Of a DNA stretch of 64,000 nt, positions 1 through 64,000 are shown one piece after another. The first letter of the stretch is position 1. Each line of letters begins with the position of its first letter. Under the pieces are notes generated by a model. That model was not told where the DNA came from. It made no database searches and worked only from the letters and a program-made list of their open reading frames with translations. Made by a program: the position numbers and the translations under genes. Origin of the DNA: Dechloromonas sp. HYN0024 (lineage in GTDB: Bacteria; Pseudomonadota; Gammaproteobacteria; Burkholderiales; Rhodocyclaceae); the NCBI RefSeq assembly GCF_003441615.1, contig NZ_CP031842.1:2550001-2614000 (forward strand), read 5' to 3'.

Positions 1-1
1 C

Positions 2-100
2 GCGGGGCTGTGGCAGGGCACCGGCAATAACGCCAGCACGAGCAGTCTCTCGCGCTGGCAGGATTTGCTGGCCCGGGCACGCGCTGAAGGCTTCCAGTGA
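2..100 (+). CDS. C-terminal end of a CDS, probably LapG periplasmic cysteine protease (partial)
   Basis: An open frame enters from the left edge and stops at 98-100, giving the last 32 residues of a protein (Ser/Arg/Trp/Leu-rich, ending in EGFQ). It lies 10 bases upstream of lapD. LapG, the calcium-dependent cysteine protease that cuts large surface adhesins, is normally encoded directly before lapD, and a short Trp-Xaa-Xaa-Leu-Leu helical end fits that family. The catalytic Cys-His-Asp residues lie outside the window, so the assignment rests mainly on its neighbour. Confidence 0.5.
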   Translation, partial: AGLWQGTGNNASTSSLSRWQDLLARARAEGFQ

Positions 101-110
101 GGTAATCGAC

Positions 111-2033
111 ATGTCCTTATTCCGACAACTCTGGCTTGCGGTCATCGCCAGCGCGGTGATCGCCTTTACCGGCAGCATGGTCGTCAGCACGCTGACGGCC
201 CGCCATTATCTGGAGCGCCAGCTAGCCATCAAGAACAACGACAACGCTGCCACCCTGGCGCTGGCCATGTCGCAACTCGACAAGGACCCGGTCACCATCG
301 AACTGCAGATTTCTGCAGTATTCGACAGCGGCCAGTACGCGCTGGTTCGCCTGACCGACCCGGACGGCAAGACAATGATCGAGAAGGCCGGGCCGCAAAA
401 TGCCGGGCGCAATGTTCCCGAGTGGTTCATCCGCCTTTTGCCGATTGAGTCAAAGCCGGGACAAGCCCAGGTTTCGTCGGGCTGGAACCAGTTTGGCACG
501 ATCGAACTGATCAGCCACAGCAGCTTTGCCTACACCGAACTGTGGTGGGGCGCGCTGCAGTTGCTCGGCTGGTTTGCCATTGGCGGGATTCTGGTCGGTT
601 TGCTCGGCATGGAGTTCCTCGGCCGCATCCGGCGGCCGCTCGACGCTGTCGTCGGGCAGGCGAAAGCAATCAGCGAACGTCGCTTCACGACGATCAGCGA
701 ACCGTCGACGCCCGAACTGAAAAGCCTGGCCAGGGCGATGAATGCCATGGTCGAACGGCTCAAGGCGATGTTTGCCGAAGAAGCTGCGCGTCTCGAGCAA
801 CTACGCCGTGAAGCCAACCACGACAGCGTAACCGGGCTGGCCAACCGCGCCTTTTTCATGAACCAGCTGGCGGCCGCCCTCAGCGATGATGACGCACCAC
901 CGTCCGGCTCACTCGTCCTTCTGCGCCTCGCCGACCTGGCCGGCATCAACAAGCGGGCCGGGCGCGAAATGGCCGACGAAGTCCTCCGTCGCATCGGCAG
1001 CACCCTGAACGGGCTGATCGAGGAAAAGCCGAACGCGGCCGCCGCCCGCCTGAACGGTGCCGATTTTGCGCTGCTTCTGCCGGGGGTGCTCAACCCCGCG
1101 CCGTACGCTGAAATACTCCTCCACGCCCTCAACGACCTGGTGGCGGCCGGTCAAATTGACGGCGAGCGGATCGGCTACGTCGCCAGCAGCAGCTATCAGC
1201 ACAATCAGGGCATGGCCAAACTGCTGGCCGGTGTCGATGCAGCGCTAGCCTCAGCGGAAACCGAGAGCGGGCTGGGCTGGTGTCGGGCCGACAGCTACGA
1301 CGAACAACAGCCGACTTCCAGCGCCGACTGGAAAAAGCTGCTCGATGGCGCCATCCAGGCCCAGCGCCTGCGCCTGATCGACTTCCCGGTGGCCGGCTAT
1401 GGCGGCCAGTTGCTCCATCTCGAATGTCCGCTGCGCCTGCAAACCACCGAAGGCGGCGAATGGCTGGCCGCCGGCAGCTTCATGCCCATGGCAGCCCGCC
1501 TGGCGATGACTTCCGAACTCGATCTGGCAGCAGCCCGGCTGGCCATCGAGCGGGTTGCTGCCGGTGCCCTTGCGGTGGCGGTCAACCTGTCAGGCGAGTC
1601 GATTATGGACGCCACCTTCCGTAACCGGCTTTTCGCCCTGATTGCCGCCCGCAAGGATCTGGCCCCCCGTCTCTGGCTGGAAGTATCGGAGATTGGCGTC
1701 TTCAAGCACTTCAATGCCTTCCATGCTTTCTGTGACGCCATGCGTCCGCTCGGCTGCCGTCTCGGCATCGAGCACTTCGGCCGCCAGTTCAGCGAAATCG
1801 GCCGCCTGCACGGCATTGGCCTCGATTACCTCAAGGTAGACGGCAGCTTCATCCGGGCCATCGATAGCCAGACCGGTAACCAGACTTTCATCAAGGGCCT
1901 GTGCAGCATCGCGCATAATATCGGCCTGACGGTCATCGCCGAGGGCGTGCAGAGCGCCGGGGAACTGGCCATCCTGCCCGAACTGGGCTTCGATGGCGCG
2001 ACCGGACCGGCTGTCCCGAGGAAGGAACGATGA
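111..2033 (+). CDS. lapD: LapD-type c-di-GMP receptor with degenerate GGDEF and EAL domains
   Basis: Inner-membrane receptor that binds c-di-GMP and, in the known Lap system, sequesters LapG in the periplasm so that adhesins stay on the cell surface. Visible order: TM helix about residues 8-28, periplasmic LapD/MoxY-type sensor about 29-150 containing the SGWNQFG tryptophan region used for LapG capture, second TM about 148-170, HAMP about 171-225, GGDEF about 235-395, EAL about 410-635. Both output domains look catalytically dead: the GGDEF signature reads NGADF, EAL reads ECP (HLECPLR), and the usual DDFGTG reads EHFGRQ. A GAGG Shine-Dalgarno precedes the ATG at 111. Its last codons overlap the next gene by 4 bases, so the two are probably co-transcribed. 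Confidence 0.9.
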   Translation: MSLFRQLWLAVIASAVIAFTGSMVVSTLTARHYLERQLAIKNNDNAATLALAMSQLDKDPVTIELQISAVFDSGQYALVRLTDPDGKTMIEKAGPQNAGRNVPEWFIRLLPIESKPGQAQVSSGWNQFGTIELISHSSFAYTELWWGALQLLGWFAIGGILVGLLGMEFLGRIRRPLDAVVGQAKAISERRFTTISEPSTPELKSLARAMNAMVERLKAMFAEEAARLEQLRREANHDSVTGLANRAFFMNQLAAALSDDDAPPSGSLVLLRLADLAGINKRAGREMADEVLRRIGSTLNGLIEEKPNAAAARLNGADFALLLPGVLNPAPYAEILLHALNDLVAAGQIDGERIGYVASSSYQHNQGMAKLLAGVDAALASAETESGLGWCRADSYDEQQPTSSADWKKLLDGAIQAQRLRLIDFPVAGYGGQLLHLECPLRLQTTEGGEWLAAGSFMPMAARLAMTSELDLAAARLAIERVAAGALAVAVNLSGESIMDATFRNRLFALIAARKDLAPRLWLEVSEIGVFKHFNAFHAFCDAMRPLGCRLGIEHFGRQFSEIGRLHGIGLDYLKVDGSFIRAIDSQTGNQTFIKGLCSIAHNIGLTVIAEGVQSAGELAILPELGFDGATGPAVPRKER

Positions 2034-3493
2034 GTACCGAAATCGAACTGAAGCTTCAGCTCAGCCCGAAGGCCGCGAAAAAGCTGGCCGAACACCCCCT
2101 GCTTGCCGACATCCCGGCACAGAAGCAGCATCTGCTCAACACCTATTTCGACACGCCATCCCTTGAATTGCACGCCCGGCGGGTTGCCGTCCGCTTTCGC
2201 AAGAAGGGCTGGATCTGGCTATGTACGGTCAAATCAGCCGAACCGGCCAGCGGTGGACTGGCCATGCGCAGCGAATGGGAGGCCCCGGCCACACCGGGCA
2301 CATTCGATTTCAGCCACGTAGACAATGCCGATTTCCGCAATTTTCTCGAGCGGCGCACCCATCAGTTCGAGCCAATTTTCACCACCGACTTTCGACGGCA
2401 AATCTGGCATGTCCCCTTTGGCGAATCGCTGATTGAACTGGCCATCGACCGCGGCCAGATCGAAAGCCGTGGCCGTAAAACGCCCATTTGCGAAATCGAA
2501 CTCGAATTGCTTTCCGGCCGCGTCGACGACATCTTCGGCCTCACCCGGCAACTTCAGAAAAACCTCGACCTGTTTCCGGCCATCGCCAGCAAGGCCGAGC
2601 GCGGCTACAACCTGTTCCTCGACGAACCGCTCCGCCCGTTCAAGAGCAAGCCGGTACCAATCAATGACCAGCAGACCCCGGTCGAGGCCTTCCGCAGCGT
2701 CGCCCTGGGCTGCCTGGAACACTTCCAGCGCAATGAAAAAGGCCTGCTGATCGGCGGCGAACCGGAATTCATCCACCAGGCCCGCGTCGCCCTGCGCCGC
2801 CTGCGTTCAGCCATCAAACTCTTCGCTCCGGTGCTGCCCCCCGAATTCGTCGCCGCCTACGGCCAAACCTGGCAAACCCTGGCCGGCGCACTCGGCGACA
2901 CGCGCAACTGGGATGTCTTCCTCGACGAAACCCTGCCCCCCATCGCCGCCGCCTTTCCCGACAACCGCGACATCAAGCGCCTGCGCAAAGCCGGCCAGCG
3001 GCGCGCCACCAGCGCCCGCAAATCGGTCACCGGCCTGCTTGCCGTCAGCGAATACCCGCGCCTGCTGCTCGAATTCACCGCCGCCATCTACACCCTGGGC
3101 GATACCCTGCCGATCCCGATCAAGGCGTTCGCCCGCCAGCAGATCGCCAACCACGCCAAAAAGGCCCGCCGACTGGCCCAGCGCCACGCCGAACTAAGCC
3201 CGGCAGAGCGGCACAAAATGCGTATTGCTTTCAAAAAGCTGCGCTACACGCTGGAGTTCTTCACCCCCCTGCTATCCGAACGAAAAGTCGGCCCCTACCT
3301 CGCCGCGCTGGCCCAGCTACAGGACGAACTCGGTCTCATCAACGACCACGTCACCGCCGAAACCCTCCTCGCCGAAGCCCTGGCCGGACGCCCGGTGGGG
3401 CCGATTCATGGCTGGATATCGGGACGGCACGCATTGCTCGTCAGCGAACTACCGGAATCGCTGAACACCTGGCTGGCACAGCATACGCCTTGA
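2030..3493 (+). CDS. CYTH-CHAD domain protein, probable inorganic triphosphatase
   Basis: 487 residues, similar in architecture to E. coli YgiF. The N-terminal CYTH domain (about residues 1-200) starts with the ExExK-type metal and phosphate-binding motif (EIELKL) and has the Arg/Lys-rich strands of the triphosphate tunnel, including AVRFRKK. The C-terminal CHAD domain (about 215-480) shows its conserved His/Arg helices (HQARVALRRLRS and HKMRIAFKKLRY), which bind polyphosphate in characterised members. The likely reaction is hydrolysis of inorganic triphosphate in the cytoplasm. The ATG overlaps the lapD stop (ATGA), so translation is probably coupled. Any functional link with the Lap system is unknown. 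It ends 2 bases before a convergent gene. Confidence 0.88.
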   Translation: MSTEIELKLQLSPKAAKKLAEHPLLADIPAQKQHLLNTYFDTPSLELHARRVAVRFRKKGWIWLCTVKSAEPASGGLAMRSEWEAPATPGTFDFSHVDNADFRNFLERRTHQFEPIFTTDFRRQIWHVPFGESLIELAIDRGQIESRGRKTPICEIELELLSGRVDDIFGLTRQLQKNLDLFPAIASKAERGYNLFLDEPLRPFKSKPVPINDQQTPVEAFRSVALGCLEHFQRNEKGLLIGGEPEFIHQARVALRRLRSAIKLFAPVLPPEFVAAYGQTWQTLAGALGDTRNWDVFLDETLPPIAAAFPDNRDIKRLRKAGQRRATSARKSVTGLLAVSEYPRLLLEFTAAIYTLGDTLPIPIKAFARQQIANHAKKARRLAQRHAELSPAERHKMRIAFKKLRYTLEFFTPLLSERKVGPYLAALAQLQDELGLINDHVTAETLLAEALAGRPVGPIHGWISGRHALLVSELPESLNTWLAQHTP

Positions 3494-3495
3494 GC

Positions 3496-4884
3496 TTAAA
3501 TCCGGCCGCTACACCAGAAACGCGGCCCGCCGCCGCAATACTCAGGCGCCCCGACCAAATCGGGGTAGCTCATCACGGCCACCGTCACCAGCAGGAGGTT
3601 CGCCGCCCCCCAGAGCAATAGCGGAATCCAGACCGGAACCCTCACGCCATCACCCTGAAACCGGGGCAAGCAACGGGCTGAACACCAGCCAAAGGTAATC
3701 GCCAGCCATAGCTGCGGATAAGGCATGACCAGCACGCCATCGACCATGCTTTGCACCATCGATGACAGCACGGCGAAGAGCAAGGCCCAGCGCAGATCAG
3801 CACCGGCCATACCATCACGGAACCTGACCTCGCCAAACACCCTAACCAGCCAGACCACCACGGCAGCCATCATCATGAAAAAGGCCGGCAAGCCCCACTC
3901 GCTGGCCAGTTGCAACAGCGCCTGATGCGGGTGGGCCGCCACCCAATTCTTCAACGAAGCAAAATGCATCGGCCCGACACCCAGCCAGGGATGCTCAACA
4001 ATCGTCGCCCAGGCGTGTTTCCACAGAATTTCCCGCAGCGACAAGCCAAAAACCTGCTGGCCGGCAAAGCGATAATCGACCACCTGCCCGGTCACCCACG
4101 AAACCGTATGCAAGATTAGCCAGGCCAGCGCGAAGCCGAGCAGCATGACCACGAACATACGCTTTGCCGTCTCTCGCCCCCCGCCCTTCAAGCTCCAGAA
4201 CAGAACGGCAACCGCCACCCAGGCGGCAATCGTGCCACGCGTACCGGCCACGAAGACCATCGCGGCCAGAGAGATCATCAGAAATAGATCAAAACTGCGC
4301 GGATAGCGGATATCGCTGCCACCGGGCAGGCATAGCACGGCACCGAGCAAGGGCATCGCCAGGGTCAAAAACTGCCCCTCGAAGCGCTCATTGGAAAAAC
4401 CGTAGAGCAGACTGATCGGGGTGAAGAAAAGATCGGCATGCCCCAGTGCCGAGACAAATGAGACGTAAAACTGGAACACCGTGCTCGCCAGCAAGAGCCG
4501 CAACAGGCTGCCCAAAACCAGATCGGCCCGGTTGCCGAATTGGCGCATGAGAATATAAATGAAGGCACTGAGGCCGATACTCGCCACCAGCAAGGCCAAC
4601 TCGGTGGCGGCCCAGAAAGGGTGTAATGCCCAAGCAGCGGACACAGCCCCCAGCACAAGGATGCCATTGGCCGACCACAACCAGATTCGATTAAAGCTAA
4701 CAATGGCCGAAGAACGGAGCAGAAAAGTCCCAACCAAGGCCAACGTAAATACGGCAACCTGCCCCAGACGCTGCTGGTCGTGCCACGTCAGGTCAGGATG
4801 AGGCACAAGAATAACCAAACCGGCCAGCAAAGCTGACGAGGCCACAAGGATTGATAGGGCTTTTATCTTTAACTGTTCCGTCAT
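3496..4884 (-). CDS. O-antigen ligase / Wzy-family membrane glycan transferase
   Basis: 462 residues with about 11-12 predicted membrane helices and the large periplasmic loop of the Wzy_C family. The loop holds the GVGPMHFA and HPHQALLQLASEWG segments, matching the conserved G-x-G...H-N-x-x-L pattern of WaaL/PglL ligases. Such enzymes move a lipid-linked glycan onto an acceptor (lipid A core or a pilin) in the periplasm. The C-terminus has a CGGGPRFWCSGR tail seen in pilin-associated ligases. It lies 95 bases downstream of a type IV pilin gene, beyond that gene's terminator, and near a second PglL-type gene. Pilin glycosylation is therefore the favoured role, with O-antigen ligation as the alternative. 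No clear Shine-Dalgarno precedes the chosen ATG. Confidence 0.75.
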   Translation of the reverse strand: MTEQLKIKALSILVASSALLAGLVILVPHPDLTWHDQQRLGQVAVFTLALVGTFLLRSSAIVSFNRIWLWSANGILVLGAVSAAWALHPFWAATELALLVASIGLSAFIYILMRQFGNRADLVLGSLLRLLLASTVFQFYVSFVSALGHADLFFTPISLLYGFSNERFEGQFLTLAMPLLGAVLCLPGGSDIRYPRSFDLFLMISLAAMVFVAGTRGTIAAWVAVAVLFWSLKGGGRETAKRMFVVMLLGFALAWLILHTVSWVTGQVVDYRFAGQQVFGLSLREILWKHAWATIVEHPWLGVGPMHFASLKNWVAAHPHQALLQLASEWGLPAFFMMMAAVVVWLVRVFGEVRFRDGMAGADLRWALLFAVLSSMVQSMVDGVLVMPYPQLWLAITFGWCSARCLPRFQGDGVRVPVWIPLLLWGAANLLLVTVAVMSYPDLVGAPEYCGGGPRFWCSGRI

Positions 4885-4912
4885 TGCGGGGCATTCACGA
4901 CCAAATCTGCAT

Positions 4913-4945
4913 AAAAAAAGCCGGGGTAATTCGCCCCGGCCTTTT
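4913..4945 (-). terminator. Rho-independent terminator of the type IV pilin gene
   Basis: The 7-bp GC stem GCCGGGG/CCCCGGC (4920-4940) with a 7-base loop is followed on the minus strand by seven T residues. On the plus strand it has CTTTT after the stem, so it may also work in that direction. Confidence 0.85.
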
Positions 4946-4946
4946 A

Positions 4947-4967
4947 AATAGGGGTCTGACCCCTATT
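4947..4967. repeat. Perfect 21-nt palindrome, REP-like element
   Basis: The sequence AATAGGGGTC-T-GACCCCTATT is a perfect inverted repeat with one central base. It lies between the pilin stop codon and its terminator. The GGGGTCTGACCCC core resembles intergenic palindromes found in many proteobacterial genomes, some of them mobilised by REP-associated tyrosine transposases. Only one copy was noticed in this window. Confidence 0.6.
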
Positions 4968-4979
4968 AAGTTTCTGAAA

Positions 4980-5324
4980 TTAGCTCACCTTGCAGGTGCC
5001 ATCATCATAGTTACAAGAAATTGACTTACCCGGGGTGCCGCGGGGTGCAGTGAAAGTGTCCGTAGTTCCCTGAGCCGGCACAGCGGTCGGGCCAGCCTTG
5101 TTACATGCTGAAAAAGGAGTAGTCGACAACAAAGAAGCGTCGCTATTGGCGATTGCTGCTGCCGCACCATGCGCGATAGCAGTTGCCTCAGCCAGACAAG
5201 CAGCATCAGCAGATTTCTGGGTGTAAGTACGATACTGCGGGAGCGCCACAGCAGCCAGAATGCCGATAATAGCAACAACGATCATCAGTTCGATCAGGGT
5301 GAAACCTTTTTGCACGTTCTTCAT
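4980..5324 (-). CDS. pilA: Type IV pilin (PilA-like major pilin)
   Basis: 114-residue prepilin. A 7-residue leader MKNVQKG is cleaved before [20 protein letters not shown], the canonical class IVa N-terminus with Glu5 of the mature protein. Two C-terminal Cys residues (in [14 protein letters not shown]) could form the D-region disulfide, and there is an earlier Cys pair. The chosen ATG has a strong AAAGGAG Shine-Dalgarno; an ATG 60 bases further upstream is in frame but would spoil the leader. The short, Ser/Thr/Ala-rich C-terminal half offers O-glycosylation sites, which matches the glycan transferase genes on both sides. It is followed by a palindrome and a strong terminator. Confidence 0.9.
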
Positions 5325-5372
5325 TTGAATCTCCTTTGCATGACAAGGCGGAAAAGCCGCTGGTCTACCTAT

Positions 5373-5388
5373 AACAGTATTCATGCCA
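5373..5388 (-). promoter_or_regulatory. Candidate sigma54 (-24/-12) promoter for the pilin gene
   Basis: On the minus strand the sequence TGGCATGAATACTGTT matches the -24 element well (TGGCA, G at position 7), but its -12 element is CTGT rather than TTGC. It would place the transcript start about 37 bases before the pilin ATG. A sigma70 alternative (TTCACG, 18 bases, TTATAG) overlaps it. Upstream, a palindrome GACGAA-A-TTCGTC lies at 5527-5539. Confidence 0.35.
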
Positions 5389-5593
5389 GGTCCGTGAAAT
5401 AGTTCGCACTTACCCAGAAAACCCGAAACAGCTTCTGAATCAGCACATTAAAAACACTAACCAAGCGAGAAAATGGATAGCGTTCGAAAACACCCAAAAA
5501 AATGACAATTTACGTCACCCGAGCAAGACGAAATTCGTCAGATGTCACAAGCGGAGAACCCCTTCTCAACAAACCACCCTCAACAATGAAGTA

Positions 5594-7312
5594 TCATCTT
5601 TTCGCTGCAACGGGGCGGTGTAGGCATGGTTTCCAATCGACGATACTGTAAAAGTCATTGGCTTCCTTCGCCGCTTTCCACTGCTCGGCCAAATCCAGGA
5701 TAATTCCACTGGGTGCCATTATGCATATTCTGCCCAGCCATTCTTTGGCCTCCTCTGGCCGCCCGTTCAGCGCAAGATTCTGGGCTAGCTGAAACATCAA
5801 AAATGTCTCCGGCGTTGCGCTCAGCACACCATTCATCCAGGCGTAGCTCTTTGGAGAAAGCCCTCGCCCAGGTATCGCATTGGCGAACGCCAGCCGCTCA
5901 CCCCACTGGGTCAGTACCATCAAGTCAGGCTGCATGTCCGGCGGAACCGCCTTCCCTTTACGGCCAAAATAGACGTTGTAATAGGTTCGCTCAACCTCAA
6001 GGCAATCGGTGATGGTGACCCACACGCTACAGACAACCACCAGCACTACGCCCAACCCGATCCACTTTCGGCAAACAAGGTAGCCCTTCGCCTTGGCACG
6101 CAGCAGCAGAACCCCGAGCATCATGCCGCACGGCAACGAGAAGTAAGCGTAGTGGAGCGGCAATTCAAGCATGGCGTGAACGAGAACGACGCCTACCGCC
6201 AGTAGCGGCAGGATGAAGTTCCCCTGCCTCAGATTGGCCACAAAACGCCGAAACGTACCGGCCAGAACCAGCAGAATCAGCCCTCCAAGCACCAACCCGT
6301 TATACAAAAGGAGATCAAGCACAAGGTTGTGGGAATGCTTGGTCATTCCATCGGTCACTGGAAAGTCTCTGGCTGCGAAGACCGCCTCCGTAATCTGCCC
6401 CCAGCCGTAGCCAAACCAGGGTCGATCCAGAAGTACGGGAACTAGGCTCTTCCACATTGCCAGCCGGATGGGATCAGCCAGTTGGCGATGTACAGCCGCC
6501 TCGCCAAAGAGCCAGTCATTGATGGCCGGCAAGCTGAAACTCAGGGCGAAGAAATAGACACCAAAGCCGAGCAAGGCGAGGTTAAAGCGCTTTGGCCGGC
6601 TCTCGCCCCAAAAGAAGTACAAGCCGACGAGAATAACGATGACATTCAGCCAGGCCGTTCTCGACTCGGTCAGCACCACACCGAACAACAGATAGACAAT
6701 TAGCGCGATAGCCAGCGCCGCCCCGAGGGTCTTGCGCACATAGCCCCAGGCCACACCGACAACGCCCATCAGCAGCAAGGTCGCCAACTGATTGGGTTGC
6801 GCCATGTTGGCATAGAAGCGACCCTTACCCGCGCCGATCACCCATTGGCCCCCAACCGACAGCTGAAACCATTGCATCAACTGCATACCGACCGACACGG
6901 CCGCACCAATAATGATCGCCAGAAACAGAAAGTCGAGACATTGCCCAGGCGTCGACTTTTCCCAATGCCACCCGGCAAAGATGGCGAGCGCGAAGCCGAG
7001 GAGGTATAGCGAGTTGATCCATGCCGTTCCGGATGAATAAATAATGCCCCCGGCAAACTGCAGCCACGGGACGGCGGCGAGCAGCATGAAAAACAAGCCA
7101 AAACCGACCAGTTCAAGCTTGCCCGGCGAGCGAACCAATACCCACATTGCCACCGCCAGCAACACAATACCGGCAATGGCATCCGAGTAAAACGCCAGCC
7201 ATGGCCGGGTATGATTGGGAATCAGCCAGGCTAGGGAAAGGAAGACGGCGAGAACGGCCAGCATGACTGGCGGCATCACGACAACGGATTTGGGGGGAGG
7301 CATTTCAGTCAT
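5594..7312 (-). CDS. pglL: PglL-type pilin O-oligosaccharyltransferase
   Basis: About 572 residues. The N-terminal two-thirds has about 10-12 membrane helices. The PglL_A region has the signature around ANMAQPNQLATLLL, followed by the Wzy_C catalytic region (WFGYGWGQI and SHNLVLDLLLYNG, with the conserved His). The C-terminal soluble part (WGERLAFANAIPGRG...) is the Wzy_C_2 domain typical of pilin oligosaccharyltransferases. The enzyme transfers glycan en bloc from undecaprenyl-PP to pilin Ser/Thr in the periplasm. The frame stays open to an ATG at 7411, but the extra 33 residues are Cys/Arg-rich and not membrane-like, so the ATG at 7312 (or 7303) is preferred. Neither has a good Shine-Dalgarno. 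It is followed, 270 bases on, by the pilin gene on the same strand. Confidence 0.85.
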   Translation of the reverse strand: MTEMPPPKSVVVMPPVMLAVLAVFLSLAWLIPNHTRPWLAFYSDAIAGIVLLAVAMWVLVRSPGKLELVGFGLFFMLLAAVPWLQFAGGIIYSSGTAWINSLYLLGFALAIFAGWHWEKSTPGQCLDFLFLAIIIGAAVSVGMQLMQWFQLSVGGQWVIGAGKGRFYANMAQPNQLATLLLMGVVGVAWGYVRKTLGAALAIALIVYLLFGVVLTESRTAWLNVIVILVGLYFFWGESRPKRFNLALLGFGVYFFALSFSLPAINDWLFGEAAVHRQLADPIRLAMWKSLVPVLLDRPWFGYGWGQITEAVFAARDFPVTDGMTKHSHNLVLDLLLYNGLVLGGLILLVLAGTFRRFVANLRQGNFILPLLAVGVVLVHAMLELPLHYAYFSLPCGMMLGVLLLRAKAKGYLVCRKWIGLGVVLVVVCSVWVTITDCLEVERTYYNVYFGRKGKAVPPDMQPDLMVLTQWGERLAFANAIPGRGLSPKSYAWMNGVLSATPETFLMFQLAQNLALNGRPEEAKEWLGRICIMAPSGIILDLAEQWKAAKEANDFYSIVDWKPCLHRPVAAKR

Positions 7313-7411
7313 GAGGGAATACGCTTGGTCAGAGGTTGGCCGGACACAGTCCGAAAAAATTATGCATAACCGATGAACCGTACCACAGCGGCAGCCCTCC
7401 ACCGCGCCCAC

Positions 7412-8998
7412 TCAGCAATCAATCTGCCGCCCCTCAAGAAACCGTTCCGCATAGCGCCGGAAAACCTCGCCCTCGACAAACACCGCATGCAAATCCGGGT
7501 CGATATGCCCGTTCTGGCTAAACCGGTTGAGGATGGCCAGGGCATCGGATAGTTGCTTGCCGTCCTTGTAGGGGCGGTCCTTGGCGGTGAGGGCTTCGAA
7601 GATGTCGGCGATACCCATGATCCGGGCCTGCCAACTCATGTCTTCACGCTTGAGGCCCTTGGGGTAGCCCTTGCCATCCATGCGCTCATGGTGGCCGCCG
7701 GCGTATTCCGGCACATTTCTCAGATGCCTGGGCCAGGGGAGCTGTTCCAGCATGCGGATGGTGGCGACGATATGGTGGTTGATGATGTCGCGCTCGGCGC
7801 GGGTCAGGGTGCCGGCGCGGATGCTGAGGTTTTCGAGTTCGTCTGCTGACAGGAAGGGAACATCCGCGCCATCGGCGTTGCGCCAGCGATAGTCGGTGGC
7901 GATTCGCCGGACATGGGCGATGTCCTCATCGGACATTTTTTCGCTGCCGATATTGGCCCGCCGGAGGATATCGCGGTCAGCCAGAAGCTTTTCGCAGAAG
8001 GCGCGATAGTCGCGCTCGGCATCACCGGGCGCCATGCCACCAGCGACATTTTTCCACTGGCGCACCTCGGCATCGCGCCGGACCACCTCGAAGCGCGTGT
8101 CGATCAGGTGGATGCGATCGTAGATGGTTTGCAGCTTGGTCGCCTTGTCGACGACATGCACCGGCGTCGTGACCTTGCCGCAATCATGGAGGAGCGCGGC
8201 GATGCGCAGTTCGTAGCGATCCTTGTCGGTCAGTCTGAAGTCGGCCAGCGGACCTTCTCGGGTCGCGGCGGCTGCTTCAGCCAGCATCATGGTCAGCTCC
8301 GGGACGCGCTGGCAGTGGCCGCCGGTGTAGGGCGATTTTTCGTCGATCGCCAAGTTGATGAGCTTGATGAAGGACTCGAAGAGGGCTTCGAGTTGCTGCA
8401 CCAGTTGCCGGTTGCTCAAGGCAATGGCGGCCTGCGAGGCGAGCGATTCGGCCAGACGCTGATCGGCGGGCGAAAACTCGGTCACCCCGCCAGTGGTCGG
8501 GTTGAGGGCATTGATCAGTTGCAGTACGCCAATGATCTCGCCTTCATGGTCTTTCATCGGAACGGTAAGAAAGGATTGCGAGCGATAGCCGGTGCCGGCA
8601 TCAAACTGACGGGTGCCGGAGAAATCGAACCCGTCGGCCTGATAGGCGTCGGCGATGTTGACGGTATTGCCAGTGATGGCGGCATAGGCAGCCACCATGC
8701 CATTATTGGCGGTGCCATCGTCGCGATACAGGGGCAGATCGGGAAACTTGCCCGAAGTCGGCATGCCGCTCGCTCCGCCGAAGGCCAGGCACAGTGAGTT
8801 AGTCCGCACGATTTCGAAGTGCAAATGCCGGCGGTCATCGGAGAGCAGATAGAGGGTGCCACCATCGGCCCGGGTGATCTGTTTGGCGGCGATGACAATC
8901 TTTTCGAGAAGCAGGCTGATATTGCGCTCGCTCGACAGGGACGCCCCGATATCGTTGAGCTGGTCAAGACGGCGAAAGAGATCGTCCAGGGTTTCCAT
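7412..8998 (-). CDS. GAF-HD-GYP protein, c-di-GMP phosphodiesterase
   Basis: 528-residue cytoplasmic protein with no membrane helix. A GAF sensor domain occupies about residues 20-195. The HD-GYP domain follows, with HDCGK at 271-275 and HHERMDGKGYP at 436-446, the metal-binding and GYP signatures of active phosphodiesterases that hydrolyse c-di-GMP to pGpG or GMP. Unusually, about 100 extra residues (roughly 285-398) separate the HD motif from the LTxAERxxIxxH helix that normally follows within about 40 residues. The gene heads a minus-strand run of signalling genes and lies 13 bases downstream of a cyclic nucleotide phosphodiesterase gene. Confidence 0.88.
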   Translation of the reverse strand: METLDDLFRRLDQLNDIGASLSSERNISLLLEKIVIAAKQITRADGGTLYLLSDDRRHLHFEIVRTNSLCLAFGGASGMPTSGKFPDLPLYRDDGTANNGMVAAYAAITGNTVNIADAYQADGFDFSGTRQFDAGTGYRSQSFLTVPMKDHEGEIIGVLQLINALNPTTGGVTEFSPADQRLAESLASQAAIALSNRQLVQQLEALFESFIKLINLAIDEKSPYTGGHCQRVPELTMMLAEAAAATREGPLADFRLTDKDRYELRIAALLHDCGKVTTPVHVVDKATKLQTIYDRIHLIDTRFEVVRRDAEVRQWKNVAGGMAPGDAERDYRAFCEKLLADRDILRRANIGSEKMSDEDIAHVRRIATDYRWRNADGADVPFLSADELENLSIRAGTLTRAERDIINHHIVATIRMLEQLPWPRHLRNVPEYAGGHHERMDGKGYPKGLKREDMSWQARIMGIADIFEALTAKDRPYKDGKQLSDALAILNRFSQNGHIDPDLHAVFVEGEVFRRYAERFLEGRQIDC

Positions 8999-9011
8999 GG
9001 CAGGAGTCCGC

Positions 9012-9779
9012 TCAGAACTCGATGATCTGGCCGTTTTGCAACATGCCAGGGGAAAACTGCTGCAGGCAGCGGGTGATCTCTGCCATGGTGGCCTCGACCT
9101 GCCCGGGTTTGAGGTGCGAGATGTGGATCTGGCAGGGACGCGTCAATTTACTCAGTTCGGCAGCCAGCCTGTCCGGCCAGTAATGTCGCGAAACCTCAGC
9201 CAGGCGGGATTCACGGTTGGGGAAAGCGCACTCGATGAGTAGGTGACGCAGGTTTGGGATGGCATTGACGGCCTGCCAGAAAGCATCGCAGGGGCCGGTA
9301 TCACCAGAAAAAACCAGGCTTGCTGCACCGGAGTCGAGGCGATAACCAACCGCGGGGACGGTATGGCCGGCCGGCAAGGCCGAAATAGCACGCCCAGCCA
9401 GCAAGATTGGCTCCCCGAGGCTAATACTTTGATAGCGCAGAAAGGCATTCTCGGCCGACGGAACGGCCGCAAAGTCCGGCCAGATCGCCCAGTTGAAAAT
9501 GTGCTGGCGCAGGCTGTCGAGCACAGCATCTGGCGCATAGACGGTGAGCGGCCGGTCACGGCGATCAGCCACCGTATCGATCATCATTGGCAGGGCAGCG
9601 ATGTGATCAAGATGGGCATGGGTCAGAAAGACATGATCGATTGACGTCAGCTCGGCAATCGACAATTCGCCGACGCCAGTACCAGCATCGATCAGGATGT
9701 CGTGATCAACCAGAAAAGAGGTGGTGCGGTGGTGTCTGCCACCAATGCCGCCACTGCAGCCGAGGACACTGAGCTTCAT
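9012..9779 (-). CDS. MBL-fold 3',5'-cyclic-nucleotide phosphodiesterase, class II
   Basis: 255 residues. The metallo-beta-lactamase motif HxHxDH is present as THAHLDHIAALP near residue 75. Downstream ligands appear as FSGDTGPCDAF, LIECAFPN and HISHLKPGQ, a pattern typical of class II cAMP phosphodiesterases (the yeast PDE1/CpdP line). It likely hydrolyses cAMP or another 3',5'-cyclic nucleotide in the cytoplasm. It lies immediately upstream of the HD-GYP gene and 114 bases downstream of the FHA gene. A class III adenylate cyclase is encoded elsewhere in this window (52916-54190), so both making and breaking cAMP are plausible here. Other MBL hydrolase activities cannot be excluded. Confidence 0.75.
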   Translation of the reverse strand: MKLSVLGCSGGIGGRHHRTTSFLVDHDILIDAGTGVGELSIAELTSIDHVFLTHAHLDHIAALPMMIDTVADRRDRPLTVYAPDAVLDSLRQHIFNWAIWPDFAAVPSAENAFLRYQSISLGEPILLAGRAISALPAGHTVPAVGYRLDSGAASLVFSGDTGPCDAFWQAVNAIPNLRHLLIECAFPNRESRLAEVSRHYWPDRLAAELSKLTRPCQIHISHLKPGQVEATMAEITRCLQQFSPGMLQNGQIIEF

Positions 9780-9893
9780 GCTTTTGGGGCCTGCCGTAAA
9801 GTTGGGCCGCCCGCCGGATCAGCCGACAGCGCGCCTGACCGGATTGTAACTCCCGACTCAGGAAGTCACCCAGCCTCCGGCAAAAAAGCCGCC

Positions 9894-10598
9894 TCAGTGA
9901 CGCAGGAAAAACTCCATCTTGATGCCGGCGATCTCGATCACGTCATGGTCAGCCAACGGAACAGCCTGGGCATCAAGCGGCTTGCCATTGACGACCGGGA
10001 ACTGCGCCCCTTCGACATGGGTTATGAAATAGCCGTGCGGCCGCTTGGCAATCACCGCCACCTGCAGTCCGGGCTTGCCCAGGGTCGTCAGGGTCTTGGT
10101 CAATTCAAGTTCGCGGCCGGCGTTCGGGCCGTTGAGCAACTGAATGGCGGCGGCCATCGTGGGCTGCGGCGGCTTGGGATTGGAGGCCATACCGATATTC
10201 GAACGGGTCGGCGACTCGGTGGGCGCCAGCTGAAGCTCTGAGGGCAGGCGCAAAACGCCAGAACGGATGGCCGTATTCTTCTCAAAATCGCTGGCCGCGG
10301 CACCGGTTTGCAGATCGGCCATGTACTTCAGTTTGTACTTGCCCAGTTCAATGACGTCGTTGTTGCGCAAAAAGTGTTTCTTGATCGGCTGGCCGTTCAC
10401 CAGCGTACCGTTGGTGCTGTTGAGGTCTTCGAGAAACGAGTCGGCCAGAATGGTGACAACCACGGCGTGCTCGCCAGAAATCGCCAGATTGTCGATCTGG
10501 ATGTCGTTCTGCGGCTTGCGCCCGATACTCAGACGCTCCTGATTGAGCTGAATCTCCTTGAGCACCAGACCATCCATCGAAAGAATCAGTTTTGCCAT
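9894..10598 (-). CDS. FHA domain protein (two FHA modules)
   Basis: 234 residues. The first FHA domain (about 1-95) has the phosphothreonine-binding pattern: SIGRKPQNDIQID, then SGEHA and LNSTNGTLVNG. A linker rich in Pro, Ala and Thr (about 100-145) leads to a second, degenerate FHA-like module (about 146-234), with GPNAGRELELT and FPVVNGKPL but no clear R/S/H triad. FHA domains read phosphothreonine on partner proteins. It lies 15 bases downstream of a PP2C phosphatase gene and is probably in the same operon. No Ser/Thr kinase gene is nearby. Confidence 0.85.
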   Translation of the reverse strand: MAKLILSMDGLVLKEIQLNQERLSIGRKPQNDIQIDNLAISGEHAVVVTILADSFLEDLNSTNGTLVNGQPIKKHFLRNNDVIELGKYKLKYMADLQTGAAASDFEKNTAIRSGVLRLPSELQLAPTESPTRSNIGMASNPKPPQPTMAAAIQLLNGPNAGRELELTKTLTTLGKPGLQVAVIAKRPHGYFITHVEGAQFPVVNGKPLDAQAVPLADHDVIEIAGIKMEFFLRH

Positions 10599-10613
10599 CT
10601 TGCCTGCCTCATA

Positions 10614-11435
10614 TCACTGCAAATGAGCGACCAGCTGCTGCCAGCGCCCCTTGGGCGATGCAAAATCGCCCACCACCTTGACCAGTATGACCGAGATATT
10701 GTCCCGCCCGCCATAGGCATTGCTCTGATGAACCAGATGATCCGCCGCCAGTGCCAGATTACTACCGAGCGAGCGCAGTGTTATGGCAATCTCTTCGTCG
10801 TCCACCATTTCATTGAGACCATCGGAACACAGCAGCACGATGTCGCCAGCCCGCACGTCGAAATCGCTGACGTCAACCTGGACCTCAGGATCAACCCCGA
10901 GTGCCCGGGTCACCAGATTCCGGTGTTCCGAATAGCGGGCCTGGGCAGCGGTGATCGTGCCACTGTCCAGTTGCTCCTGTAACAAGGAATGATCCCGCGT
11001 CAATTGTTCGAAACATTGGCCACGCAAGCGATACAGGCGGGAATCGCCGACATGGGCGACGCTCATCCGGTTATCGTAAAACAAGGCCATGACCAGCGTC
11101 GTGCCCATCCCGGCAAAATCGGCGCAATTCTGGGCGGCATTGAAAATCGCCAGATTGGTGGCGGTGACTTCATTGACGAGGTGATTGCCGACGGTGGCCG
11201 GATCGCTCAGCCCCTGCTCCTGAACCACGGACGAATTGATGATTTTGGCCAGATCAGCGGCCAGCCGGGTGGTCGCCAGGCCGCTGGCGACCTCACCGGC
11301 GTTATAGCCACCCATGCCGTCGGCCAGTATGGCGACACCGAGACTGGCGTCGGCAAAGAGCGCGTCTTCGTTATGACCACGGACCATGCCCGGATCGGTG
11401 CGCGTCACGACTTCGAGAGCCTCACTCAACTTCAT
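10614..11435 (-). CDS. PP2C-family Ser/Thr phosphatase (Stp1-like)
   Basis: 273 residues containing the PP2C motif series: RGHNEDALF, ADGMGGYNAGEVAS (metal-binding Asp), HVGDSRLYRLRG, LLCSDGLNEMVDDEEI and GGRDNISVILVKV. The enzyme removes phosphate from Ser/Thr in a Mn/Mg-dependent reaction. It is encoded just upstream of an FHA protein that would recognise the same modification. In other proteobacteria such pairs occur in type VI secretion or Hanks-kinase clusters, but no secretion genes are seen here. About 200 bases of gene-free sequence (11436-11637) precede it and should hold its promoter; no clear consensus was identified. Confidence 0.9.
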   Translation of the reverse strand: MKLSEALEVVTRTDPGMVRGHNEDALFADASLGVAILADGMGGYNAGEVASGLATTRLAADLAKIINSSVVQEQGLSDPATVGNHLVNEVTATNLAIFNAAQNCADFAGMGTTLVMALFYDNRMSVAHVGDSRLYRLRGQCFEQLTRDHSLLQEQLDSGTITAAQARYSEHRNLVTRALGVDPEVQVDVSDFDVRAGDIVLLCSDGLNEMVDDEEIAITLRSLGSNLALAADHLVHQSNAYGGRDNISVILVKVVGDFASPKGRWQQLVAHLQ

Positions 11436-11637
11436 CGGTCAAGTGCTCGCGAAAAAAGAAATGCCCGGGCCGGAATGTGGACGAGGCTCATCGACGAAGC
11501 CGCATGCCCCGTATAAGCCCGACCGACATTTTCCGACAAAGCCCGAAACATTTTTCCCCTGCCGATAGCCAGACAGCACTGGCGTTGAAGACACAATAGC
11601 GTGACATTCTTACCTGTCCTTGCATTTCGGTCAAACA

Positions 11638-12594
11638 TCATTCCTTTGACATTTTCCGACCGAGACCAGCAGCCTCCGCCGCGGCCAGCACGCGAAGTGC
11701 CACGGCAAGGTCCTGAATGGCCATTCCCTGTGATTCAAACAGGGTAATCTGCTCGGCCGATGTCCGGCCACCATGGCGTCCGACCATCACCTCACCCAGC
11801 TCAACCAACTGTCGCGCATGCAGCCGACCCTTTTCAAGTAGGGGCAGCAGATCACCGGCTTCGGCCAGGGCTGTCGGCACGGCATCGACGGTAATCAGGT
11901 CGCAACGCTTGATGGCCGCCTCCGACAACTCCTGACGAATTAGCGAGTTAGAACCTGCCGCATTGATATGGACGCCTGACTCTAGCCAGGCCGCATCGAA
12001 CAGCGGCTGGGCCGCCGTCGTCACGGTGCCGATCAGATCACTGCCGCGCACAGTATCCTCAGCACTCTCGGCGGCGACCACGGCAACGCCGGTTTGCTCG
12101 CTGAGACGGCGGCAAAAATCGCGCAGCTTGTCCGCCTTGCGACTGAACACCTTGACCCGCTCCAGCGGCATCGTCGCGCAGATCGCCCGAATATGGCCTT
12201 CGGCCTGCCAGCCGGCGCCAAACACGCCAGCCACCGTCGAACCGGGACGGGCCAGCCAGCGGGCGGCGACACCGCTGGCCGCGCCAGTACGCATCATGCC
12301 CAGATAATCGGCTTCGATGACCGCCTTGAGACAGCCGCTCGCCGCGTCAAACAGATGAACCAGAAAGCGGTTCCCGCTCTTGTTGCTGGTGTAGGCCTTG
12401 TAGCCAATCACCCCCTGCGCTGGTAGCCCACCCTGGAGAATATGCAAAACCGTCTGCGGCAGACGCGTGCGGGCGCGCGGCGTATCAAGCGCCAAACCGT
12501 TAGCCAGATCGCGGTGGGCCGACTCGACCCCTTCCAGCACCATGTCGACGGTCAGCAGTTGCTTGACGTCACTTTCGGAAAGATACAAGGCCAC
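11638..12594 (-). CDS. Ornithine cyclodeaminase / mu-crystallin family protein
   Basis: 318 residues. It has the family N-terminal substrate domain and a Rossmann fold starting at GVFGAGWQAEGHIRA (about residue 122), the NAD(P)-binding glycine motif. Upstream, RTGAASGVAARWLARP is the conserved family signature. Members include ornithine cyclodeaminase, alanine dehydrogenase and delta-1-pyrroline-2-carboxylate reductase; the sequence alone does not decide between these substrates. It lies 9 bases downstream of the terC-family gene on the same strand, so the two may share a transcript. Confidence 0.82.
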   Translation of the reverse strand: MALYLSESDVKQLLTVDMVLEGVESAHRDLANGLALDTPRARTRLPQTVLHILQGGLPAQGVIGYKAYTSNKSGNRFLVHLFDAASGCLKAVIEADYLGMMRTGAASGVAARWLARPGSTVAGVFGAGWQAEGHIRAICATMPLERVKVFSRKADKLRDFCRRLSEQTGVAVVAAESAEDTVRGSDLIGTVTTAAQPLFDAAWLESGVHINAAGSNSLIRQELSEAAIKRCDLITVDAVPTALAEAGDLLPLLEKGRLHARQLVELGEVMVGRHGGRTSAEQITLFESQGMAIQDLAVALRVLAAAEAAGLGRKMSKE

Positions 12595-12603
12595 AACTTT
12601 CTC

Positions 12604-13305
12604 CTAAACGATGGTGACATCCTGGCGAGCCAGAATCCGCCTCTCGAACCAGCGACCAACGGTGACCACCAGCAGGGCGCCGACCGTGCCGGCAGCCTTG
12701 GCTGCCCAACCGGGAAGTGGCGGCAGCAGGGCGAGGACCCCGACGTCACTGAGCATCATCTCGCCCGCCACAAAACCAAGCAAGGCCGCGCCAAGCAGGA
12801 CGATGGAGGGAAATCGCTCCATCCAGTGGAGGATCAGTTGGCTCGACCAGACAATCAGCGGAATGCTCACGGCCAGCCCGAAGAGGAGCAGCGCCAGGCT
12901 GCCATGAGCCGCCCCGGCCACCCCGATGACGTTATCGAGGCTCATCACGAAATCAGCGACGACGATGGTTTTGACCGCCCCCCACAGATGGGCCGAGGGC
13001 TCTATATCGCAGCCATCTTCATCTTCCGGCAGCATCAATTTAATGGCAATCCAGACCAGCAGCAGGCCACCGACCAGCTTGAGCCACGGCAGGTTCATGA
13101 CCAGCGCAGCGAAGACGGTGAGCACCACGCGCAGGCTAACGGCCCCGGCGACACCCCAGAAAATGCCGGTGCGCCGCTGCTCCGGCGCCAGATTTCGGCA
13201 AGCCATGGCAATGACCACGGCGTTGTCGCCGGAGAGGACGATGTCGATCAGGATGATCTGGCCGACAGCGACCCAGAAAACGGCAGAGGTGATATCTAGT
13301 TCCAT
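12604..13305 (-). CDS. TerC family integral membrane protein (YjbE-type)
   Basis: 233 residues with about 7 membrane helices. The conserved acidic motif lies near the N-terminus (VLSGDNAVVIAMA) and a second one past the centre (FVMSLDNVIGVAGAA). These Asp-Asn pairs within helices are the family signature and probably handle metal ions. Characterised relatives act in manganese export (Mn exporters such as MeeY/YceF types) or tellurite resistance. A strong terminator belonging to sucCD lies just upstream. Confidence 0.85.
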   Translation of the reverse strand: MELDITSAVFWVAVGQIILIDIVLSGDNAVVIAMACRNLAPEQRRTGIFWGVAGAVSLRVVLTVFAALVMNLPWLKLVGGLLLVWIAIKLMLPEDEDGCDIEPSAHLWGAVKTIVVADFVMSLDNVIGVAGAAHGSLALLLFGLAVSIPLIVWSSQLILHWMERFPSIVLLGAALLGFVAGEMMLSDVGVLALLPPLPGWAAKAAGTVGALLVVTVGRWFERRILARQDVTIV

Positions 13306-13320
13306 AAAATCCGGGCGAAA

Positions 13321-13347
13321 AAAAGGCGGGCATCAAGCCCGCCTTTT
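13321..13347 (-). terminator. Terminator after sucCD
   Basis: An 11-bp stem AAAAGGCGGGC/GCCCGCCTTTT with a 5-base loop lies 23 bases past the sucD stop. On the minus strand T residues follow the stem (TTTTTTTCGCC). Confidence 0.85.
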
Positions 13348-13369
13348 CTGGTTGAGCCAGGCTCGAATT

Positions 13370-14263
13370 TTACAGCATGGCCTTGAGCAGCTTGGCCATT
13401 TCGGACGGGTTACGCGTCACCTTGAAGCCACACTCTTCCATGATGGCGAGCTTGGCATCAGCCGTGTCGGCACCGCCGGAAATCAAGGCACCAGCGTGAC
13501 CCATGCGCTTGCCGGCCGGGGCGGTAACACCGGCGATGAAGCCAACGATCGGCTTCTTCATGTTGGCCTTGCACCACATGGCGGCTTCGGCTTCGTCAGG
13601 ACCACCGATTTCGCCGATCATGATGACGGCGTCGGTATCCGGATCGTCGTTGAACGCCTTCATGACGTCGATGTGCTTCAGACCGTTGATCGGGTCACCA
13701 CCGATACCGACGGCAGACGACTGGCCGAGACCGATTTCGGTCAGCTGGCCAACGGCTTCGTAGGTCAGGGTGCCGGAACGCGACACGACGCCGATGCGAC
13801 CCTTGCGGTGGATGTGACCCGGCATGATGCCGATCTTCACTTCGTCCGGGGTGATCAGGCCGGGGCAGTTCGGGCCGAGGAGAAGGGTCTTCTTGCCGCC
13901 CTTGGCTTCCTTTTCCTTCATCTTGTTGCGCAGGATGAGCATGTCGCGAACAGGGATGCCTTCGGTAATACAGATGGCCAGATCGAGGTCGGCTTCAACG
14001 GCTTCCCAGATCGCAGCGGCAGCACCCGGGGGCGGCACGTAGATGACGGAAACGGTGGCACCGGTTTCGGCAGCGGCTTCCTTGACGGAGGCGTAGATAG
14101 GAATATTGAAGATGGACTCGCCGGCCTTCTTCGGGTTCACGCCAGCAACGAAACATTCCTTGCCGTTCGCGTATTCCTGGCACTTTTCCGTGTGGAACTG
14201 GCCGGTCTTGCCGGTAATGCCCTGGGTAATGATGCGGGTGTTCTTATTGATGAAAATGGACAT
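13370..14263 (-). CDS. sucD: Succinyl-CoA synthetase alpha subunit
   Basis: 297 residues. It forms the alpha subunit of the TCA-cycle ligase that makes ATP (or GTP) and succinate from succinyl-CoA. The CoA-binding Rossmann motif is near the start (ITQGITGKTGQFHTEK), the VIYVPPPGAAAA segment and LLGPNCPGLITPDE are present, and the phosphorylated active-site His lies in MGHAGALISGG. The length matches the E. coli enzyme (289). It follows sucC by 11 bases on the same strand, as usual. Confidence 0.98.
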   Translation of the reverse strand: MSIFINKNTRIITQGITGKTGQFHTEKCQEYANGKECFVAGVNPKKAGESIFNIPIYASVKEAAAETGATVSVIYVPPPGAAAAIWEAVEADLDLAICITEGIPVRDMLILRNKMKEKEAKGGKKTLLLGPNCPGLITPDEVKIGIMPGHIHRKGRIGVVSRSGTLTYEAVGQLTEIGLGQSSAVGIGGDPINGLKHIDVMKAFNDDPDTDAVIMIGEIGGPDEAEAAMWCKANMKKPIVGFIAGVTAPAGKRMGHAGALISGGADTADAKLAIMEECGFKVTRNPSEMAKLLKAML

Positions 14264-14274
14264 TCAATAGCTCC

Positions 14275-15435
<1,161 letters not shown>

Positions 15436-15571
15436 GCGCTTTCCTTGCGTTTAGTTGAGTTGCGAGCAATGAGCAGTGGCCGAACTTTCCCCCGACCCCG
15501 CCCGGTTATACCGGCTTGAACATAAAATGTTACCACATACCCCTAAAATCTTTGCAGCCCGAAATTCATAA

Positions 15572-16930
15572 TTACAGCCTTGATTCGTTCGCCTTGAGCA
15601 CCCTGTGCAGCAACGGCAGCAACAGCATTGCCGCAAGCAGCAGGCTTATCACGGCAGCCAGCCAGAATCCAGCGACGCCGAGCGGCGTTGTCCAGCGGTA
15701 GCAAAGCCACGAACCGCCCAGCAAACCGACGCCCCAAAAACAGAAGGTCTGCACCAGCATCGGCACGAAGGTCACCCGATAGGCCCGCAGAACATGCCCC
15801 GCAACAGTCTGCAGGGCGTCGAAGAACTGGTAGATGGCGACATAGCCAATCAGCCCCAGGGCCACCGACCGTACGGCCAGATCATCGGTATATGCGGCGA
15901 CCAGCGGCTCGGCAAGTAGCCAGAGGAGTAGACCAATGGCCGACGACGAGGCCCCGGCGAGGATCAGCCCGGCCCGTATCGCCGCCCTCGCCCGCCGGCT
16001 GTCGCGGGCGCCGGCAGCCTGGCCAACGGCGGCCATGGTGGCGATACCGAGCGACAGCGGCAGCATATAGACCAGGGCCGACAGATTGGCGACGATGCGA
16101 TGCCCGGCCACCACGGTCGCGCCGAGCGATGCGACGAACAGCGCAATGAGCGTGAACGAGGTAATTTCGACCAGATTGGACAGACCCATGGGCACGCCGA
16201 TCCGAAGCAACTCCCGCCAGGCCGTCCAGTTCGGCAACTGCCACCCGGAAAACGGTTGATAGCGCCGGCCGAGCGGCCCGAAAGCGAGGTAGGCAGCAGC
16301 GCTGGCGCAAGCCAGCCAGCCGATCAGCACATTGGACAGGGCGCACCCGGCCACCCCGAGCGATTCGCCGAGCCAGCCCCCGAGGGCGAAGCCCCAGGCC
16401 AGGACGGCGTGCAGGCCAAGACTGATGACGCCGATGCCCATCAGCACCCGGGGCTTGCCCAGGGCATTGCAGAAGGCGTAGAAAGTCCGGTAGCACAGGG
16501 CGGCTGGCAGCCCCCAGGCGAGCAGGGCGAGGTATTGTCGAACCTTGACCTCGACCACGGCATCCATGCTCGCCAGGCCGAGCACAGCCCCCGGATGGGT
16601 CAGCAAAAGAATGCCCGGCACCGCCAGCGTCAGGGCCAGCCAGAACCCTTGCTGCAGAACACCGGCCACTTCGTCGTCGCGCCCGGCGCCGTGCAGGTGA
16701 GCGACAACTGGCGTCACCGCCTGCAATATTCCCACCAGTGCAAAGACCACCGAAACGTGAATACCCCCGCCAATGGCCACGGCGGCGAGGTCAAGCGAAC
16801 TGACATGGCCCAGCACGGCGGTGTCGACCACCATCATGCCGATCGACGACAGTTGGGCGATCAGAATCGGAAGGGCATGGGCCATCAGGCCACGGGCGGC
16901 TACGCGGAACATGGGGCAGGATTGTCGCAT
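15572..16930 (-). CDS. MATE family efflux transporter (NorM-like)
   Basis: 452 residues with 12 predicted membrane helices in two related halves, each beginning with a MATE helix (SSIGMMVVDTAVLGHVS in half one, VPMGLSNLVEITSF in half two). MATE proteins export cationic drugs, dyes or metabolites using Na+ or H+ gradients. The substrate is not predictable. The start is uncertain: the ATG at 16930 and another at 16912 both lack a strong Shine-Dalgarno. It is transcribed divergently from paaK, with an inverted repeat GCCCGAT/ATCGGGC at 16940-16960 between them. Confidence 0.87.
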   Translation of the reverse strand: MRQSCPMFRVAARGLMAHALPILIAQLSSIGMMVVDTAVLGHVSSLDLAAVAIGGGIHVSVVFALVGILQAVTPVVAHLHGAGRDDEVAGVLQQGFWLALTLAVPGILLLTHPGAVLGLASMDAVVEVKVRQYLALLAWGLPAALCYRTFYAFCNALGKPRVLMGIGVISLGLHAVLAWGFALGGWLGESLGVAGCALSNVLIGWLACASAAAYLAFGPLGRRYQPFSGWQLPNWTAWRELLRIGVPMGLSNLVEITSFTLIALFVASLGATVVAGHRIVANLSALVYMLPLSLGIATMAAVGQAAGARDSRRARAAIRAGLILAGASSSAIGLLLWLLAEPLVAAYTDDLAVRSVALGLIGYVAIYQFFDALQTVAGHVLRAYRVTFVPMLVQTFCFWGVGLLGGSWLCYRWTTPLGVAGFWLAAVISLLLAAMLLLPLLHRVLKANESRL

Positions 16931-17046
16931 GTCCGCCGCGCCCGATTGCCGAGATCGGGCCTGGACAAAAATCCGCCCGATTGATCTGCCTCAACCCGCC
17001 AACAACGCAGACCGATGAAAATTTATGGTTCTCGAGGGGGAAAACC

Positions 17047-18342
<1,296 letters not shown>

Positions 18343-18396
18343 GGCATCGCGCAAGCCTAACCGTTTCGAAAAGGCATTGACCAGACAGGACCATGA

Positions 18397-18412
18397 CCCG
18401 CGCTAGCGCGGG
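18397..18412. terminator. GC palindrome between convergent paaK and FAH-family genes
   Basis: CCCGCGCTAGCGCGGG is a perfect 16-nt palindrome in the 77-base gap where two genes converge. It has no T-run, so it is a weak terminator candidate at best, or a small repeat. Confidence 0.35.
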
Positions 18413-18419
18413 CGTCCAC

Positions 18420-19121
18420 CTAAACAATCCGGGCGCGTAGCGTGCCAACGCCGTCGACGCCCCCTTCCAGCACGTCGCCTCTGAGCAGCGGCCCGACCCC
18501 GGCCGGGGTTCCGGTGTAGATCAGGTCACCCGCTTCGAGGCGGACCATCGTCGACAGGTTGGCAATAACCTCCGGCACCTTCCACATCATGGCCGACAGG
18601 TCGCCGCTCTGGCGCAGTTGGCCATTCACTGTCAGCCAGATGCGCCCGGCCACAGGATGACCGCCCGACGCCACCGGACAGATCGGCCCTAGCACCGCCG
18701 ACTGGTCGAAGCCCTTGCTCATATCCCAGGGATGGCTCTTTTCCTTCGCCCGCGCCTGCATGTCCCGCCGGGTCAGATCGAGACCGACGGCATAGCCAAA
18801 AACCAGGGCATTGGCCGCCTCGACCGTCACATTCGCCCCGCCCGCCCCGAGCGCCACGACCATCTCGACCTCATGGTGCAGATTGCTGGTCAGTGGCGGG
18901 TAAGCCACGCTGTTCTCGCCCGCCCCGCCAACCACTGCATCGGCCGGCTTGGTAAAGAAAAATGGGGGCTCACGCCCTTCTGCCTGATCAATGGCCCCCA
19001 TCTCGCGGGCATGGTCGGCGTAATTGCGGCCGACGCAAAAAATCCGCCGAACGGGAAAGCCCTGATTGACACCAAGTACCGGCAAGGCGGTTACAGGATA
19101 AGGAGCGAACACTGTGTTCAT
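18420..19121 (-). CDS. Fumarylacetoacetate hydrolase family protein
   Basis: 233 residues. FAH-fold signatures are visible: IFCVGRNYADHAREMG near the N-terminus, PFFFTKPADAVV, metal-ligand region HHEVEMVVALG, YAVGLDLTRRDMQ, and the C-terminal IYTGTPAGVGPLLRGD. Such enzymes hydrolyse or decarboxylate acylpyruvates and ring-cleavage products in the cytoplasm; YcgM-type acylpyruvase is the closest fit by size. The ATG at 19121 is chosen; an in-frame ATG at 19208 would add 29 non-conserved residues. It ends convergently with paaK. Confidence 0.88.
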   Translation of the reverse strand: MNTVFAPYPVTALPVLGVNQGFPVRRIFCVGRNYADHAREMGAIDQAEGREPPFFFTKPADAVVGGAGENSVAYPPLTSNLHHEVEMVVALGAGGANVTVEAANALVFGYAVGLDLTRRDMQARAKEKSHPWDMSKGFDQSAVLGPICPVASGGHPVAGRIWLTVNGQLRQSGDLSAMMWKVPEVIANLSTMVRLEAGDLIYTGTPAGVGPLLRGDVLEGGVDGVGTLRARIV

Positions 19122-19235
19122 TGGGCAACTTTCATAAAAATCAACACGCAAAAATGTGCAATATTTCACAGACACGCCATACAAAAGTGGTAGATTCAAA
19201 AAAAACATAAAACCAAATTTGGCAGTGAAAGCATC

Positions 19236-20297
19236 ATGACAAGCAAACTGATAGGCATTGTCGCACTGACCGCAGCCCTCGCTCCAGGAACAGGGAACGC
19301 CATTGGACTCGGGGAACTCTCGCTTCAGTCGCGAATCGGGGAATCACTTCGGGCGGAATTGCCCATTTTGGTTAAAGAAGGCGAGTCACCAGGCACCGCC
19401 TGTTTTTCCCTGGCCCCCATGCCCGGCAGCGACCTGCCGGTGATTACCGCGGCCAAGACCCGACTGATCCGGCGCGGGCAGGCTTATATCCTGCAAATCT
19501 TCGGTAGCCGACCGATCTCCGAGCCGATTTTTGCCCTTGCCGTGCAAGCCGGCTGCGGCTATGACGTCACCCGTGATTACCTCGTGATGCCGGAAGCGCC
19601 CTTCATGCTGGCCGAAGCCAGCCCGAGCGCCGACCTGCCTCCCGTAACCCCGGGCAAGCTGAACGAATGGCATGCCCGCGATGGCGACACCCTCGAGGAT
19701 ATTGCCGATGCTCAGGGCCCGCAAAATCTGGCCGAACGGCAGCGCCTGCTCGCCGCCCTGAAACGCGCCAATCCCGATCTGTCGCCCGAGATTCCGCTCA
19801 ATGCCGGAGATGTCGTCCGCATTCCAAAACGCAACCGTAGTAGCGGGATAGCCAAGGAAGCCACCAGTCGACCGGCATCCGTATCACCCGACACGCCGCA
19901 AAAGAAGCCTTCACCACCTCGTCCCAAGACCAAGCCGATGGCCCCGGCAACGGCCCGGGGAATCGATCAGGTACGTCTGGGCGCTGCCCCGGAAGACATC
20001 GCACCAGGCCGTGGACCGGCCAGCGAGGCGGCCACGCGGAACAGCGCCGAAGAACGGATCCTTCGCCTGGAAACCACGCTGCACTTGCTGACCCAGGAAA
20101 TCGAAAAGATGGACAAGGCGCTGGAACTGACCAGCCAGGCCATCGCCGCCCAGGAAAAACTGAAACTGGCCGAGACCCTGCCCCCCCCCGACAGACCGAA
20201 GGACCGACGATCAGCGCGGCACCCGTGGCAAGCCAGGCTCAACAAAAAACCAACTGGCTGGAACTTCTCCTTAGCGCCGGCCTCGGCGCCGCCATAA
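19236..20297 (+). CDS. fimV: FimV-like pilus/polarity protein, N-terminal part (frameshifted)
   Basis: 353 residues as read. A signal peptide (1-22, ending GNAIG) leads into the FimV N-terminal domain (LGELSLQSRIGESLRAELPI), followed by a LysM-like peptidoglycan-binding region (about 145-205, WHARDGDTLEDIADAQG to LNAGDVVRIPK), a Pro-rich linker, and a coiled-coil (about 270-315). The reading frame then meets nine consecutive C residues (20181-20189). After them it gives about 35 residues of unrelated Arg/Lys/Pro-rich sequence before a stop. The TM segment and the C-terminal FimV domain lie in the -1 frame, so this is one gene split by a frameshift (genuine, or a homopolymer error). FimV proteins organise polar pili and regulate cAMP and twitching in Pseudomonas. 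Confidence 0.8.
   Translation: MTSKLIGIVALTAALAPGTGNAIGLGELSLQSRIGESLRAELPILVKEGESPGTACFSLAPMPGSDLPVITAAKTRLIRRGQAYILQIFGSRPISEPIFALAVQAGCGYDVTRDYLVMPEAPFMLAEASPSADLPPVTPGKLNEWHARDGDTLEDIADAQGPQNLAERQRLLAALKRANPDLSPEIPLNAGDVVRIPKRNRSSGIAKEATSRPASVSPDTPQKKPSPPRPKTKPMAPATARGIDQVRLGAAPEDIAPGRGPASEAATRNSAEERILRLETTLHLLTQEIEKMDKALELTSQAIAAQEKLKLAETLPPPDRPKDRRSARHPWQARLNKKPTGWNFSLAPASAPP
20181..20189 (+). repeat. C9 homopolymer tract at the fimV frameshift point
   Basis: Nine C residues follow ACCCTG. Reading with ten (or seven) would join the N-terminal and C-terminal FimV-like frames into one 590-600-residue protein. It is therefore a candidate slippage tract (replication, transcription or -1 ribosomal) or a sequencing error. 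Confidence 0.85.
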
Positions 20298-21019
20298 CGA
20301 TTGGCCTGGCCCAGTACTTCGGGCGACGCCAGCCGTCACCGGGGACCGACCAGATACCGCTCGCCCTGACCACCCCGCACACCATTCCAGAGCCGGTAAA
20401 GGAAAATGCCGCCGAAGCAGTCAAAACCGGCGTGGTGTTCAGTATTGTCGACACCACCACACCAACGCCAATGCCGGCCGCTACCCCCCCCATGCCAGTC
20501 CAGCCGCGCCAGGAAGAGTCGCTTGCCCCGGCCAGCGAACCGGGCATTGTGGACATCACGATCGAGGACGAATATTCGGTCATCGAACTGGCTGAAATCA
20601 TGCTCGCGTTCGGTCGCGTCCGCGGCGCTGCCGACACCCTGGCCGAATACGTCGACGAAAATCTACCGAAGAGCATCCAACCCTGGAGCATGCTCCTTGA
20701 TCTCTACCGGCGCGGCGGAATGCGCCAGGAGTTCGAGGCACTGGCCGAGAAAATGCACAGCCGTTTCAATGCCAGCATCCCGGTATGGAGTGATTCCAGC
20801 ACACCGATTTCCGGCCTCAAAGACCTTGAGGATTACCCGCACATCGTCCAGCAGACGAGTTCTCAGTGGGGAACCCAAGCCTGCCTCGATTACCTCCTTG
20901 GCCTCATCAGCGACACCAGGGCTGGTCAGCGGAACGGCTTCCCGCTCGAAGTTGTCGAGGAAATCGTCTTGCTCATGCGGATTCTCGAACAGGGCTACGG
21001 CTGCACCCGTCCGGCCTGA
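20225..21019 (+). CDS. FimV-like protein, C-terminal part (frame -1 relative to the N-terminal part)
   Basis: The 264-residue reading starts at a GTG with no Shine-Dalgarno. The open frame also extends upstream through the C9 tract, so translation probably enters from the preceding frame. It begins with a membrane helix (WLELLLSAGLGAAITIGLAQ), then a Pro/Thr-rich stretch, then a C-terminal helical domain (about 105-260, VIELAEIMLAFGRVRGAADTL and PWSMLLDLYRRGGM) of the TPR-like type found at FimV C-termini in betaproteobacteria. The combined layout (periplasmic LysM, one TM, cytoplasmic TPR-like end) is that of FimV. It ends 8 bases before the convergent nif3 gene. Confidence 0.75.
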   Translation: MASQAQQKTNWLELLLSAGLGAAITIGLAQYFGRRQPSPGTDQIPLALTTPHTIPEPVKENAAEAVKTGVVFSIVDTTTPTPMPAATPPMPVQPRQEESLAPASEPGIVDITIEDEYSVIELAEIMLAFGRVRGAADTLAEYVDENLPKSIQPWSMLLDLYRRGGMRQEFEALAEKMHSRFNASIPVWSDSSTPISGLKDLEDYPHIVQQTSSQWGTQACLDYLLGLISDTRAGQRNGFPLEVVEEIVLLMRILEQGYGCTRPA

Positions 21020-21026
21020 CCGATGC

Positions 21027-21773
21027 CTACACCGGGTTGGCGATATCGACGAATTCGCAGCTGATGTCGAAGCGCTGGGCCAGATGACCGGCCAGCGCCT
21101 CGACCCCGTAGCGTTCGGTGGCATGATGGCCGGCCGCGATATAAGCGACACCACTTTCTCGCGCCAGATGCACGGTCTGCTCCGATATTTCGCCGGACAT
21201 GAAGGCATCGACGCCGAGGGCGATGGCCTGCTCAAAATAGCCCTGCGCCCCGCCTGAGCACCAGGCGATCCGATGGATCGGCCGGTTGCCTGCACCAATC
21301 GCCATGGGCACTCGCCCTAGCACACCAGCAACCCTGGCGACCAGCGCCGTCAGGTCACACGGCTCAGCCAAAATACCCAGCCAGGCAATATCCTGCTCGC
21401 CGAAGCGCCCCTCGGGGAGCCAGCCGAGCCGGCTTGCCAGCTGGGCATTGTTGCCCAGTTCCGGATGCGCATCGAGCGGCAAGTGATAGGCCAGCAGATT
21501 GATATCGTGGGTCAGCAGGGTGGCCAGGCGCTGGCGACGGATACCCGTAATGCGCCCATCCTCGCCCTTCCAGAAATAGCCATGGTGCACCAGAATGGCA
21601 TCAGCATGACGCTCGACCGCCGCATCAAGCAGCGCCTGGCTTGCCGTCACACCCGCAACCAGGCGGGTGATCTCGGAACGACCTTCCACTTGCAGACCAT
21701 TTGGGCAATAATCCCTGAACTTGCCGGGCGTCATCAGCCCATCCAGATAATTCAACAATTCTTCACGCTTCAT
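21027..21773 (-). CDS. Nif3-like dinuclear metal centre protein (YbgI family)
   Basis: 248 residues. The Nif3/YbgI family forms hexameric toroids with a dinuclear metal site. Conserved ligands are visible: [14 protein letters not shown] (His-His), [18 protein letters not shown] (Asp/His), and the C-terminal [10 protein letters not shown] and [15 protein letters not shown]. The E. coli relative is linked to GTP cyclohydrolase-like activity, but the physiological function is poorly defined. The start at 21773 ([10 protein letters not shown]) is chosen because it matches family length; ATG at 21788 is possible and would overlap the start codon of the divergent protease gene. Confidence 0.88.
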
Positions 21774-21786
21774 CGAGACGATATCC

Positions 21787-22935
21787 ATGCAGAGGTTGTG
21801 GCTGATTTTTGCACAAACAGTAACTGTTGCGCTGGCCATTCTCTTCGTCGTCTCCACGCTGAAGCCTGAATGGCTACCCCAACGGCCAGCCATCGTCACC
21901 CTGGAGGAAGCCGCCAGCGGTGACGACAAGGTCGCCCCCACCGGCTCCTATCGCGAGGCGGCCCGCGCCGCCCTGCCATCCGTTGTACACATCTACACGA
22001 CGCAGGAAATCAAGCAGCAGCGCCACCCGCTGTTCGACGACCCGATTTTCCGCCATTTCTTTGGCGACCGTCCCGAAGGTCAGCCCCAGCGCAACTCCGG
22101 CCTTGGCTCGGGCGTCATCGTCAGCCCCAACGGTTACATCCTGACCAACTATCACGTCATTGATGGCGCCGATGACATCCAGGTCTCGCTCAATGACGCC
22201 AAGACCTACAAGGCGAGGATCGTCGGCAGCGACCCGGAATCGGACCTCGCCATCCTGCAGATCAAGGCCGACAAGCTACCGGCCATCACTTTCGGCCACA
22301 TGGACAACCTGCGCGTCGGCGACGTCGTACTGGCTATCGGCAATCCCTTCGGAGTCGGCCAGACGGTGACCATGGGCATCGTTTCGGCGCTGGGTCGCTC
22401 GCACCTCGGCATCAATACCTTTGAAAACTTCATCCAGACCGATGCCGCCATCAATCCCGGCAACTCTGGCGGCGCGCTGGTCGACGCCAACGGCCATCTG
22501 GTCGGCATCAATGCGGCCATCTACTCGCGCTCCGGCGGTTCCCTCGGCATCGGCTTCGCCATCCCCGTCTCGACAGCGCGCAGCATCATGGAGCAGATCA
22601 TCCGCACCGGCACCGTGACGCGAGGCTGGATCGGCGTCGAAGCTCAGGAAATCACCGCCGAACTGGCTGAATCCTTCGGCCTGCCCGACAACGAGGGCGC
22701 CCTGATCGCTGGTGTCGTGCGCGGCAGCCCGGCCGATACCGCTGGCGTCCGCCCTGGCGATGTACTGCTCTCGGTCGGCGGCAAGGCCGTCAAAGACCCT
22801 CAAGTGATGCTCGACCTGATTGCCGCCCTCAAACCCGACGAACGCTCCAGCTTCCGCCTGCGCCGCGACAAATCCATCGTCGAGGTGCAAGTCAGAATTG
22901 GCAAACGTCCGGCCATGCGGACCGAAAAAGAGTAA
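21787..22935 (+). CDS. DegS/AlgW-like HtrA serine protease, membrane anchored
   Basis: 382 residues. An N-terminal TM anchor (about 5-25) precedes a trypsin-like protease domain (about 60-265) with catalytic His in [13 protein letters not shown], Asp in [10 protein letters not shown] and Ser in [11 protein letters not shown]. One PDZ domain follows (about 275-375). A single PDZ and a membrane anchor fit DegS/AlgW, which sense misfolded outer-membrane proteins and begin cleavage of an anti-sigma factor, rather than the two-PDZ DegP. The ATG is followed directly by the anchor. It faces the nif3 gene with 13 or fewer bases between start codons. Confidence 0.88.
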
Positions 22936-22938
22936 GCC

Positions 22939-23757
22939 ATGTGTCAGCTATTGGGCATGAACTGCAACGTGCCGACCGACATCTGCTTTTCCTTCAGCGG
23001 CTTTCAGGCCCGAGGCGGGGCGACGGATGTGCACTCGGATGGCTGGGGCATCGCTTTTTTCGAGGGCAAGGGCACCCGCCTTTTTCTCGATCCGCAGCCT
23101 TCGAGCATTTCGCCGGTGGCGCAATTGGTCGGTCAGTACCCGATCCATTCGAAGAACGTTATCGCCCATATCCGCAAGGCGACGCAGGGTGCAGTCGGCC
23201 TCGAGAATACGCACCCCTTCATGCGCGAGCTATGGGGCCGCTACTGGATATTCGCCCATAACGGCAACCTCATCGATTTCATGCCGCAACTCGATGGCAG
23301 CTTCGTTCCCGTTGGACTGACCGACAGCGAGCGGGCCTTCTGCTGGCTGTTACAGGAACTGCGCCGCCGTTTCGGGACCCACGTGCCTGAACGTAGCGCC
23401 CTGTTCGACGCAATTCATGCGCTGACACTGGAAATTTCGCAGCATGGCGAGTTCAATTTCCTGCTTTCGAATGGCGACTGCCTGTTTGCCCACGCCTCGA
23501 CCAAGCTCAGCCATATCGTGCGCCAGGCCCCGTTCGCCCATGCCCACCTGAAGGATCAGGATATCACCGTCGATTTTAGCGATGTCACCTCGCCGAATGA
23601 CCGCGTGGCGGTCATTGCCACCCTGCCGCTGACCGATAACGAGGCATGGACCGACATGCCGCCGGGAACGTTGTGGTGGTTCGAGGAAGGATTGCCGGTC
23701 AAGACCTTGCCGACCCGGCCGGGGCCGGTGAAAAAACCAGCCGGATCAGTGGTCTGA
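22939..23757 (+). CDS. Class II glutamine amidotransferase (YafJ-like)
   Basis: 272 residues. The N-terminal nucleophile Cys2 is present directly after the initiator Met (MCQLLGMNCN). SDGWGIAFFEG, AHIRKATQG and FAHNGNLIDF are the amidotransferase core motifs that bind glutamine. No synthase domain is fused, as in YafJ/EgtC-like proteins, so the acceptor is unknown. It starts 3 bases after the protease gene, suggesting an operon. Its stop overlaps the tatC stop on the other strand by 12 bases. Confidence 0.88.
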   Translation: MCQLLGMNCNVPTDICFSFSGFQARGGATDVHSDGWGIAFFEGKGTRLFLDPQPSSISPVAQLVGQYPIHSKNVIAHIRKATQGAVGLENTHPFMRELWGRYWIFAHNGNLIDFMPQLDGSFVPVGLTDSERAFCWLLQELRRRFGTHVPERSALFDAIHALTLEISQHGEFNFLLSNGDCLFAHASTKLSHIVRQAPFAHAHLKDQDITVDFSDVTSPNDRVAVIATLPLTDNEAWTDMPPGTLWWFEEGLPVKTLPTRPGPVKKPAGSVV

Positions 23758-24591
23758 CAGCTTGCGGAAGTCTTCTTCTGCCTTGTCCATGTCGGCATCC
23801 ATGGCGGCCGACGAATAGCCAGCCCCGGCCGTGGCTTCGGTAGCAGCCGTAGCGGTTTCTTCCGGGGCCCGCGTCGAGACCAGGCGCGAGGCGAGAATAC
23901 CCAGCTCGTACAGCAGGCACATCGGGATGGCCAGCGCCAGTTGGGAGACGACATCCGGGGGCGTCACCACGGCGGCCACCACGAAGGCACCGACGATAAA
24001 GTAGGAACGCCATTCCTTGAGCTTTTCCACGGTCACGATATTGAGCTTGACCAGAACGACCAGAGCGACCGGCACCTCAAAGGCAATGCCAAAAGCCAGG
24101 AACATGGTCATCACGAAGGACAGGTAGGCTTCGATATCCGGCGCCGGTGTGATGCTCTTGGGCGCAAAGCTGTTAATGAAACTGAACACCTGCCCGAAGA
24201 CGAAGAAGTAGCAGAAAGCCATGCCGGAGATGAACAGGACCGTACTGGAAATGATCAGCGGTATGCCGAGGCGCTTCTCATGGGCATACAGGCCGGGCGC
24301 GATGAAGGCCCAGGCCTGATAGAGGATGTAGGGCAAGGCCAGCACGAAGGCGACCATGGCGGTCACTTTGAGCGGCACCATGAACGGGGTGATGACCCCG
24401 ATGGCGACCATCTTGGTACCTTCCGGCAAGGCACGGGTGAGCGGTGCCGCCAGAATGTCGTAGATCTCGCCCGGTCCCGGATAGATGCACAGAACGCCGA
24501 GCACGACGGCAATGGCGATGAGGCTGCGCAACAAGCGGTCGCGCAACTCGATCAGATGGGAAATAAAGGAGTCTTCTGGGGCTTCGCTCAT
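23746..24591 (-). CDS. tatC: Sec-independent translocase TatC
   Basis: 281 residues with six membrane helices. TatC forms the twin-arginine signal receptor in the inner membrane. The conserved N-terminal SHLIELRDRLLRSL, the periplasmic loop and FGIAFEVPVALVVLVKL are present. The protein is about 30 residues longer than usual: after helix six there is an Ala/Glu/Thr-rich cytoplasmic tail (EETATAATEATAGAGYSSAA) with no recognised motif. It overlaps tatB by 4 bases (ATGA). Confidence 0.97.
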   Translation of the reverse strand: MSEAPEDSFISHLIELRDRLLRSLIAIAVVLGVLCIYPGPGEIYDILAAPLTRALPEGTKMVAIGVITPFMVPLKVTAMVAFVLALPYILYQAWAFIAPGLYAHEKRLGIPLIISSTVLFISGMAFCYFFVFGQVFSFINSFAPKSITPAPDIEAYLSFVMTMFLAFGIAFEVPVALVVLVKLNIVTVEKLKEWRSYFIVGAFVVAAVVTPPDVVSQLALAIPMCLLYELGILASRLVSTRAPEETATAATEATAGAGYSSAAMDADMDKAEEDFRKLSDH

Positions 24592-24953
24592 GCCGCTGGC
24601 TTGCTCGTGGTTTCAGCGACAGGCAGGGTTTCGGTCAGCGAAGCTGCGGTCGACTGCAATTCAGCCACCGCTTCCTGAGCCGGTGCCTCGATGGCACTGC
24701 GCGCCGTTTCATATTCCTGGCGCACCGACGTCTCCAGCTCACGGGCCGACTCGGTGACCTGGGACTGGAGTTTCCTCAGTTCGTCGAGTTGCACTTCGCG
24801 GCTGATATCCGACTTAACGTCATTGACGTAACGCTGTGCCCGGCCGAGCAGGTGGCCGAGTGTACGCGCCACCTTGGGCAGGCGCTCGGGGCCGATGACG
24901 ATCAGCGCCACAAAGCCGATAACGATCAATTCGGAAAAGCTGATATCGAACAT
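24588..24953 (-). CDS. tatB: Sec-independent translocase TatB
   Basis: 121 residues. One N-terminal membrane helix with the TatB start MFDISFSELIVIGFVALIV, the hinge GPERLPKVARTLGHLLGR with its conserved Pro-Lys, then an amphipathic helix and a charged C-terminal coil (about 50-110). It acts with TatC as the substrate receptor. It lies between tatA (62 bases upstream) and tatC (4-base overlap). Confidence 0.96.
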   Translation of the reverse strand: MFDISFSELIVIGFVALIVIGPERLPKVARTLGHLLGRAQRYVNDVKSDISREVQLDELRKLQSQVTESARELETSVRQEYETARSAIEAPAQEAVAELQSTAASLTETLPVAETTSKPAA

Positions 24954-25015
24954 AGTTAGTCGCTAGCTGCCAGTCATTGGTCTTTAGCTACAAGCTAACG
25001 GCCAAGGTCCCGCCA

Positions 25016-25249
25016 CTAGCCTTTCGTCTTTTCCTTGACTTCGACGTCGATGGTCTGACCACCGACCTGCTGGGTCGGTTGGGCTGCATCGGCTGGCTTG
25101 TCGCCTGCCGTGGCATCCTTCATGCCGTCCTTGAAACCCTTGACGGCACCACCGAGGTCCTGCCCGACATTGCGCAGCTTCTTGGTGCCGAAAATAAGCA
25201 TGACGATGACGAGAACGATCAGCCAGTGCCAAATGGAAAAACTGCCCAT
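25016..25249 (-). CDS. tatA: Sec-independent translocase TatA
   Basis: 77 residues. The N-terminal membrane helix ([21 protein letters not shown]) is followed by the TatA hinge and amphipathic helix [19 protein letters not shown], the conserved element that forms the protein-conducting pore. The C-terminal 30 residues are polar and end in a Lys/Glu cluster. It is preceded by the HIT gene and begins the tatABC run downstream of the his genes, the usual betaproteobacterial order. Confidence 0.97.
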
Positions 25250-25260
25250 GATGTTGTCTC

Positions 25261-25611
25261 CTAGATGCGTTTAAGCATGGGGCCGACCGGTTCCGGACCG
25301 CCCACGATGTGCGCGTGCAGGTGCGGCACTTCCTGCTGCCCGACACGTCCTGTATTGATGATCACCCGAAAACCGTCCGGGCTGCCTTGCGCTACTGCAA
25401 TTTCGTTGGCCTTGCCAAGAATCTTGCCGAGCACCAGCGTATCGTCGGCCGTCGCTGAGGCCAGCGACGTGATGTGCTTTTTCGGAATAACCAGCACATG
25501 CACAGGGCGAGCCGGGCTGATGTCGTTGAAGGCGAGGATATCCTCGTCTTCATAGACCTTCTTGGCCGGAATTTTGCCGTCGACAATCTTGCAGAAAATG
25601 CAGTCGCTCAC
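25261..25611 (-). CDS. HIT (histidine triad) nucleotide-binding protein
   Basis: 116 residues. The Hint-type N-terminus [20 protein letters not shown] carries a CxxC pair and the end carries the triad HLHAHIVGG (HxHxHxx). Hint proteins hydrolyse adenosine phosphoramidates. Translation starts at a GTG that overlaps the hisE stop codon as GTGA. A longer reading from 25800 would run through hisE in another frame and is rejected. Its place between hisE and tatA is conserved in betaproteobacteria. Confidence 0.93.
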
Positions 25612-25934
25612 TTGGTGCCCCGTGCCGCCTTTTCGTCGATACCCGAAATGCCTTCGCGGCGGCGCATTTCCTGCGACACGTCCTCGATGCTCAGGCCGTA
25701 GAAGGCGAGCAGGACAAGCACGTGATAAATGACATCGGTCGACTCCCAGACCACTTTCAGGCGCTTGCCTTCCTTGCCGGCCATGATCAGTTCGGCGCAT
25801 TCCTCGCCGATCTTTTTGAGGATCGAATCCGGGCCTTCGGAAAACAGCTTGGCGGTGTAGGACTTCTCCGGATCGGCATTGCGACGGGAGGCCAGCGTCT
25901 CGGAGAGACGGTGCAGGATGTCATGGGTGCTCAT
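25608..25934 (-). CDS. hisE: Phosphoribosyl-ATP pyrophosphatase
   Basis: 108 residues. It performs step 2 of histidine synthesis, splitting phosphoribosyl-ATP to phosphoribosyl-AMP and PPi. The MazG-like all-helical fold shows [17 protein letters not shown] (metal-binding Glu-Glu) and [14 protein letters not shown]. It is separate from HisI here, unlike the fused HisIE of enterobacteria. It overlaps hisI and the HIT gene by 4 bases each. Confidence 0.96.
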
Positions 25935-26329
25935 TTGTAGATTTCCTTCGGGTCTTTCAGAACCGGATCAGCAGGAACCCAGCGGTCCCCGTTCAATTCA
26001 TTGAAAAAACAACTCTCGCGGCCGGTATGACAGGCAATTCCGCCCACTTGTTCAATACTCAGCAGCAGCACATCGCCGTCGCAATCGGTGCGGATCGACC
26101 GGATTTTCTGGAAATGTCCGGATTCCTCACCCTTGCGCCACAGACGCTTTCTTGAACGCGACCAGTATACCGCGTTGCCGCAATTAAGCGTTTCCTGAAG
26201 CGAGTCGCGGTTCATGTAGGCGAACATAACGACCCGCCCGCTTTCGTCCTGGGCGATGGCCGGGATCATGCCGTCGGCGTCCCATTTCAAGGCCGCAAGC
26301 CAGTTCAGGGAGTTGTCGAGGTCGCTCAC
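25931..26329 (-). CDS. hisI: Phosphoribosyl-AMP cyclohydrolase
   Basis: 132 residues, catalysing step 3 of histidine synthesis. Recognised from [32 protein letters not shown] and the metal-binding block [11 protein letters not shown] followed by [11 protein letters not shown], whose Cys residues bind Zn. It is located between hisF (4-base overlap) and hisE (4-base overlap). Confidence 0.96.
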
Positions 26330-27084
26330 AGGCGGACTTCGATGCCGCGCGACGCCATGTATTCCTTGGCCTGGCGCACAGTGTATTCGCCAAAATGGAA
26401 AATCGAGGCGGCGAGTACCGCATCGGCGCGGCCTTCGCTGACACCATCGGCCAGATGCTGGAGGTTGCCGACCCCACCCGAGGCGATGACCGGGATGCTC
26501 ACCGCATCGGAGACAGCGCGTGTCAAAGCCAGGTCGAAACCGTTCTTGGTGCCATCGCGATCCATGCTGGTCAGCAGGATTTCACCGGCCCCAAGGGCCG
26601 CCACCTTCTTGGCCCATTCGATGGTATCGAGGCCGGTATCGTTGCGACCGCCGTGGGTAAAGACGTGCCACTGACCGGGAGCGACCTGCTTGGCGTCGAT
26701 GGCGACGACAATGCACTGTGAGCCGACCTTGCTCGATGCGTCGAAAATAAGGTCGGGGTTCTGTACCGCCGCGGTGTTCATCGATACCTTGTCGGCCCCG
26801 GCATTGAGCAGGCGACGGACATCCTCAACCTTGCGCACGCCACCACCAACGGTGAGCGGAATGAAGACCTGCTCGGCGCAGGCTTCGATGATGTGGAGAA
26901 TGATGTCGCGCTGGTCGCTGGACGCCGTGATGTCGAGGAAAGTCACCTCGTCGGCGCCCTGTTCGTTGTAGCGGCGGGCGATTTCAATCGGGTCGCCGGC
27001 GTCGCGCAGGCCGACAAAATTGGTGCCCTTGACGACGCGGCCAGCCGTGACGTCAAGACAGGGGATGATGCGCTTGGCGAGCAT
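26326..27084 (-). CDS. hisF: Imidazole glycerol phosphate synthase, cyclase subunit
   Basis: 252 residues, a (beta/alpha)8 barrel. [20 protein letters not shown] is the diagnostic N-terminus with the catalytic Asp; a second Asp sits in [16 protein letters not shown]. It receives ammonia from HisH and makes IGP and AICAR. Its ATG overlaps the hisA stop by one base (TGATG). Confidence 0.98.
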
Positions 27085-27824
27085 CAGGCGCCCAACTGAT
27101 CAGCGAGTTCCTGCGCCGCCTTGAAATCGAGCGAGCCGTCATACACGGCGCGGCCGGCGATGGTGCCGACGACGCCCTCGCCCTCGACAGCACACAGGGC
27201 ACGGATGTCGTCAAAGCCGGTCAGGCCGCCGGAAGCGATGACCGGAATGGTCAGCGCCTGGGCCAAGCGGACGGTGGCATCGATATTGAGACCGGTCAGC
27301 ATGCCGTCGCGACCGATGTCGGTATAGATGATCGACTCGACGCCGTAGTCCTCGTATTTCTTGGCGAGATCGACGACATCGTGGCCGGTCAGCTTCGACC
27401 AGCCGTCGGTCGCCACCTTGCCATCCTTGGCATCGAGACCAACGATGATGTGGCCGGGGAAGGCAACGCAGGCATCGTGCAGGAAGCCGGGATTCTTGAC
27501 CGCCGCCGTGCCGATGATGACGTAGGACAAACCGCCGTCGATACAGGCTTCAATGGTGTCAAGGTCGCGAATGCCGCCGCCCAGCTGGACCGGTATCTTG
27601 TCGCCGACTTCGGCCAGGATGGCCTTGATCGCAGCCGCATTCTTCGGCTTGCCCGCGAAGGCGCCGTTGAGGTCGACCAGATGCAGGCGGCGAGCGCCTT
27701 GCGCCAGCCAGTGCCGCGCCTGTTCGGCCGGGCTATCGGAAAAAACAGTGGCCTGTTCCATCAGGCCCTGCTTGAGACGGACACATTGGCCGTCCTTGAG
27801 GTCAATCGCAGGAATAATCAGCAT
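27084..27824 (-). CDS. hisA: ProFAR isomerase (phosphoribosylformimino-AICAR-P isomerase)
   Basis: 246 residues, the HisA barrel paralogous to HisF. The N-terminus [20 protein letters not shown] carries the catalytic Asp, and the second catalytic Asp lies in [16 protein letters not shown]. It lies 35 bases downstream of hisH, with no terminator seen in the gap. Confidence 0.98.
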
Positions 27825-27859
27825 GGGGATCTAGGATGAGTAAATTCGGCAGAAGCGAA

Positions 27860-28504
27860 TCAGGGGTGCCATTCGACGAAATTCTTCAGGAGCTGCAGGC
27901 CGTCGCGCGCACTTTTCTCGGGGTGAAATTGAACCGCGAAGATATTATCCCGCCCCACCGCACAGGTAAAGGGGACACCATATTCGCAAGACCCCGTCAC
28001 CAGCGAAGGATCGGCCGGGACGACAAAGTAGCTGTGCACAAAATAGAAGCGCGCGCCATCGGCGATTCCGTTCCACAGCGCGTGCGGCGTCTGGCGTACT
28101 TCGTTCCAGCCCATGTGCGGCACTTTCAGGCGTTCACCGCTGGGCAGATGCATTTTTTCATCGGGAAAGCGCCGCACCTGACCGGGAAAGACGCCAAGTG
28201 CCGGGACATTGCCTTCGTCGCTGCGCTCGAAGAGCATCTGCTCGCCGACACAAATCCCGAGGAAAGGCTTGTCCTTGGCTGCCGCCAGAACGGCCGCGCG
28301 CAAACCACGGGCATCAAGTTCAGCCATGCAGTCGGGCATCGCGCCCTGACCCGGAAAAACAACCCGCTCGGCCGCCGCGACAACAGCCGGATCAGCCGTT
28401 ACCACCACCGTCTTGCCACCAGCCACATGCTCCAGCGCCTTCGACACGGAACGCAGATTACCCATGCCGTAATCAATAACGGCGATGGTTTGCACAGCAC
28501 TCAC
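27860..28504 (-). CDS. hisH: Imidazole glycerol phosphate synthase, glutaminase subunit
   Basis: 214 residues, class I glutamine amidotransferase. Visible: [18 protein letters not shown], catalytic Cys in [11 protein letters not shown] and the His-Glu pair in [13 protein letters not shown]. Start is GTG, overlapping the hisB stop as GTGA. It supplies ammonia to HisF. Confidence 0.97.
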
Positions 28505-29088
28505 AGCGAACCTTTCGTCGACGGCATGGCGCCGGCCATGCGCGGATCAGGCGTCACCGCCATGCGCAGGGCGCGACCGAAGGCCTTGAAGATGGTCTCG
28601 GCCTGGTGGTGGGCATTCTTGCCTCGCAGATTGTCGATGTGCAGGGTCATGCCGGCATGATTGACCAGGCCATGGAAAAATTCGCTGACCAGATCGACAT
28701 CGAAGCTACCGATAACGGCGCGCGAGAACTCGACATTGAGTTCCAGCCCCGGACGGCCGGAGAGGTCGATGACCACCCGCGACAGGGCCTCGTCGAGCGG
28801 CACGTAGCTGTGACCGTAACGGGTCAGCCCCTTCTTGTCGCCCCAGGACTTGGCCAGTGCCTGCCCAAAAGTGATGCCGATGTCTTCGACGGTGTGGTGT
28901 GCATCGATGTGCAGGTCGCCCGTGGCCTCGATGTCGAGGTCAATCAGGCCGTGACGGACAATCTGGTCGAGCATGTGGTCGAGGAAAGGTACACCGGTGG
29001 CAAATTTGCCCTGGCCGGTGCCATCGAGATTGAGACGCACGGTGATCTGCGTCTCCAGCGTATTGCGAGTAATTTCGGCTTGCCGCAT
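28501..29088 (-). CDS. hisB: Imidazoleglycerol-phosphate dehydratase
   Basis: 195 residues, a monofunctional IGPD (no histidinol-phosphatase domain). Signatures: [17 protein letters not shown], the metal-binding [13 protein letters not shown] block, and near the C-terminus [13 protein letters not shown] and [17 protein letters not shown] at 29088 (MRQAEITRN) matches the family start; an in-frame ATG at 29133 is rejected. It is divergent from hisC across 79 bases. Confidence 0.97.
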
Positions 29089-29167
29089 GGTTGAAGGCTG
29101 CAAAAGGCTTTTATCGGAGGGCCATGATACCATTTCAGCCCACTTTTACGCCTTTCGTGAATACCCC

Positions 29168-30238
29168 ATGAGTCGCTTCTGGAGCCAGGTCGTCCGTGAC
29201 CTCACCCCCTACGTACCGGGCGAGCAGCCCAAGATCGCCAATCTGATCAAGCTCAACACCAATGAGAACCCGTTCCCGCCCTCTCCCCGAGTGCTGGCGG
29301 CGATTCGGATGGAGTTGGGGGATGATGCGGCGCGTTTGCGCCTCTACCCTGATCCAAACGCCGACCTGCTCAAGATGGCGGTGGCCAAACGTCACGCCGT
29401 GACGCCGCAACAGGTCTTCCTCGGTAACGGTTCGGACGAAGTGCTGGCGCATATTTTCATGGCCCTGCTCAAGCACGATGCGCCGATTCTCTTCCCCGAC
29501 ATCACCTACAGCTTCTACCCGGTCTACTGCGGTCTTTATGGAGTGGAATACCGTACCGCGCCGCTCTCCGAGGATTTTTCGATCAATCCGGCCGATTACT
29601 GCGGGCCGGCGAATGGCGGCATCATCTTCCCCAACCCCAATGCACCGACTGGCCGACTGCTCGGGTTAGCCGCCATCGAGAAAATTCTCCAGGCGAATCC
29701 CGATTCGGTCGTCGTCGTCGATGAAGCCTACGTCGACTTTGGCGGGGAAACGGCCATCGGACTGGTCAATCGCTACGACAATCTGCTGGTCGTCCATACC
29801 CTCTCCAAGTCGCGCTCACTGGCCGGCCTGCGCGTCGGCTTTGCGATCGGCCACCCGGCCCTCATCGAAGCCCTGGAGCGGGTCAAGAACAGTTTCAATT
29901 CCTACCCGCTGGATCGCCTGGCCATTGTCGGCGCTGTCGCCGCGATGGAGGACGAGGGCTATTTTGAGCAGTGCTGCCGCGCCGTCATCGCCACCCGCGA
30001 CACGCTGACCAGCGAACTGCAAGGCCTCGGTTTTGACGTCCTGCCCTCGGCTGCCAATTTCATCTTCGCCTGCCATCCGCAGCGCGACGCTGCCGAACTG
30101 GCCAAAGCCTTGCGCGAGCGGAGCATCATCGTTCGCCATTTCAAGTTGCCGCGCATCGACCAGTTCCTGCGCATTACCGTGGGCACCGACGCCGAATGCC
30201 AGGCTTTGACGCAGGCCCTGGCTGGCATACTCGCTTAA
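29168..30238 (+). CDS. hisC: Histidinol-phosphate aminotransferase
   Basis: 356 residues, PLP-dependent fold type I. Signatures: [38 protein letters not shown], and the PLP lysine in [19 protein letters not shown]. The enzyme makes histidinol phosphate from imidazole acetol phosphate. ATG at 29168 gives the family length. It is on the plus strand, opposite to all other his genes in the window; in related genomes it usually sits in line between hisD and hisB. The stop is followed 15 bases later by the CZB-domain gene. Confidence 0.96.
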
Positions 30239-30253
30239 GGAAAGGGACCCACG

Positions 30254-30610
30254 ATGCAAGGTATCGATTTCGACGAAGCCATCCGCCTGCACAACACCTG
30301 GCGCCGGCAGTTCATGAACGCCTTCGCCCGCGGCAGCTATGCCGACATGCCGCTGTCCGATCATCAGGGCTGCATGTTCGGCTATGCCATCGCCGCCGCC
30401 GACGATACCTCGCGGGCGCTGCCGCAGTTCCAGGCGCTGATCAAGGCCCACACCCGCTTTCACTCCCTGGCCAGCGAAATCCAGGAACTGAGTCGTAATG
30501 GCATGGCCGACGATGCCGACCTCATGCTCCCCGAGTTATCCGACGTCTCGCACCGCTTGGCCAACCTGTTTGACGATCTGCGCACCCTGCAGCGAACCGC
30601 CAGGGGTTAG
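30254..30610 (+). CDS. Stand-alone CZB (chemoreceptor zinc-binding) domain protein
   Basis: 118 residues that consist of almost nothing but a CZB domain. The pattern Hxx[WFYL]-x(21-28)-CxxG-...-HxxxH is met by H13-W16, C40-MFG, and H66-TRFH70; an extra His37 precedes the Cys. These His3-Cys ligands bind Zn in chemoreceptors and diguanylate cyclases such as DgcZ. No membrane, GGDEF or receptor domain is attached. It starts 15 bases after hisC with an AAAGGGA Shine-Dalgarno, so it probably shares the hisC transcript. It might be a soluble zinc or redox sensor acting on a partner; that role is inference. A hemerythrin-type reading was considered and dropped. Confidence 0.72.
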   Translation: MQGIDFDEAIRLHNTWRRQFMNAFARGSYADMPLSDHQGCMFGYAIAAADDTSRALPQFQALIKAHTRFHSLASEIQELSRNGMADDADLMLPELSDVSHRLANLFDDLRTLQRTARG

Positions 30611-30641
30611 CCGTCAGGGGCAGACTGACCGCCGCGCCCGA

Positions 30642-31160
30642 TCAAACCCAGCCGAGGAAACCCAGGGCTGCACCAATTCCGATGAACCACAGCGGATGCA
30701 GCTTGCTCCGCAGGTTGGCGACGAGGGTGGCTGCCACGAGCAGCCAGGGCGCCCAGCCAAAATCGGCTGCCCGGGCAATCAACGTGGCCCCGGAGAAAAT
30801 CAGGCCCACCGCCAGCGGCGCGACGCCAAGACTGATCGCCTTTTGCCAGCGTTTGCCGGCAAAGCCCTCCCAGCGGTCAATCAGCAAGTAAATCAGGATG
30901 CTCATCGGAAGGCACATGGCCAGCGTCGCTGCGAAGGCCCCGGGCAAGCCGCCAACCTCCCAGCCGATCAATGTCACGACCAGCACGTTCGGCCCCGGCG
31001 CGGCCTGGGCGATGGCATAGAGATGGGTGAAGGTGGTGTCGTTGAGCCAGTGATGGTTTTCAACAACGACGCGGTGCATTTCCGGCAACAGCGCCGTGGC
31101 CCCGCCAAAGGCGATGAAGGAAAGCAGCGCAAACTCAAGAAAGAGATCGACGACCATCAT
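30642..31160 (-). CDS. Chromate transporter, short-chain ChrA subunit 2
   Basis: 172 residues and one ChrA half domain with about six membrane helices. The family signatures FIAFGGATALLPEMHR and QAAPGPNVLVVTLIGWEVGG are visible. Short-chain CHR proteins occur as gene pairs whose two halves have opposite topology and together extrude chromate, or perhaps another oxyanion. It overlaps its partner by 4 bases. Confidence 0.9.
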   Translation of the reverse strand: MMVVDLFLEFALLSFIAFGGATALLPEMHRVVVENHHWLNDTTFTHLYAIAQAAPGPNVLVVTLIGWEVGGLPGAFAATLAMCLPMSILIYLLIDRWEGFAGKRWQKAISLGVAPLAVGLIFSGATLIARAADFGWAPWLLVAATLVANLRSKLHPLWFIGIGAALGFLGWV

Positions 31161-31717
31161 CTGCGCCCGAGCCGCCAGTAGGCAACGCCGCCGGAAAGCA
31201 TCAAGCCGGCGACCATGACGGACGGCATCGGCCAGCGCAGGCCGGCAATGGCAGCCACCGTCAGCACCGTAAAGGGAAGAAAATAGGGCTTGTCCTTGAT
31301 CGCTGCCCCCATGCGCCAGGCCATGCCGAAGAGCAGGCCGCAGCCAACGGCAGCAATGCCGCGCAACATCGACTGGACGGCGACCAGGCTGCCGAAATGG
31401 TCATACAGCAAGGCGAGGAGCAGAACGATGATGAACGGCCCGGCGAGCAGACCAACCGGCGCGACGATGGCCCCCGGCAGGCCGCAGTAGCGCTTGCCGA
31501 CAACAACGGCCAGATTGATCACATTCGGCCCCGGCAGAAACTGGCAAAGGCCAAGCTGGGCATTGAATTGCTCGGCCGTCATCCATTGACGCTCGTCGAC
31601 CAGCATGCGCCGGGCGAAGGGCAAAACGCCACCAAATCCGGACAGGCCAACCGATGAAAAACCCAAAAAAAGCGCCCGGAGGTCCGGGCGGCTTGGTGAT
31701 TCCTCGGTATTCGGCAT
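31157..31717 (-). CDS. Chromate transporter, short-chain ChrA subunit 1
   Basis: 186 residues. The ChrA signatures SSVGLSGFGGVLPFARRM and LGLCQFLPGPNVINLAVVVG are near the N-terminus, followed by hydrophobic helices. It is the upstream half of the pair. The ATG at 31717 is chosen; a longer frame to 31807 runs into hisD. It lies 16 bases downstream of hisD on the same strand, so it may be transcribed with the his genes. Confidence 0.9.
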   Translation of the reverse strand: MPNTEESPSRPDLRALFLGFSSVGLSGFGGVLPFARRMLVDERQWMTAEQFNAQLGLCQFLPGPNVINLAVVVGKRYCGLPGAIVAPVGLLAGPFIIVLLLALLYDHFGSLVAVQSMLRGIAAVGCGLLFGMAWRMGAAIKDKPYFLPFTVLTVAAIAGLRWPMPSVMVAGLMLSGGVAYWRLGRR

Positions 31718-31733
31718 CAAGTGCAAATCCCGA

Positions 31734-33044
31734 TTACGAATCGAGCCGGAACTCGGCAGACTTGGCATGCGCCGGCAGTCCCTCGCCATGCGCCAGGGTC
31801 GAAGCAATCCGACCCAGCGTCTGCGCCCCGGCCTTCGATACCTTGATCAGACTGGTCCGCTTCTGGAAGTCATAGACGCCCAGCGGCGACGAGAAACGGG
31901 CGCTGCCCGAGGTCGGCAACACGTGGTTGGGGCCAGCACAGTAATCACCGAGGGCCTCGGAGGTGTAATGCCCGATGAAGATGGCCCCGGCATGGTGAAT
32001 CTTGCTGACCCACGGATCAGGATCAGCCAGGGAAAGTTCGAGGTGTTCCGGCGCGACGCGATTGGCGATAACGACCGCCTCTTCAAGATCACGAACCAGA
32101 ATGAAAGCACCGCGATTGGTCAGCGAGGTTTCGATGACGACGCGGCGCGGCATGGTCGGCAGCAGCTTTTCAATGCTGGCCTGAACCCGCTCAATGAAAC
32201 CGGCATCAGTGCAGATCAGGATCGACTGTGCCAGTTCGTCGTGCTCGGCCTGCGAGAAAAGGTCCATCGCCACCCAGTCGGGATTGCCGGAGCCGTCCGA
32301 GACGACGAGAATTTCCGAGGGCCCGGCGATCATGTCGATACCGACAATACCGAACACCCGGCGCTTGGCGCAGGCAACGTAGGCGTTACCGGGGCCGACA
32401 ATCTTGTCCACCTGCGGCACGGTCGCCGTACCATAGGCCAGCGCCGCCACCGCCTGCGCTCCGCCGATGGTGAATACGCGATCGACACCGGCCAGACAGG
32501 CGGCCGCCAGAACCAGCTGGTTGTGCTCGCCGCCCGGCGTCGGAACGACCATGATCAGCTCCTTGACGCCCGCCACCTTGGCCGGAATGGCGTTCATCAG
32601 CACCGACGATGGATAGGCTGCCTTGCCGCCCGGCACATAAAGGCCAACGCGGTCGAGCGGGGTGATCATCTGGCCGAGCAGGGTACCATCCGCCTCGGTA
32701 TACGACCAGCCTTCCAGACACTGCTTCTCATGGTAAATGCGCACGCGCTGGGCTGCTGCTTCAAGCGCCTGACGCTGCTCACTCGGCAGACTATCGAGCG
32801 CCTTCTGCATCTCGGCTTTGGAGAGTTCGAGATCGGCCATGCAGTTAGCGGTCAGCCGGTCGAACCGGTTGCTGTACTCGACGACCGCCACATCACCGCG
32901 CACCTTCACGTCGGCCAGGATGCCGATAACGGTGCGTTCGATACCCTCATCCTGCGCCGCCTCGAAAGCCAGCAGTGCATCCATGCTGGCCTTGAAATCG
33001 GCATCAGCCGTGGACAGACGTTTGATCGCGACCATAAGACTCAT
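31734..33044 (-). CDS. hisD: Histidinol dehydrogenase
   Basis: 436 residues, catalysing the last two oxidations of histidine synthesis (histidinol to histidine, NAD+). Visible: [60 protein letters not shown], and the C-terminal [20 protein letters not shown] with the catalytic and Zn-binding His. The ATG at 33044 overlaps the hisG stop (ATGA) and has a GGTGGAG Shine-Dalgarno; the longer frame to 33404 is a shadow through hisG. Confidence 0.97.
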
Positions 33045-33685
33045 TTCTCCACCGCCCGGGCAAAGGCGTCGATGATCGGTTGCAGGGTTTCGCGCTTGAC
33101 CTTGAGCGAGGCCTGGTTGACCACCAGCCGACTCGAAATATCCACCACGTGTTCGACCGCCACCAGTTTGTTGGCTTTCAGCGTGCCGCCGGTGGACACC
33201 AGATCGACGATGGCATCGGCCAGGCCCGCCAGCGGCGCCAACTCCATCGAGCCGTAGAGCTTGATGAGGTCGATATGAACGCCCTTGCTGGCGAAATGTT
33301 CGCGTGCCGTCTTGGTGTATTTGGAAGCGACCTTCAAACGATTGCCCTGACGCACAGCGTGGGCATAGTCGAAGCCTTCCGGCACGGCAACCATCATCCG
33401 GCATTTGGCGATCTTGAGGTCGAGCGGCGAATAAAGCCCCTCGCCGCCGTGCTCCATGAGTACGTCCTTGCCGGCCACGCCGAGATCGGCAGCCCCGTAC
33501 TGGACGTAGGTCGGCACATCGGTGGCGCGAACGATGACGACACGTACGTCCGGCTTGTTCGTCTCGATGATCAGCTTGCGGGAGGTTTCGGGATTTTCGG
33601 TCGGGACAATGCCAGCTGCGGCAAGCAGGGGCAGGGTTTCATCGAAAATGCGGCCCTTGGAGAGTGCGATGGTGATGCCGGTCAC
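33041..33685 (-). CDS. hisG: ATP phosphoribosyltransferase, short-form catalytic subunit
   Basis: 214 residues, the short HisG form (HisGS) lacking the C-terminal regulatory domain. Such enzymes need HisZ, which is not in this window. Signatures: [29 protein letters not shown] and the PRPP-binding region [18 protein letters not shown]. The start is GTG. It is first in its his transcript and follows the cold-shock gene's terminator. Confidence 0.96.
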
Positions 33686-33764
33686 GGTTTTTCTCGTGGC
33701 AAAAGAATGATTTTAACGCAAAGCCGACAAATGGCCGACGCCAAATGGCCAGCCACAAAAGCAA

Positions 33765-33786
33765 AAAGCCCGGCAAGCCGGGCTTT
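33765..33786 (-). terminator. Terminator of the cold-shock gene
   Basis: Stem AAAGCCCGGC/GCCGGGCTTT with a 2-base centre is followed on the minus strand by TT and then GC. It lies 26 bases after the csp stop and separates it from hisG. Confidence 0.8.
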
Positions 33787-33811
33787 CTTTGAGTCAGGCG
33801 ACTCCGCGAGC

Positions 33812-34018
33812 TTATTCAGCCGGGCGGATGTTTGCAGCCTGCTTACCCTTCGGGCCGTTCACGACGTCGAAGGTCACCTTCTGGTTTTCGGCCAGGGTCT
33901 TGAAACCATTGCCTTGAATTGCGGAGAAGTGAGCGAAGAGGTCTTCACCACCTTCGGACGGGGAGATGAAACCAAAACCCTTGGAGTCGTTGAACCACTT
34001 AACGGTACCGTTTGCCAT
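33812..34018 (-). CDS. CspA-family cold-shock protein
   Basis: 68 residues, a single OB fold with both RNA-binding motifs: RNP1 as KGFGFISP and RNP2 as DLFAHFS. It melts RNA secondary structure as an RNA chaperone. The ATG at 34018 is the family start ([10 protein letters not shown]), with an AGGAAG Shine-Dalgarno; the frame extending to 34177 is the leader. It is flanked by its own terminator. Confidence 0.96.
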
Positions 34019-34251
34019 TTGATAGCTTCCTAAAATAAATATACGGGCTTGCGCCACAAAAACACGAGAACCAAGACCGAGGAGAGCTGACAAACCGTGG
34101 TACGGCGCAGGAACAAAACACTGCCTGGAAATCCCGAGGCTCGGAGTATGGGCCACCAATGTGAATACGCCAAGCATTTTTTACAATTTTCTTCTACCGG
34201 GCGCAGAAAAATGCAAGAACGGGCGCCGCAACGCCCGCCCCCGGCCCGGCC
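34019..34251 (-). promoter_or_regulatory. Gene-free leader region of the cold-shock gene
   Basis: 233 bases lie between murA and the csp start. Cold-shock mRNAs often have long structured 5' leaders that change fold with temperature; this interval is long enough for one, and its half nearest csp is relatively AT-rich (AAAATAAATATACGGG). A GC-rich hairpin near the murA stop (GGGCG/CGCCC, 34214-34235) may end murA transcription. No consensus promoter was fixed. Confidence 0.4.
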
Positions 34252-35740
<1,489 letters not shown>

Positions 35741-35745
35741 CGGGT

Positions 35746-36498
35746 TCAGCCTCTCAGCTTCCAGCCCCGCTTCAGGAGGTGCAGGGTCAACAGGGACACG
35801 GCAGCGAAGCAGGCAACGACGATCGCCAGGCTGATTTCGGGCGCCACATCGGAGACACCAAAAAAGCCATAACGGAAGCCATCGATCATGTAAAAGACGG
35901 GATTGTAATGCGACAGCCCCTGCCAGAACGCAGGAAGTGAGTAAATCGAATAGAAAACACCGGACAACATGGTCAGCGGCATGATCAGAAAATTCTGGAA
36001 AGCGGCCAGCTGGTCAAACTTTTCGGACCATATGCCGGCGACGATACCGAGCGCCGCGAAGAGCCCACCACCAAACATGGTAAAAGCGAGTATCCACCAC
36101 GGCGCAACGACCTTGAGCTCAGCAAACCAGAGGGTCGCGAGAAGCACCCCGACGCCAACCAGCAATCCGCGCACGACGGCAGCCAGGACATAAGCGGCAA
36201 AAAATACGCTGTAGGGAATCGGCGGCAGCAACACAAAGACGATGGAGCCGGTGATCTTGGCCTGGATCAGGCTCGACGATGAGTTGGCGAATGCGTTCTG
36301 CAGCACCTGCATCATGACCAGCCCCGGGACCAGGAAACTGATGTAGCGTACGCCGTGAACCTGCACGTGTTCGTCGAGGACATGGCCGAAAATGAGCAGG
36401 TAGAGCAGCGCCGTCAGAACCGGCGCGGCGACTGTCTGAAAGCTGACTTTCCAGAAACGCAGGAACTCTTTTTCAAAAAGGGTGAGAAAGCCGATCAT
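35746..36498 (-). CDS. ABC-2 type transporter permease (YadH-like)
   Basis: 250 residues with six membrane helices. ABC-2 signature segments are seen: FLVPGLVMMQVLQNAFANSS and LTMLSGVFYSIYSLPAFWQ. It pairs with the ATPase encoded just upstream, with a 4-base overlap. Substrate unknown; the pair resembles E. coli YadGH. Its position between mlaB and ibaG is common in betaproteobacteria. Confidence 0.88.
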   Translation of the reverse strand: MIGFLTLFEKEFLRFWKVSFQTVAAPVLTALLYLLIFGHVLDEHVQVHGVRYISFLVPGLVMMQVLQNAFANSSSSLIQAKITGSIVFVLLPPIPYSVFFAAYVLAAVVRGLLVGVGVLLATLWFAELKVVAPWWILAFTMFGGGLFAALGIVAGIWSEKFDQLAAFQNFLIMPLTMLSGVFYSIYSLPAFWQGLSHYNPVFYMIDGFRYGFFGVSDVAPEISLAIVVACFAAVSLLTLHLLKRGWKLRG

Positions 36499-37214
36499 TG
36501 CTGCATGGTCCGCACGAAAACCTGCTCCAGCGAATCGCCCGGATGCGCCGCCATAAGATTGGCCGTGGTGTCGAGCGCAATCACCCGCCCCTGTTTCATG
36601 AGCGCAATACGATTACACAGGGCCTCGGCCTCTTCAAGGTAATGGGTGGTCAGAATGATCGTATGGCCTTCGCCATTCAGACGACGGATGAACTGCCACA
36701 GACCCTGCCGCAGTTCAACGTCCACCCCGGCCGTCGGCTCGTCAAGGACGATCACCGGCGGCCTGTGCACCAGCGCCTGAGCGACCAGCACCCGCCGCTT
36801 CATGCCCCCCGAAAGACGACGCATATTGACGTTGGCCTTGCTGGTCAGATCGAGGTTTTCGAGGATTTCGTCGATCCAGTCATCATTCTTGCGAATGCCG
36901 AAATAGCCCGACTGGATGCGCAGGGTTTCACGGACATTGAAAAACGGGTCGAAAACCAGTTCCTGGGGAACAACGCCAAGTCGACGACGCGCCTCGCGAA
37001 AGTCGCTGATGACGTCATTGCCCATCACCTTGATGGTTCCGGAATCCGGCCGGACCAAGCCGGCCAGCGAGGAAATCAGTGTCGTTTTTCCGGCACCGTT
37101 GGGGCCAAGCAGACCGAAAAACTCACCGGACTGAATATCCAGTGACACACCCGCCAGCGCTTGCACCGAACCGAAATGCTTGACGACGTCAACGATGGAA
37201 ACAGCCGGAATCAT
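36495..37214 (-). CDS. ABC transporter ATP-binding protein (YadG-like)
   Basis: 239 residues. Walker A is GLLGPNGAGKTT, the signature motif is RRLSGGMKRRVLVAQAL, and Walker B is VIVLDEPTAGVD, with an H-loop His in LTTHYLEEAE. The ATG at 37214 (MIPAVSIVDVV) gives the family length; an in-frame ATG at 37298 lies inside mlaB. Confidence 0.92.
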   Translation of the reverse strand: MIPAVSIVDVVKHFGSVQALAGVSLDIQSGEFFGLLGPNGAGKTTLISSLAGLVRPDSGTIKVMGNDVISDFREARRRLGVVPQELVFDPFFNVRETLRIQSGYFGIRKNDDWIDEILENLDLTSKANVNMRRLSGGMKRRVLVAQALVHRPPVIVLDEPTAGVDVELRQGLWQFIRRLNGEGHTIILTTHYLEEAEALCNRIALMKQGRVIALDTTANLMAAHPGDSLEQVFVRTMQQ

Positions 37215-37224
37215 TGAAGCCCGC

Positions 37225-37506
37225 TCAGACGAGCGGCAGCAGGTCGGTAATGCCATACAGCTCGGCCAGGGCAAGCACGCCGGCCGGTGTATGGGCAAAC
37301 CTCACGGTTGACCGGGCAAGACCAGCGGCGCGCAGCCAGCCGAGCATGACGGCAAGGGCCGAAGAGTCGGCTTCACTGACCTGGGAAAAATCAAAGATCT
37401 GCTCCCCAGCCTGCAAAGCAGAACGGCCTGCTTCAAGCAGGCCGCGCGCATTAGCGATGACCATCGGCACCTTGACAACAAGGTGCCCGGTTTGAAGTTC
37501 AATCAT
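37225..37506 (-). CDS. mlaB: MlaB, STAS-domain subunit of the Mla lipid transporter
   Basis: 93 residues with the STAS fold. The conserved FDFSQVSEADSSALAVMLGWLR segment includes the Asp-Ser-Ser loop that contacts MlaF. It stabilises the MlaFEDB complex of the inner membrane. It overlaps mlaC by 4 bases. Confidence 0.88.
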   Translation of the reverse strand: MIELQTGHLVVKVPMVIANARGLLEAGRSALQAGEQIFDFSQVSEADSSALAVMLGWLRAAGLARSTVRFAHTPAGVLALAELYGITDLLPLV

Positions 37507-38117
37507 TTCTTCTGGCCGGTTTCCAGAGACTTGTTCTTGGCTGCAATCGAGGCGACTAGGCCATCGATGCCACCATTACGGACTTCCTGACCAAACTGGT
37601 CGCGGTAGTTGCTGACCAGGCTGATACCGGCCACCACCACGTCATAGACCTTCCAGCCCGAGTCGAGTTTTTCCAGGCTGTAATCAAGCTGAACCGGCTT
37701 GTTGCCCGGTTGCTGAACCTCGGTCCTGACCAGCACATCGGTGTCGGTCGGGGCCATCTTGAAAGGCTTGTACACAACCTTCTGGTTCTTGTACCCGGTC
37801 AGTGCATTGGCGTAGGTGCGGACCAGCAAGGTCTTGAACTCTGCCGTCACTTGCTGCTGCTGCTGCGGGGTGGCCTTGCGCCACTCCTTGCCCAGGGCCA
37901 GCGCCGTCATATGCGTGAAATTGAAATTGGGTAGTACTTTCTTGTCGACCAGTTCAATAACCTTGTGGGTATCACCATTCTGAATATCTTTGTCCTTGCG
38001 AATAATCTCCAGCACATCGTCGGTAACGCGCTGAACCAATGCATCCGGGGCCTCCTGGGCAACGGCGGCGCTGACCACAAAGCTGGCAAACAACAAGGCG
38101 AATAGCTTTTTCATCAT
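37503..38117 (-). CDS. mlaC: MlaC, periplasmic phospholipid carrier
   Basis: 204 residues. A signal peptide (cleaved near VSAAVAQE) is followed by the Tol_tolerance/Ttg2 domain: NFNFTHMTALALGKEWRKA, TYANALTGYKNQKVVYKP and YDVVVAGISLVSNYRDQF. MlaC carries phospholipids between MlaA at the outer membrane and MlaFEDB. Two consecutive ATGs (38117, 38114) are possible starts. Confidence 0.93.
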   Translation of the reverse strand: MMKKLFALLFASFVVSAAVAQEAPDALVQRVTDDVLEIIRKDKDIQNGDTHKVIELVDKKVLPNFNFTHMTALALGKEWRKATPQQQQQVTAEFKTLLVRTYANALTGYKNQKVVYKPFKMAPTDTDVLVRTEVQQPGNKPVQLDYSLEKLDSGWKVYDVVVAGISLVSNYRDQFGQEVRNGGIDGLVASIAAKNKSLETGQKK

Positions 38118-38132
38118 CTCTCTAGCAAGTAA

Positions 38133-38858
38133 TCAATCATCAAGCCGCGGCGGGCGGCCATCAAACACCTGGTTGCGGCGGCGCTGCAGATATGCATCAC
38201 GAATATACGCATATTTATCCAGGGCTGCTTCCTCGACCACCTTGTCAGACGGCAGCAAACTGGCGCGGATATCGACAAAACGTAATGCAGCCATGCTGTT
38301 GCGGACCGACACCGGACGCACATAGCTGACCGGATCGATGTAGGCGCCGACCGCAAAACCTACCGTATCGCGCACATTGCGCGCGCCAAGCAACGGCCAG
38401 TACAGATATGCACCGCCATCAACGCCCCAGACCGCCAGGGTCTGGCCAAAATCTTCATCATGACGCTCCAGCCCAAGTTCGCTGGCGACATCGAAAAGAC
38501 CGAAAATACCTATCGTCGAATTAACCACGAGGCGCCCCAGATCAATGCCGGCATCAGCAAACTTGCCCTGCAGCGCACTATTGACGCCAACCCAGAGATC
38601 ACCGGCATTACCAAAGAAATTGCCGACACTGGCCTTGACCGGCAGGGGAATCGCATTGTCGTAGACCTGGGCGACCGGCTTGGCGGCAAATTTGTCGATG
38701 ACCTCGTTGGTCGCAAACATGGCGCGATTGAAGCCTTCGTAAGGATCCCGGGGATTCTGGTCGGCCAGCGCACCGCCGCAGGTGAACGCGGCGAGAAGCC
38801 CGCCCAGGACCACGTGGCGCGCCCAACGCCCGCCGGATGCACAAAGATTGTCGGTCAT
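38133..38858 (-). CDS. mlaA: MlaA (VacJ) outer-membrane lipid-transport protein
   Basis: 241 residues. Family signature DPYEGFNRAMFATNEVIDKF and the C-terminal YDPVSYVRPV-like region are present. MlaA removes misplaced phospholipids from the outer leaflet. Most MlaA are lipoproteins, but the only Cys near the start is in AAFTCGG, which breaks the lipobox, and a signal peptidase I site (GALA-DQ) looks better. It is placed between mlaD and mlaC, as in many betaproteobacteria, rather than at a separate locus as in E. coli. Confidence 0.92.
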   Translation of the reverse strand: MTDNLCASGGRWARHVVLGGLLAAFTCGGALADQNPRDPYEGFNRAMFATNEVIDKFAAKPVAQVYDNAIPLPVKASVGNFFGNAGDLWVGVNSALQGKFADAGIDLGRLVVNSTIGIFGLFDVASELGLERHDEDFGQTLAVWGVDGGAYLYWPLLGARNVRDTVGFAVGAYIDPVSYVRPVSVRNSMAALRFVDIRASLLPSDKVVEEAALDKYAYIRDAYLQRRRNQVFDGRPPRLDD

Positions 38859-39325
38859 TTCTTGTCCTGTCCGTCTGCTGCCTTGCTAAATAGAAACTGG
38901 CTGATCAATTTTTCGAGAACGATTGCCGATTGCGTCTTGGCAATCGTATCACCGGCCGCCAACATCTTTTCATCGCCACCGGCTTCGAAACCGATGTACT
39001 GCTCACCGAGAAGGCCTGCCGTATTGATCGAGGCAAAGGTGTCCTTGGGAAAATGGTAACGCCCGTCAATGGTCATGCTGACCACCGCCTCGTAGGCTGC
39101 CGCATCGAACTGGATATCGACGATTCGCCCAACCACCACCCCGGCACTTTTGACCGGACCACGCACCTTAAGGCCTCCGATATTATCAAATTTAGCCTTC
39201 AAAACGTATGATTCTGACAAATGTGAGGTGGAAAGATTCCCCACTTTGAGCGAAAGAAAAAGCAAGGCAGCCAGGCCGATTGCCACGAAAAAACCGACCC
39301 ACAGGTCGAGAACAGTACGATTCAT
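38855..39325 (-). CDS. mlaD: MlaD, MCE-domain subunit of the Mla lipid transporter
   Basis: 156 residues. One N-terminal TM (LDLWVGFFVAIGLAALLFLS), then an MCE domain with LKVRGPVKSAGVVVGRI and GLLGEQYIGFEAGG, which forms the hexameric ring with a lipid channel. It overlaps mlaE by 1 base and mlaA by 4. Confidence 0.95.
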   Translation of the reverse strand: MNRTVLDLWVGFFVAIGLAALLFLSLKVGNLSTSHLSESYVLKAKFDNIGGLKVRGPVKSAGVVVGRIVDIQFDAAAYEAVVSMTIDGRYHFPKDTFASINTAGLLGEQYIGFEAGGDEKMLAAGDTIAKTQSAIVLEKLISQFLFSKAADGQDKK

Positions 39326-40116
39326 CAGGCTCCCCGGAACATGAACGAGGTTAAAACGAAATCCAGCGCGAGCACCGTCAGCACTGAAGTCACCACGGTT
39401 CGCGTAATGGCGCGCGACACACCCTCGGCAGTAGGCACCGAGTCATAACCTTCAAAAACGGCAATCAGGGAAACGGCAATCCCGAAGACGAAACTCTTGA
39501 CCACGCCATTCCATATGTCGTACCGGAAATCGACGCTGGACTGCATCTGCGACCAATAGGAGCCGTCATCGACACCGATGACGACAACGCCGATCAACCA
39601 GCCGCCGATGACGCCCATGGCGGAAAATATGGCAGCCAGCAAGGGCATCGAGATCACCCCGCCCCAGAAACGCGGCGCAACAACCCGGGCAATCGGGTTG
39701 ATCGCCATCATATCCATCGCCTTCAGTTGCTCGGTCGCCTTCATCAGGCCAATCTCGGCCGTCACCGACGAACCGGCGCGTGAGGCAAAGAAAATGGCGG
39801 CCAGCACCGGCCCCAATTCACGGGTCAATGACAGGGCAACGAGCGACCCCAGCGCCTCGGTCGAGCCAAAACGCTGCAGGATTTCATAGCCCTGCAGACC
39901 GAGGACCAACCCGACGAAGAGACCGGACACCATGATAATGAGCAGCGACAGCACGCCGCTGAAGTAGATTTCGCGCAAGGTCAGCGGCAAACGGCGAAAC
40001 GACGAACCCGAATGGAGCAGAACAGCCCAGAAGAAACGGGCCGCAAAACCCAGCCGCCAGATGCGGTCGACCGTCGAATGGCCGAGTTGACGAATGATAG
40101 CCAACGGATCAGGCAT
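39325..40116 (-). CDS. mlaE: MlaE, permease subunit of the Mla lipid transporter
   Basis: 263 residues with about five membrane helices and the MlaE signatures LALVVLGLQGYEILQRFG-type LGLQGYEILQRFG, RELGPVLAAIFFASRAGSS and EIGLMKATEQLKAMDMM. The ATG at 40116 overlaps the end of mlaF by 8 bases; a longer frame to 40182 lies within mlaF. Confidence 0.95.
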   Translation of the reverse strand: MPDPLAIIRQLGHSTVDRIWRLGFAARFFWAVLLHSGSSFRRLPLTLREIYFSGVLSLLIIMVSGLFVGLVLGLQGYEILQRFGSTEALGSLVALSLTRELGPVLAAIFFASRAGSSVTAEIGLMKATEQLKAMDMMAINPIARVVAPRFWGGVISMPLLAAIFSAMGVIGGWLIGVVVIGVDDGSYWSQMQSSVDFRYDIWNGVVKSFVFGIAVSLIAVFEGYDSVPTAEGVSRAITRTVVTSVLTVLALDFVLTSFMFRGA

Positions 40117-40969
40117 GCGCCCCCCCGCCCAGGAAGGTTTCCCGCACCGTCGGTGCCGGGTAATCGAAATGAACCGGACCATCTGGAGCGGCGTGAACGA
40201 ACTGGTGGACGAAAGGATCCGACGACGCCCGAATCTCGTCCGGCGTCCCCTCGGCCACGACCCGCCCGCCGTTCATGAAATAGATGTAGTCGACGATGAG
40301 CAGGGATTCCTGAATATCGTGGGTGACCATGATCGATGTTGCGCCCAGCGCATCATTCAACTTGCGAATCAACTGGCCGATGACACCGAGTGCAATCGGG
40401 TCGAGCCCGGTAAACGGCTCGTCGTACATCACCAGCATGGGGTCGAGCGCCAGCGCCCGGGCCAGGGCAACTCGCCGCGCCATGCCGCCCGACAACTCGC
40501 CCGGCATCAATTTGTGCGCCCCGCGCAAACCAACTGCCTCAAGCTTCATGAGCACCAGGTCGCGAATCATTTCATCCGACATGTCGGTATGTTCGCGCAT
40601 CGGAAAAGCCACGTTCTCGAAGACACTCATGTCGGTAAACAGGGCACCGAACTGGAACAGCATGCCCATCCGGCGACGCAGACCGTACAGCTCGGCCTCC
40701 GACATTTCGCAGACCTGATGTTTTTCCAGACGAACGCGCCCGCCGGTCGGCCGCAACTGGCCGCCAATACAGCGCAGCAGCGTCGTTTTGCCACAACCGG
40801 AACCGCCCATGATCGCCACCACCTTGCCGCGCGGAATCTTCATATTGATTCCCTGCAGCACCGGCTGGCCATCGTAGGCAAACTGAAGATCCTCGATATC
40901 AACCAGGATGTCTTCGGACAAAGCGTATTCCTTCGAAAAAAGTCGGTCGATTTTAGCAGAAAGCCCCAC
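40109..40969 (-). CDS. mlaF: MlaF, ATPase subunit of the Mla lipid transporter
   Basis: 286 residues. Walker A GGSGCGKTTLLR, signature motif LSGGMARRVALARAL, Walker B VMYDEPFTGLDPI and H-loop VTHDIQES are visible. It powers phospholipid movement across the envelope. It leads the mlaFEDACB run. The first 18 residues are not conserved, so translation might begin slightly later. It is divergent from a sigma54-type regulator gene. Confidence 0.95.
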   Translation of the reverse strand: MGLSAKIDRLFSKEYALSEDILVDIEDLQFAYDGQPVLQGINMKIPRGKVVAIMGGSGCGKTTLLRCIGGQLRPTGGRVRLEKHQVCEMSEAELYGLRRRMGMLFQFGALFTDMSVFENVAFPMREHTDMSDEMIRDLVLMKLEAVGLRGAHKLMPGELSGGMARRVALARALALDPMLVMYDEPFTGLDPIALGVIGQLIRKLNDALGATSIMVTHDIQESLLIVDYIYFMNGGRVVAEGTPDEIRASSDPFVHQFVHAAPDGPVHFDYPAPTVRETFLGGGAHA

Positions 40970-40991
40970 CGTCGCCGGGAAACGACGAGGC

Positions 40992-40997
40992 TATAAT
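40992..40997 (+). promoter_or_regulatory. -10 box of the regulator/msh promoter
   Basis: A perfect TATAAT lies 31 bases before the TTG start at 41028. No good -35 hexamer is present 16-18 bases upstream (ACCGTC at best), so activation by another factor is possible. Confidence 0.5.
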
Positions 40998-41027
40998 CAA
41001 ACAAATTTCATATTGGAAGTTGCGCCC

Positions 41028-42449
41028 TTGCCACCAAACAGGCCTCTCCTGCTCATCGTCGATGACGACTCGCTGGTCAGCGAATCGCTCAGTTTCGCCT
41101 TCGCGCAGGAGTATGACGTCATCACCAGCCACGCTAGAGCCCATGCCCTGACGCTCTTGCGTCAGCTCAGACAGGCACCGCAGCTGGCGCTGGTTGACCT
41201 CGGCCTGCCGCCGCTCCCACATCGGCCGGATGAGGGCTTTGCCCTGATTTCCGACTTGCTGACCCTCTCGCCGGACATGAAGATCATTGTCCTTTCAGGC
41301 CAGAGCGACGAGAGCAACGCCCGCCATGCCCGCACCCTGGGGGCCATCGATTTTGTCGCCAAGCCTTGTGACCCGAGTCACCTCAGCAAACTCCTCGGCC
41401 AGGCCCAGCGCTTTGGCAAGGAGACACCAGACACCCGGGCCGGCGGCCTGATCGGCGAGAGCCTGTCGATGCAACGCCTGCGCCTGCAACTGGGCCAGTA
41501 TGCCAATTTGCCCTATCCGGTATTGATCGAGGGCGAATCAGGCAGTGGCAAGGATATCGTCGCCAGCCACTACCTGCATCGCCAGACTGAGCGCCGCGAC
41601 CAGCCTTACCTCGCCCTCAATTGTGCGGCCATTTCGCCGACCCTCCTTGAGCCGACGCTGTTCGGCTATGCCAAGGGGGCATTTACCGGCGCCACCAGCG
41701 CCAAATCCGGTTACTTCGAAGATGCCGACCACGGCACCCTGTTTCTCGACGAAATCGGTGAACTTCCCCTCGACTTGCAGCCCAAACTGCTGCGTGTCCT
41801 CGAAAACGGTGAATACCAGCGGGTCGGCGAAACGCAGACCCGGGTGTCCACGGCGCGTATCGTGGCGGCCACCAATCGCGACCTGCGCCAGGAAATCAAG
41901 GCTGGCCGTTTCCGGGCCGACCTGTTTCATCGCCTTTCCGTCTTTACGGTCGCCGTGCCGCCGCTCCGCGACACCGGACTTGACCGCCTGCTGCTCCTCG
42001 AACACTTTCGCAAAGGCTATGCCGCCAGCGTTCGGGCCGAACCTTTCGAGCTCGCCGCGCCGGCCCAATCCCTGTGGCTCGACTACGCCTTTCCGGGCAA
42101 TGTGCGCGAGTTGCGCAATATCGTCATCCGTCTCAGCGCCCGCTACCCGGGACAAACCGTCAGCGCCAGCCAGTTGCGCGACGAGCTCGACCAGCCCGAC
42201 ACCATCGAACCGGCGACCAGTACAGCCGGTCTGATCGCCGACGATCTCGATGTGGTCAAGCGGGCCGCCCGCCAGCATCTCGAGCGATCGTCACCAATCA
42301 ATCTCGACGCCACGCTCGAACTCTGGCAGCGCGGCTATATTGAAGCCGCCATCGAACTGAGCGCCGGCAACATGAGCGAAGCTGCCCGCCGCCTCGGCAT
42401 CAACCGCACGACACTCTACAACCGCATGGAAATCTGGACCCGCCGATGA
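41028..42449 (+). CDS. Sigma54-dependent response regulator (PilR/PrsR-like)
   Basis: 473 residues from a TTG start with GGAAG 8 bases upstream. Receiver domain about 5-125: acidic pocket DDD at 12-14, phospho-acceptor Asp57 in VDLGLPPL and Lys112 in [11 protein letters not shown]+ domain about 140-380: Walker A GESGSGKD, the sigma54 contact loop GAFTGA at 217-222, and [16 protein letters not shown]-terminal Fis-type helix-turn-helix ([19 protein letters not shown]). The receiver resembles PrsR of exosortase systems, but no PEP-CTERM gene is present. It overlaps mshM by ATGA, so it heads the msh transcript. The likely target is the sigma54 promoter of the prepilin gene at 55999; the likely partner is the kinase at 54187-55869. 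Confidence 0.88.
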
Positions 42450-43813
42450 GCCTTTATCTCGAACACTTCGGCCTGCGCGAGCCTCCGTTTCGCATCACGC
42501 CGCACACCGACTTCTTCTTTACCGGTGCCAACCGTGGCCCCACCCTCGACGCCCTGATCTACGCCATCACCCAGGACGAAGGTATCGTCAAGGTCACCGG
42601 CGAGGTCGGCAGTGGCAAGACCATGCTCTGCCGAATGTTGCTCGAGCGTCTCCCCGAGCACGTCGAAACCCTCTACCTGGCCAATCCGTCGCTCTCCCGC
42701 CAGGAAATTCTCGGCGCCATCGCTGATGAGCTGGGTATCCCGACCGATGGCAAGGCCACCCACTCGCTGACCCGCGCCCTGCAGGACGCACTGATCGAAC
42801 GTTACGCCAAGGGCAAACGCGTCGTCCTCCTGATCGACGAGGCGCATGCCATGCCGGCAGAGTCGCTTGAGGAAATCCGCCTGCTCTCGAATCTCGAATC
42901 GAAAGCGACCAAACTCCTGCAAATCGCCCTCTTTGCCCAGCCCGAACTCGACCAGCGCCTTGCCGCTACCGACATGCGCCAGTTGCGCGAGCGCATTACC
43001 CAGCATTTCAATCTGGCCCCGCTCAAACAGGACGATATTGGTGCCTACATCGAGTTCCGCCTGCGCGCCGCCGGCTATCGTGGCCCCAATCCATTCGCCG
43101 CCGACGCGGTGGCGATGATTGCCAAAGCCTCCGAAGGCCTGTCACGCCGCATCAACATCCTCGCCGACAAGGCCCTGCTGGCTGCCTATTCCACCGGCCG
43201 TCATCAAGTGGGCGTTACCGAGATCAGGATCGCCGCGCAGGATGCCCGGTTTTCCGCGCTCAATCCAAAACCGGCCAGCAATTTCACACCACTGCTTTGG
43301 GGGGCCAGCGGTGCCGCCATTACCGCCCTGCTCGTCGCCATGACGCTGGGAACCCTGCCGCGCACCCTGCTCGAAGTAGCCCTTGGCAATGTGCCGCCAC
43401 CAAGCCTGCATACACAAGCCGCCCAACCTGCTCCCCGCCCGTCAACCGCACCATTGCGGCCGGAAGCGGCAACCCCGGCCGACAAAATCCGCTTCGCCCC
43501 CCTGACCCGCCAGCACTTTGCCCAATACGACCAGTGGATTGGCGACGCCCCGAACAGCCACTACTTCATTCAGCTACTGGCCACCGATGCCTCCCAGACC
43601 GGCGAGATCGAAGGCTTCCTGTCCCGCATAACCAACGCCCTCGAGCCGGCACAAATTCGCGTCTATCGCTCCAGCCTGTCAGGGCGCGACCGGGTCGGTG
43701 TCATCTATGGTGACTTCGCCAGCCGGGAAGAAGCCGTTGAGGCCATGCGCGGCCTGCCCGAATCGATCAAGGCCGTACAGCCATTCCCCAGACAGGTCAG
43801 CAAACTCCGCTAA
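42446..43813 (+). CDS. mshM: MshM, ExeA-like AAA ATPase with C-terminal SPOR-like domain
   Basis: 455 residues. AAA/GspA-like ATPase about 1-265 beginning [20 protein letters not shown], Walker A GEVGSGKT at 52-59, Walker B VVLLIDEAHAMP. A TM helix follows (about 278-300), then an Ala/Pro linker and a periplasmic C-terminal domain (about 365-450). That domain, with YFIQLLATDA, RVYRSSLSGRDRVGVIYG and SREEAVEAMRGLP, looks like a SPOR peptidoglycan-binding fold. In Vibrio the MshM C-terminus differs; this layout is closer to DamX or ExeA. It may help fit the secretin into the cell wall. Confidence 0.85.
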   Translation: MSLYLEHFGLREPPFRITPHTDFFFTGANRGPTLDALIYAITQDEGIVKVTGEVGSGKTMLCRMLLERLPEHVETLYLANPSLSRQEILGAIADELGIPTDGKATHSLTRALQDALIERYAKGKRVVLLIDEAHAMPAESLEEIRLLSNLESKATKLLQIALFAQPELDQRLAATDMRQLRERITQHFNLAPLKQDDIGAYIEFRLRAAGYRGPNPFAADAVAMIAKASEGLSRRINILADKALLAAYSTGRHQVGVTEIRIAAQDARFSALNPKPASNFTPLLWGASGAAITALLVAMTLGTLPRTLLEVALGNVPPPSLHTQAAQPAPRPSTAPLRPEAATPADKIRFAPLTRQHFAQYDQWIGDAPNSHYFIQLLATDASQTGEIEGFLSRITNALEPAQIRVYRSSLSGRDRVGVIYGDFASREEAVEAMRGLPESIKAVQPFPRQVSKLR

Positions 43814-43916
43814 ACTGCCCGAAACACCCCATGAGCATTGCCAAACGCATTACGTGCTAGCATCACCACGCTACAATGCAATCCGTCACCACTCTGCACA
43901 GACAAGGCCAAACCCG

Positions 43917-45704
43917 ATGAACATCGGTTTCATCAGCGCAACCCTCGTGTCCGTCCTGCTCGCCGCCTGCACGGCGCCCGCCCCGCGTGAACCCCTCAAA
44001 GGGCATTTGAACTCCGAAAGCTCGGCGCCAGCTCCGGCGGCGAACATTCCGGCCCCGGTTCAGCAAACGCTTGCCCTGCCCCAGCCCAGCCCAGCCCGCA
44101 AGGCAGAAACCTATAGCGTCGTAGTCAACAACGTCCCGGTCCGCGACCTGCTTTTCGCCCTGGCCCGTGACGCCAAGGTCAATGTCGACATCCACCCCGG
44201 CATTACCGGCGTGGTCACCCTCAACGCCATTGACCAGACCCTGCCACAGCTGCTGACCCGCATTTCGAAGCAGGTCGACATGCGCTTCGAACTCGACGGC
44301 CCGAACCTGGCGGTCATGCCCGACTCGCCGTTTCTCAAGCATTACAAGGTCGATTACGTGAACATGGCGCGCAACGTCACTGGCACCGTGTCGACCAACA
44401 CCCAGATCGCCACCGGAACACCAGGAAGCGCCGGTGGGGCAAATCCGTCAGCCGGCGGTGCCGGCAATATTTCCAACACCCGGATCGAAAACAGCTCGCG
44501 CAATCAGTTCTGGGAATCGCTGGAACGGAACATCAAGGACATCCTGCGGGAAACCGACAAGCTTTTGCCTGAAGGATCGAGTGAACCCCTGGTCGAACAA
44601 AGCAGCGCCGAGAGCGCCACAGGCACCGGCGCCCTGCCGCAAGCCACAGGCCGGCGTGCCGCCCAGGCCGTGGCCAATGTCCTGCAAGCCAATCCCACGC
44701 CAAGTTCAACCAGCCAGGCCACAGGGACCTCTGTCGTCCGTCGCAACACGTTTCGGGAAGCCGCATCGGTCATCATGAATGCGGAAAGTGGCGTCATTAC
44801 CGTGCGCGCCACCCAACGCCAGCATGATCGCATCCAGGAGTTTGTCGACCGGGTTACCCACTCGGCAGGCAAACAGGTACTGATCGAAGCCACCATTGTC
44901 GAAGTCACCTTGAATAATGGCTATCAGCAAGGTATCAACTGGACACAACTGGCCGGCGGCGGAACCCTCAGTTTTATCGGTAACGGACTGACCAAAAACA
45001 CCGCCAACCTGACTTACACCAAAGGTGGCAATCCAAACTCACTGATCACCATGCTCGACACCTTTGGCACCACCAAGGTTCTTTCCAGCCCGCGCGTATC
45101 GGTCATGAACAATCAGACGGCGCTACTGAAGGTCGTTGAGAACTACGTTTATTTCAGCGTCAAAGCCGACACCACGACAACCGCCAACGTGGGCACGACA
45201 ACGACCTACACGACGACCCCGCAATCCGTTTCGGTCGGCCTCGTGGTCAGCGTGACACCGCAAATCAGTGATGGCGATGCGGTGACACTCAACGTGCGCC
45301 CGACGATAACCTCGGTTGCCCGCGAAGTCCTCGACCCCAACCCCGAACTCAAAAAGAATGACATCAGCAATCTCGTACCGGTCATCCGAACTCGCGAGAT
45401 CGAATCGGTGATGCGTGTTGCCAGTGGCAATATCGCCATTCTTGGCGGGCTGATGGAAGACCAGATTGACTATCAGAATCAGCGCGTGCCGCTGCTCGGA
45501 CAAATTCCGCTGGCGGGAGAACTGGTCAACAACCGGAACAACATTGCCAAAAAGACCGAACTGGTCATCTTCCTGCGCCCCGTCGTCATCAAGGATGCCA
45601 GCCTGGACGGCGACTTCGCGCCCTTGCGCGACCACCTGCCCGGCCAGAAATTTTTTGCCCAGCCGAATGAAGCGCAGCCTTTCAACATCGTTCCGAGCCG
45701 CTGA
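43917..45704 (+). CDS. mshL: MshL, secretin of the MSHA-type pilus
   Basis: 595 residues. Lipoprotein signal peptide with lipobox LLAAC at about 13-17. A short N-terminal secretin/STN region (VVVNNVPVRDLLFALARDAKVNVDIHPGITG) precedes a Ser/Thr-rich segment (about 165-255) and the secretin domain (about 280-570) with QVLIEATIVEVTLNNGYQQG, VLSSPRVSVMNNQTALLKV and VPLLGQIPLAGELVNNR. It forms the outer-membrane ring. The ATG at 43917 gives the signal peptide; the in-frame sequence upstream to 43698 runs into mshM. Confidence 0.92.
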   Translation: MNIGFISATLVSVLLAACTAPAPREPLKGHLNSESSAPAPAANIPAPVQQTLALPQPSPARKAETYSVVVNNVPVRDLLFALARDAKVNVDIHPGITGVVTLNAIDQTLPQLLTRISKQVDMRFELDGPNLAVMPDSPFLKHYKVDYVNMARNVTGTVSTNTQIATGTPGSAGGANPSAGGAGNISNTRIENSSRNQFWESLERNIKDILRETDKLLPEGSSEPLVEQSSAESATGTGALPQATGRRAAQAVANVLQANPTPSSTSQATGTSVVRRNTFREAASVIMNAESGVITVRATQRQHDRIQEFVDRVTHSAGKQVLIEATIVEVTLNNGYQQGINWTQLAGGGTLSFIGNGLTKNTANLTYTKGGNPNSLITMLDTFGTTKVLSSPRVSVMNNQTALLKVVENYVYFSVKADTTTTANVGTTTTYTTTPQSVSVGLVVSVTPQISDGDAVTLNVRPTITSVAREVLDPNPELKKNDISNLVPVIRTREIESVMRVASGNIAILGGLMEDQIDYQNQRVPLLGQIPLAGELVNNRNNIAKKTELVIFLRPVVIKDASLDGDFAPLRDHLPGQKFFAQPNEAQPFNIVPSR

Positions 45705-45713
45705 GGGCAGCCC

Positions 45714-46943
45714 ATGAGCCTGTTGATGGATGCCCTGAAACGGGCGGAAAGCGCCAAGCAGGAGTCAGCCCGCAACGCCCAGGGGGGACTGTTGCCAACG
45801 ACGGCCGATCTTATTCTCGAGCCGATTACCAGCGACCCGGCTAAAGGGTCCGCCAACCCACTCCCCGACCTGGCACTGCATCTGGCCGCCGTTGACGCCG
45901 ATCTGGCGCAATCGGCAACCGTCCCTGAATCACGACCCGCCGCAGCACCACCCCGGCCGGCCCCGCCGCAAGCCCGGCCGACCGAGGCGCAGGAAACCGT
46001 GCGCAGCGCCTTTGCAGCAAAACAGCCCAGCCCCGAACCGTCACGACGCCCGCTCTGGATAGCCTTGGGCACACTGGGCCTGGCCGGCCTCAGCATCGGG
46101 GCGTATGTCTGGTATCAAATGAATAATATCGGTCAGGGCTCGTTGTCGGCCAATGTACGCCCACCCGTCGCCCAGCCTGTCGCACCGGCAATCGTCCCGG
46201 CCCAGCCGCCGGCCGTTTTGCCGCCGCCCGAACGGGCGAGTGCCAGCATTGCCAGCACCGCCCCCCTGTTTCCCCGTCCGGAGAGCCGTCGGGTGAGTCC
46301 GCCACAAGCGGCGGCCGACGCGCCGGAAAATCTCCCGATTCGTCTGACGCGCACCCGCCCCGAGGCTGACCGCAACCTGGCACAGGGCTACACCAGCCTG
46401 CAACAAGGCGACACCGAACTCGCCCGCCATGAGTTCGAGCAGTCGCTGCGGCGCGACCCGAACAATACCGATGCCCTGCTCGCCCTGGCCGCCATCGCCC
46501 AGCGTCAGGGCCGTCTGGCCGAGGCGGAAGGCTGGCGCCAGAGGGCAATGGTCGCCAATCCGAGTGACCCGGCAACCCAGGCCGCCGTTCTCAACAGCCC
46601 GTCGGCGAACGCCGACCCGCTGACGACAGAAAGCCGCCTGAAGTCACTGCTTTCCAGCCAGCCAGAGTCTGCCTCACTCAACTTCGCCCTCGGCAATCTG
46701 TATTCCCGCCAGAGCCGCTGGGCCGAAGCGCAACAGGTCTATTTCAACGCCGTAGCCGGTGATGGGGACAATCCGGACTACCTGTTCAACCTCGCCGTCA
46801 GCCTCGACCATCTGCGACAAGCTCGCCTCGCCGCTCAGCATTACCGGCTTGCGCTAGAGGCTGCCACCAAGCGCCCGGCTGGTTTCGACCGCGACAGTGT
46901 GAACAAGCGCCTGGGCGAACTGCAAGGCGAGCGCCAGCCCTAG
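45714..46943 (+). CDS. mshN: MshN, TPR-containing pilus assembly protein
   Basis: 409 residues. The N-terminus MSLLMDALKRAESAKQE is typical of MshN/GspB-like proteins. One TM helix (about 107-127), a Pro/Ala-rich periplasmic linker and at least three TPR repeats follow (about 215-400, QGYTSLQQGDTELARHEFEQ and FALGNLYSRQSRWAEAQQVY). It probably links the inner-membrane platform with the secretin. It is spaced 9 bases after mshL. Confidence 0.85.
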   Translation: MSLLMDALKRAESAKQESARNAQGGLLPTTADLILEPITSDPAKGSANPLPDLALHLAAVDADLAQSATVPESRPAAAPPRPAPPQARPTEAQETVRSAFAAKQPSPEPSRRPLWIALGTLGLAGLSIGAYVWYQMNNIGQGSLSANVRPPVAQPVAPAIVPAQPPAVLPPPERASASIASTAPLFPRPESRRVSPPQAAADAPENLPIRLTRTRPEADRNLAQGYTSLQQGDTELARHEFEQSLRRDPNNTDALLALAAIAQRQGRLAEAEGWRQRAMVANPSDPATQAAVLNSPSANADPLTTESRLKSLLSSQPESASLNFALGNLYSRQSRWAEAQQVYFNAVAGDGDNPDYLFNLAVSLDHLRQARLAAQHYRLALEAATKRPAGFDRDSVNKRLGELQGERQP

Positions 46944-46946
46944 CCG

Positions 46947-48653
46947 ATGAGCACCTCGACACTCCAGCGCCGACCACTCGGCCAGATCCTCATCTCCGAA
47001 GGCATCCTGTCGGAAGATCAGCTGCGCATCGCGCTGCTCGAGCAGATGAAGCAGAACCAGCCGATCGGCAAACTGCTGGTTTCCCTGGGCTTCGTCACCG
47101 AAGCCACGCTACGCCAGGCGCTCTCCGAAAACCTCGGCAAGCAGAGCATCGACCTGTCGCACGCCGTTGCCGACCCGCAAGCCCTGAGGCTCGTTCCGCA
47201 CGAACTGGCCAAGCGCCACCACCTGTTGCCGCTCGATTACGACTATCAGAACCGGCGCCTGACGCTGGCCATCTCCGACATCAACGACATCGTCGGCCTC
47301 GACCGCGTGCGCAGCCAGCTCGAAGAGGGCACGGAAATCGAGACGCTGCTCGCCGGCGAGTCCGAGATCGACCATGCCATCGACCAGTATTACGGCCATG
47401 AGTTGTCGATCGATGGCATCCTGCACGAAATCGAAACCGGCGAAATCGACTGGCAGAGTCTCTCCGCCACCGACGACGAATACAGCCAGCCGGTTGTCCG
47501 CCTGATCGACTCGATTCTTACCGATGCCGTCAAGCGCGAGGCCTCGGACATCCACTTCGAGCCGGAAGCCAACTTCCTGCGCATCCGCTATCGCATCGAC
47601 GGCATGCTGCGCCAGATTCGCGCCCTGCATAAGTCCTACTGGCCGGCCATGACGGTGCGCATCAAGGTGCTGTCCGGGATGAATATCGCCGAAATGCGTG
47701 CCCCGCAGGATGGCCGCATCAGCCTGACGGTCTCCGGCCGCCCCATCGACTTCCGGGTAGCCAGTCAGCCGACCATCCATGGCGAAAACATCGTCCTGCG
47801 CATTCTCGACCGGCAAAAAGGCATCGTCCCGCTGGAAAGCCTCGGCCTCGCCGAAGAACACCTGCACCAGCTCAAACTGATGATTGCCCGGCCCGAGGGC
47901 ATCATTCTCGTCACCGGCCCGACCGGCAGCGGCAAGACAACCACGCTCTACTCGGTACTCAACCATATCAACGCCGAGGGTATCCACATCATGACCCTCG
48001 AGGACCCGGTCGAATACCCGATGGCCATGGTCCGCCAGACCTCGGTCTCGGAAACTGCCAAACTCGACTTCGCCAACGGCATCCGCTCGATGATGCGCCA
48101 GGATCCGGACGTCATCCTGGTCGGCGAAGTGCGCGATGCTGAAACGGCCGAAATGGCCTTCCGCGCCGCGATGACCGGCCATCAGGTGTACACCACCCTG
48201 CACACCAATTCAGCGATCGGCGCCGTCCCCCGCCTGCTCGACATCGGCGTCCTGCCCGACGTGATGGCCGGCAATATTATTGGCATCATCGCCCAGCGCC
48301 TGATCCGCCGCCTGTGTGACCACTGCAAGACGCCCTACCACGCCGAACCCCATGAAATCAGGTTGCTTGGCCCGCTGAGCGAAGGTCCGCACCCGGTCCT
48401 GTTCCGGCCGACCGGCTGTGAACGCTGCGATTTCCAGGGCTATCGTGGCCGCGTCGCCATCATGGAACTTCTCCGCATCGACGCCGGGATCGACGAGTTG
48501 ATCGCCCGCCGCGCGACCACGCACGAAATCCGCACGCGCGCCCTGTTCCAGGGCTTTACGACACTGGCCGACGACGGCATGGAGCGCGTCCTCAACGGTA
48601 CGACGTCGCTTGAAGAACTGGCCCGCGTCGTCGACCTGACCGACCGGATGTAA
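46947..48653 (+). CDS. mshE: MshE, pilus extension ATPase with c-di-GMP-binding MshEN domain
   Basis: 568 residues. The first 65 residues hold two tandem MshEN motifs (RPLGQILISEGILSEDQL and QPIGKLLVSLGFVTEATL), the element that binds c-di-GMP in Vibrio MshE. A GspE ATPase follows: Walker A GPTGSGKTTTL, Asp box, Walker B RQDPDVILVGEVRD, His box TGHQVYTTLHT, and a zinc tetra-Cys cluster (CDHCKTPYH...CERCDFQG). It drives pilus polymerisation from the cytoplasm. Confidence 0.95.
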   Translation: MSTSTLQRRPLGQILISEGILSEDQLRIALLEQMKQNQPIGKLLVSLGFVTEATLRQALSENLGKQSIDLSHAVADPQALRLVPHELAKRHHLLPLDYDYQNRRLTLAISDINDIVGLDRVRSQLEEGTEIETLLAGESEIDHAIDQYYGHELSIDGILHEIETGEIDWQSLSATDDEYSQPVVRLIDSILTDAVKREASDIHFEPEANFLRIRYRIDGMLRQIRALHKSYWPAMTVRIKVLSGMNIAEMRAPQDGRISLTVSGRPIDFRVASQPTIHGENIVLRILDRQKGIVPLESLGLAEEHLHQLKLMIARPEGIILVTGPTGSGKTTTLYSVLNHINAEGIHIMTLEDPVEYPMAMVRQTSVSETAKLDFANGIRSMMRQDPDVILVGEVRDAETAEMAFRAAMTGHQVYTTLHTNSAIGAVPRLLDIGVLPDVMAGNIIGIIAQRLIRRLCDHCKTPYHAEPHEIRLLGPLSEGPHPVLFRPTGCERCDFQGYRGRVAIMELLRIDAGIDELIARRATTHEIRTRALFQGFTTLADDGMERVLNGTTSLEELARVVDLTDRM

Positions 48654-48658
48654 GCGGC

Positions 48659-49858
48659 ATGCTTTTCGATTACAAGGCGGTCAGCGCAGAAGGGCGGATG
48701 ACTTACGGCCGGATCGATGCGATCAATCTGACCGATCTTGAGATGCGCCTGCGGCGGATGAATCTCGACCTTATCAACGGTACGCCGATCACCCATCGCA
48801 GCCTGTTTGGGGCGCAGCGCGTACCGCGCCTTGAACTGATCAATTTCTGCTTTCACCTCGAACATCTGACCCGGGCCGGCGTCCCCATCCTCGAAGGGCT
48901 GACCGACCTGCGCGATTCGGTTGAGCACCCCCGCTTCCGCGAAGTCATGGCCGGCATGATCGAAAGCATCGAAGGCGGCCAGACCCTGTCGCATGCGATG
49001 GATACCCATCCCGAAATTTTCAGTCAGGTCTTCGTCAACCTCATCCGGGCCGGCGAGACCAGCGGCCAGTTGCCCGAGGTACTGGACAGCCTGACCGAGT
49101 CGCTGAAATGGGAGGACGAACTGGCCTCGCACACGAAGAAGCTGCTGATGTACCCGGCCTTTGTCGCGACTATCGTGCTCTCTGCCACCTTCTTCCTGAT
49201 GATCTACATGGTGCCGCAGCTCAAGATGTTCGTGAAGAACATGGGGCAGGTGCTGCCGCCCCATACCAAGCTGCTGTTTTTCATCTCCGACCTGCTGGTT
49301 GCTTACTGGTATGTCTTCCTCGCCCTCCCGGTACTGGCCGTTGTGGTCGTGCAGGCGGCGCTGCGCAGCAATCCGCTGGTGCGCTTTCGCATGGATGAAA
49401 TCAAGCTGCACCTGCCGGTCGTTGGCAGCATCCTGCAAAAGATCATTCTGGCCCGCTTTGCCAACACTTTTGCCATGCTTTACGCGTCCGGCATCCCGGT
49501 CCTCGAGTCGATCCGCACGACCCAGGCCATTGTCGGCAACCTGGTCATGCGCAAGGCGCTGGAGCGGGTCGAGCAGTCGATCCGCGAAGGACAGAATGTG
49601 GCCGGCGCCTTTCACGATGCCGGGCTCTTTCCACCCCTCGTCGTCCGCATGCTGCGCATTGGCGAAAGTACCGGTGGCCTGGACAAGGCACTGCTCAACG
49701 TCAGCTATTTTTACAACCGTGACGTCAAGGAAGCCGTCGGCAAGGCCCAGACACTGATCGAGCCGATGCTGACTCTTTTCATGGGCGCCCTGCTTGGCTG
49801 GATTATGCTGTCGGTCATCGGTCCCATTTACGACGTCATCAGCAAGATAAAAACGTGA
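48659..49858 (+). CDS. mshG: MshG, inner-membrane platform protein (GspF/PilC family)
   Basis: 399 residues with two GspF domains (about 65-190 and 270-395) and three or four TM helices. Signatures include FHLEHLTRAGVPILEGL, LIRAGETSGQLPEVLDSL and FANTFAMLYASGIPVLESI. It couples ATPase motion to pilin assembly. Translationally linked to mshI by GTGA. Confidence 0.95.
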   Translation: MLFDYKAVSAEGRMTYGRIDAINLTDLEMRLRRMNLDLINGTPITHRSLFGAQRVPRLELINFCFHLEHLTRAGVPILEGLTDLRDSVEHPRFREVMAGMIESIEGGQTLSHAMDTHPEIFSQVFVNLIRAGETSGQLPEVLDSLTESLKWEDELASHTKKLLMYPAFVATIVLSATFFLMIYMVPQLKMFVKNMGQVLPPHTKLLFFISDLLVAYWYVFLALPVLAVVVVQAALRSNPLVRFRMDEIKLHLPVVGSILQKIILARFANTFAMLYASGIPVLESIRTTQAIVGNLVMRKALERVEQSIREGQNVAGAFHDAGLFPPLVVRMLRIGESTGGLDKALLNVSYFYNRDVKEAVGKAQTLIEPMLTLFMGALLGWIMLSVIGPIYDVISKIKT

Positions 49859-51390
49859 CCAGCCGCCTTCTCTATCTCAACACCCATCGCCTGTCGGCCT
49901 ACGGCTGGCAGCAGGGCAGCCTGCGGGCCGAGGGCGTGTTCGACAACAACGACGATGGTCATCGCCAGTTTGCCGACTACCTGGGGCTGCATCACGGCAG
50001 CCAGTTCTCCCTGATCGCCAATGTCGCCGAAGAAGGTCATGCCCTCGAAACCATCCCTTTCGTCAGGGGCAGCGACCGGCAGGCACTGATTTCGCGCAAG
50101 ATCGGCCAGCATTTTTTCAGCACATCGTTAACCACGGCGACCTCGCTGGGCTACGAGAAGACCCAGCGCAAAAATGAACAGCTCCTCCTTTCGGCCCTGA
50201 CCAACCCGGCCCATTTCGAGCCGTGGCTGCATCGTATCGACGAAGCCGAAGTCTCCCTGGCCGGTATTTACACCATTGCCCAGCTGGGTGGCCAGTTGCT
50301 CAGGAAGCTGGGACAGAACTGTCATCGCTGCCTGCTGCTGACAGTTCAGGATCATTCGATCCGCGAAACCTATCTGGTCAACGGCCATCCCCATTTCTCG
50401 CGGATGGCACCGCTCACCGACAGCAGCATTGCCGGGATTGCCAGTGCCTTGGTTGCCGAATCCGGCAAACTGCACCAATACCTGATCGGCCAACGCCTGA
50501 TCGGCCGCAGCGAAAGCCTGCCAACCTTTATCGTCGGCCACCCCCAGACCATCCCGGCCATCGATAGAGTCAGCACCGACAACGGCCCGCTCAAATTCAC
50601 CCTGATCGACAGCCACGTCGCCGCCGCCAAGCTCAAATTGCAAACGCTGCCTGACGACAATCGCAGTGACCTGCTCTTTCTTCATCTGCTGGCCACCGCA
50701 CCGCCAGAGCAGCAATTTGCCAGCGAAGCCCATCGCCACCACTTCCACCTGTCGCAAATTCGTCGCAGCCTGATCGCCACCGGCCTGATCGCCCTGCTCG
50801 GCGGCGTCCTGTTCGCCGCCAAGGAAACCTACGACGCCGAGAGCCTGCGCACCGAAACAAACGCCTTGCAGGCCAGCCAGGCCGATCTGACCCGGCGCTA
50901 TCAGGAAATCTCGGCCACCTTCCCGCAACTCGATGTGGACAACGATACGCTGCGGCGAATGACCAACCGCTACAGCGAACTTCTCCGCCAGAAACGCCAG
51001 CCGGCCTCGAGCTTCGCCATGGTCAGCCATGTTCTCGATCGTATGCCGGCAATCGTGCTTGAGGGCATCGACTGGAAGAATGGCCAGGATGCCGGCCCCA
51101 ACCGGGGTGCGGCCACCGCACCCGTCGCCGTCGTGGCCCGCCGAGGCGGGCCGGAGGTCACCACCGTGCGTGGCTCGATTCGCCTTGAGCGGGCGACCAC
51201 CCGGCAAATACTCGCGGTCTTTGACCAGTTTGTCGAAGCCCTGCGCGCTGATCCGGCCAACACCATCAATATCCTGCAACGCCCCTTTGACATTGAATCA
51301 GGGCATACCCTGCGCAGCAGCGACGGGCAGGATGAAAGCGCCCAACCCCGACAGTTTGCCGTTGAAATCGTCAGGAGCAGCGCGCCATGA
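49855..51390 (+). CDS. mshI: MshI, PilM-PilN-like fused pilus alignment protein
   Basis: 511 residues from a GTG. The N-terminal 290 residues resemble an actin-like PilM region without clear nucleotide motifs. A TM helix follows (about 300-322, LIATGLIALLGGVLFAAKE), then a periplasmic coiled coil and a PilN-like domain (about 325-510). In many genomes these parts are split as MshI1/MshI2. Its place between mshG and mshJ supports the name more than sequence motifs do. Confidence 0.78.
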   Translation: MTSRLLYLNTHRLSAYGWQQGSLRAEGVFDNNDDGHRQFADYLGLHHGSQFSLIANVAEEGHALETIPFVRGSDRQALISRKIGQHFFSTSLTTATSLGYEKTQRKNEQLLLSALTNPAHFEPWLHRIDEAEVSLAGIYTIAQLGGQLLRKLGQNCHRCLLLTVQDHSIRETYLVNGHPHFSRMAPLTDSSIAGIASALVAESGKLHQYLIGQRLIGRSESLPTFIVGHPQTIPAIDRVSTDNGPLKFTLIDSHVAAAKLKLQTLPDDNRSDLLFLHLLATAPPEQQFASEAHRHHFHLSQIRRSLIATGLIALLGGVLFAAKETYDAESLRTETNALQASQADLTRRYQEISATFPQLDVDNDTLRRMTNRYSELLRQKRQPASSFAMVSHVLDRMPAIVLEGIDWKNGQDAGPNRGAATAPVAVVARRGGPEVTTVRGSIRLERATTRQILAVFDQFVEALRADPANTINILQRPFDIESGHTLRSSDGQDESAQPRQFAVEIVRSSAP

Positions 51391-51989
51391 AGCTGACCAG
51401 CCGCGATTTTCCCAAACTGCTCGGTCCTCTGCTTGCCGCCCTGCTCATGTTCGTGGTCGCCGGCCTGCTCGCCTGGGCAAGCCAGGTCCAGGCCGGCAAG
51501 GCCGAACAGGAGCGCAAGGCTGCAACAGCAGCGAAAAACCAGATCGAGCAACGCCTGCGTCAGGTACGTACCGAAGAACAGGACATCAAGGAACGAACCC
51601 AACTCCTCCAGCGACTGCAGAACGCCGGCATCACCGGTGATGAAAAGCGGCTCGACTGGATAGAAACGCTGCGCGACATCCAGCGCGACCTGCGCATTCC
51701 CGGCATGAGTTACGAGTTCGGGGCCCAAGCCAGCCTGGACAAGACGGATGATGCCACCTACGCGTGGTACGCCAGTCCGCTGCGCATTCAGCTCCGCCTG
51801 CTGCACGAAGAGGATCTGCTCAACTTCCTCGCCCGCCTCGAAAAAGATGCCGCGGCCCTGGTTATCGTACGTAACTGCAAGCTTTTACCCTTGCCAGTCC
51901 AGACCGATGCCCGGCAAACGCCGGCCCAGCTTTCTGCCGAGTGCGAAATGCAGTGGCTGACGGCCCGCCGCATGAGCGACAGGAAATGA
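51387..51989 (+). CDS. mshJ: MshJ, PilO-like pilus assembly protein
   Basis: 200 residues. A short cytoplasmic start, one TM helix (about 10-32), a coiled coil (about 35-75) and a ferredoxin-like periplasmic domain, as in PilO/GspM. It probably pairs with MshI. It overlaps both neighbours by 4 bases. Confidence 0.78.
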   Translation: MKLTSRDFPKLLGPLLAALLMFVVAGLLAWASQVQAGKAEQERKAATAAKNQIEQRLRQVRTEEQDIKERTQLLQRLQNAGITGDEKRLDWIETLRDIQRDLRIPGMSYEFGAQASLDKTDDATYAWYASPLRIQLRLLHEEDLLNFLARLEKDAAALVIVRNCKLLPLPVQTDARQTPAQLSAECEMQWLTARRMSDRK

Positions 51990-52354
51990 TGCTCAGCCGA
52001 TCACTCGCCCTTCTCCTGCTGGCCCTCGCCAATTCGCCGAGCATCGCCGACACCTCCACCCTCGGCCGTCTCTTCCTCGACCCGCAACAACGGGCCAGGC
52101 TTGATCTGCAGCGCCAGCACAACCCCCGCTTCCAGCCCGGAAGCGGCGAAGCGGAAGCCAGCCAGACCATCAATGGTGAAGTCCGCAGCAGCAACGGGCG
52201 TCGCATGCGCTGGATCAATGGGGAAGCCAACTGGGATAGCACCACGCCGGCCCGCACCCCGGTTGGCGACACATTCAATCCGGCCACCGGCGAGCAGGAG
52301 AGTCTGCTGCGGGGCGGCAGCATCCGCATCAAGCCGGGTGAGCGACGGCCGTAA
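51986..52354 (+). CDS. MshK-like small periplasmic protein
   Basis: 122 residues. Signal peptide (about 1-19, cleaved near SIAD), then a polar domain with INGEVRSSNGRRMRWINGE, reminiscent of PilP/GspC-type pilotin-linker folds. The MshK assignment comes from its position after mshJ. The start at 51986 overlaps the mshJ stop; an ATG 3 bases later is equally possible. About 200 bases of gene-free sequence (52355-52554) follow, in which no clear terminator was found. Confidence 0.6.
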   Translation: MMLSRSLALLLLALANSPSIADTSTLGRLFLDPQQRARLDLQRQHNPRFQPGSGEAEASQTINGEVRSSNGRRMRWINGEANWDSTTPARTPVGDTFNPATGEQESLLRGGSIRIKPGERRP

Positions 52355-52554
52355 CTGGCGATGCCGGCGTTAGCCGAGCCAATGATTGCGTAGGCATAGT
52401 CTTTCTTGCCAAGGGAAGGGCACAACCAATACCGTAGCCGTACCACCTCCCCTCCCCATCCGCACCGACCTGATTATGCCATTGTCAATTTTATTCACCT
52501 CGAATTGAAAACTTAATTAGAATCGGGTGGCGTCCAAATTACTGGAGCCAACCG

Positions 52555-52890
52555 ATGTCGGTCACACGTTTTCCAGCTATTTCCGAACGCAAATGCCGCC
52601 AGGGAAGCCATACCCGGTTCGGAATTTCTGACCCGCACCAGGCGCAGCAAGGGCATGCACTGCTCCTGCTTTTTCTCACCCTCGGCTTTGCCAGCACCCT
52701 GTTCCTGACAACCTGGAACAACCAACGGATTCATCTGGCACGGGAGCAAAAGACCGAGCAGTCGCTACTGCTGGCCAAGGAGGCATTGCTTGCCTACGCC
52801 CTGACCTACGGCGAGCTCCAGCGAACCAACGCCCTGCCTTTCGGCATATTGACCGGGGAGACGTCGACTGCCACACTGAGTTCCGAATAA
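52555..52890 (+). pseudogene. Truncated pilin-like (MshP/PilX-type) gene remnant
   Basis: 111 residues. After about 30 odd residues comes QQGHALLLLFLTLGFASTLF, the Gly-hydrophobic start of large minor-pilin-like proteins, then the helix EQSLLLAKEALLAYALTYG. In relatives this is followed by an LPCPD-type motif and some 200-300 more residues. Here it reads NALPFG and ends 15 residues later. The gene appears to have lost its 3' part, so a functional pilin is unlikely. The break falls just before the adenylate cyclase gene. Confidence 0.65.
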
Positions 52891-52915
52891 CTTTGTCGTA
52901 GCCAAGACACAATTC

Positions 52916-54190
52916 GTGAACCGCCCTCCCTTTCTTGTTGCCCTACGTACCGGTGGCGTCCGTCCCGAAGATGATGCCGAAACACGCCTGAAAAAGACAT
53001 TGCTGGTTTTCGCCACCGGCCTCGTCAGCGCCGGATCGATGCTGTGGCTGTTCCTGTACGGGCAGATGGGGCCGCAGTTTTCGGCGACGGCCCCGCTGAT
53101 TTTCCAATTGGCCGTTGTCGGCAACCTGCTGTATTACCTGCGCAGCGGCAATTTCGACCGCTTCCGTTATTCGCAGCTGGCGCTCTTTCTGTTTGCCCCG
53201 TTTGCCGTCCAGTGGAGCATCGGCAATTTCATCACGGCAAGCGGCACCAGCCTCTGGGGTTTGCTCGCGCCGATCGGTGCAGTCCTGTTCTTCGGCGTGC
53301 GTGAATCGCTGGCCTGGTTCATCGCCTACATTTTCCTCACTGCGCTTTCCGGATTTTTTGATTACTTCCTGGCCGACACCCTGGCCAGCAATGCGCCCAA
53401 GGTATCGACCCGGACCAGCGTATTCTTCTTTGCCCTCAACTTTGCCGCGATTTCCAGCATCGTTTACCTGCTTCTGCGCTACGCGGTGCAGGAAAAAGCC
53501 AAGGCCCAGGCCAGCCTGGAGGCCACCCACCGCTTGCTGCAAGATGAACAGGAACGCTCCGAACGCCTCCTGCTCAACATCCTGCCCGGCCCCATTGCCG
53601 AACGCCTGAAGCATGACAGCCAGACCATCGCTGACGGCTTTGCCGACGTCACGGTGATGTTTGTCGACATCGTCAATTTCACCCGGATCGCCGAAAAAAT
53701 GACGCCGCAGCAGGTTTTTGCCATGCTCAACCGGATCTTTTCATCCTTCGATGAACTGGCCGAACACCACGCCACCGAGAAGATCAAGACCATCGGTGAT
53801 GCCTACATGGTGGCGGGCGGCCTCAACAACGAGCAAAGCAACTACACCCAGTCGATCGCCGAACTGGCCGTCGCCATGCGCGACTTGTTGCATCGCGACT
53901 TCACGGTAAACGACATGCATCTCGATGTCCGCATCGGGATCGGTACCGGACCGGTGGTAGCAGGCGTCGTCGGCAAAAAGAAATTCATCTACGATCTGTG
54001 GGGCGACACCGTCAATCTGGCCAGCCGGATCACCAGCGAAGGAACGCCGGGCATGATCCACGTCGACGAAACCACCTATCAGCGACTAGCCGAGCACTTT
54101 TGCTTCGACCAGCCCAAGGTTTTGCACCTCAAGGGCAAGGGCGATACCGTGGTCTATCGACTGGACCGCTTGCGGGAAGCCAACCCCTAA
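52916..54190 (+). CDS. Class III adenylate cyclase, membrane-bound
   Basis: 424 residues from a GTG start. Five or six N-terminal TM helices (about 25-190) form a putative sensor of unknown ligand. A coiled-coil linker follows (about 191-215). The cyclase domain is about 225-415: metal-binding Asp251 (FVDIVNFT) and Asp295 (IGDAY), adenine-selecting Lys291 and Asp360 (YDLWG), and transition-state Asn367/Arg371 (NLASR). All catalytic residues are present, so it should make cAMP. It converges with the kinase gene, with stop codons overlapping by 4 bases. The position between pilus genes is notable because cAMP controls pili in other proteobacteria. Confidence 0.9.
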   Translation: MNRPPFLVALRTGGVRPEDDAETRLKKTLLVFATGLVSAGSMLWLFLYGQMGPQFSATAPLIFQLAVVGNLLYYLRSGNFDRFRYSQLALFLFAPFAVQWSIGNFITASGTSLWGLLAPIGAVLFFGVRESLAWFIAYIFLTALSGFFDYFLADTLASNAPKVSTRTSVFFFALNFAAISSIVYLLLRYAVQEKAKAQASLEATHRLLQDEQERSERLLLNILPGPIAERLKHDSQTIADGFADVTVMFVDIVNFTRIAEKMTPQQVFAMLNRIFSSFDELAEHHATEKIKTIGDAYMVAGGLNNEQSNYTQSIAELAVAMRDLLHRDFTVNDMHLDVRIGIGTGPVVAGVVGKKKFIYDLWGDTVNLASRITSEGTPGMIHVDETTYQRLAEHFCFDQPKVLHLKGKGDTVVYRLDRLREANP

Positions 54191-55869
54191 CGTCGAGGCG
54201 ACAAGGAAAAGGCGACGCAGCCCGGCCGATTGTCGGACAGCGCCAGCAGATAGCCCGCCCCTTCAGCCTGCTGGGCAGCGTGATACAGACCGATGCCCAG
54301 GCCATCCTCCGACGCCACCGGCTCACGGAACAAGGCACAGGACAACGAAGGGGCCACGGCAGAGCCGTCGTCCGACACGATCAGGCATCCATCGGCAAAG
54401 CGCACACTGATGGTCAGCCCCGGCTGGCGCTGACGCTTGGCCAGTGCATTCTGCAAGAGGTTCTCGGCAACGCTGTCGAACAAGGCTCCAGGCAAGGTCT
54501 CGCCCGCTGTGGGTTCGCCCAGCCAGACCACCGGCAAATGTTCGTAGCGCTCCTTGAAGGCACGCCACCATACGGCAGCCGCCCCTAACTGAAGGCGCTC
54601 CGTGTCGGGGGACTGCAATTTATCCAGCGTCGCCTTCAGGCGATCGGTAATCTGCGGCAACTGACGGCCAAGCAAGGCCGCCACCTCGGCCGGATCGCCC
54701 GGCTGGTTGGCGGCATAGCACAGTACCTGCAAGGACTGCAGGAGATTCTTCACATCGTGGGTCACCCGCGCCCCGGTTTCGTAAATGGCCTGGACATAGC
54801 CCATGCGCTGCAACCGATGGGTATGCGCCTTGACCAGATAAAACTCGACTGCCAGGCGCAGCAGCCACTCGACATGCCAGTCCATGGCCGGTGACGGCGC
54901 CTGGCGAAAGTGGACCGACAGCGAAATCTCGTTGGCCTGACACGTATGCCCGTACCCTGTCTGGGTACCAGACAAGCCCAGACGCGGCCCGGCCGTCCAC
55001 GAGACTCCGACGACCCAGGGAATTTCCTGCAGGCGCCCGATAATCGCATCGAGAAACAGCACCGGATCGGCGTGCCGCTCGCTCTCCTCGGCCAGTCTGG
55101 CCAGCCACTCCTCAAGCGGCATCCCGGCGGACATCATGTAACGCGAAATCGCCGCGCCGATACCGGCAAATCCACTATGTGGATTCCATGCCCAGGCAAC
55201 GACCAGCAAGGCCCCCGCAACAGCGAGTGAGGTTTTGAACAGCGCCTCGACATAACCAGCGCCAGCCAACAGCATGTAGGCTAGGGCGCCCAGGATAAAG
55301 ACAGCAAGGATCAGAAAAACCATCACGCCATAGAACAGGTCAAAGGCCTGGGCGGCCTTTCGCTGCCGTGCCTCGGCCGGAAATAGCAGGAGAAACGGCA
55401 GCACCAGAGGCATGAAGCGGGCGAAAACGCTGCGCAGTAGGGGATCAAGTGCCACCACCGGAGAAATCTCCGGGACCGCCCCAAGAACGATGACACAGAT
55501 CAGATAACCGAAGGCCAGAAGGTAGCCCAAGCGCTCCCGACGCCGCTCGGTCCCCAGCACCCGACCGCCAATCGCGGCCGCCAGAGCGCCACACCAGACC
55601 AGCAGCAACCACGGCCCAAGCAGCAGGGTCGACGTCAATACCAGTGCGAACAAGACCCCGCCCTGACGGAATTCGATGCGCTGCTCGCCGATCACAAAGG
55701 GTTGCCAGATCAGGAAAAGGCCGAGCGCCACCACCCACAGCAGGCGAACAGCCGGAATTTGCCAGCCGCCAAAAGCCAGGGTGTGCAACATGAACAAATG
55801 CGCAGCCAGGAGAAAATGCGGCCACACGGCCAGGCGGCGTGCCGTCAAACTGACGATTCCAATGTTCAT
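54187..55869 (-). CDS. Membrane sensor histidine kinase (PrsK/PilS-like)
   Basis: 560 residues. Seven or eight TM helices (about 15-230), a GAF-like region (about 250-345), a phospho-acceptor helix with His371 in VTHDVKNLLQSL (the HDxKN type seen in PrsK), and an ATPase domain (about 455-558) with N-box VAENLLQNALAKR and Gly box EDGLGIGLYHAA. There is no receiver in the protein. The nearest candidate regulator is the sigma54 activator at 41028-42449. It reads away from the prepilin gene across a 129-base shared control region. Confidence 0.8.
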   Translation of the reverse strand: MNIGIVSLTARRLAVWPHFLLAAHLFMLHTLAFGGWQIPAVRLLWVVALGLFLIWQPFVIGEQRIEFRQGGVLFALVLTSTLLLGPWLLLVWCGALAAAIGGRVLGTERRRERLGYLLAFGYLICVIVLGAVPEISPVVALDPLLRSVFARFMPLVLPFLLLFPAEARQRKAAQAFDLFYGVMVFLILAVFILGALAYMLLAGAGYVEALFKTSLAVAGALLVVAWAWNPHSGFAGIGAAISRYMMSAGMPLEEWLARLAEESERHADPVLFLDAIIGRLQEIPWVVGVSWTAGPRLGLSGTQTGYGHTCQANEISLSVHFRQAPSPAMDWHVEWLLRLAVEFYLVKAHTHRLQRMGYVQAIYETGARVTHDVKNLLQSLQVLCYAANQPGDPAEVAALLGRQLPQITDRLKATLDKLQSPDTERLQLGAAAVWWRAFKERYEHLPVVWLGEPTAGETLPGALFDSVAENLLQNALAKRQRQPGLTISVRFADGCLIVSDDGSAVAPSLSCALFREPVASEDGLGIGLYHAAQQAEGAGYLLALSDNRPGCVAFSLSPRR

Positions 55870-55875
55870 ATATCA

Positions 55876-55929
55876 GACACCCTGTCCATATTTCGACACC
55901 CCACAGCCAGTTCTTGTCAGAAAATTGTC
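55876..55929 (+). promoter_or_regulatory. TGTC element cluster, candidate activator binding sites
   Basis: TGTC occurs at 55883-55886, 55915-55918 and 55926-55929, and as its complement GACA at 55876-55879 and 55895-55898. TGTC repeats are the known recognition unit of PilR in Pseudomonas. They lie 22-75 bases upstream of the sigma54 promoter, partly arranged as the inverted pair TGTC-N8-GACA. Confidence 0.5.
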
Positions 55930-55949
55930 AGATCTACGCCCAAACGCAT

Positions 55950-55966
55950 AGGCACAAAATTTGCGT
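55950..55966 (+). promoter_or_regulatory. Sigma54 (-24/-12) promoter of the prepilin gene
   Basis: AGGCAC-AAAAT-TTGCG: GG at 55951-55952 and GC at 55963-55964 have exactly 10 bases between them. Only the first base of TGGCAC differs. Transcription should begin near 55976, leaving a leader of about 22 bases before the ATG at 55999. Confidence 0.8.
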
Positions 55967-55998
55967 ATGGTTAAGCAAAATATCAAACGGAGCATGCC

Positions 55999-56670
55999 AT
56001 GAATTCCCGCCAAAAGGGCTTCACCCTTGTCGAAATCGCCATCGTCCTGGTCATTATCGGGCTGTTGCTCGGTGGTGTTCTGAAGGGACAGGAGTTGATC
56101 AATAGCGCGAAGGTCAAGAACTTCGCCAACGATTTCAGAAATATTCCGCTGTTCATCTACGGCTACCAGGACAAGTTCAAGGCCCTGCCCGGTGATGACC
56201 TGAATGTTGCCACCAACGTCACTGGCGCAACGCTAGCCACGACACCCGCCGCCTCTCAAGGCAATGGTGTCATTGATGGCAACTGGGATACGGCGCTGGT
56301 AACCGACGAATCCATGCTGTTCTGGCAGCATGCCCGTCTGGCCGGCTTGGCCAGCGGCGGCACCGTTGTCGCGAACAACAACACTTACTGGCCAACCAAT
56401 GCCGACGGTGGCCGTATCGGCATCGAAAGCGGCAGTGCTCATTTCATCAAGAACACCGATAACGCGACCTTCCTTCAAGGCTCCTATGTCGTTTGCTCGC
56501 AAGGCATCCTCGGCAAATTCGCCAAGCAACTCGACACCACCATGGATGATGGCAATACCGACTCCGGTTCGATGCGGGTCGTTGCACTTAATCACACGCG
56601 GGGTAATGTCGCGCTGGCGCGAGCCAATGTGGATGATGCGACCAGCTACATCGTGTGCATGGGTTTGTAA
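55999..56670 (+). CDS. Prepilin, probable pilin of the MSHA-type system
   Basis: 223 residues. Leader MNSRQKG is cleaved before FTLVEIAIVLVIIGLLLGGV (Glu5 present). The segment KGQELINSAKVKNFANDFRN and the FKALPGDD motif mark a pilin family common next to betaproteobacterial pilus loci. Two Cys residues (VVCSQG and IVCMGL) could form a C-terminal disulfide. It is longer than the PilA-like pilin at 4980-5324, and it is the only intact pilin gene near the msh genes. A terminator follows 20 bases after the stop, so it is monocistronic. Confidence 0.82.
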   Translation: MNSRQKGFTLVEIAIVLVIIGLLLGGVLKGQELINSAKVKNFANDFRNIPLFIYGYQDKFKALPGDDLNVATNVTGATLATTPAASQGNGVIDGNWDTALVTDESMLFWQHARLAGLASGGTVVANNNTYWPTNADGGRIGIESGSAHFIKNTDNATFLQGSYVVCSQGILGKFAKQLDTTMDDGNTDSGSMRVVALNHTRGNVALARANVDDATSYIVCMGL

Positions 56671-56689
56671 GTCAAAGCTGCCCCCTCTC

Positions 56690-56713
56690 AAAGCCCGCTT
56701 CGGCGGGCTTTTT
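56690..56713 (+). terminator. Terminator of the prepilin gene
   Basis: Stem AAAGCCCGC/GCGGGCTTT with a TTCG tetraloop, followed by TTTTTC. It also lies at the end of the convergent antiporter gene and may serve both. Confidence 0.9.
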
Positions 56714-58704
56714 CATTTCTGGAGCAGGCGATCCTCGGCGGCAGTGACCGCCTCCGGCAAGCCAAGGACAACCACGACGTCGCCCTCTTCCAGGCGCGTC
56801 TCCGGGGCCGGCTCCATGGCCCGGATGCCACGACGGCGAACCGCGCTGACCTCGCAGCCCAGTTCATCGAGATTGAGATCATCCAGCGTCCGTCCGATGG
56901 CCGCCGCACCAGAGGCGAGAAGAACGGAGTGAAGGCGCGGCTGGTGCTCGTCCTCTTCATCGTGGTCGCGGTCGGTCATGCCCCGATAGAAACCGCGCAG
57001 CAGACTGTAGCGCTGGGAGCGCGTCTGGCGGATGCGCTTGAGGACGCGGTTGATCGGCACGCCGACCAGGACCAGCGCATGCGAGGCGAGCATCAGGGCG
57101 GCCTCCAGCGCCTCGGGAACAACCTCGGCAGCACCGGCGCGGGACAGACGCTCCATGTCGCGCTCGTCGACCGTACGAACGACGACCGGTAGATCCGGGC
57201 GCAATTCCTGAACGTGATGGAGGACTTTTTCGGCCAATAGCGTGTCGCTGACCGTGACGATAACGACGCTGGCCCGCATCAGCCCGGCCGCAATCAGCGT
57301 TTCCTTTCTGCCGACATCGCCATAGACGACGTTTTCGCCACCCGCCGCCGCTTCACGGACGCGATCCGGGTCAATATCAAGCGCCACGTAATTGATGTCT
57401 TCCTGGGCCAGAAACCGGGCGAGATATTGTCCGTTTCGGCCAAAACCACAAAGGATGGCGTGCTTCTCAGAGCCCATCGACTGGGCGGCGATCCGCGTCA
57501 GTTGCATCGAGCGCATCATCCATTCGCTGGCGACGAAACGGACGACGATGCGTTCGCTATATTGAACAATGAATGGTGCAATGAGCATCGACAGGACCAG
57601 TACGGTCAGGGCGACCTGCTGAATTTCCCGAGGCAGATGAATGATTTCGCCGAGCAGCACGAAGCCGAATTCGCCGCCGGCGCACAACCAGAGTCCGGCG
57701 CGGATGGCATTGCCGGGACTGGAGCCGAGACGCCACGAAAGGAGACCGACAATCAAGGCCTTGATCAGCAGCAAGGCGACCAGCGCCAGCAGGATCTGCC
57801 ACCACAGACCGACCAGCAGGTGCACATCGAGCTTGACCCCGATGGTCACGAAGAAGAGCCCCATCAGCACATCGCGGAAGGACTTGATGTCCTCTTCCAC
57901 CTGCAGCTTGTATTCGGTTTCCGAAATCAGCATGCCGGCCACGAAGGCCCCGAGGGCCAGCGACAGGCCGGCCAGTTCGGTGATGGTGGCCAGCCCGAGC
58001 GTAATCAGCAGCACGTTGAGGACGAACACTTCGGACGATTTGGCGCGGGCCACGAAGTGGAACCACTTGCGCATCAGCCGCTGGCCAAAAACGAGAATCA
58101 CCGCCAGCACGATCACCGCCTTCAATAGGGCGACGCCGAGCAGCATCGCCAGCTTTTCCGGCGGCTGGGTCAGCGAGGGAATGATCACCAGCAGCGGCAC
58201 CACGGCCAGATCCTGGAAGAGCAGCACACCCATGATTTCTCGCCCGTGAGGCGAATCGAGTTGCTGCCGCTCGACCAGCAACTTGGTCAGCACCGCCGTT
58301 GACGACATGGCGAAAACACCGCCCAGCGCGATACCGAATTGCCAGCTGATACCAAAGAGCATGATCAGCCCGGCGATCAGCGTCATGCTCAGCACCACCT
58401 GCAACATACCGAGACCGAAAACGATGCGCTTCATGGCGTACAGCTTGGGCAGCGAGAACTCGAGGCCAATCGAGAACATCAGGAAGACAACCCCGAATTC
58501 GGCCAGATATTCGGCCCGATGCACGTCGTTCATGAGATTGAGCGCATGCGGCCCGATCACGCTGCCGACGAACAGATAGGCCAGCACGGGCGGCAGATTG
58601 AAACGCCGAAAGACCACCACGGCCATCACCGAAGCGCCAAGCAAAAGGAGGACGAGGGAGAGTGCGCTCAAGGCCGTGTCTGAAGTCAGGTATACTTCGG
58701 GCAT
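56713..58704 (-). CDS. Kef-type monovalent cation:proton antiporter (CPA2)
   Basis: 663 residues. Twelve or thirteen TM helices (about 10-385) with the antiporter signature GVVFLMFSIGLEFSLPKL and the Q-D-type LLFQDLAVVPLLV. A cytoplasmic RCK-N domain (about 405-540, ILCGFGRNGQYLARFL) binds nucleotide, and a TrkA-C domain forms the end (about 575-660). Resembles KefB/KefC, which export K+ in exchange for H+ under electrophile stress. Of two adjacent ATGs, 58704 has the better AAGG spacing. It is divergent from kdsD with only 18 bases between starts. Confidence 0.9.
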   Translation of the reverse strand: MPEVYLTSDTALSALSLVLLLLGASVMAVVVFRRFNLPPVLAYLFVGSVIGPHALNLMNDVHRAEYLAEFGVVFLMFSIGLEFSLPKLYAMKRIVFGLGMLQVVLSMTLIAGLIMLFGISWQFGIALGGVFAMSSTAVLTKLLVERQQLDSPHGREIMGVLLFQDLAVVPLLVIIPSLTQPPEKLAMLLGVALLKAVIVLAVILVFGQRLMRKWFHFVARAKSSEVFVLNVLLITLGLATITELAGLSLALGAFVAGMLISETEYKLQVEEDIKSFRDVLMGLFFVTIGVKLDVHLLVGLWWQILLALVALLLIKALIVGLLSWRLGSSPGNAIRAGLWLCAGGEFGFVLLGEIIHLPREIQQVALTVLVLSMLIAPFIVQYSERIVVRFVASEWMMRSMQLTRIAAQSMGSEKHAILCGFGRNGQYLARFLAQEDINYVALDIDPDRVREAAAGGENVVYGDVGRKETLIAAGLMRASVVIVTVSDTLLAEKVLHHVQELRPDLPVVVRTVDERDMERLSRAGAAEVVPEALEAALMLASHALVLVGVPINRVLKRIRQTRSQRYSLLRGFYRGMTDRDHDEEDEHQPRLHSVLLASGAAAIGRTLDDLNLDELGCEVSAVRRRGIRAMEPAPETRLEEGDVVVVLGLPEAVTAAEDRLLQK

Positions 58705-58722
58705 CATAACCTTAGCCAGCCC

Positions 58723-59721
58723 ATGAACCCAAGCCAATCTACCGCCCGCTTCTCGCCGGAACGCGCTCTGGAACTGGGCCGTCAGACCCTGAGCATTGAA
58801 GCGGCTGCGGTCCTCGCGCTAAAAGACCGGATTAACGAAGATTTTTCGCGCGCCGTCGAGCTGATCCTCAACTGCCATGGCCGCCTAATCGTCAGCGGCA
58901 TGGGAAAATCCGGCCACATTGCCCGCAAGATCGCCGCCACCATGGCCAGCACCGGCACCCCGGCTTATTTTGTCCATCCTGCCGAAGCCAGTCATGGCGA
59001 TCTCGGCATGATCACCCGCGACGACGTCCTGCTCGCCCTTTCCAACTCCGGCGAATCCGGCGAGTTGCTGAGCATCCTGCCTGCCCTCAAGCGTCAGGGT
59101 GCCAAGATCATTTCGATGACTGGCGCCCCGACCTCGACCCTGGCCCGCGAAGCAGACGTGCACCTCGATGCCGGCGTCAGCCAGGAAGCCTGTCCGCACA
59201 ACCTGGCACCGACCGCCAGTACGACAGCGGCGCTGGCCCTTGGCGATGCGCTCGCTGTCGCCCTGCTCGACGCGCGCGGCTTTGGCCCTGAGGATTTCGC
59301 CCGCTCCCACCCCGGTGGCTCGCTCGGTCGCCGCCTGCTCACCCACGTCCGCGACGTCATGCGCGCCGACGACCGGGTGCCGGCAGTCGCCCCGACCACC
59401 CCGATCACCGATGCGATCATCGCCATGTCGCGCGGCGGCCTCGGCCTGGTCGCCATCACCGACCCGGCCAATGTCGTCCTCGGCATCTTCACCGATGGTG
59501 ACCTGCGCCGCGCCTTCGAAAAGCGTATCGATCTGCAGTCGGGGGACATCGCCTCGGTCATGCATGCCGCGCCGCGCACCATCGGCCCCGAGCGCCTCGC
59601 CGTCGAAGCTGTCGAAATGATGGAACGCTTGCGCATCAACGCCCTGCTCGTCGTCGATGCCGACAATCACCTGATCGGTGCCCTCAACATGCACGACCTC
59701 TTCACCGCCAAGGTCATCTGA
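58723..59721 (+). CDS. kdsD: Arabinose-5-phosphate isomerase
   Basis: 332 residues. SIS domain about 45-180 with GMGKSGHIARKIAATMASTG and SNSGESGELL, then two CBS domains (about 205-330). It turns ribulose-5-P into arabinose-5-P for KDO synthesis. Start ATG 18 bases from the divergent antiporter start; it overlaps kdsC by 1 base (TGATG). Confidence 0.96.
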   Translation: MNPSQSTARFSPERALELGRQTLSIEAAAVLALKDRINEDFSRAVELILNCHGRLIVSGMGKSGHIARKIAATMASTGTPAYFVHPAEASHGDLGMITRDDVLLALSNSGESGELLSILPALKRQGAKIISMTGAPTSTLAREADVHLDAGVSQEACPHNLAPTASTTAALALGDALAVALLDARGFGPEDFARSHPGGSLGRRLLTHVRDVMRADDRVPAVAPTTPITDAIIAMSRGGLGLVAITDPANVVLGIFTDGDLRRAFEKRIDLQSGDIASVMHAAPRTIGPERLAVEAVEMMERLRINALLVVDADNHLIGALNMHDLFTAKVI

Positions 59722-60248
59722 TGGACAACCAAACCCGCGCTGCCCGCATCAAGCTCGTCGCCTTCGACATCGACGGCGTGATGACCGATGGCGGCCTGCA
59801 TTACACCGACGACGGACACGAACTGAAAACCTTCAACGTCCAGGACGGCCTCGGCGTCGTCCTGCTCCGGCGCGCCGGCATCGACGTCGCCATCATCACC
59901 GGCCGCACCTCCCATGTCGTCTCCTGCCGCGCCCGCGACCTCGGCGTCGAGCATGTGTTCCACGGCGTCGGCGACAAGGGGTCGGTCTCCGCCGGCCTGC
60001 TCGAAAAACTCGGCCTGCAGTGGGATGAACTGGCTTTCATGGGCGATGACCTGATCGACCTGCCGGCCATGACCCGCTGTGGTTTCGCCATCGCCCCCGC
60101 CAATGCCCGCCCCATCGTCAAGCAACATGCTCACATGGTTACCGAGGCGGGCGGCGGCAAGGGTGCCGTGCGTGAAGCCATCGAATTCATCCTGACCGCC
60201 CAGGGCAAGCTCGATGCGGCTTTCGCCCCCTACCTCGGCGCATCATGA
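59721..60248 (+). CDS. kdsC: KDO 8-phosphate phosphatase
   Basis: 175 residues, HAD superfamily without a cap domain. Motif I is AFDIDGVMTDG (nucleophile and acid Asp), motif II IITGRTS, and motif IV FMGDDLIDLPAM. It produces KDO for lipid A core. The overlap with lptC is 4 bases. Confidence 0.96.
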   Translation: MDNQTRAARIKLVAFDIDGVMTDGGLHYTDDGHELKTFNVQDGLGVVLLRRAGIDVAIITGRTSHVVSCRARDLGVEHVFHGVGDKGSVSAGLLEKLGLQWDELAFMGDDLIDLPAMTRCGFAIAPANARPIVKQHAHMVTEAGGGKGAVREAIEFILTAQGKLDAAFAPYLGAS

Positions 60249-60826
60249 AGCACTGGCCCAGCCACGTCTTTCCGGTCATCGTCCTGGCCATCCTGGCCGG
60301 GCTCAGCTTCTGGCTGCAAAGTACCGTTGACCGTGGCGAAACGAGGAACGATGGCAAGTTCCGTCACGACCCGGATGCCATTGCCGAGAATTTCGAAGTA
60401 CGCCGTTTCGACGAACAGGGTCACATCAGGTATCGGCTGACCGGCCCCTACCTCGTGCACTATCCGGACGACGATACCTCCGAACTCAAAACGCCCATCC
60501 TCACCAGCTACCGCACCGATGGCTCACAGATCAACGTTACCGGTGAGCATGCCAGGGTGACTGCCAAGGGCGAAACGGTCTTTCTCTGGGACAATGTAGT
60601 GATTACCCGGCCAGCCACCGCCGACCGCCAGGCAATGGTCGCCCGCATGCCTGACCTGACCGCCCAACCCGAAGCCGGCCTCGCCTTTACCGGCAGCCCG
60701 GTTGAAATCAACCAGGGACAATCCTGGATCAAGGGCATCGGCATGGATCTTGACAACAACACCTCCACCCTCGTCCTGCATGCGCAGGCGCGCGGGGTAT
60801 ACATTCGACCCAGGGCCGCGCCATGA
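60245..60826 (+). CDS. lptC: LptC, LPS export protein
   Basis: 193 residues. One N-terminal TM (about 5-24) and a periplasmic beta-jellyroll with FEVRRFDEQGHIRYRLTG and the EHARVTAKGETVFLWDNV segment. It bridges the LptBFG transporter and LptA. It overlaps lptA by 4 bases. Confidence 0.93.
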   Translation: MKHWPSHVFPVIVLAILAGLSFWLQSTVDRGETRNDGKFRHDPDAIAENFEVRRFDEQGHIRYRLTGPYLVHYPDDDTSELKTPILTSYRTDGSQINVTGEHARVTAKGETVFLWDNVVITRPATADRQAMVARMPDLTAQPEAGLAFTGSPVEINQGQSWIKGIGMDLDNNTSTLVLHAQARGVYIRPRAAP

Positions 60827-61419
60827 AAATCACAATTGCCACGCTCACCCTCTTCCTCCTGATCAGCCTGACCGCGCACGCCGAGCGGGCCGACCGCGAC
60901 AAGCCAATGCTGCTTGAGGCGAATCGCGCCTCGATTGACGACGCCAAGAAAATCCAGATTCTCGAAGGCGACGTCCTGATCACCAAAGGCACGATGAGCC
61001 TCAAGGCCGACCGCGTCGTCATCACCGAAGACCAGTACGGCTTCCAGAAAGGCACCGCCTTCGGCGGCAAGAACGGGCTCGCCCACTTCCGCCAGAAACG
61101 CGAAGGCAAGGAGGAATACATCGAGGGCGAAGGCGAACGCATCGAGTACAACACCAACAGTGAAATCCTCGAACTGTTCCATCGCGCCTGGGTCAAGAAC
61201 GGCGAAGACCTGGTCCGGGGCGATTACATCTGGTACGACGCGATCAGCGAAAAATATCTCGTCACCGCCGGCGACAGCCGCGACCCGAAGGCCCCCCCGG
61301 CCCGTGTCCGCGCCGTCATTCAGCCCAAAAACAAGGACAGTGAACCGAAGCCTGCTCCCCGTGGCGGCGCCCTTGAACTCAAAGGTACCGCCAACCTCGG
61401 ATCGCCAAACGCACAATAG
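60823..61419 (+). CDS. lptA: LptA, periplasmic LPS transport protein
   Basis: 198 residues. Signal peptide (cleaved near TAHAE), then the OstA-like beta-jellyroll (about 25-165) with ILEGDVLITKGTMSLKADRV and VRGDYIWYDA. It carries LPS across the periplasm. The C-terminal 30 residues are Pro/Lys-rich. In most relatives lptB and then rpoN follow at once; here a 238-base gap with a terminator and phasin genes follows. Confidence 0.94.
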   Translation: MKITIATLTLFLLISLTAHAERADRDKPMLLEANRASIDDAKKIQILEGDVLITKGTMSLKADRVVITEDQYGFQKGTAFGGKNGLAHFRQKREGKEEYIEGEGERIEYNTNSEILELFHRAWVKNGEDLVRGDYIWYDAISEKYLVTAGDSRDPKAPPARVRAVIQPKNKDSEPKPAPRGGALELKGTANLGSPNAQ

Positions 61420-61482
61420 CAGTGCATCGCGACTCGCGCAGCCTGTAAACCCGCGCCTTTACAGGGCCGGCCAAGGCACCTC

Positions 61483-61510
61483 AAGCCCATGATTTTCATG
61501 GGCTTATTTA
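61483..61510 (+). terminator. Terminator after lptA
   Basis: Stem AAGCCCATGA...TCATGGGCTT with a short TTT loop, followed by ATTTATTATT. It closes the kdsD-lptA transcript. Confidence 0.8.
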
Positions 61511-61534
61511 TTATTGTGCACCGCACAAAAATAA
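61508..61534. promoter_or_regulatory. Palindromic operator candidate upstream of the phasin promoter
   Basis: TTATT-a-TTGTGC-ACC-GCACAA-a-AATAA is a 27-nt inverted repeat with one mismatched pair. It abuts the -35 box. A second partial copy of its core (GTGCAGTGCAAC) lies at 61575-61586, just after the -10 box. The position suits the polyhydroxyalkanoate regulator PhaR; that identity is inferred. Confidence 0.55.
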
Positions 61535-61536
61535 TG

Positions 61537-61564
61537 TTGACAATACAACAATGTCCCCTATAAT
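61537..61564 (+). promoter_or_regulatory. Consensus sigma70 promoter of the phasin genes
   Basis: TTGACA (61537-61542), 16 bases, TATAAT (61559-61564). Both hexamers are perfect. Transcription should begin about 61571, giving a leader of about 87 bases before the phasin ATG. Confidence 0.9.
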
Positions 61565-61657
61565 TAAGGCCATGGTGCAGTGCAACATCGCCTCATGGGA
61601 TAGCGCTGCTACGGTTCAAGACTGTTCTGCATAACCTTTTAATTCTGGAGATAACCC

Positions 61658-62221
61658 ATGACTTTCAACTTCACCACCCCCGAGCAATTCGCCTCCGCCA
61701 ACAAGGCTACCGTTGATTCCCTGCTGTCGCTGGCCAACACCGCCCTGGCTTCGGCCGAGCGCATCGCCGCCCTGAACCTCAACACCGCCCGTTCGCTGGT
61801 TGAAGACTCTGTCTCCGGCGCCAAGGCCCTGATGGGTGCCAAGGACGTTCAGGAAGCCCTGTCCATCCAGGCTTCGCTGGCCCAGCCGAATGTCGAAAAG
61901 GCCGTTGCCTACTCGCGTTCCGTGTATGAAATCTCGGCCCAGACCCAGGAAGAACTGTCGAAGATGGTCGAAGGCCAGTTCGGCGACTTCCAGAAGACTG
62001 TTGCCGGCCTGCTCGACAAGGCTGCCAAGTCTGCTCCGGCTGGTTCTGATGTTGCCGTTGCTGCCGTCAAGTCGGCCATTGCTGCCGCCACCTCGGCTTT
62101 CGACAACATGAACAAGGCTGCCAAGCAGGTTGCTGAAATCACCGAAGCCAACGTCGCTGCCGCGACCAACGCCACGGTCAAGGCTGTCGGCGCCACCGCC
62201 GCCGCTTCCAAGAAGAAGTAA
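61658..62221 (+). CDS. Phasin family protein (PHA granule-associated), copy 1
   Basis: 187 residues, almost all helical and Ala-rich. Matches the phasin pattern: N-terminal FTTPEQFASANKATVDSLLSLA, the central YSRSVYEISAQTQEELSKMV, and a Lys/Ala-rich tail ending SKKK. Phasins coat polyhydroxyalkanoate granules and control their size. A GGAGATAACCC Shine-Dalgarno precedes the ATG. Codon use is strongly biased, as expected for a highly expressed gene. Confidence 0.93.
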   Translation: MTFNFTTPEQFASANKATVDSLLSLANTALASAERIAALNLNTARSLVEDSVSGAKALMGAKDVQEALSIQASLAQPNVEKAVAYSRSVYEISAQTQEELSKMVEGQFGDFQKTVAGLLDKAAKSAPAGSDVAVAAVKSAIAAATSAFDNMNKAAKQVAEITEANVAAATNATVKAVGATAAASKKK

Positions 62222-62230
62222 TTTGCCTGT

Positions 62231-62255
62231 AACCCCCGCCTCGGCGGGGGTTTTT
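62231..62255 (+). terminator. Terminator between the two phasin genes
   Basis: Stem AACCCCCGC/GCGGGGGTT, CTCG loop, followed by TTTG. It could cut expression of the second copy or be read through. Confidence 0.88.
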
Positions 62256-62289
62256 GCTTGTCCGCACCACTAAAACCAAGGAGATGACA

Positions 62290-62853
62290 ATGAGCAACCC
62301 GAATTTTGAACAACTGACCGCCGCCCAAAAAGCCAACGCCGAAGTCATGACGACCCTGCTGCGCACCGCCTTCAACGGCGTCGAGCGCCTGACCGCCCTG
62401 AACATGGCCGCTTCCCGCGAATTCTTCAACAACACCATGGCCGGCACCCAGCAACTGCTGAGCGCCAAGGATGCCAATGCTGTTGCCAAGCTGAACACCG
62501 AACTGGCCCAGCCGAACGCCGCCAAGTGGATGGACTACTCGCGTAGCGTCTACGAACTGGTTTCCGAAATGCAGAAGGAAGTCACTTCGGTCATGGAAGC
62601 CCAGTACAGCACCTTCACCAAGAACGCCACCAGCGCCGTCGACAAGGCCAAGTCCTCCGCACCGGTCGGTGGTGACGTCTTCGCCGCCACCATGCAGTCC
62701 ATGCTGAACGCCTCGACCAAGGCTTTCGACAACATGACCGGCATGGCCAAGCAACTGTCCGACATCGCTGAAGCCAACATGGCTGCCGCCGGCAAGGTTG
62801 CCGCCCCGGCCAAGAGCGCCACGGCTGCTGCTGCCAAGAAGGCTGCCAAGTAA
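62290..62853 (+). CDS. Phasin family protein, copy 2
   Basis: 187 residues, related to copy 1: FEQLTAAQKANAEVMTTLL, ALNMAASREFF, then AQPNAAKWMDYSRSVYELVS and an Ala/Lys tail (ATAAAAKKAAK). The shared AQPN...YSRSVYE block and equal length suggest tandem duplication followed by divergence. AAGGAGATGACA gives a strong Shine-Dalgarno. No separate promoter was seen in the 34-base gap after the internal terminator, so expression may depend on read-through. Confidence 0.92.
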   Translation: MSNPNFEQLTAAQKANAEVMTTLLRTAFNGVERLTALNMAASREFFNNTMAGTQQLLSAKDANAVAKLNTELAQPNAAKWMDYSRSVYELVSEMQKEVTSVMEAQYSTFTKNATSAVDKAKSSAPVGGDVFAATMQSMLNASTKAFDNMTGMAKQLSDIAEANMAAAGKVAAPAKSATAAAAKKAAK

Positions 62854-62875
62854 TCCCAGCCCGGTATTGACAAAA

Positions 62876-62896
62876 AACCCGCGAATATCGCGGGTT
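62876..62896 (+). terminator. Hairpin after the second phasin gene
   Basis: AACCCGCGA/TCGCGGGTT inverted repeat with few T residues after it (GTAATG). Preceded by AAAAA, it may work better on the minus strand. Confidence 0.65.
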
Positions 62897-62916
62897 GTAA
62901 TGAGATGGTCAGCCCG

Positions 62917-64000
62917 ATCCCCACCAGCGGTAAGCTGAGTGGGGATTTTTCCTTTTGGAGGCCATCATCATGAACACGGTTACCATCATTGGCATTGATC
63001 TTGGTAAGCATTGCTTTCATTTGCATGGGCAAGATGCGCAAGGTCGCATGGTATTTCGTAAGAAACTCTCGCGTAGCCAGATGTTGACGCAGCCGTCCAA
63101 TTTTCCGGTTTGTCGCGTTGTGATGGAAGCGTGTGCTGGAGCGCACTGGATTGCTCGGCGCTTATCGGCGATGGGCCACGAGGCGAAATTGATTTCGCCG
63201 CAGTTTGTAAAGCCATTCGTCCAAGGCAACAAGAATGACTTTGCCGATGCGCAGGCCATCTGCGAAGCGGCGAGCCGACCGAACATGCGCTTTGTGAGTC
63301 CGCGCAATGAAAGCCAGCAGACCATCTCAGCCACGCATCGCGTACGTGAGGCGCTGGTGCGTGACCGGACGTCCACGACTAACCAGATCCACGCCTTCTT
63401 GCTGGAATTCGGGATCAGCCTACCCAAAGGGCCGGCCATCATCAAACGCTTGCCAGCCGTGCTGGCCGAGCATGAAGTGGCACTGCCACCTCGCCTGATT
63501 GCTGTCATCGAGCGTCTGCGTGCGCATTTCAAATATCTGGATGAACAGATCAAAGCGGTCGAGAGCGAATTGTCTCAACAACTGGCCGAAGACGAGCGCA
63601 GCCAACGCTTATTGGAGATTCCTGGTATTGGGCCGATCACCGCGAGTGTTCTGGCGGTCGAATTGGGCGATGCCCATCAATTTGCCAATGCTCGCCAGTT
63701 CGCTGCCTCCATCGGTCTGGTGCCCCGTCAGTACAGCACTGGGGGCAAACCGACCTTGCTCGGCATTAGCAAACGGGGCGACAAGAATTTGCGACGATTG
63801 CTCGTCCAGGGGGCGCGCACCATCATGCAACGTATTCAGACAAGAAGCGATGGGCTCGGTGAATGGGTACGGGACATGCTGTGCCGACGGCACTCGAATG
63901 TCGTGGCCTAGGCGCTGGCCAACAAAATGGCGAGGATCGCCTGGGCCATCCTCGCCAAAGGAACACACTATCAACCCCGTTCGCTGGCTGCCACCATCTG
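62917..64000 (+). mobile_element. IS110-family (IS1111-type) insertion sequence, right part outside the window
   Basis: The element carries a DEDD transposase and begins somewhere after the phasin terminator. An inverted repeat ATCCCCAC/GTGGGGAT (62917-62924 and 62939-62946) lies just before the transposase and may be part of the left end or a hairpin that blocks read-through. The left boundary is not defined because IS110 elements lack clear terminal repeats and target duplications. The right end is cut off at 64000. Confidence 0.75.
62970..63911 (+). pseudogene. IS110-family transposase with in-frame amber codon near the C-terminus
   Basis: 313 residues up to TAG at 63909-63911. The DEDD RuvC-like domain shows Asp10 (GIDLGKH), Glu53 (VVMEACAGAHW), Asp90 and Asp93 (NKNDFADAQAI). 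The C-terminal transposase domain has EIPGIGPITASVLA and SIGLVPRQYSTGGKPTLLGIS with the conserved Ser. After TAG the same frame continues as ALANKMARIAWAILAKGTHY to the window edge, which is the normal IS110 C-terminus. The stop therefore cuts the usual last 30 or so residues. Activity is doubtful unless the tail is dispensable or the codon is read through. Start ATG at 62970 has GGAGG upstream. Confidence 0.88.

Follow-up and report, generated by a model that had tools for sequence, protein, structure and literature searches.

We describe what is best read as a previously undescribed two-component system that would switch on an MSHA-like pilin in Dechloromonas sp. HYN0024 and that its relatives appear to share. 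Within our window (the whole 64,000-nucleotide stretch of DNA that was analysed), a gene for a sigma54 activator runs into the start of an MSHA-related pilus operon, overlapping its first gene. At a distance of 11.7 kb, a histidine kinase gene and a prepilin gene point away from each other, and the prepilin gene has a -24/-12 promoter. Kinase and regulator very probably form a cognate pair, with the prepilin gene beside the kinase as its main target. This reading comes from sequence comparison: the co-occurrence of the two genes, their conserved positions and catalytic motifs, the sigma54 site, a palindrome upstream of it, and the absence of that palindrome where both genes are missing. From these we infer phosphotransfer, direct DNA binding, dependence on rpoN, the existence of a signal, and the role of the pilin as major subunit.

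Organization of the locus

The layout is that of the original prediction, which had placed an activator with GAFTGA at the head of an msh operon and a kinase at the far end, where it adjoins a prepilin gene preceded by a -24/-12 promoter (Table 1). The regulator's stop codon and the ATG of an MshM-like ATPase gene (42446) overlap, and Pfam and NCBIfam profiles place MshL, a TPR protein, an MshEN/T2SSE ATPase and a T2SSF protein after it. A class III cyclase gene is found in 49 of the 59 fetched loci of the family (Rhodocyclaceae). Before the regulator operon, a scan of the window found no sigma54/enhancer pair, and a sigma70 scan gave no full match.

Table 1. Features of the pilus locus, in window coordinates
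Feature	Position	Strand	Remarks
TATAAT, possible -10 box before regulator/msh operon	40992..40997	+	weak
Sigma54-dependent response regulator (receiver-AAA+-HTH)	41028..42449	+	operon head
MshM-like AAA ATPase	42446..43813	+	start overlaps regulator stop
MshL-type secretin	43698..45704	+	start uncertain; TIGR02519 251.9 bits, cut-off 250.2
TPR protein	45714..46943	+	MshN-like by position
Pilus extension ATPase with MshEN domain, MshE-like	46947..48653	+	
T2SSF inner-membrane platform protein, MshG-like	48659..49858	+	
511-aa protein, MshI-like by position	49855..51390	+	position conserved in relatives; no Pfam match
200-aa protein, MshJ-like by position	51387..51989	+	position conserved in relatives; no Pfam match
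Small ORF, MshK-like by position	51941..52354	+	start uncertain; no family match
Minor-pilin gene remnant	52555..52890	+	at deletion
Class III adenylate/guanylate cyclase	52916..54190	+	convergent with kinase gene
Histidine kinase	54187..55869	-	about 8 TM helices, GAF-like domain, DHp with HDVKN, CA domain
Palindromic enhancer CTGTCCATATTTCGACAC	55882..55899		presumed regulator site
TTGTCAGAAAATTGTCAG	55914..55931		second, weaker palindrome match
-24/-12 sigma54 promoter AGGCACAAAATTTGCG	55950..55965	+	
Prepilin gene (223 aa)	55999..56670	+	presumed major pilin

The locus resembles the Vibrio MSHA locus in its MshL, MshM, MshE-like and MshG-like machinery genes; the Vibrio gene order differs, and here I/J/K-like genes follow G. 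The available text on the canonical MSH model lists mshA, mshE, mshG, mshL and mshM as mandatory (PMC6668835); against this set, MshL lies just over its cut-off, and relatives of M, E and G are present. The locus is MSHA-related, but the predicted label 'MSHA-type' is loose, because the genome has a canonical MSHA locus at about 2.38-2.39 Mb, to whose MshE the ATPase here is only 37% identical. A literature search, with most subscription journals outside its coverage, returned no dedicated two-component system, sigma54 or other, for MSHA or MSHA-like pili.

The regulator and the kinase

The regulator has the architecture of an NtrC-type sigma54 activator, with a receiver carrying the phospho-Asp, an AAA+ sigma54 domain with GAFTGA and Walker A/B motifs, and a Fis-type HTH. 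Across 34 aligned sequences, Asp57 is 100% conserved and each GAFTGA residue 97-100%. We prefer its TTG start to a longer frame from 40908, because orthologues that match over their full length begin at residues 1-7 of the TTG form.

The kinase has no Pfam match, and databases give its family generic names or no name at all. Its predicted structure contains DHp and CA parts, with fold matches to kinase CA domains. The protein has the DHp histidine motif and a CA domain with N, G1 and G2 boxes, as expected of a two-component histidine kinase. H371, N375, N474, D500, G502 and G523/G525/G527 are invariant in a 27-sequence alignment, and H[DE]xKN occurs in 102 of 102 kinases; note that simple N-box and G2-box patterns match only 86 and 89 of these 102, although the key residues are invariant in the alignment. 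The GAF-like call comes from VIA-align 2; Foldseek, given only this fragment, found no match with an E value below 0.001.

The two genes almost always co-occur

Both genes were present in 60 of 121 family genomes, with the regulator alone in 3 and the kinase alone in none. At order level (300 genomes) both were found in 109, with 6 discordant, and at class level (369 genomes) in 49, with 4 discordant. The regulator lacks the kinase in four order and two class genomes, and the kinase lacks the regulator in two of each; several discordant genomes are incomplete. P values for this co-occurrence ignore phylogeny. The association persists even where the two genes are unlinked: no more than 25 kb separates them in 30 of 59 other family genomes, a count that contig breaks depress, so the predicted 'self-contained' circuit is too strong a description. 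Within the family, the pair was not seen independently of msh genes, which would have spoken against the prediction; an msh ATPase at E <= 1e-190 accompanies it in 58 of the 60 kinase-bearing genomes.

A sigma54 promoter and a palindrome at the pilin gene

The element before the pilin has GG-N10-GC in a TGGCAC/TTGC context, as in a sigma54 promoter, and scores 19.5 of 21 in the window. Among the 54 family kinase loci that could be scored, 53 have a score of at least 18 ahead of the pilin; shuffles reach it in 2.5% of cases and random windows from the same loci in 4.3%, and the site is therefore above chance. Of 53 family loci, 52 have a palindrome with consensus CTGTCGAAATTTCGACAG upstream of their sigma54 site, and 28 of the 53 have its exact core. 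The exceptions are L040, without a good sigma54 site, and L070, without the palindrome; a further locus, L059, has the kinase and no prepilin within the roughly 2.2 kb searched. In the window, TGTC occurs at 55883, 55915 and 55926 and GACA at 55876 and 55895, so the 'five TGTC elements' foreseen from the sequence are five when both orientations are counted, and the palindrome is contained among them.

The palindrome was found in none of 11 homologous pilin promoters from genomes with neither gene. In the family, 35 genomes carry the msh ATPase without kinase or regulator, and 18 of them supplied these controls; none of the 14 pilin-like genes scored reached the palindrome threshold, taking the best per locus left 11, and L291 was not scorable. 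Two of the 11 do have high sigma54 scores, of 18.5 and 18.0. Because the palindrome matrix had been fitted on the same loci, it was checked by shuffle and random-window refits, by cross-validation between halves, and on other families without refitting. Its information is 17.8 bits, against means of 6.0 for shuffle refits and 8.5 for random-window refits. Among the 44 kinase loci examined in other families, 29 were scorable (13 of the other 15 are short, with less than 1.5 kb beside the kinase); the palindrome is weaker there than in the family, at threshold in 20 of 29 and below it in 9, with the exact core in only 4. At class level, no prepilin was detected in the roughly 2.3 kb retrieved next to the kinase at 11 of 20 loci; the class-level figures (6 and 7 of 8) leave out L267, whose spurious 'prepilin' is an ORF and not a pilin.

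Co-occurrence, together with an enhancer that comes and goes with the pair, supports the core of the original prediction, a built-in sigma54 two-component circuit for the pilin; the likeness to PrsR/PrsK that it named proved superficial.

A proposed model of the circuit

We propose that the membrane kinase, with its TM helices and GAF-like domain, would sense a signal and phosphorylate the regulator, which the operon's own promoter would express together with the pilus machinery. On binding the palindrome TGTCGAAATTTCGACA, which lies upstream of the -24/-12 element, the phosphorylated regulator would drive sigma54 polymerase at the pilin gene. The kinase start codon is about 21 bp from the palindrome centre in the window, with the palindrome on its upstream side, and binding might therefore affect the kinase gene too; this is speculative, as the distance ranges from 9 to 126 bp elsewhere in the family (median 67.5). 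In a fuller picture, which we offer tentatively and consider rather doubtful, a new membrane-kinase family would read the state of the MSHA-like pilus, through free pilin in the inner membrane via the TM bundle and/or a cyclic nucleotide supplied by the cyclase at the GAF-like domain. It would switch the pilin via a sigma54 enhancer dedicated to it, perhaps feeding back on its own gene as well, and would serve as a conserved surface-attachment switch in many GTDB Gammaproteobacteria families.

Loss of minor pilins in this strain

A stretch that spans 1.8-3.5 kb in all eight relatives aligned on both sides (L031 and L104-L110) is down to about 0.5-0.6 kb in the window. In L031 the minor-pilin gene encodes 309 aa, cut to 111 aa in the window, and there is a second prepilin gene, for which the window has no counterpart. 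The minor-pilin genes that relatives keep here have been lost, and the strain's own pilus from this locus may not be made. The circuit in this strain could therefore be a relic in a decaying locus, a possibility worth keeping in mind but not the one we favor: the regulator, kinase, pilin and machinery genes are open, promoter and palindrome are intact, and another locus, such as the canonical MSHA, could lend minor pilins.

Breadth of the regulon

The cognate pair might also control many genes, with the pilin only one target in a broad surface or biofilm regulon, as PilR and PrsR do elsewhere according to the available text of two reports (PMC6058289; PMC1569441). Our genome-wide search was for the exact core TGTC-N8-GACA alone and used thresholds of at least 8.1 for the palindrome and 18 for sigma54. 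Only 3 of 27 exact cores (24 scored genome-wide and 3 in the window scan) pass both. The pilin site scores 23.5 and 19.5, respectively; the other two, at 1440145 (13.4 and 21.0) and at 1643592, about 1.2 kb from nifA (10.4 and 20.5), have different inner bases, and we rejected a wider regulon of exact cores on this basis. A core at 1915868 (L200) was also discarded, as it lies inside an ORF without a sigma54 site despite a palindrome score of 22.0. The 64-kb window holds no second enhancer/sigma54 site. A broad regulon is therefore somewhat unlikely.

Comparison with NifA and PilS/PilR

NifA enhancers follow the rule TGT-N10-ACA, and the palindrome fits this rule, with the same half-site spacing. 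Other sigma54-associated sites in the genome share TGTCG...CGACA with it; their inner bases are, for example, GCAAATGC and GCAAACAC, whereas those of the palindrome consensus are GAAATTTC. The genome encodes NifA, as well as its own PilS (6TM_PilS) with an adjacent activator taken as PilR. PilS/PilR of Pseudomonas and others, in the available text, likewise combines a membrane kinase and an NtrC-type regulator acting with sigma54 at a pilin gene, and its PilR sites are called NifA-like, with GTCT elements recalling the TGTC of our enhancer (PMC6058289). It is nevertheless improbable that one of these resident activators uses the enhancer and that the linked regulator has another role. The palindrome is equally frequent without nifA (27 of 28 nifA-negative genomes, exact core in 16, versus 25 of 25 nifA-positive genomes, exact core in 12), which led us to reject NifA as a required activator, and it is absent from the 11 homologous promoters scored in genomes selected for lacking the linked pair. 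Nor is our pair the genome's PilS/PilR: the kinase has no 6TM_PilS match, and the activator beside PilS (L216) falls outside the linked-regulator clade. Our kinase also differs in its roughly 8 TM helices and GAF-like fold, serves an MSHA-like machine, and is encoded apart from its regulator.

Comparison with PrsK/PrsR

That the pair is a PEP-CTERM/exosortase (PrsK/PrsR) system moved beside pilus genes is hardly credible. The best NCBIfam matches are indeed TIGR02915 (PrsR) and, weakly, TIGR02916 (PrsK), and the available text on PrsK/PrsR describes a similar logic, with an enhancer plus a -24/-12 site and a phylogenetic profile matching kinase and regulator (PMC1569441). Yet the regulator scores 339.9 bits against a cut-off of 502.6, close to its 336 bits with the ntrC model, and the kinase scores 31.1 bits against 300, over residues 349-539 only. 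Among the genome's 75 PrsK-model matches, none of which exceeds the cut-off, the kinase ranks close to last (30.6 bits; best 101). That text describes PrsK and PrsR as mostly encoded in tandem, with a PrsR motif that ends in TTTACA (PMC1569441); here the genes are not tandem, the site lacks the TTTACA end, and the target is a pilin rather than PEP-CTERM. The likeness is thus superficial, and we reject membership on the model cut-offs.

Implications

MSHA-like pili are surface-attachment organelles. Environmental bacteria with the kinase locus include Dechloromonas/Azonexus and Accumulibacter, with the cultured species Dechloromonas agitata and D. hortensis among them, and the conserved pair with its recognizable enhancer offers a testable handle on the timing of MSHA-like pili in such bacteria. 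The cognate pair that we propose suggests a function for a kinase family named only generically in databases, and it would provide an independent comparison with the pilin feedback of PilS/PilR.

Arrangement of the pilus locus

The genome holding the window is complete (3.26 Mb), and its closest named relatives are Dechloromonas, Azonexus, and Ferribacterium. All the features that the original prediction listed at the pilus locus are present in the window. The regulator is followed by MshM-like, MshL, TPR, MshE-like, and MshG-like genes and then by three more genes, conserved in place or by position. Positions 52338-52890 mark a deletion relative to all eight relatives that can be aligned on both sides (L031 and L104-L110), the interval spanning about 0.5-0.6 kb in the window versus 1.8-3.5 kb in these relatives. 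L031 encodes a GspK-like minor pilin of 309 aa there, along with a second prepilin; the window retains a 111-aa remnant. In a locus from another family (L239:17585-19055), an ABC-2 transporter-like gene and another ORF separate the kinase from the pilin gene. A further locus (L243:17545-18471) is arranged similarly, but its transporter match falls under the Pfam cut-off.

Features of the pilus locus and related sites elsewhere in the genome
Feature	Position	Strand	Description
Sigma54 response regulator	window, from 41028	+	heads gene row; genes overlapping or closely spaced
Class III adenylate/guanylate cyclase	window, 52916-54190		downstream of msh gene row; convergent with kinase gene
Histidine kinase	window, 54187-55869	-	convergent with cyclase; divergent from prepilin gene
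Prepilin gene	window, from 55999		divergent from kinase gene
Second, canonical MSHA locus (L223)	genome, about 2380578-2391670		ATPase called MshE by several sources
TGTC-N8-GACA site	genome, 1424046		-24/-12-like element nearby, sigma54 score 17.5
TGTC-N8-GACA site	genome, 1440145		-24/-12-like element nearby, sigma54 score 21.0
TGTC-N8-GACA site	genome, 1627746		-24/-12-like element nearby, sigma54 score 21.0
TGTC-N8-GACA site	genome, 1633023		-24/-12-like element nearby, sigma54 score 19.5
TGTC-N8-GACA site	genome, 1643592		-24/-12-like element nearby, sigma54 score 20.5

Co-occurrence of kinase and regulator

Among 121 genomes of the family, full-length kinase relatives were found in 60 (weak partial matches to other kinases excluded) and regulator orthologues in 63 (E up to 1e-95). 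Both genes occurred in 60 genomes, the kinase alone in none, the regulator alone in 3, and neither in 58. With one genome per genus (n = 68), the corresponding counts were 34, 0, 3, and 31; they were 109, 2, 4, and 185 among 300 genomes of the order, and 49, 2, 2, and 316 among 369 of the class, with P values that ignore phylogeny. Of the genera with both states, six had the kinase and regulator changing jointly and one was discordant, some genomes being incomplete. A scan of named genomes gave 495 kinase relatives, the best 80 of the 495 being listed.

Of 59 other family genomes, 30 have the two genes less than 25 kb apart; in the order, the same applies to 44 of 62 genomes compared from the 109 with both. 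Four single-contig genomes (G005, G069, G080, and G118) retain both at a separation of at least about 190 kb. Of 62 cases in the family, 50 have the regulator less than 12 kb from the msh ATPase.

Of the 59 family loci fetched, 49 have the cyclase, which in two (L037 and L061) does not immediately adjoin the kinase. It lies beside the kinase in 1 of 30 loci from other families of the order (L224) and 1 of 20 at class level (L266), where four more loci have a weaker match on the other side. Because it is rarely beside the kinase in other families, the cyclase is probably not essential to the circuit.

The predicted pilin promoter and its putative enhancer

The prepilin gene beside the kinase could be scored in 54 of 60 family loci (five of the remaining six, all except L059, reach a contig end). 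In 53 of these 54, a -24/-12 site with a score of 18 or more out of 21 lies ahead of the gene, mostly 40-80 bp 5' of the pilin ATG; the background is 2.5% of shuffles and 4.3% of random windows from the same loci. Sigma54-driven transcription of the pilin gene is strongly indicated by the predicted promoter. When spaced words upstream of this site were counted with no preset motif, TGTC-N8-GACA ranked top (28 of 53 regions versus 0.1 expected). A symmetric matrix fitted on these regions gave the consensus CTGTCGAAATTTCGACAG, found in 52 of 53 family loci, at distances from the -24 element that, judged by eye, step by about one helical turn.

Of the 29 loci that could be scored in the order's other families, 27 carry the sigma54 site and 20 the palindrome; 19 carry both, and only 4 the exact core. 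At class level, the site and the palindrome occur in 6 and 7 of 8 loci, one spurious ORF having been excluded. In 11 further class-level loci, no prepilin was found within the fetched flank beside the kinase.

Some family genomes have a homologous msh operon and pilin gene, yet neither kinase nor regulator. The palindrome is absent from all 11 scorable pilin promoters of such genomes (drawn from 18 examined of 35), so kinase, regulator, and enhancer disappear jointly. The sigma54 score reaches 18 in 2 of the 11. These two promoters (L292 and L293; scores 18.5 and 18.0) keep a sigma54-like TGGCCG...CTTGC without the palindrome, and a different activator may have taken over there. In L258 and L300, where the kinase is gone, the cyclase and pilin genes are still close to each other.

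Relation to known systems

The pair resembles both PilS/PilR and PrsK/PrsR in its logic. Neither identity holds: the pair is distinct from the PilS/PilR of the same genome, and the proposed likeness of receiver and H-box to PrsR/PrsK did not make it PrsK/PrsR. NifA dependence of the pilin switch was rejected by comparing nifA across genomes. The five TGTC-N8-GACA sites tabulated above resemble NifA sites in sequence. The locus has MshL and MshM-, MshE-, and MshG-like genes but is not the canonical MSHA locus, which sits at about 2.38-2.39 Mb. No relatives of the kinase or regulator were found within the 19 kb fetched there, and its prepilin gene has neither sigma54 site nor enhancer upstream.

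Co-occurrence and conserved motifs suggest that the sensor kinase would signal to the regulator, which, given their joint presence and absence, would act at the palindrome. PilS is reported to sense pilin directly (PMC6058289). This precedent, the GAF-like fold, and the neighboring cyclase make free pilin and a cyclic nucleotide candidate signals for the kinase.

No paper describing sigma54-dependent two-component control of MSHA-type pili turned up in the literature searched, which took in few subscription journals. The proposed circuit is widespread, its kinase family is without a specific name, its enhancer is recognizable, and the predictions that follow are firm.
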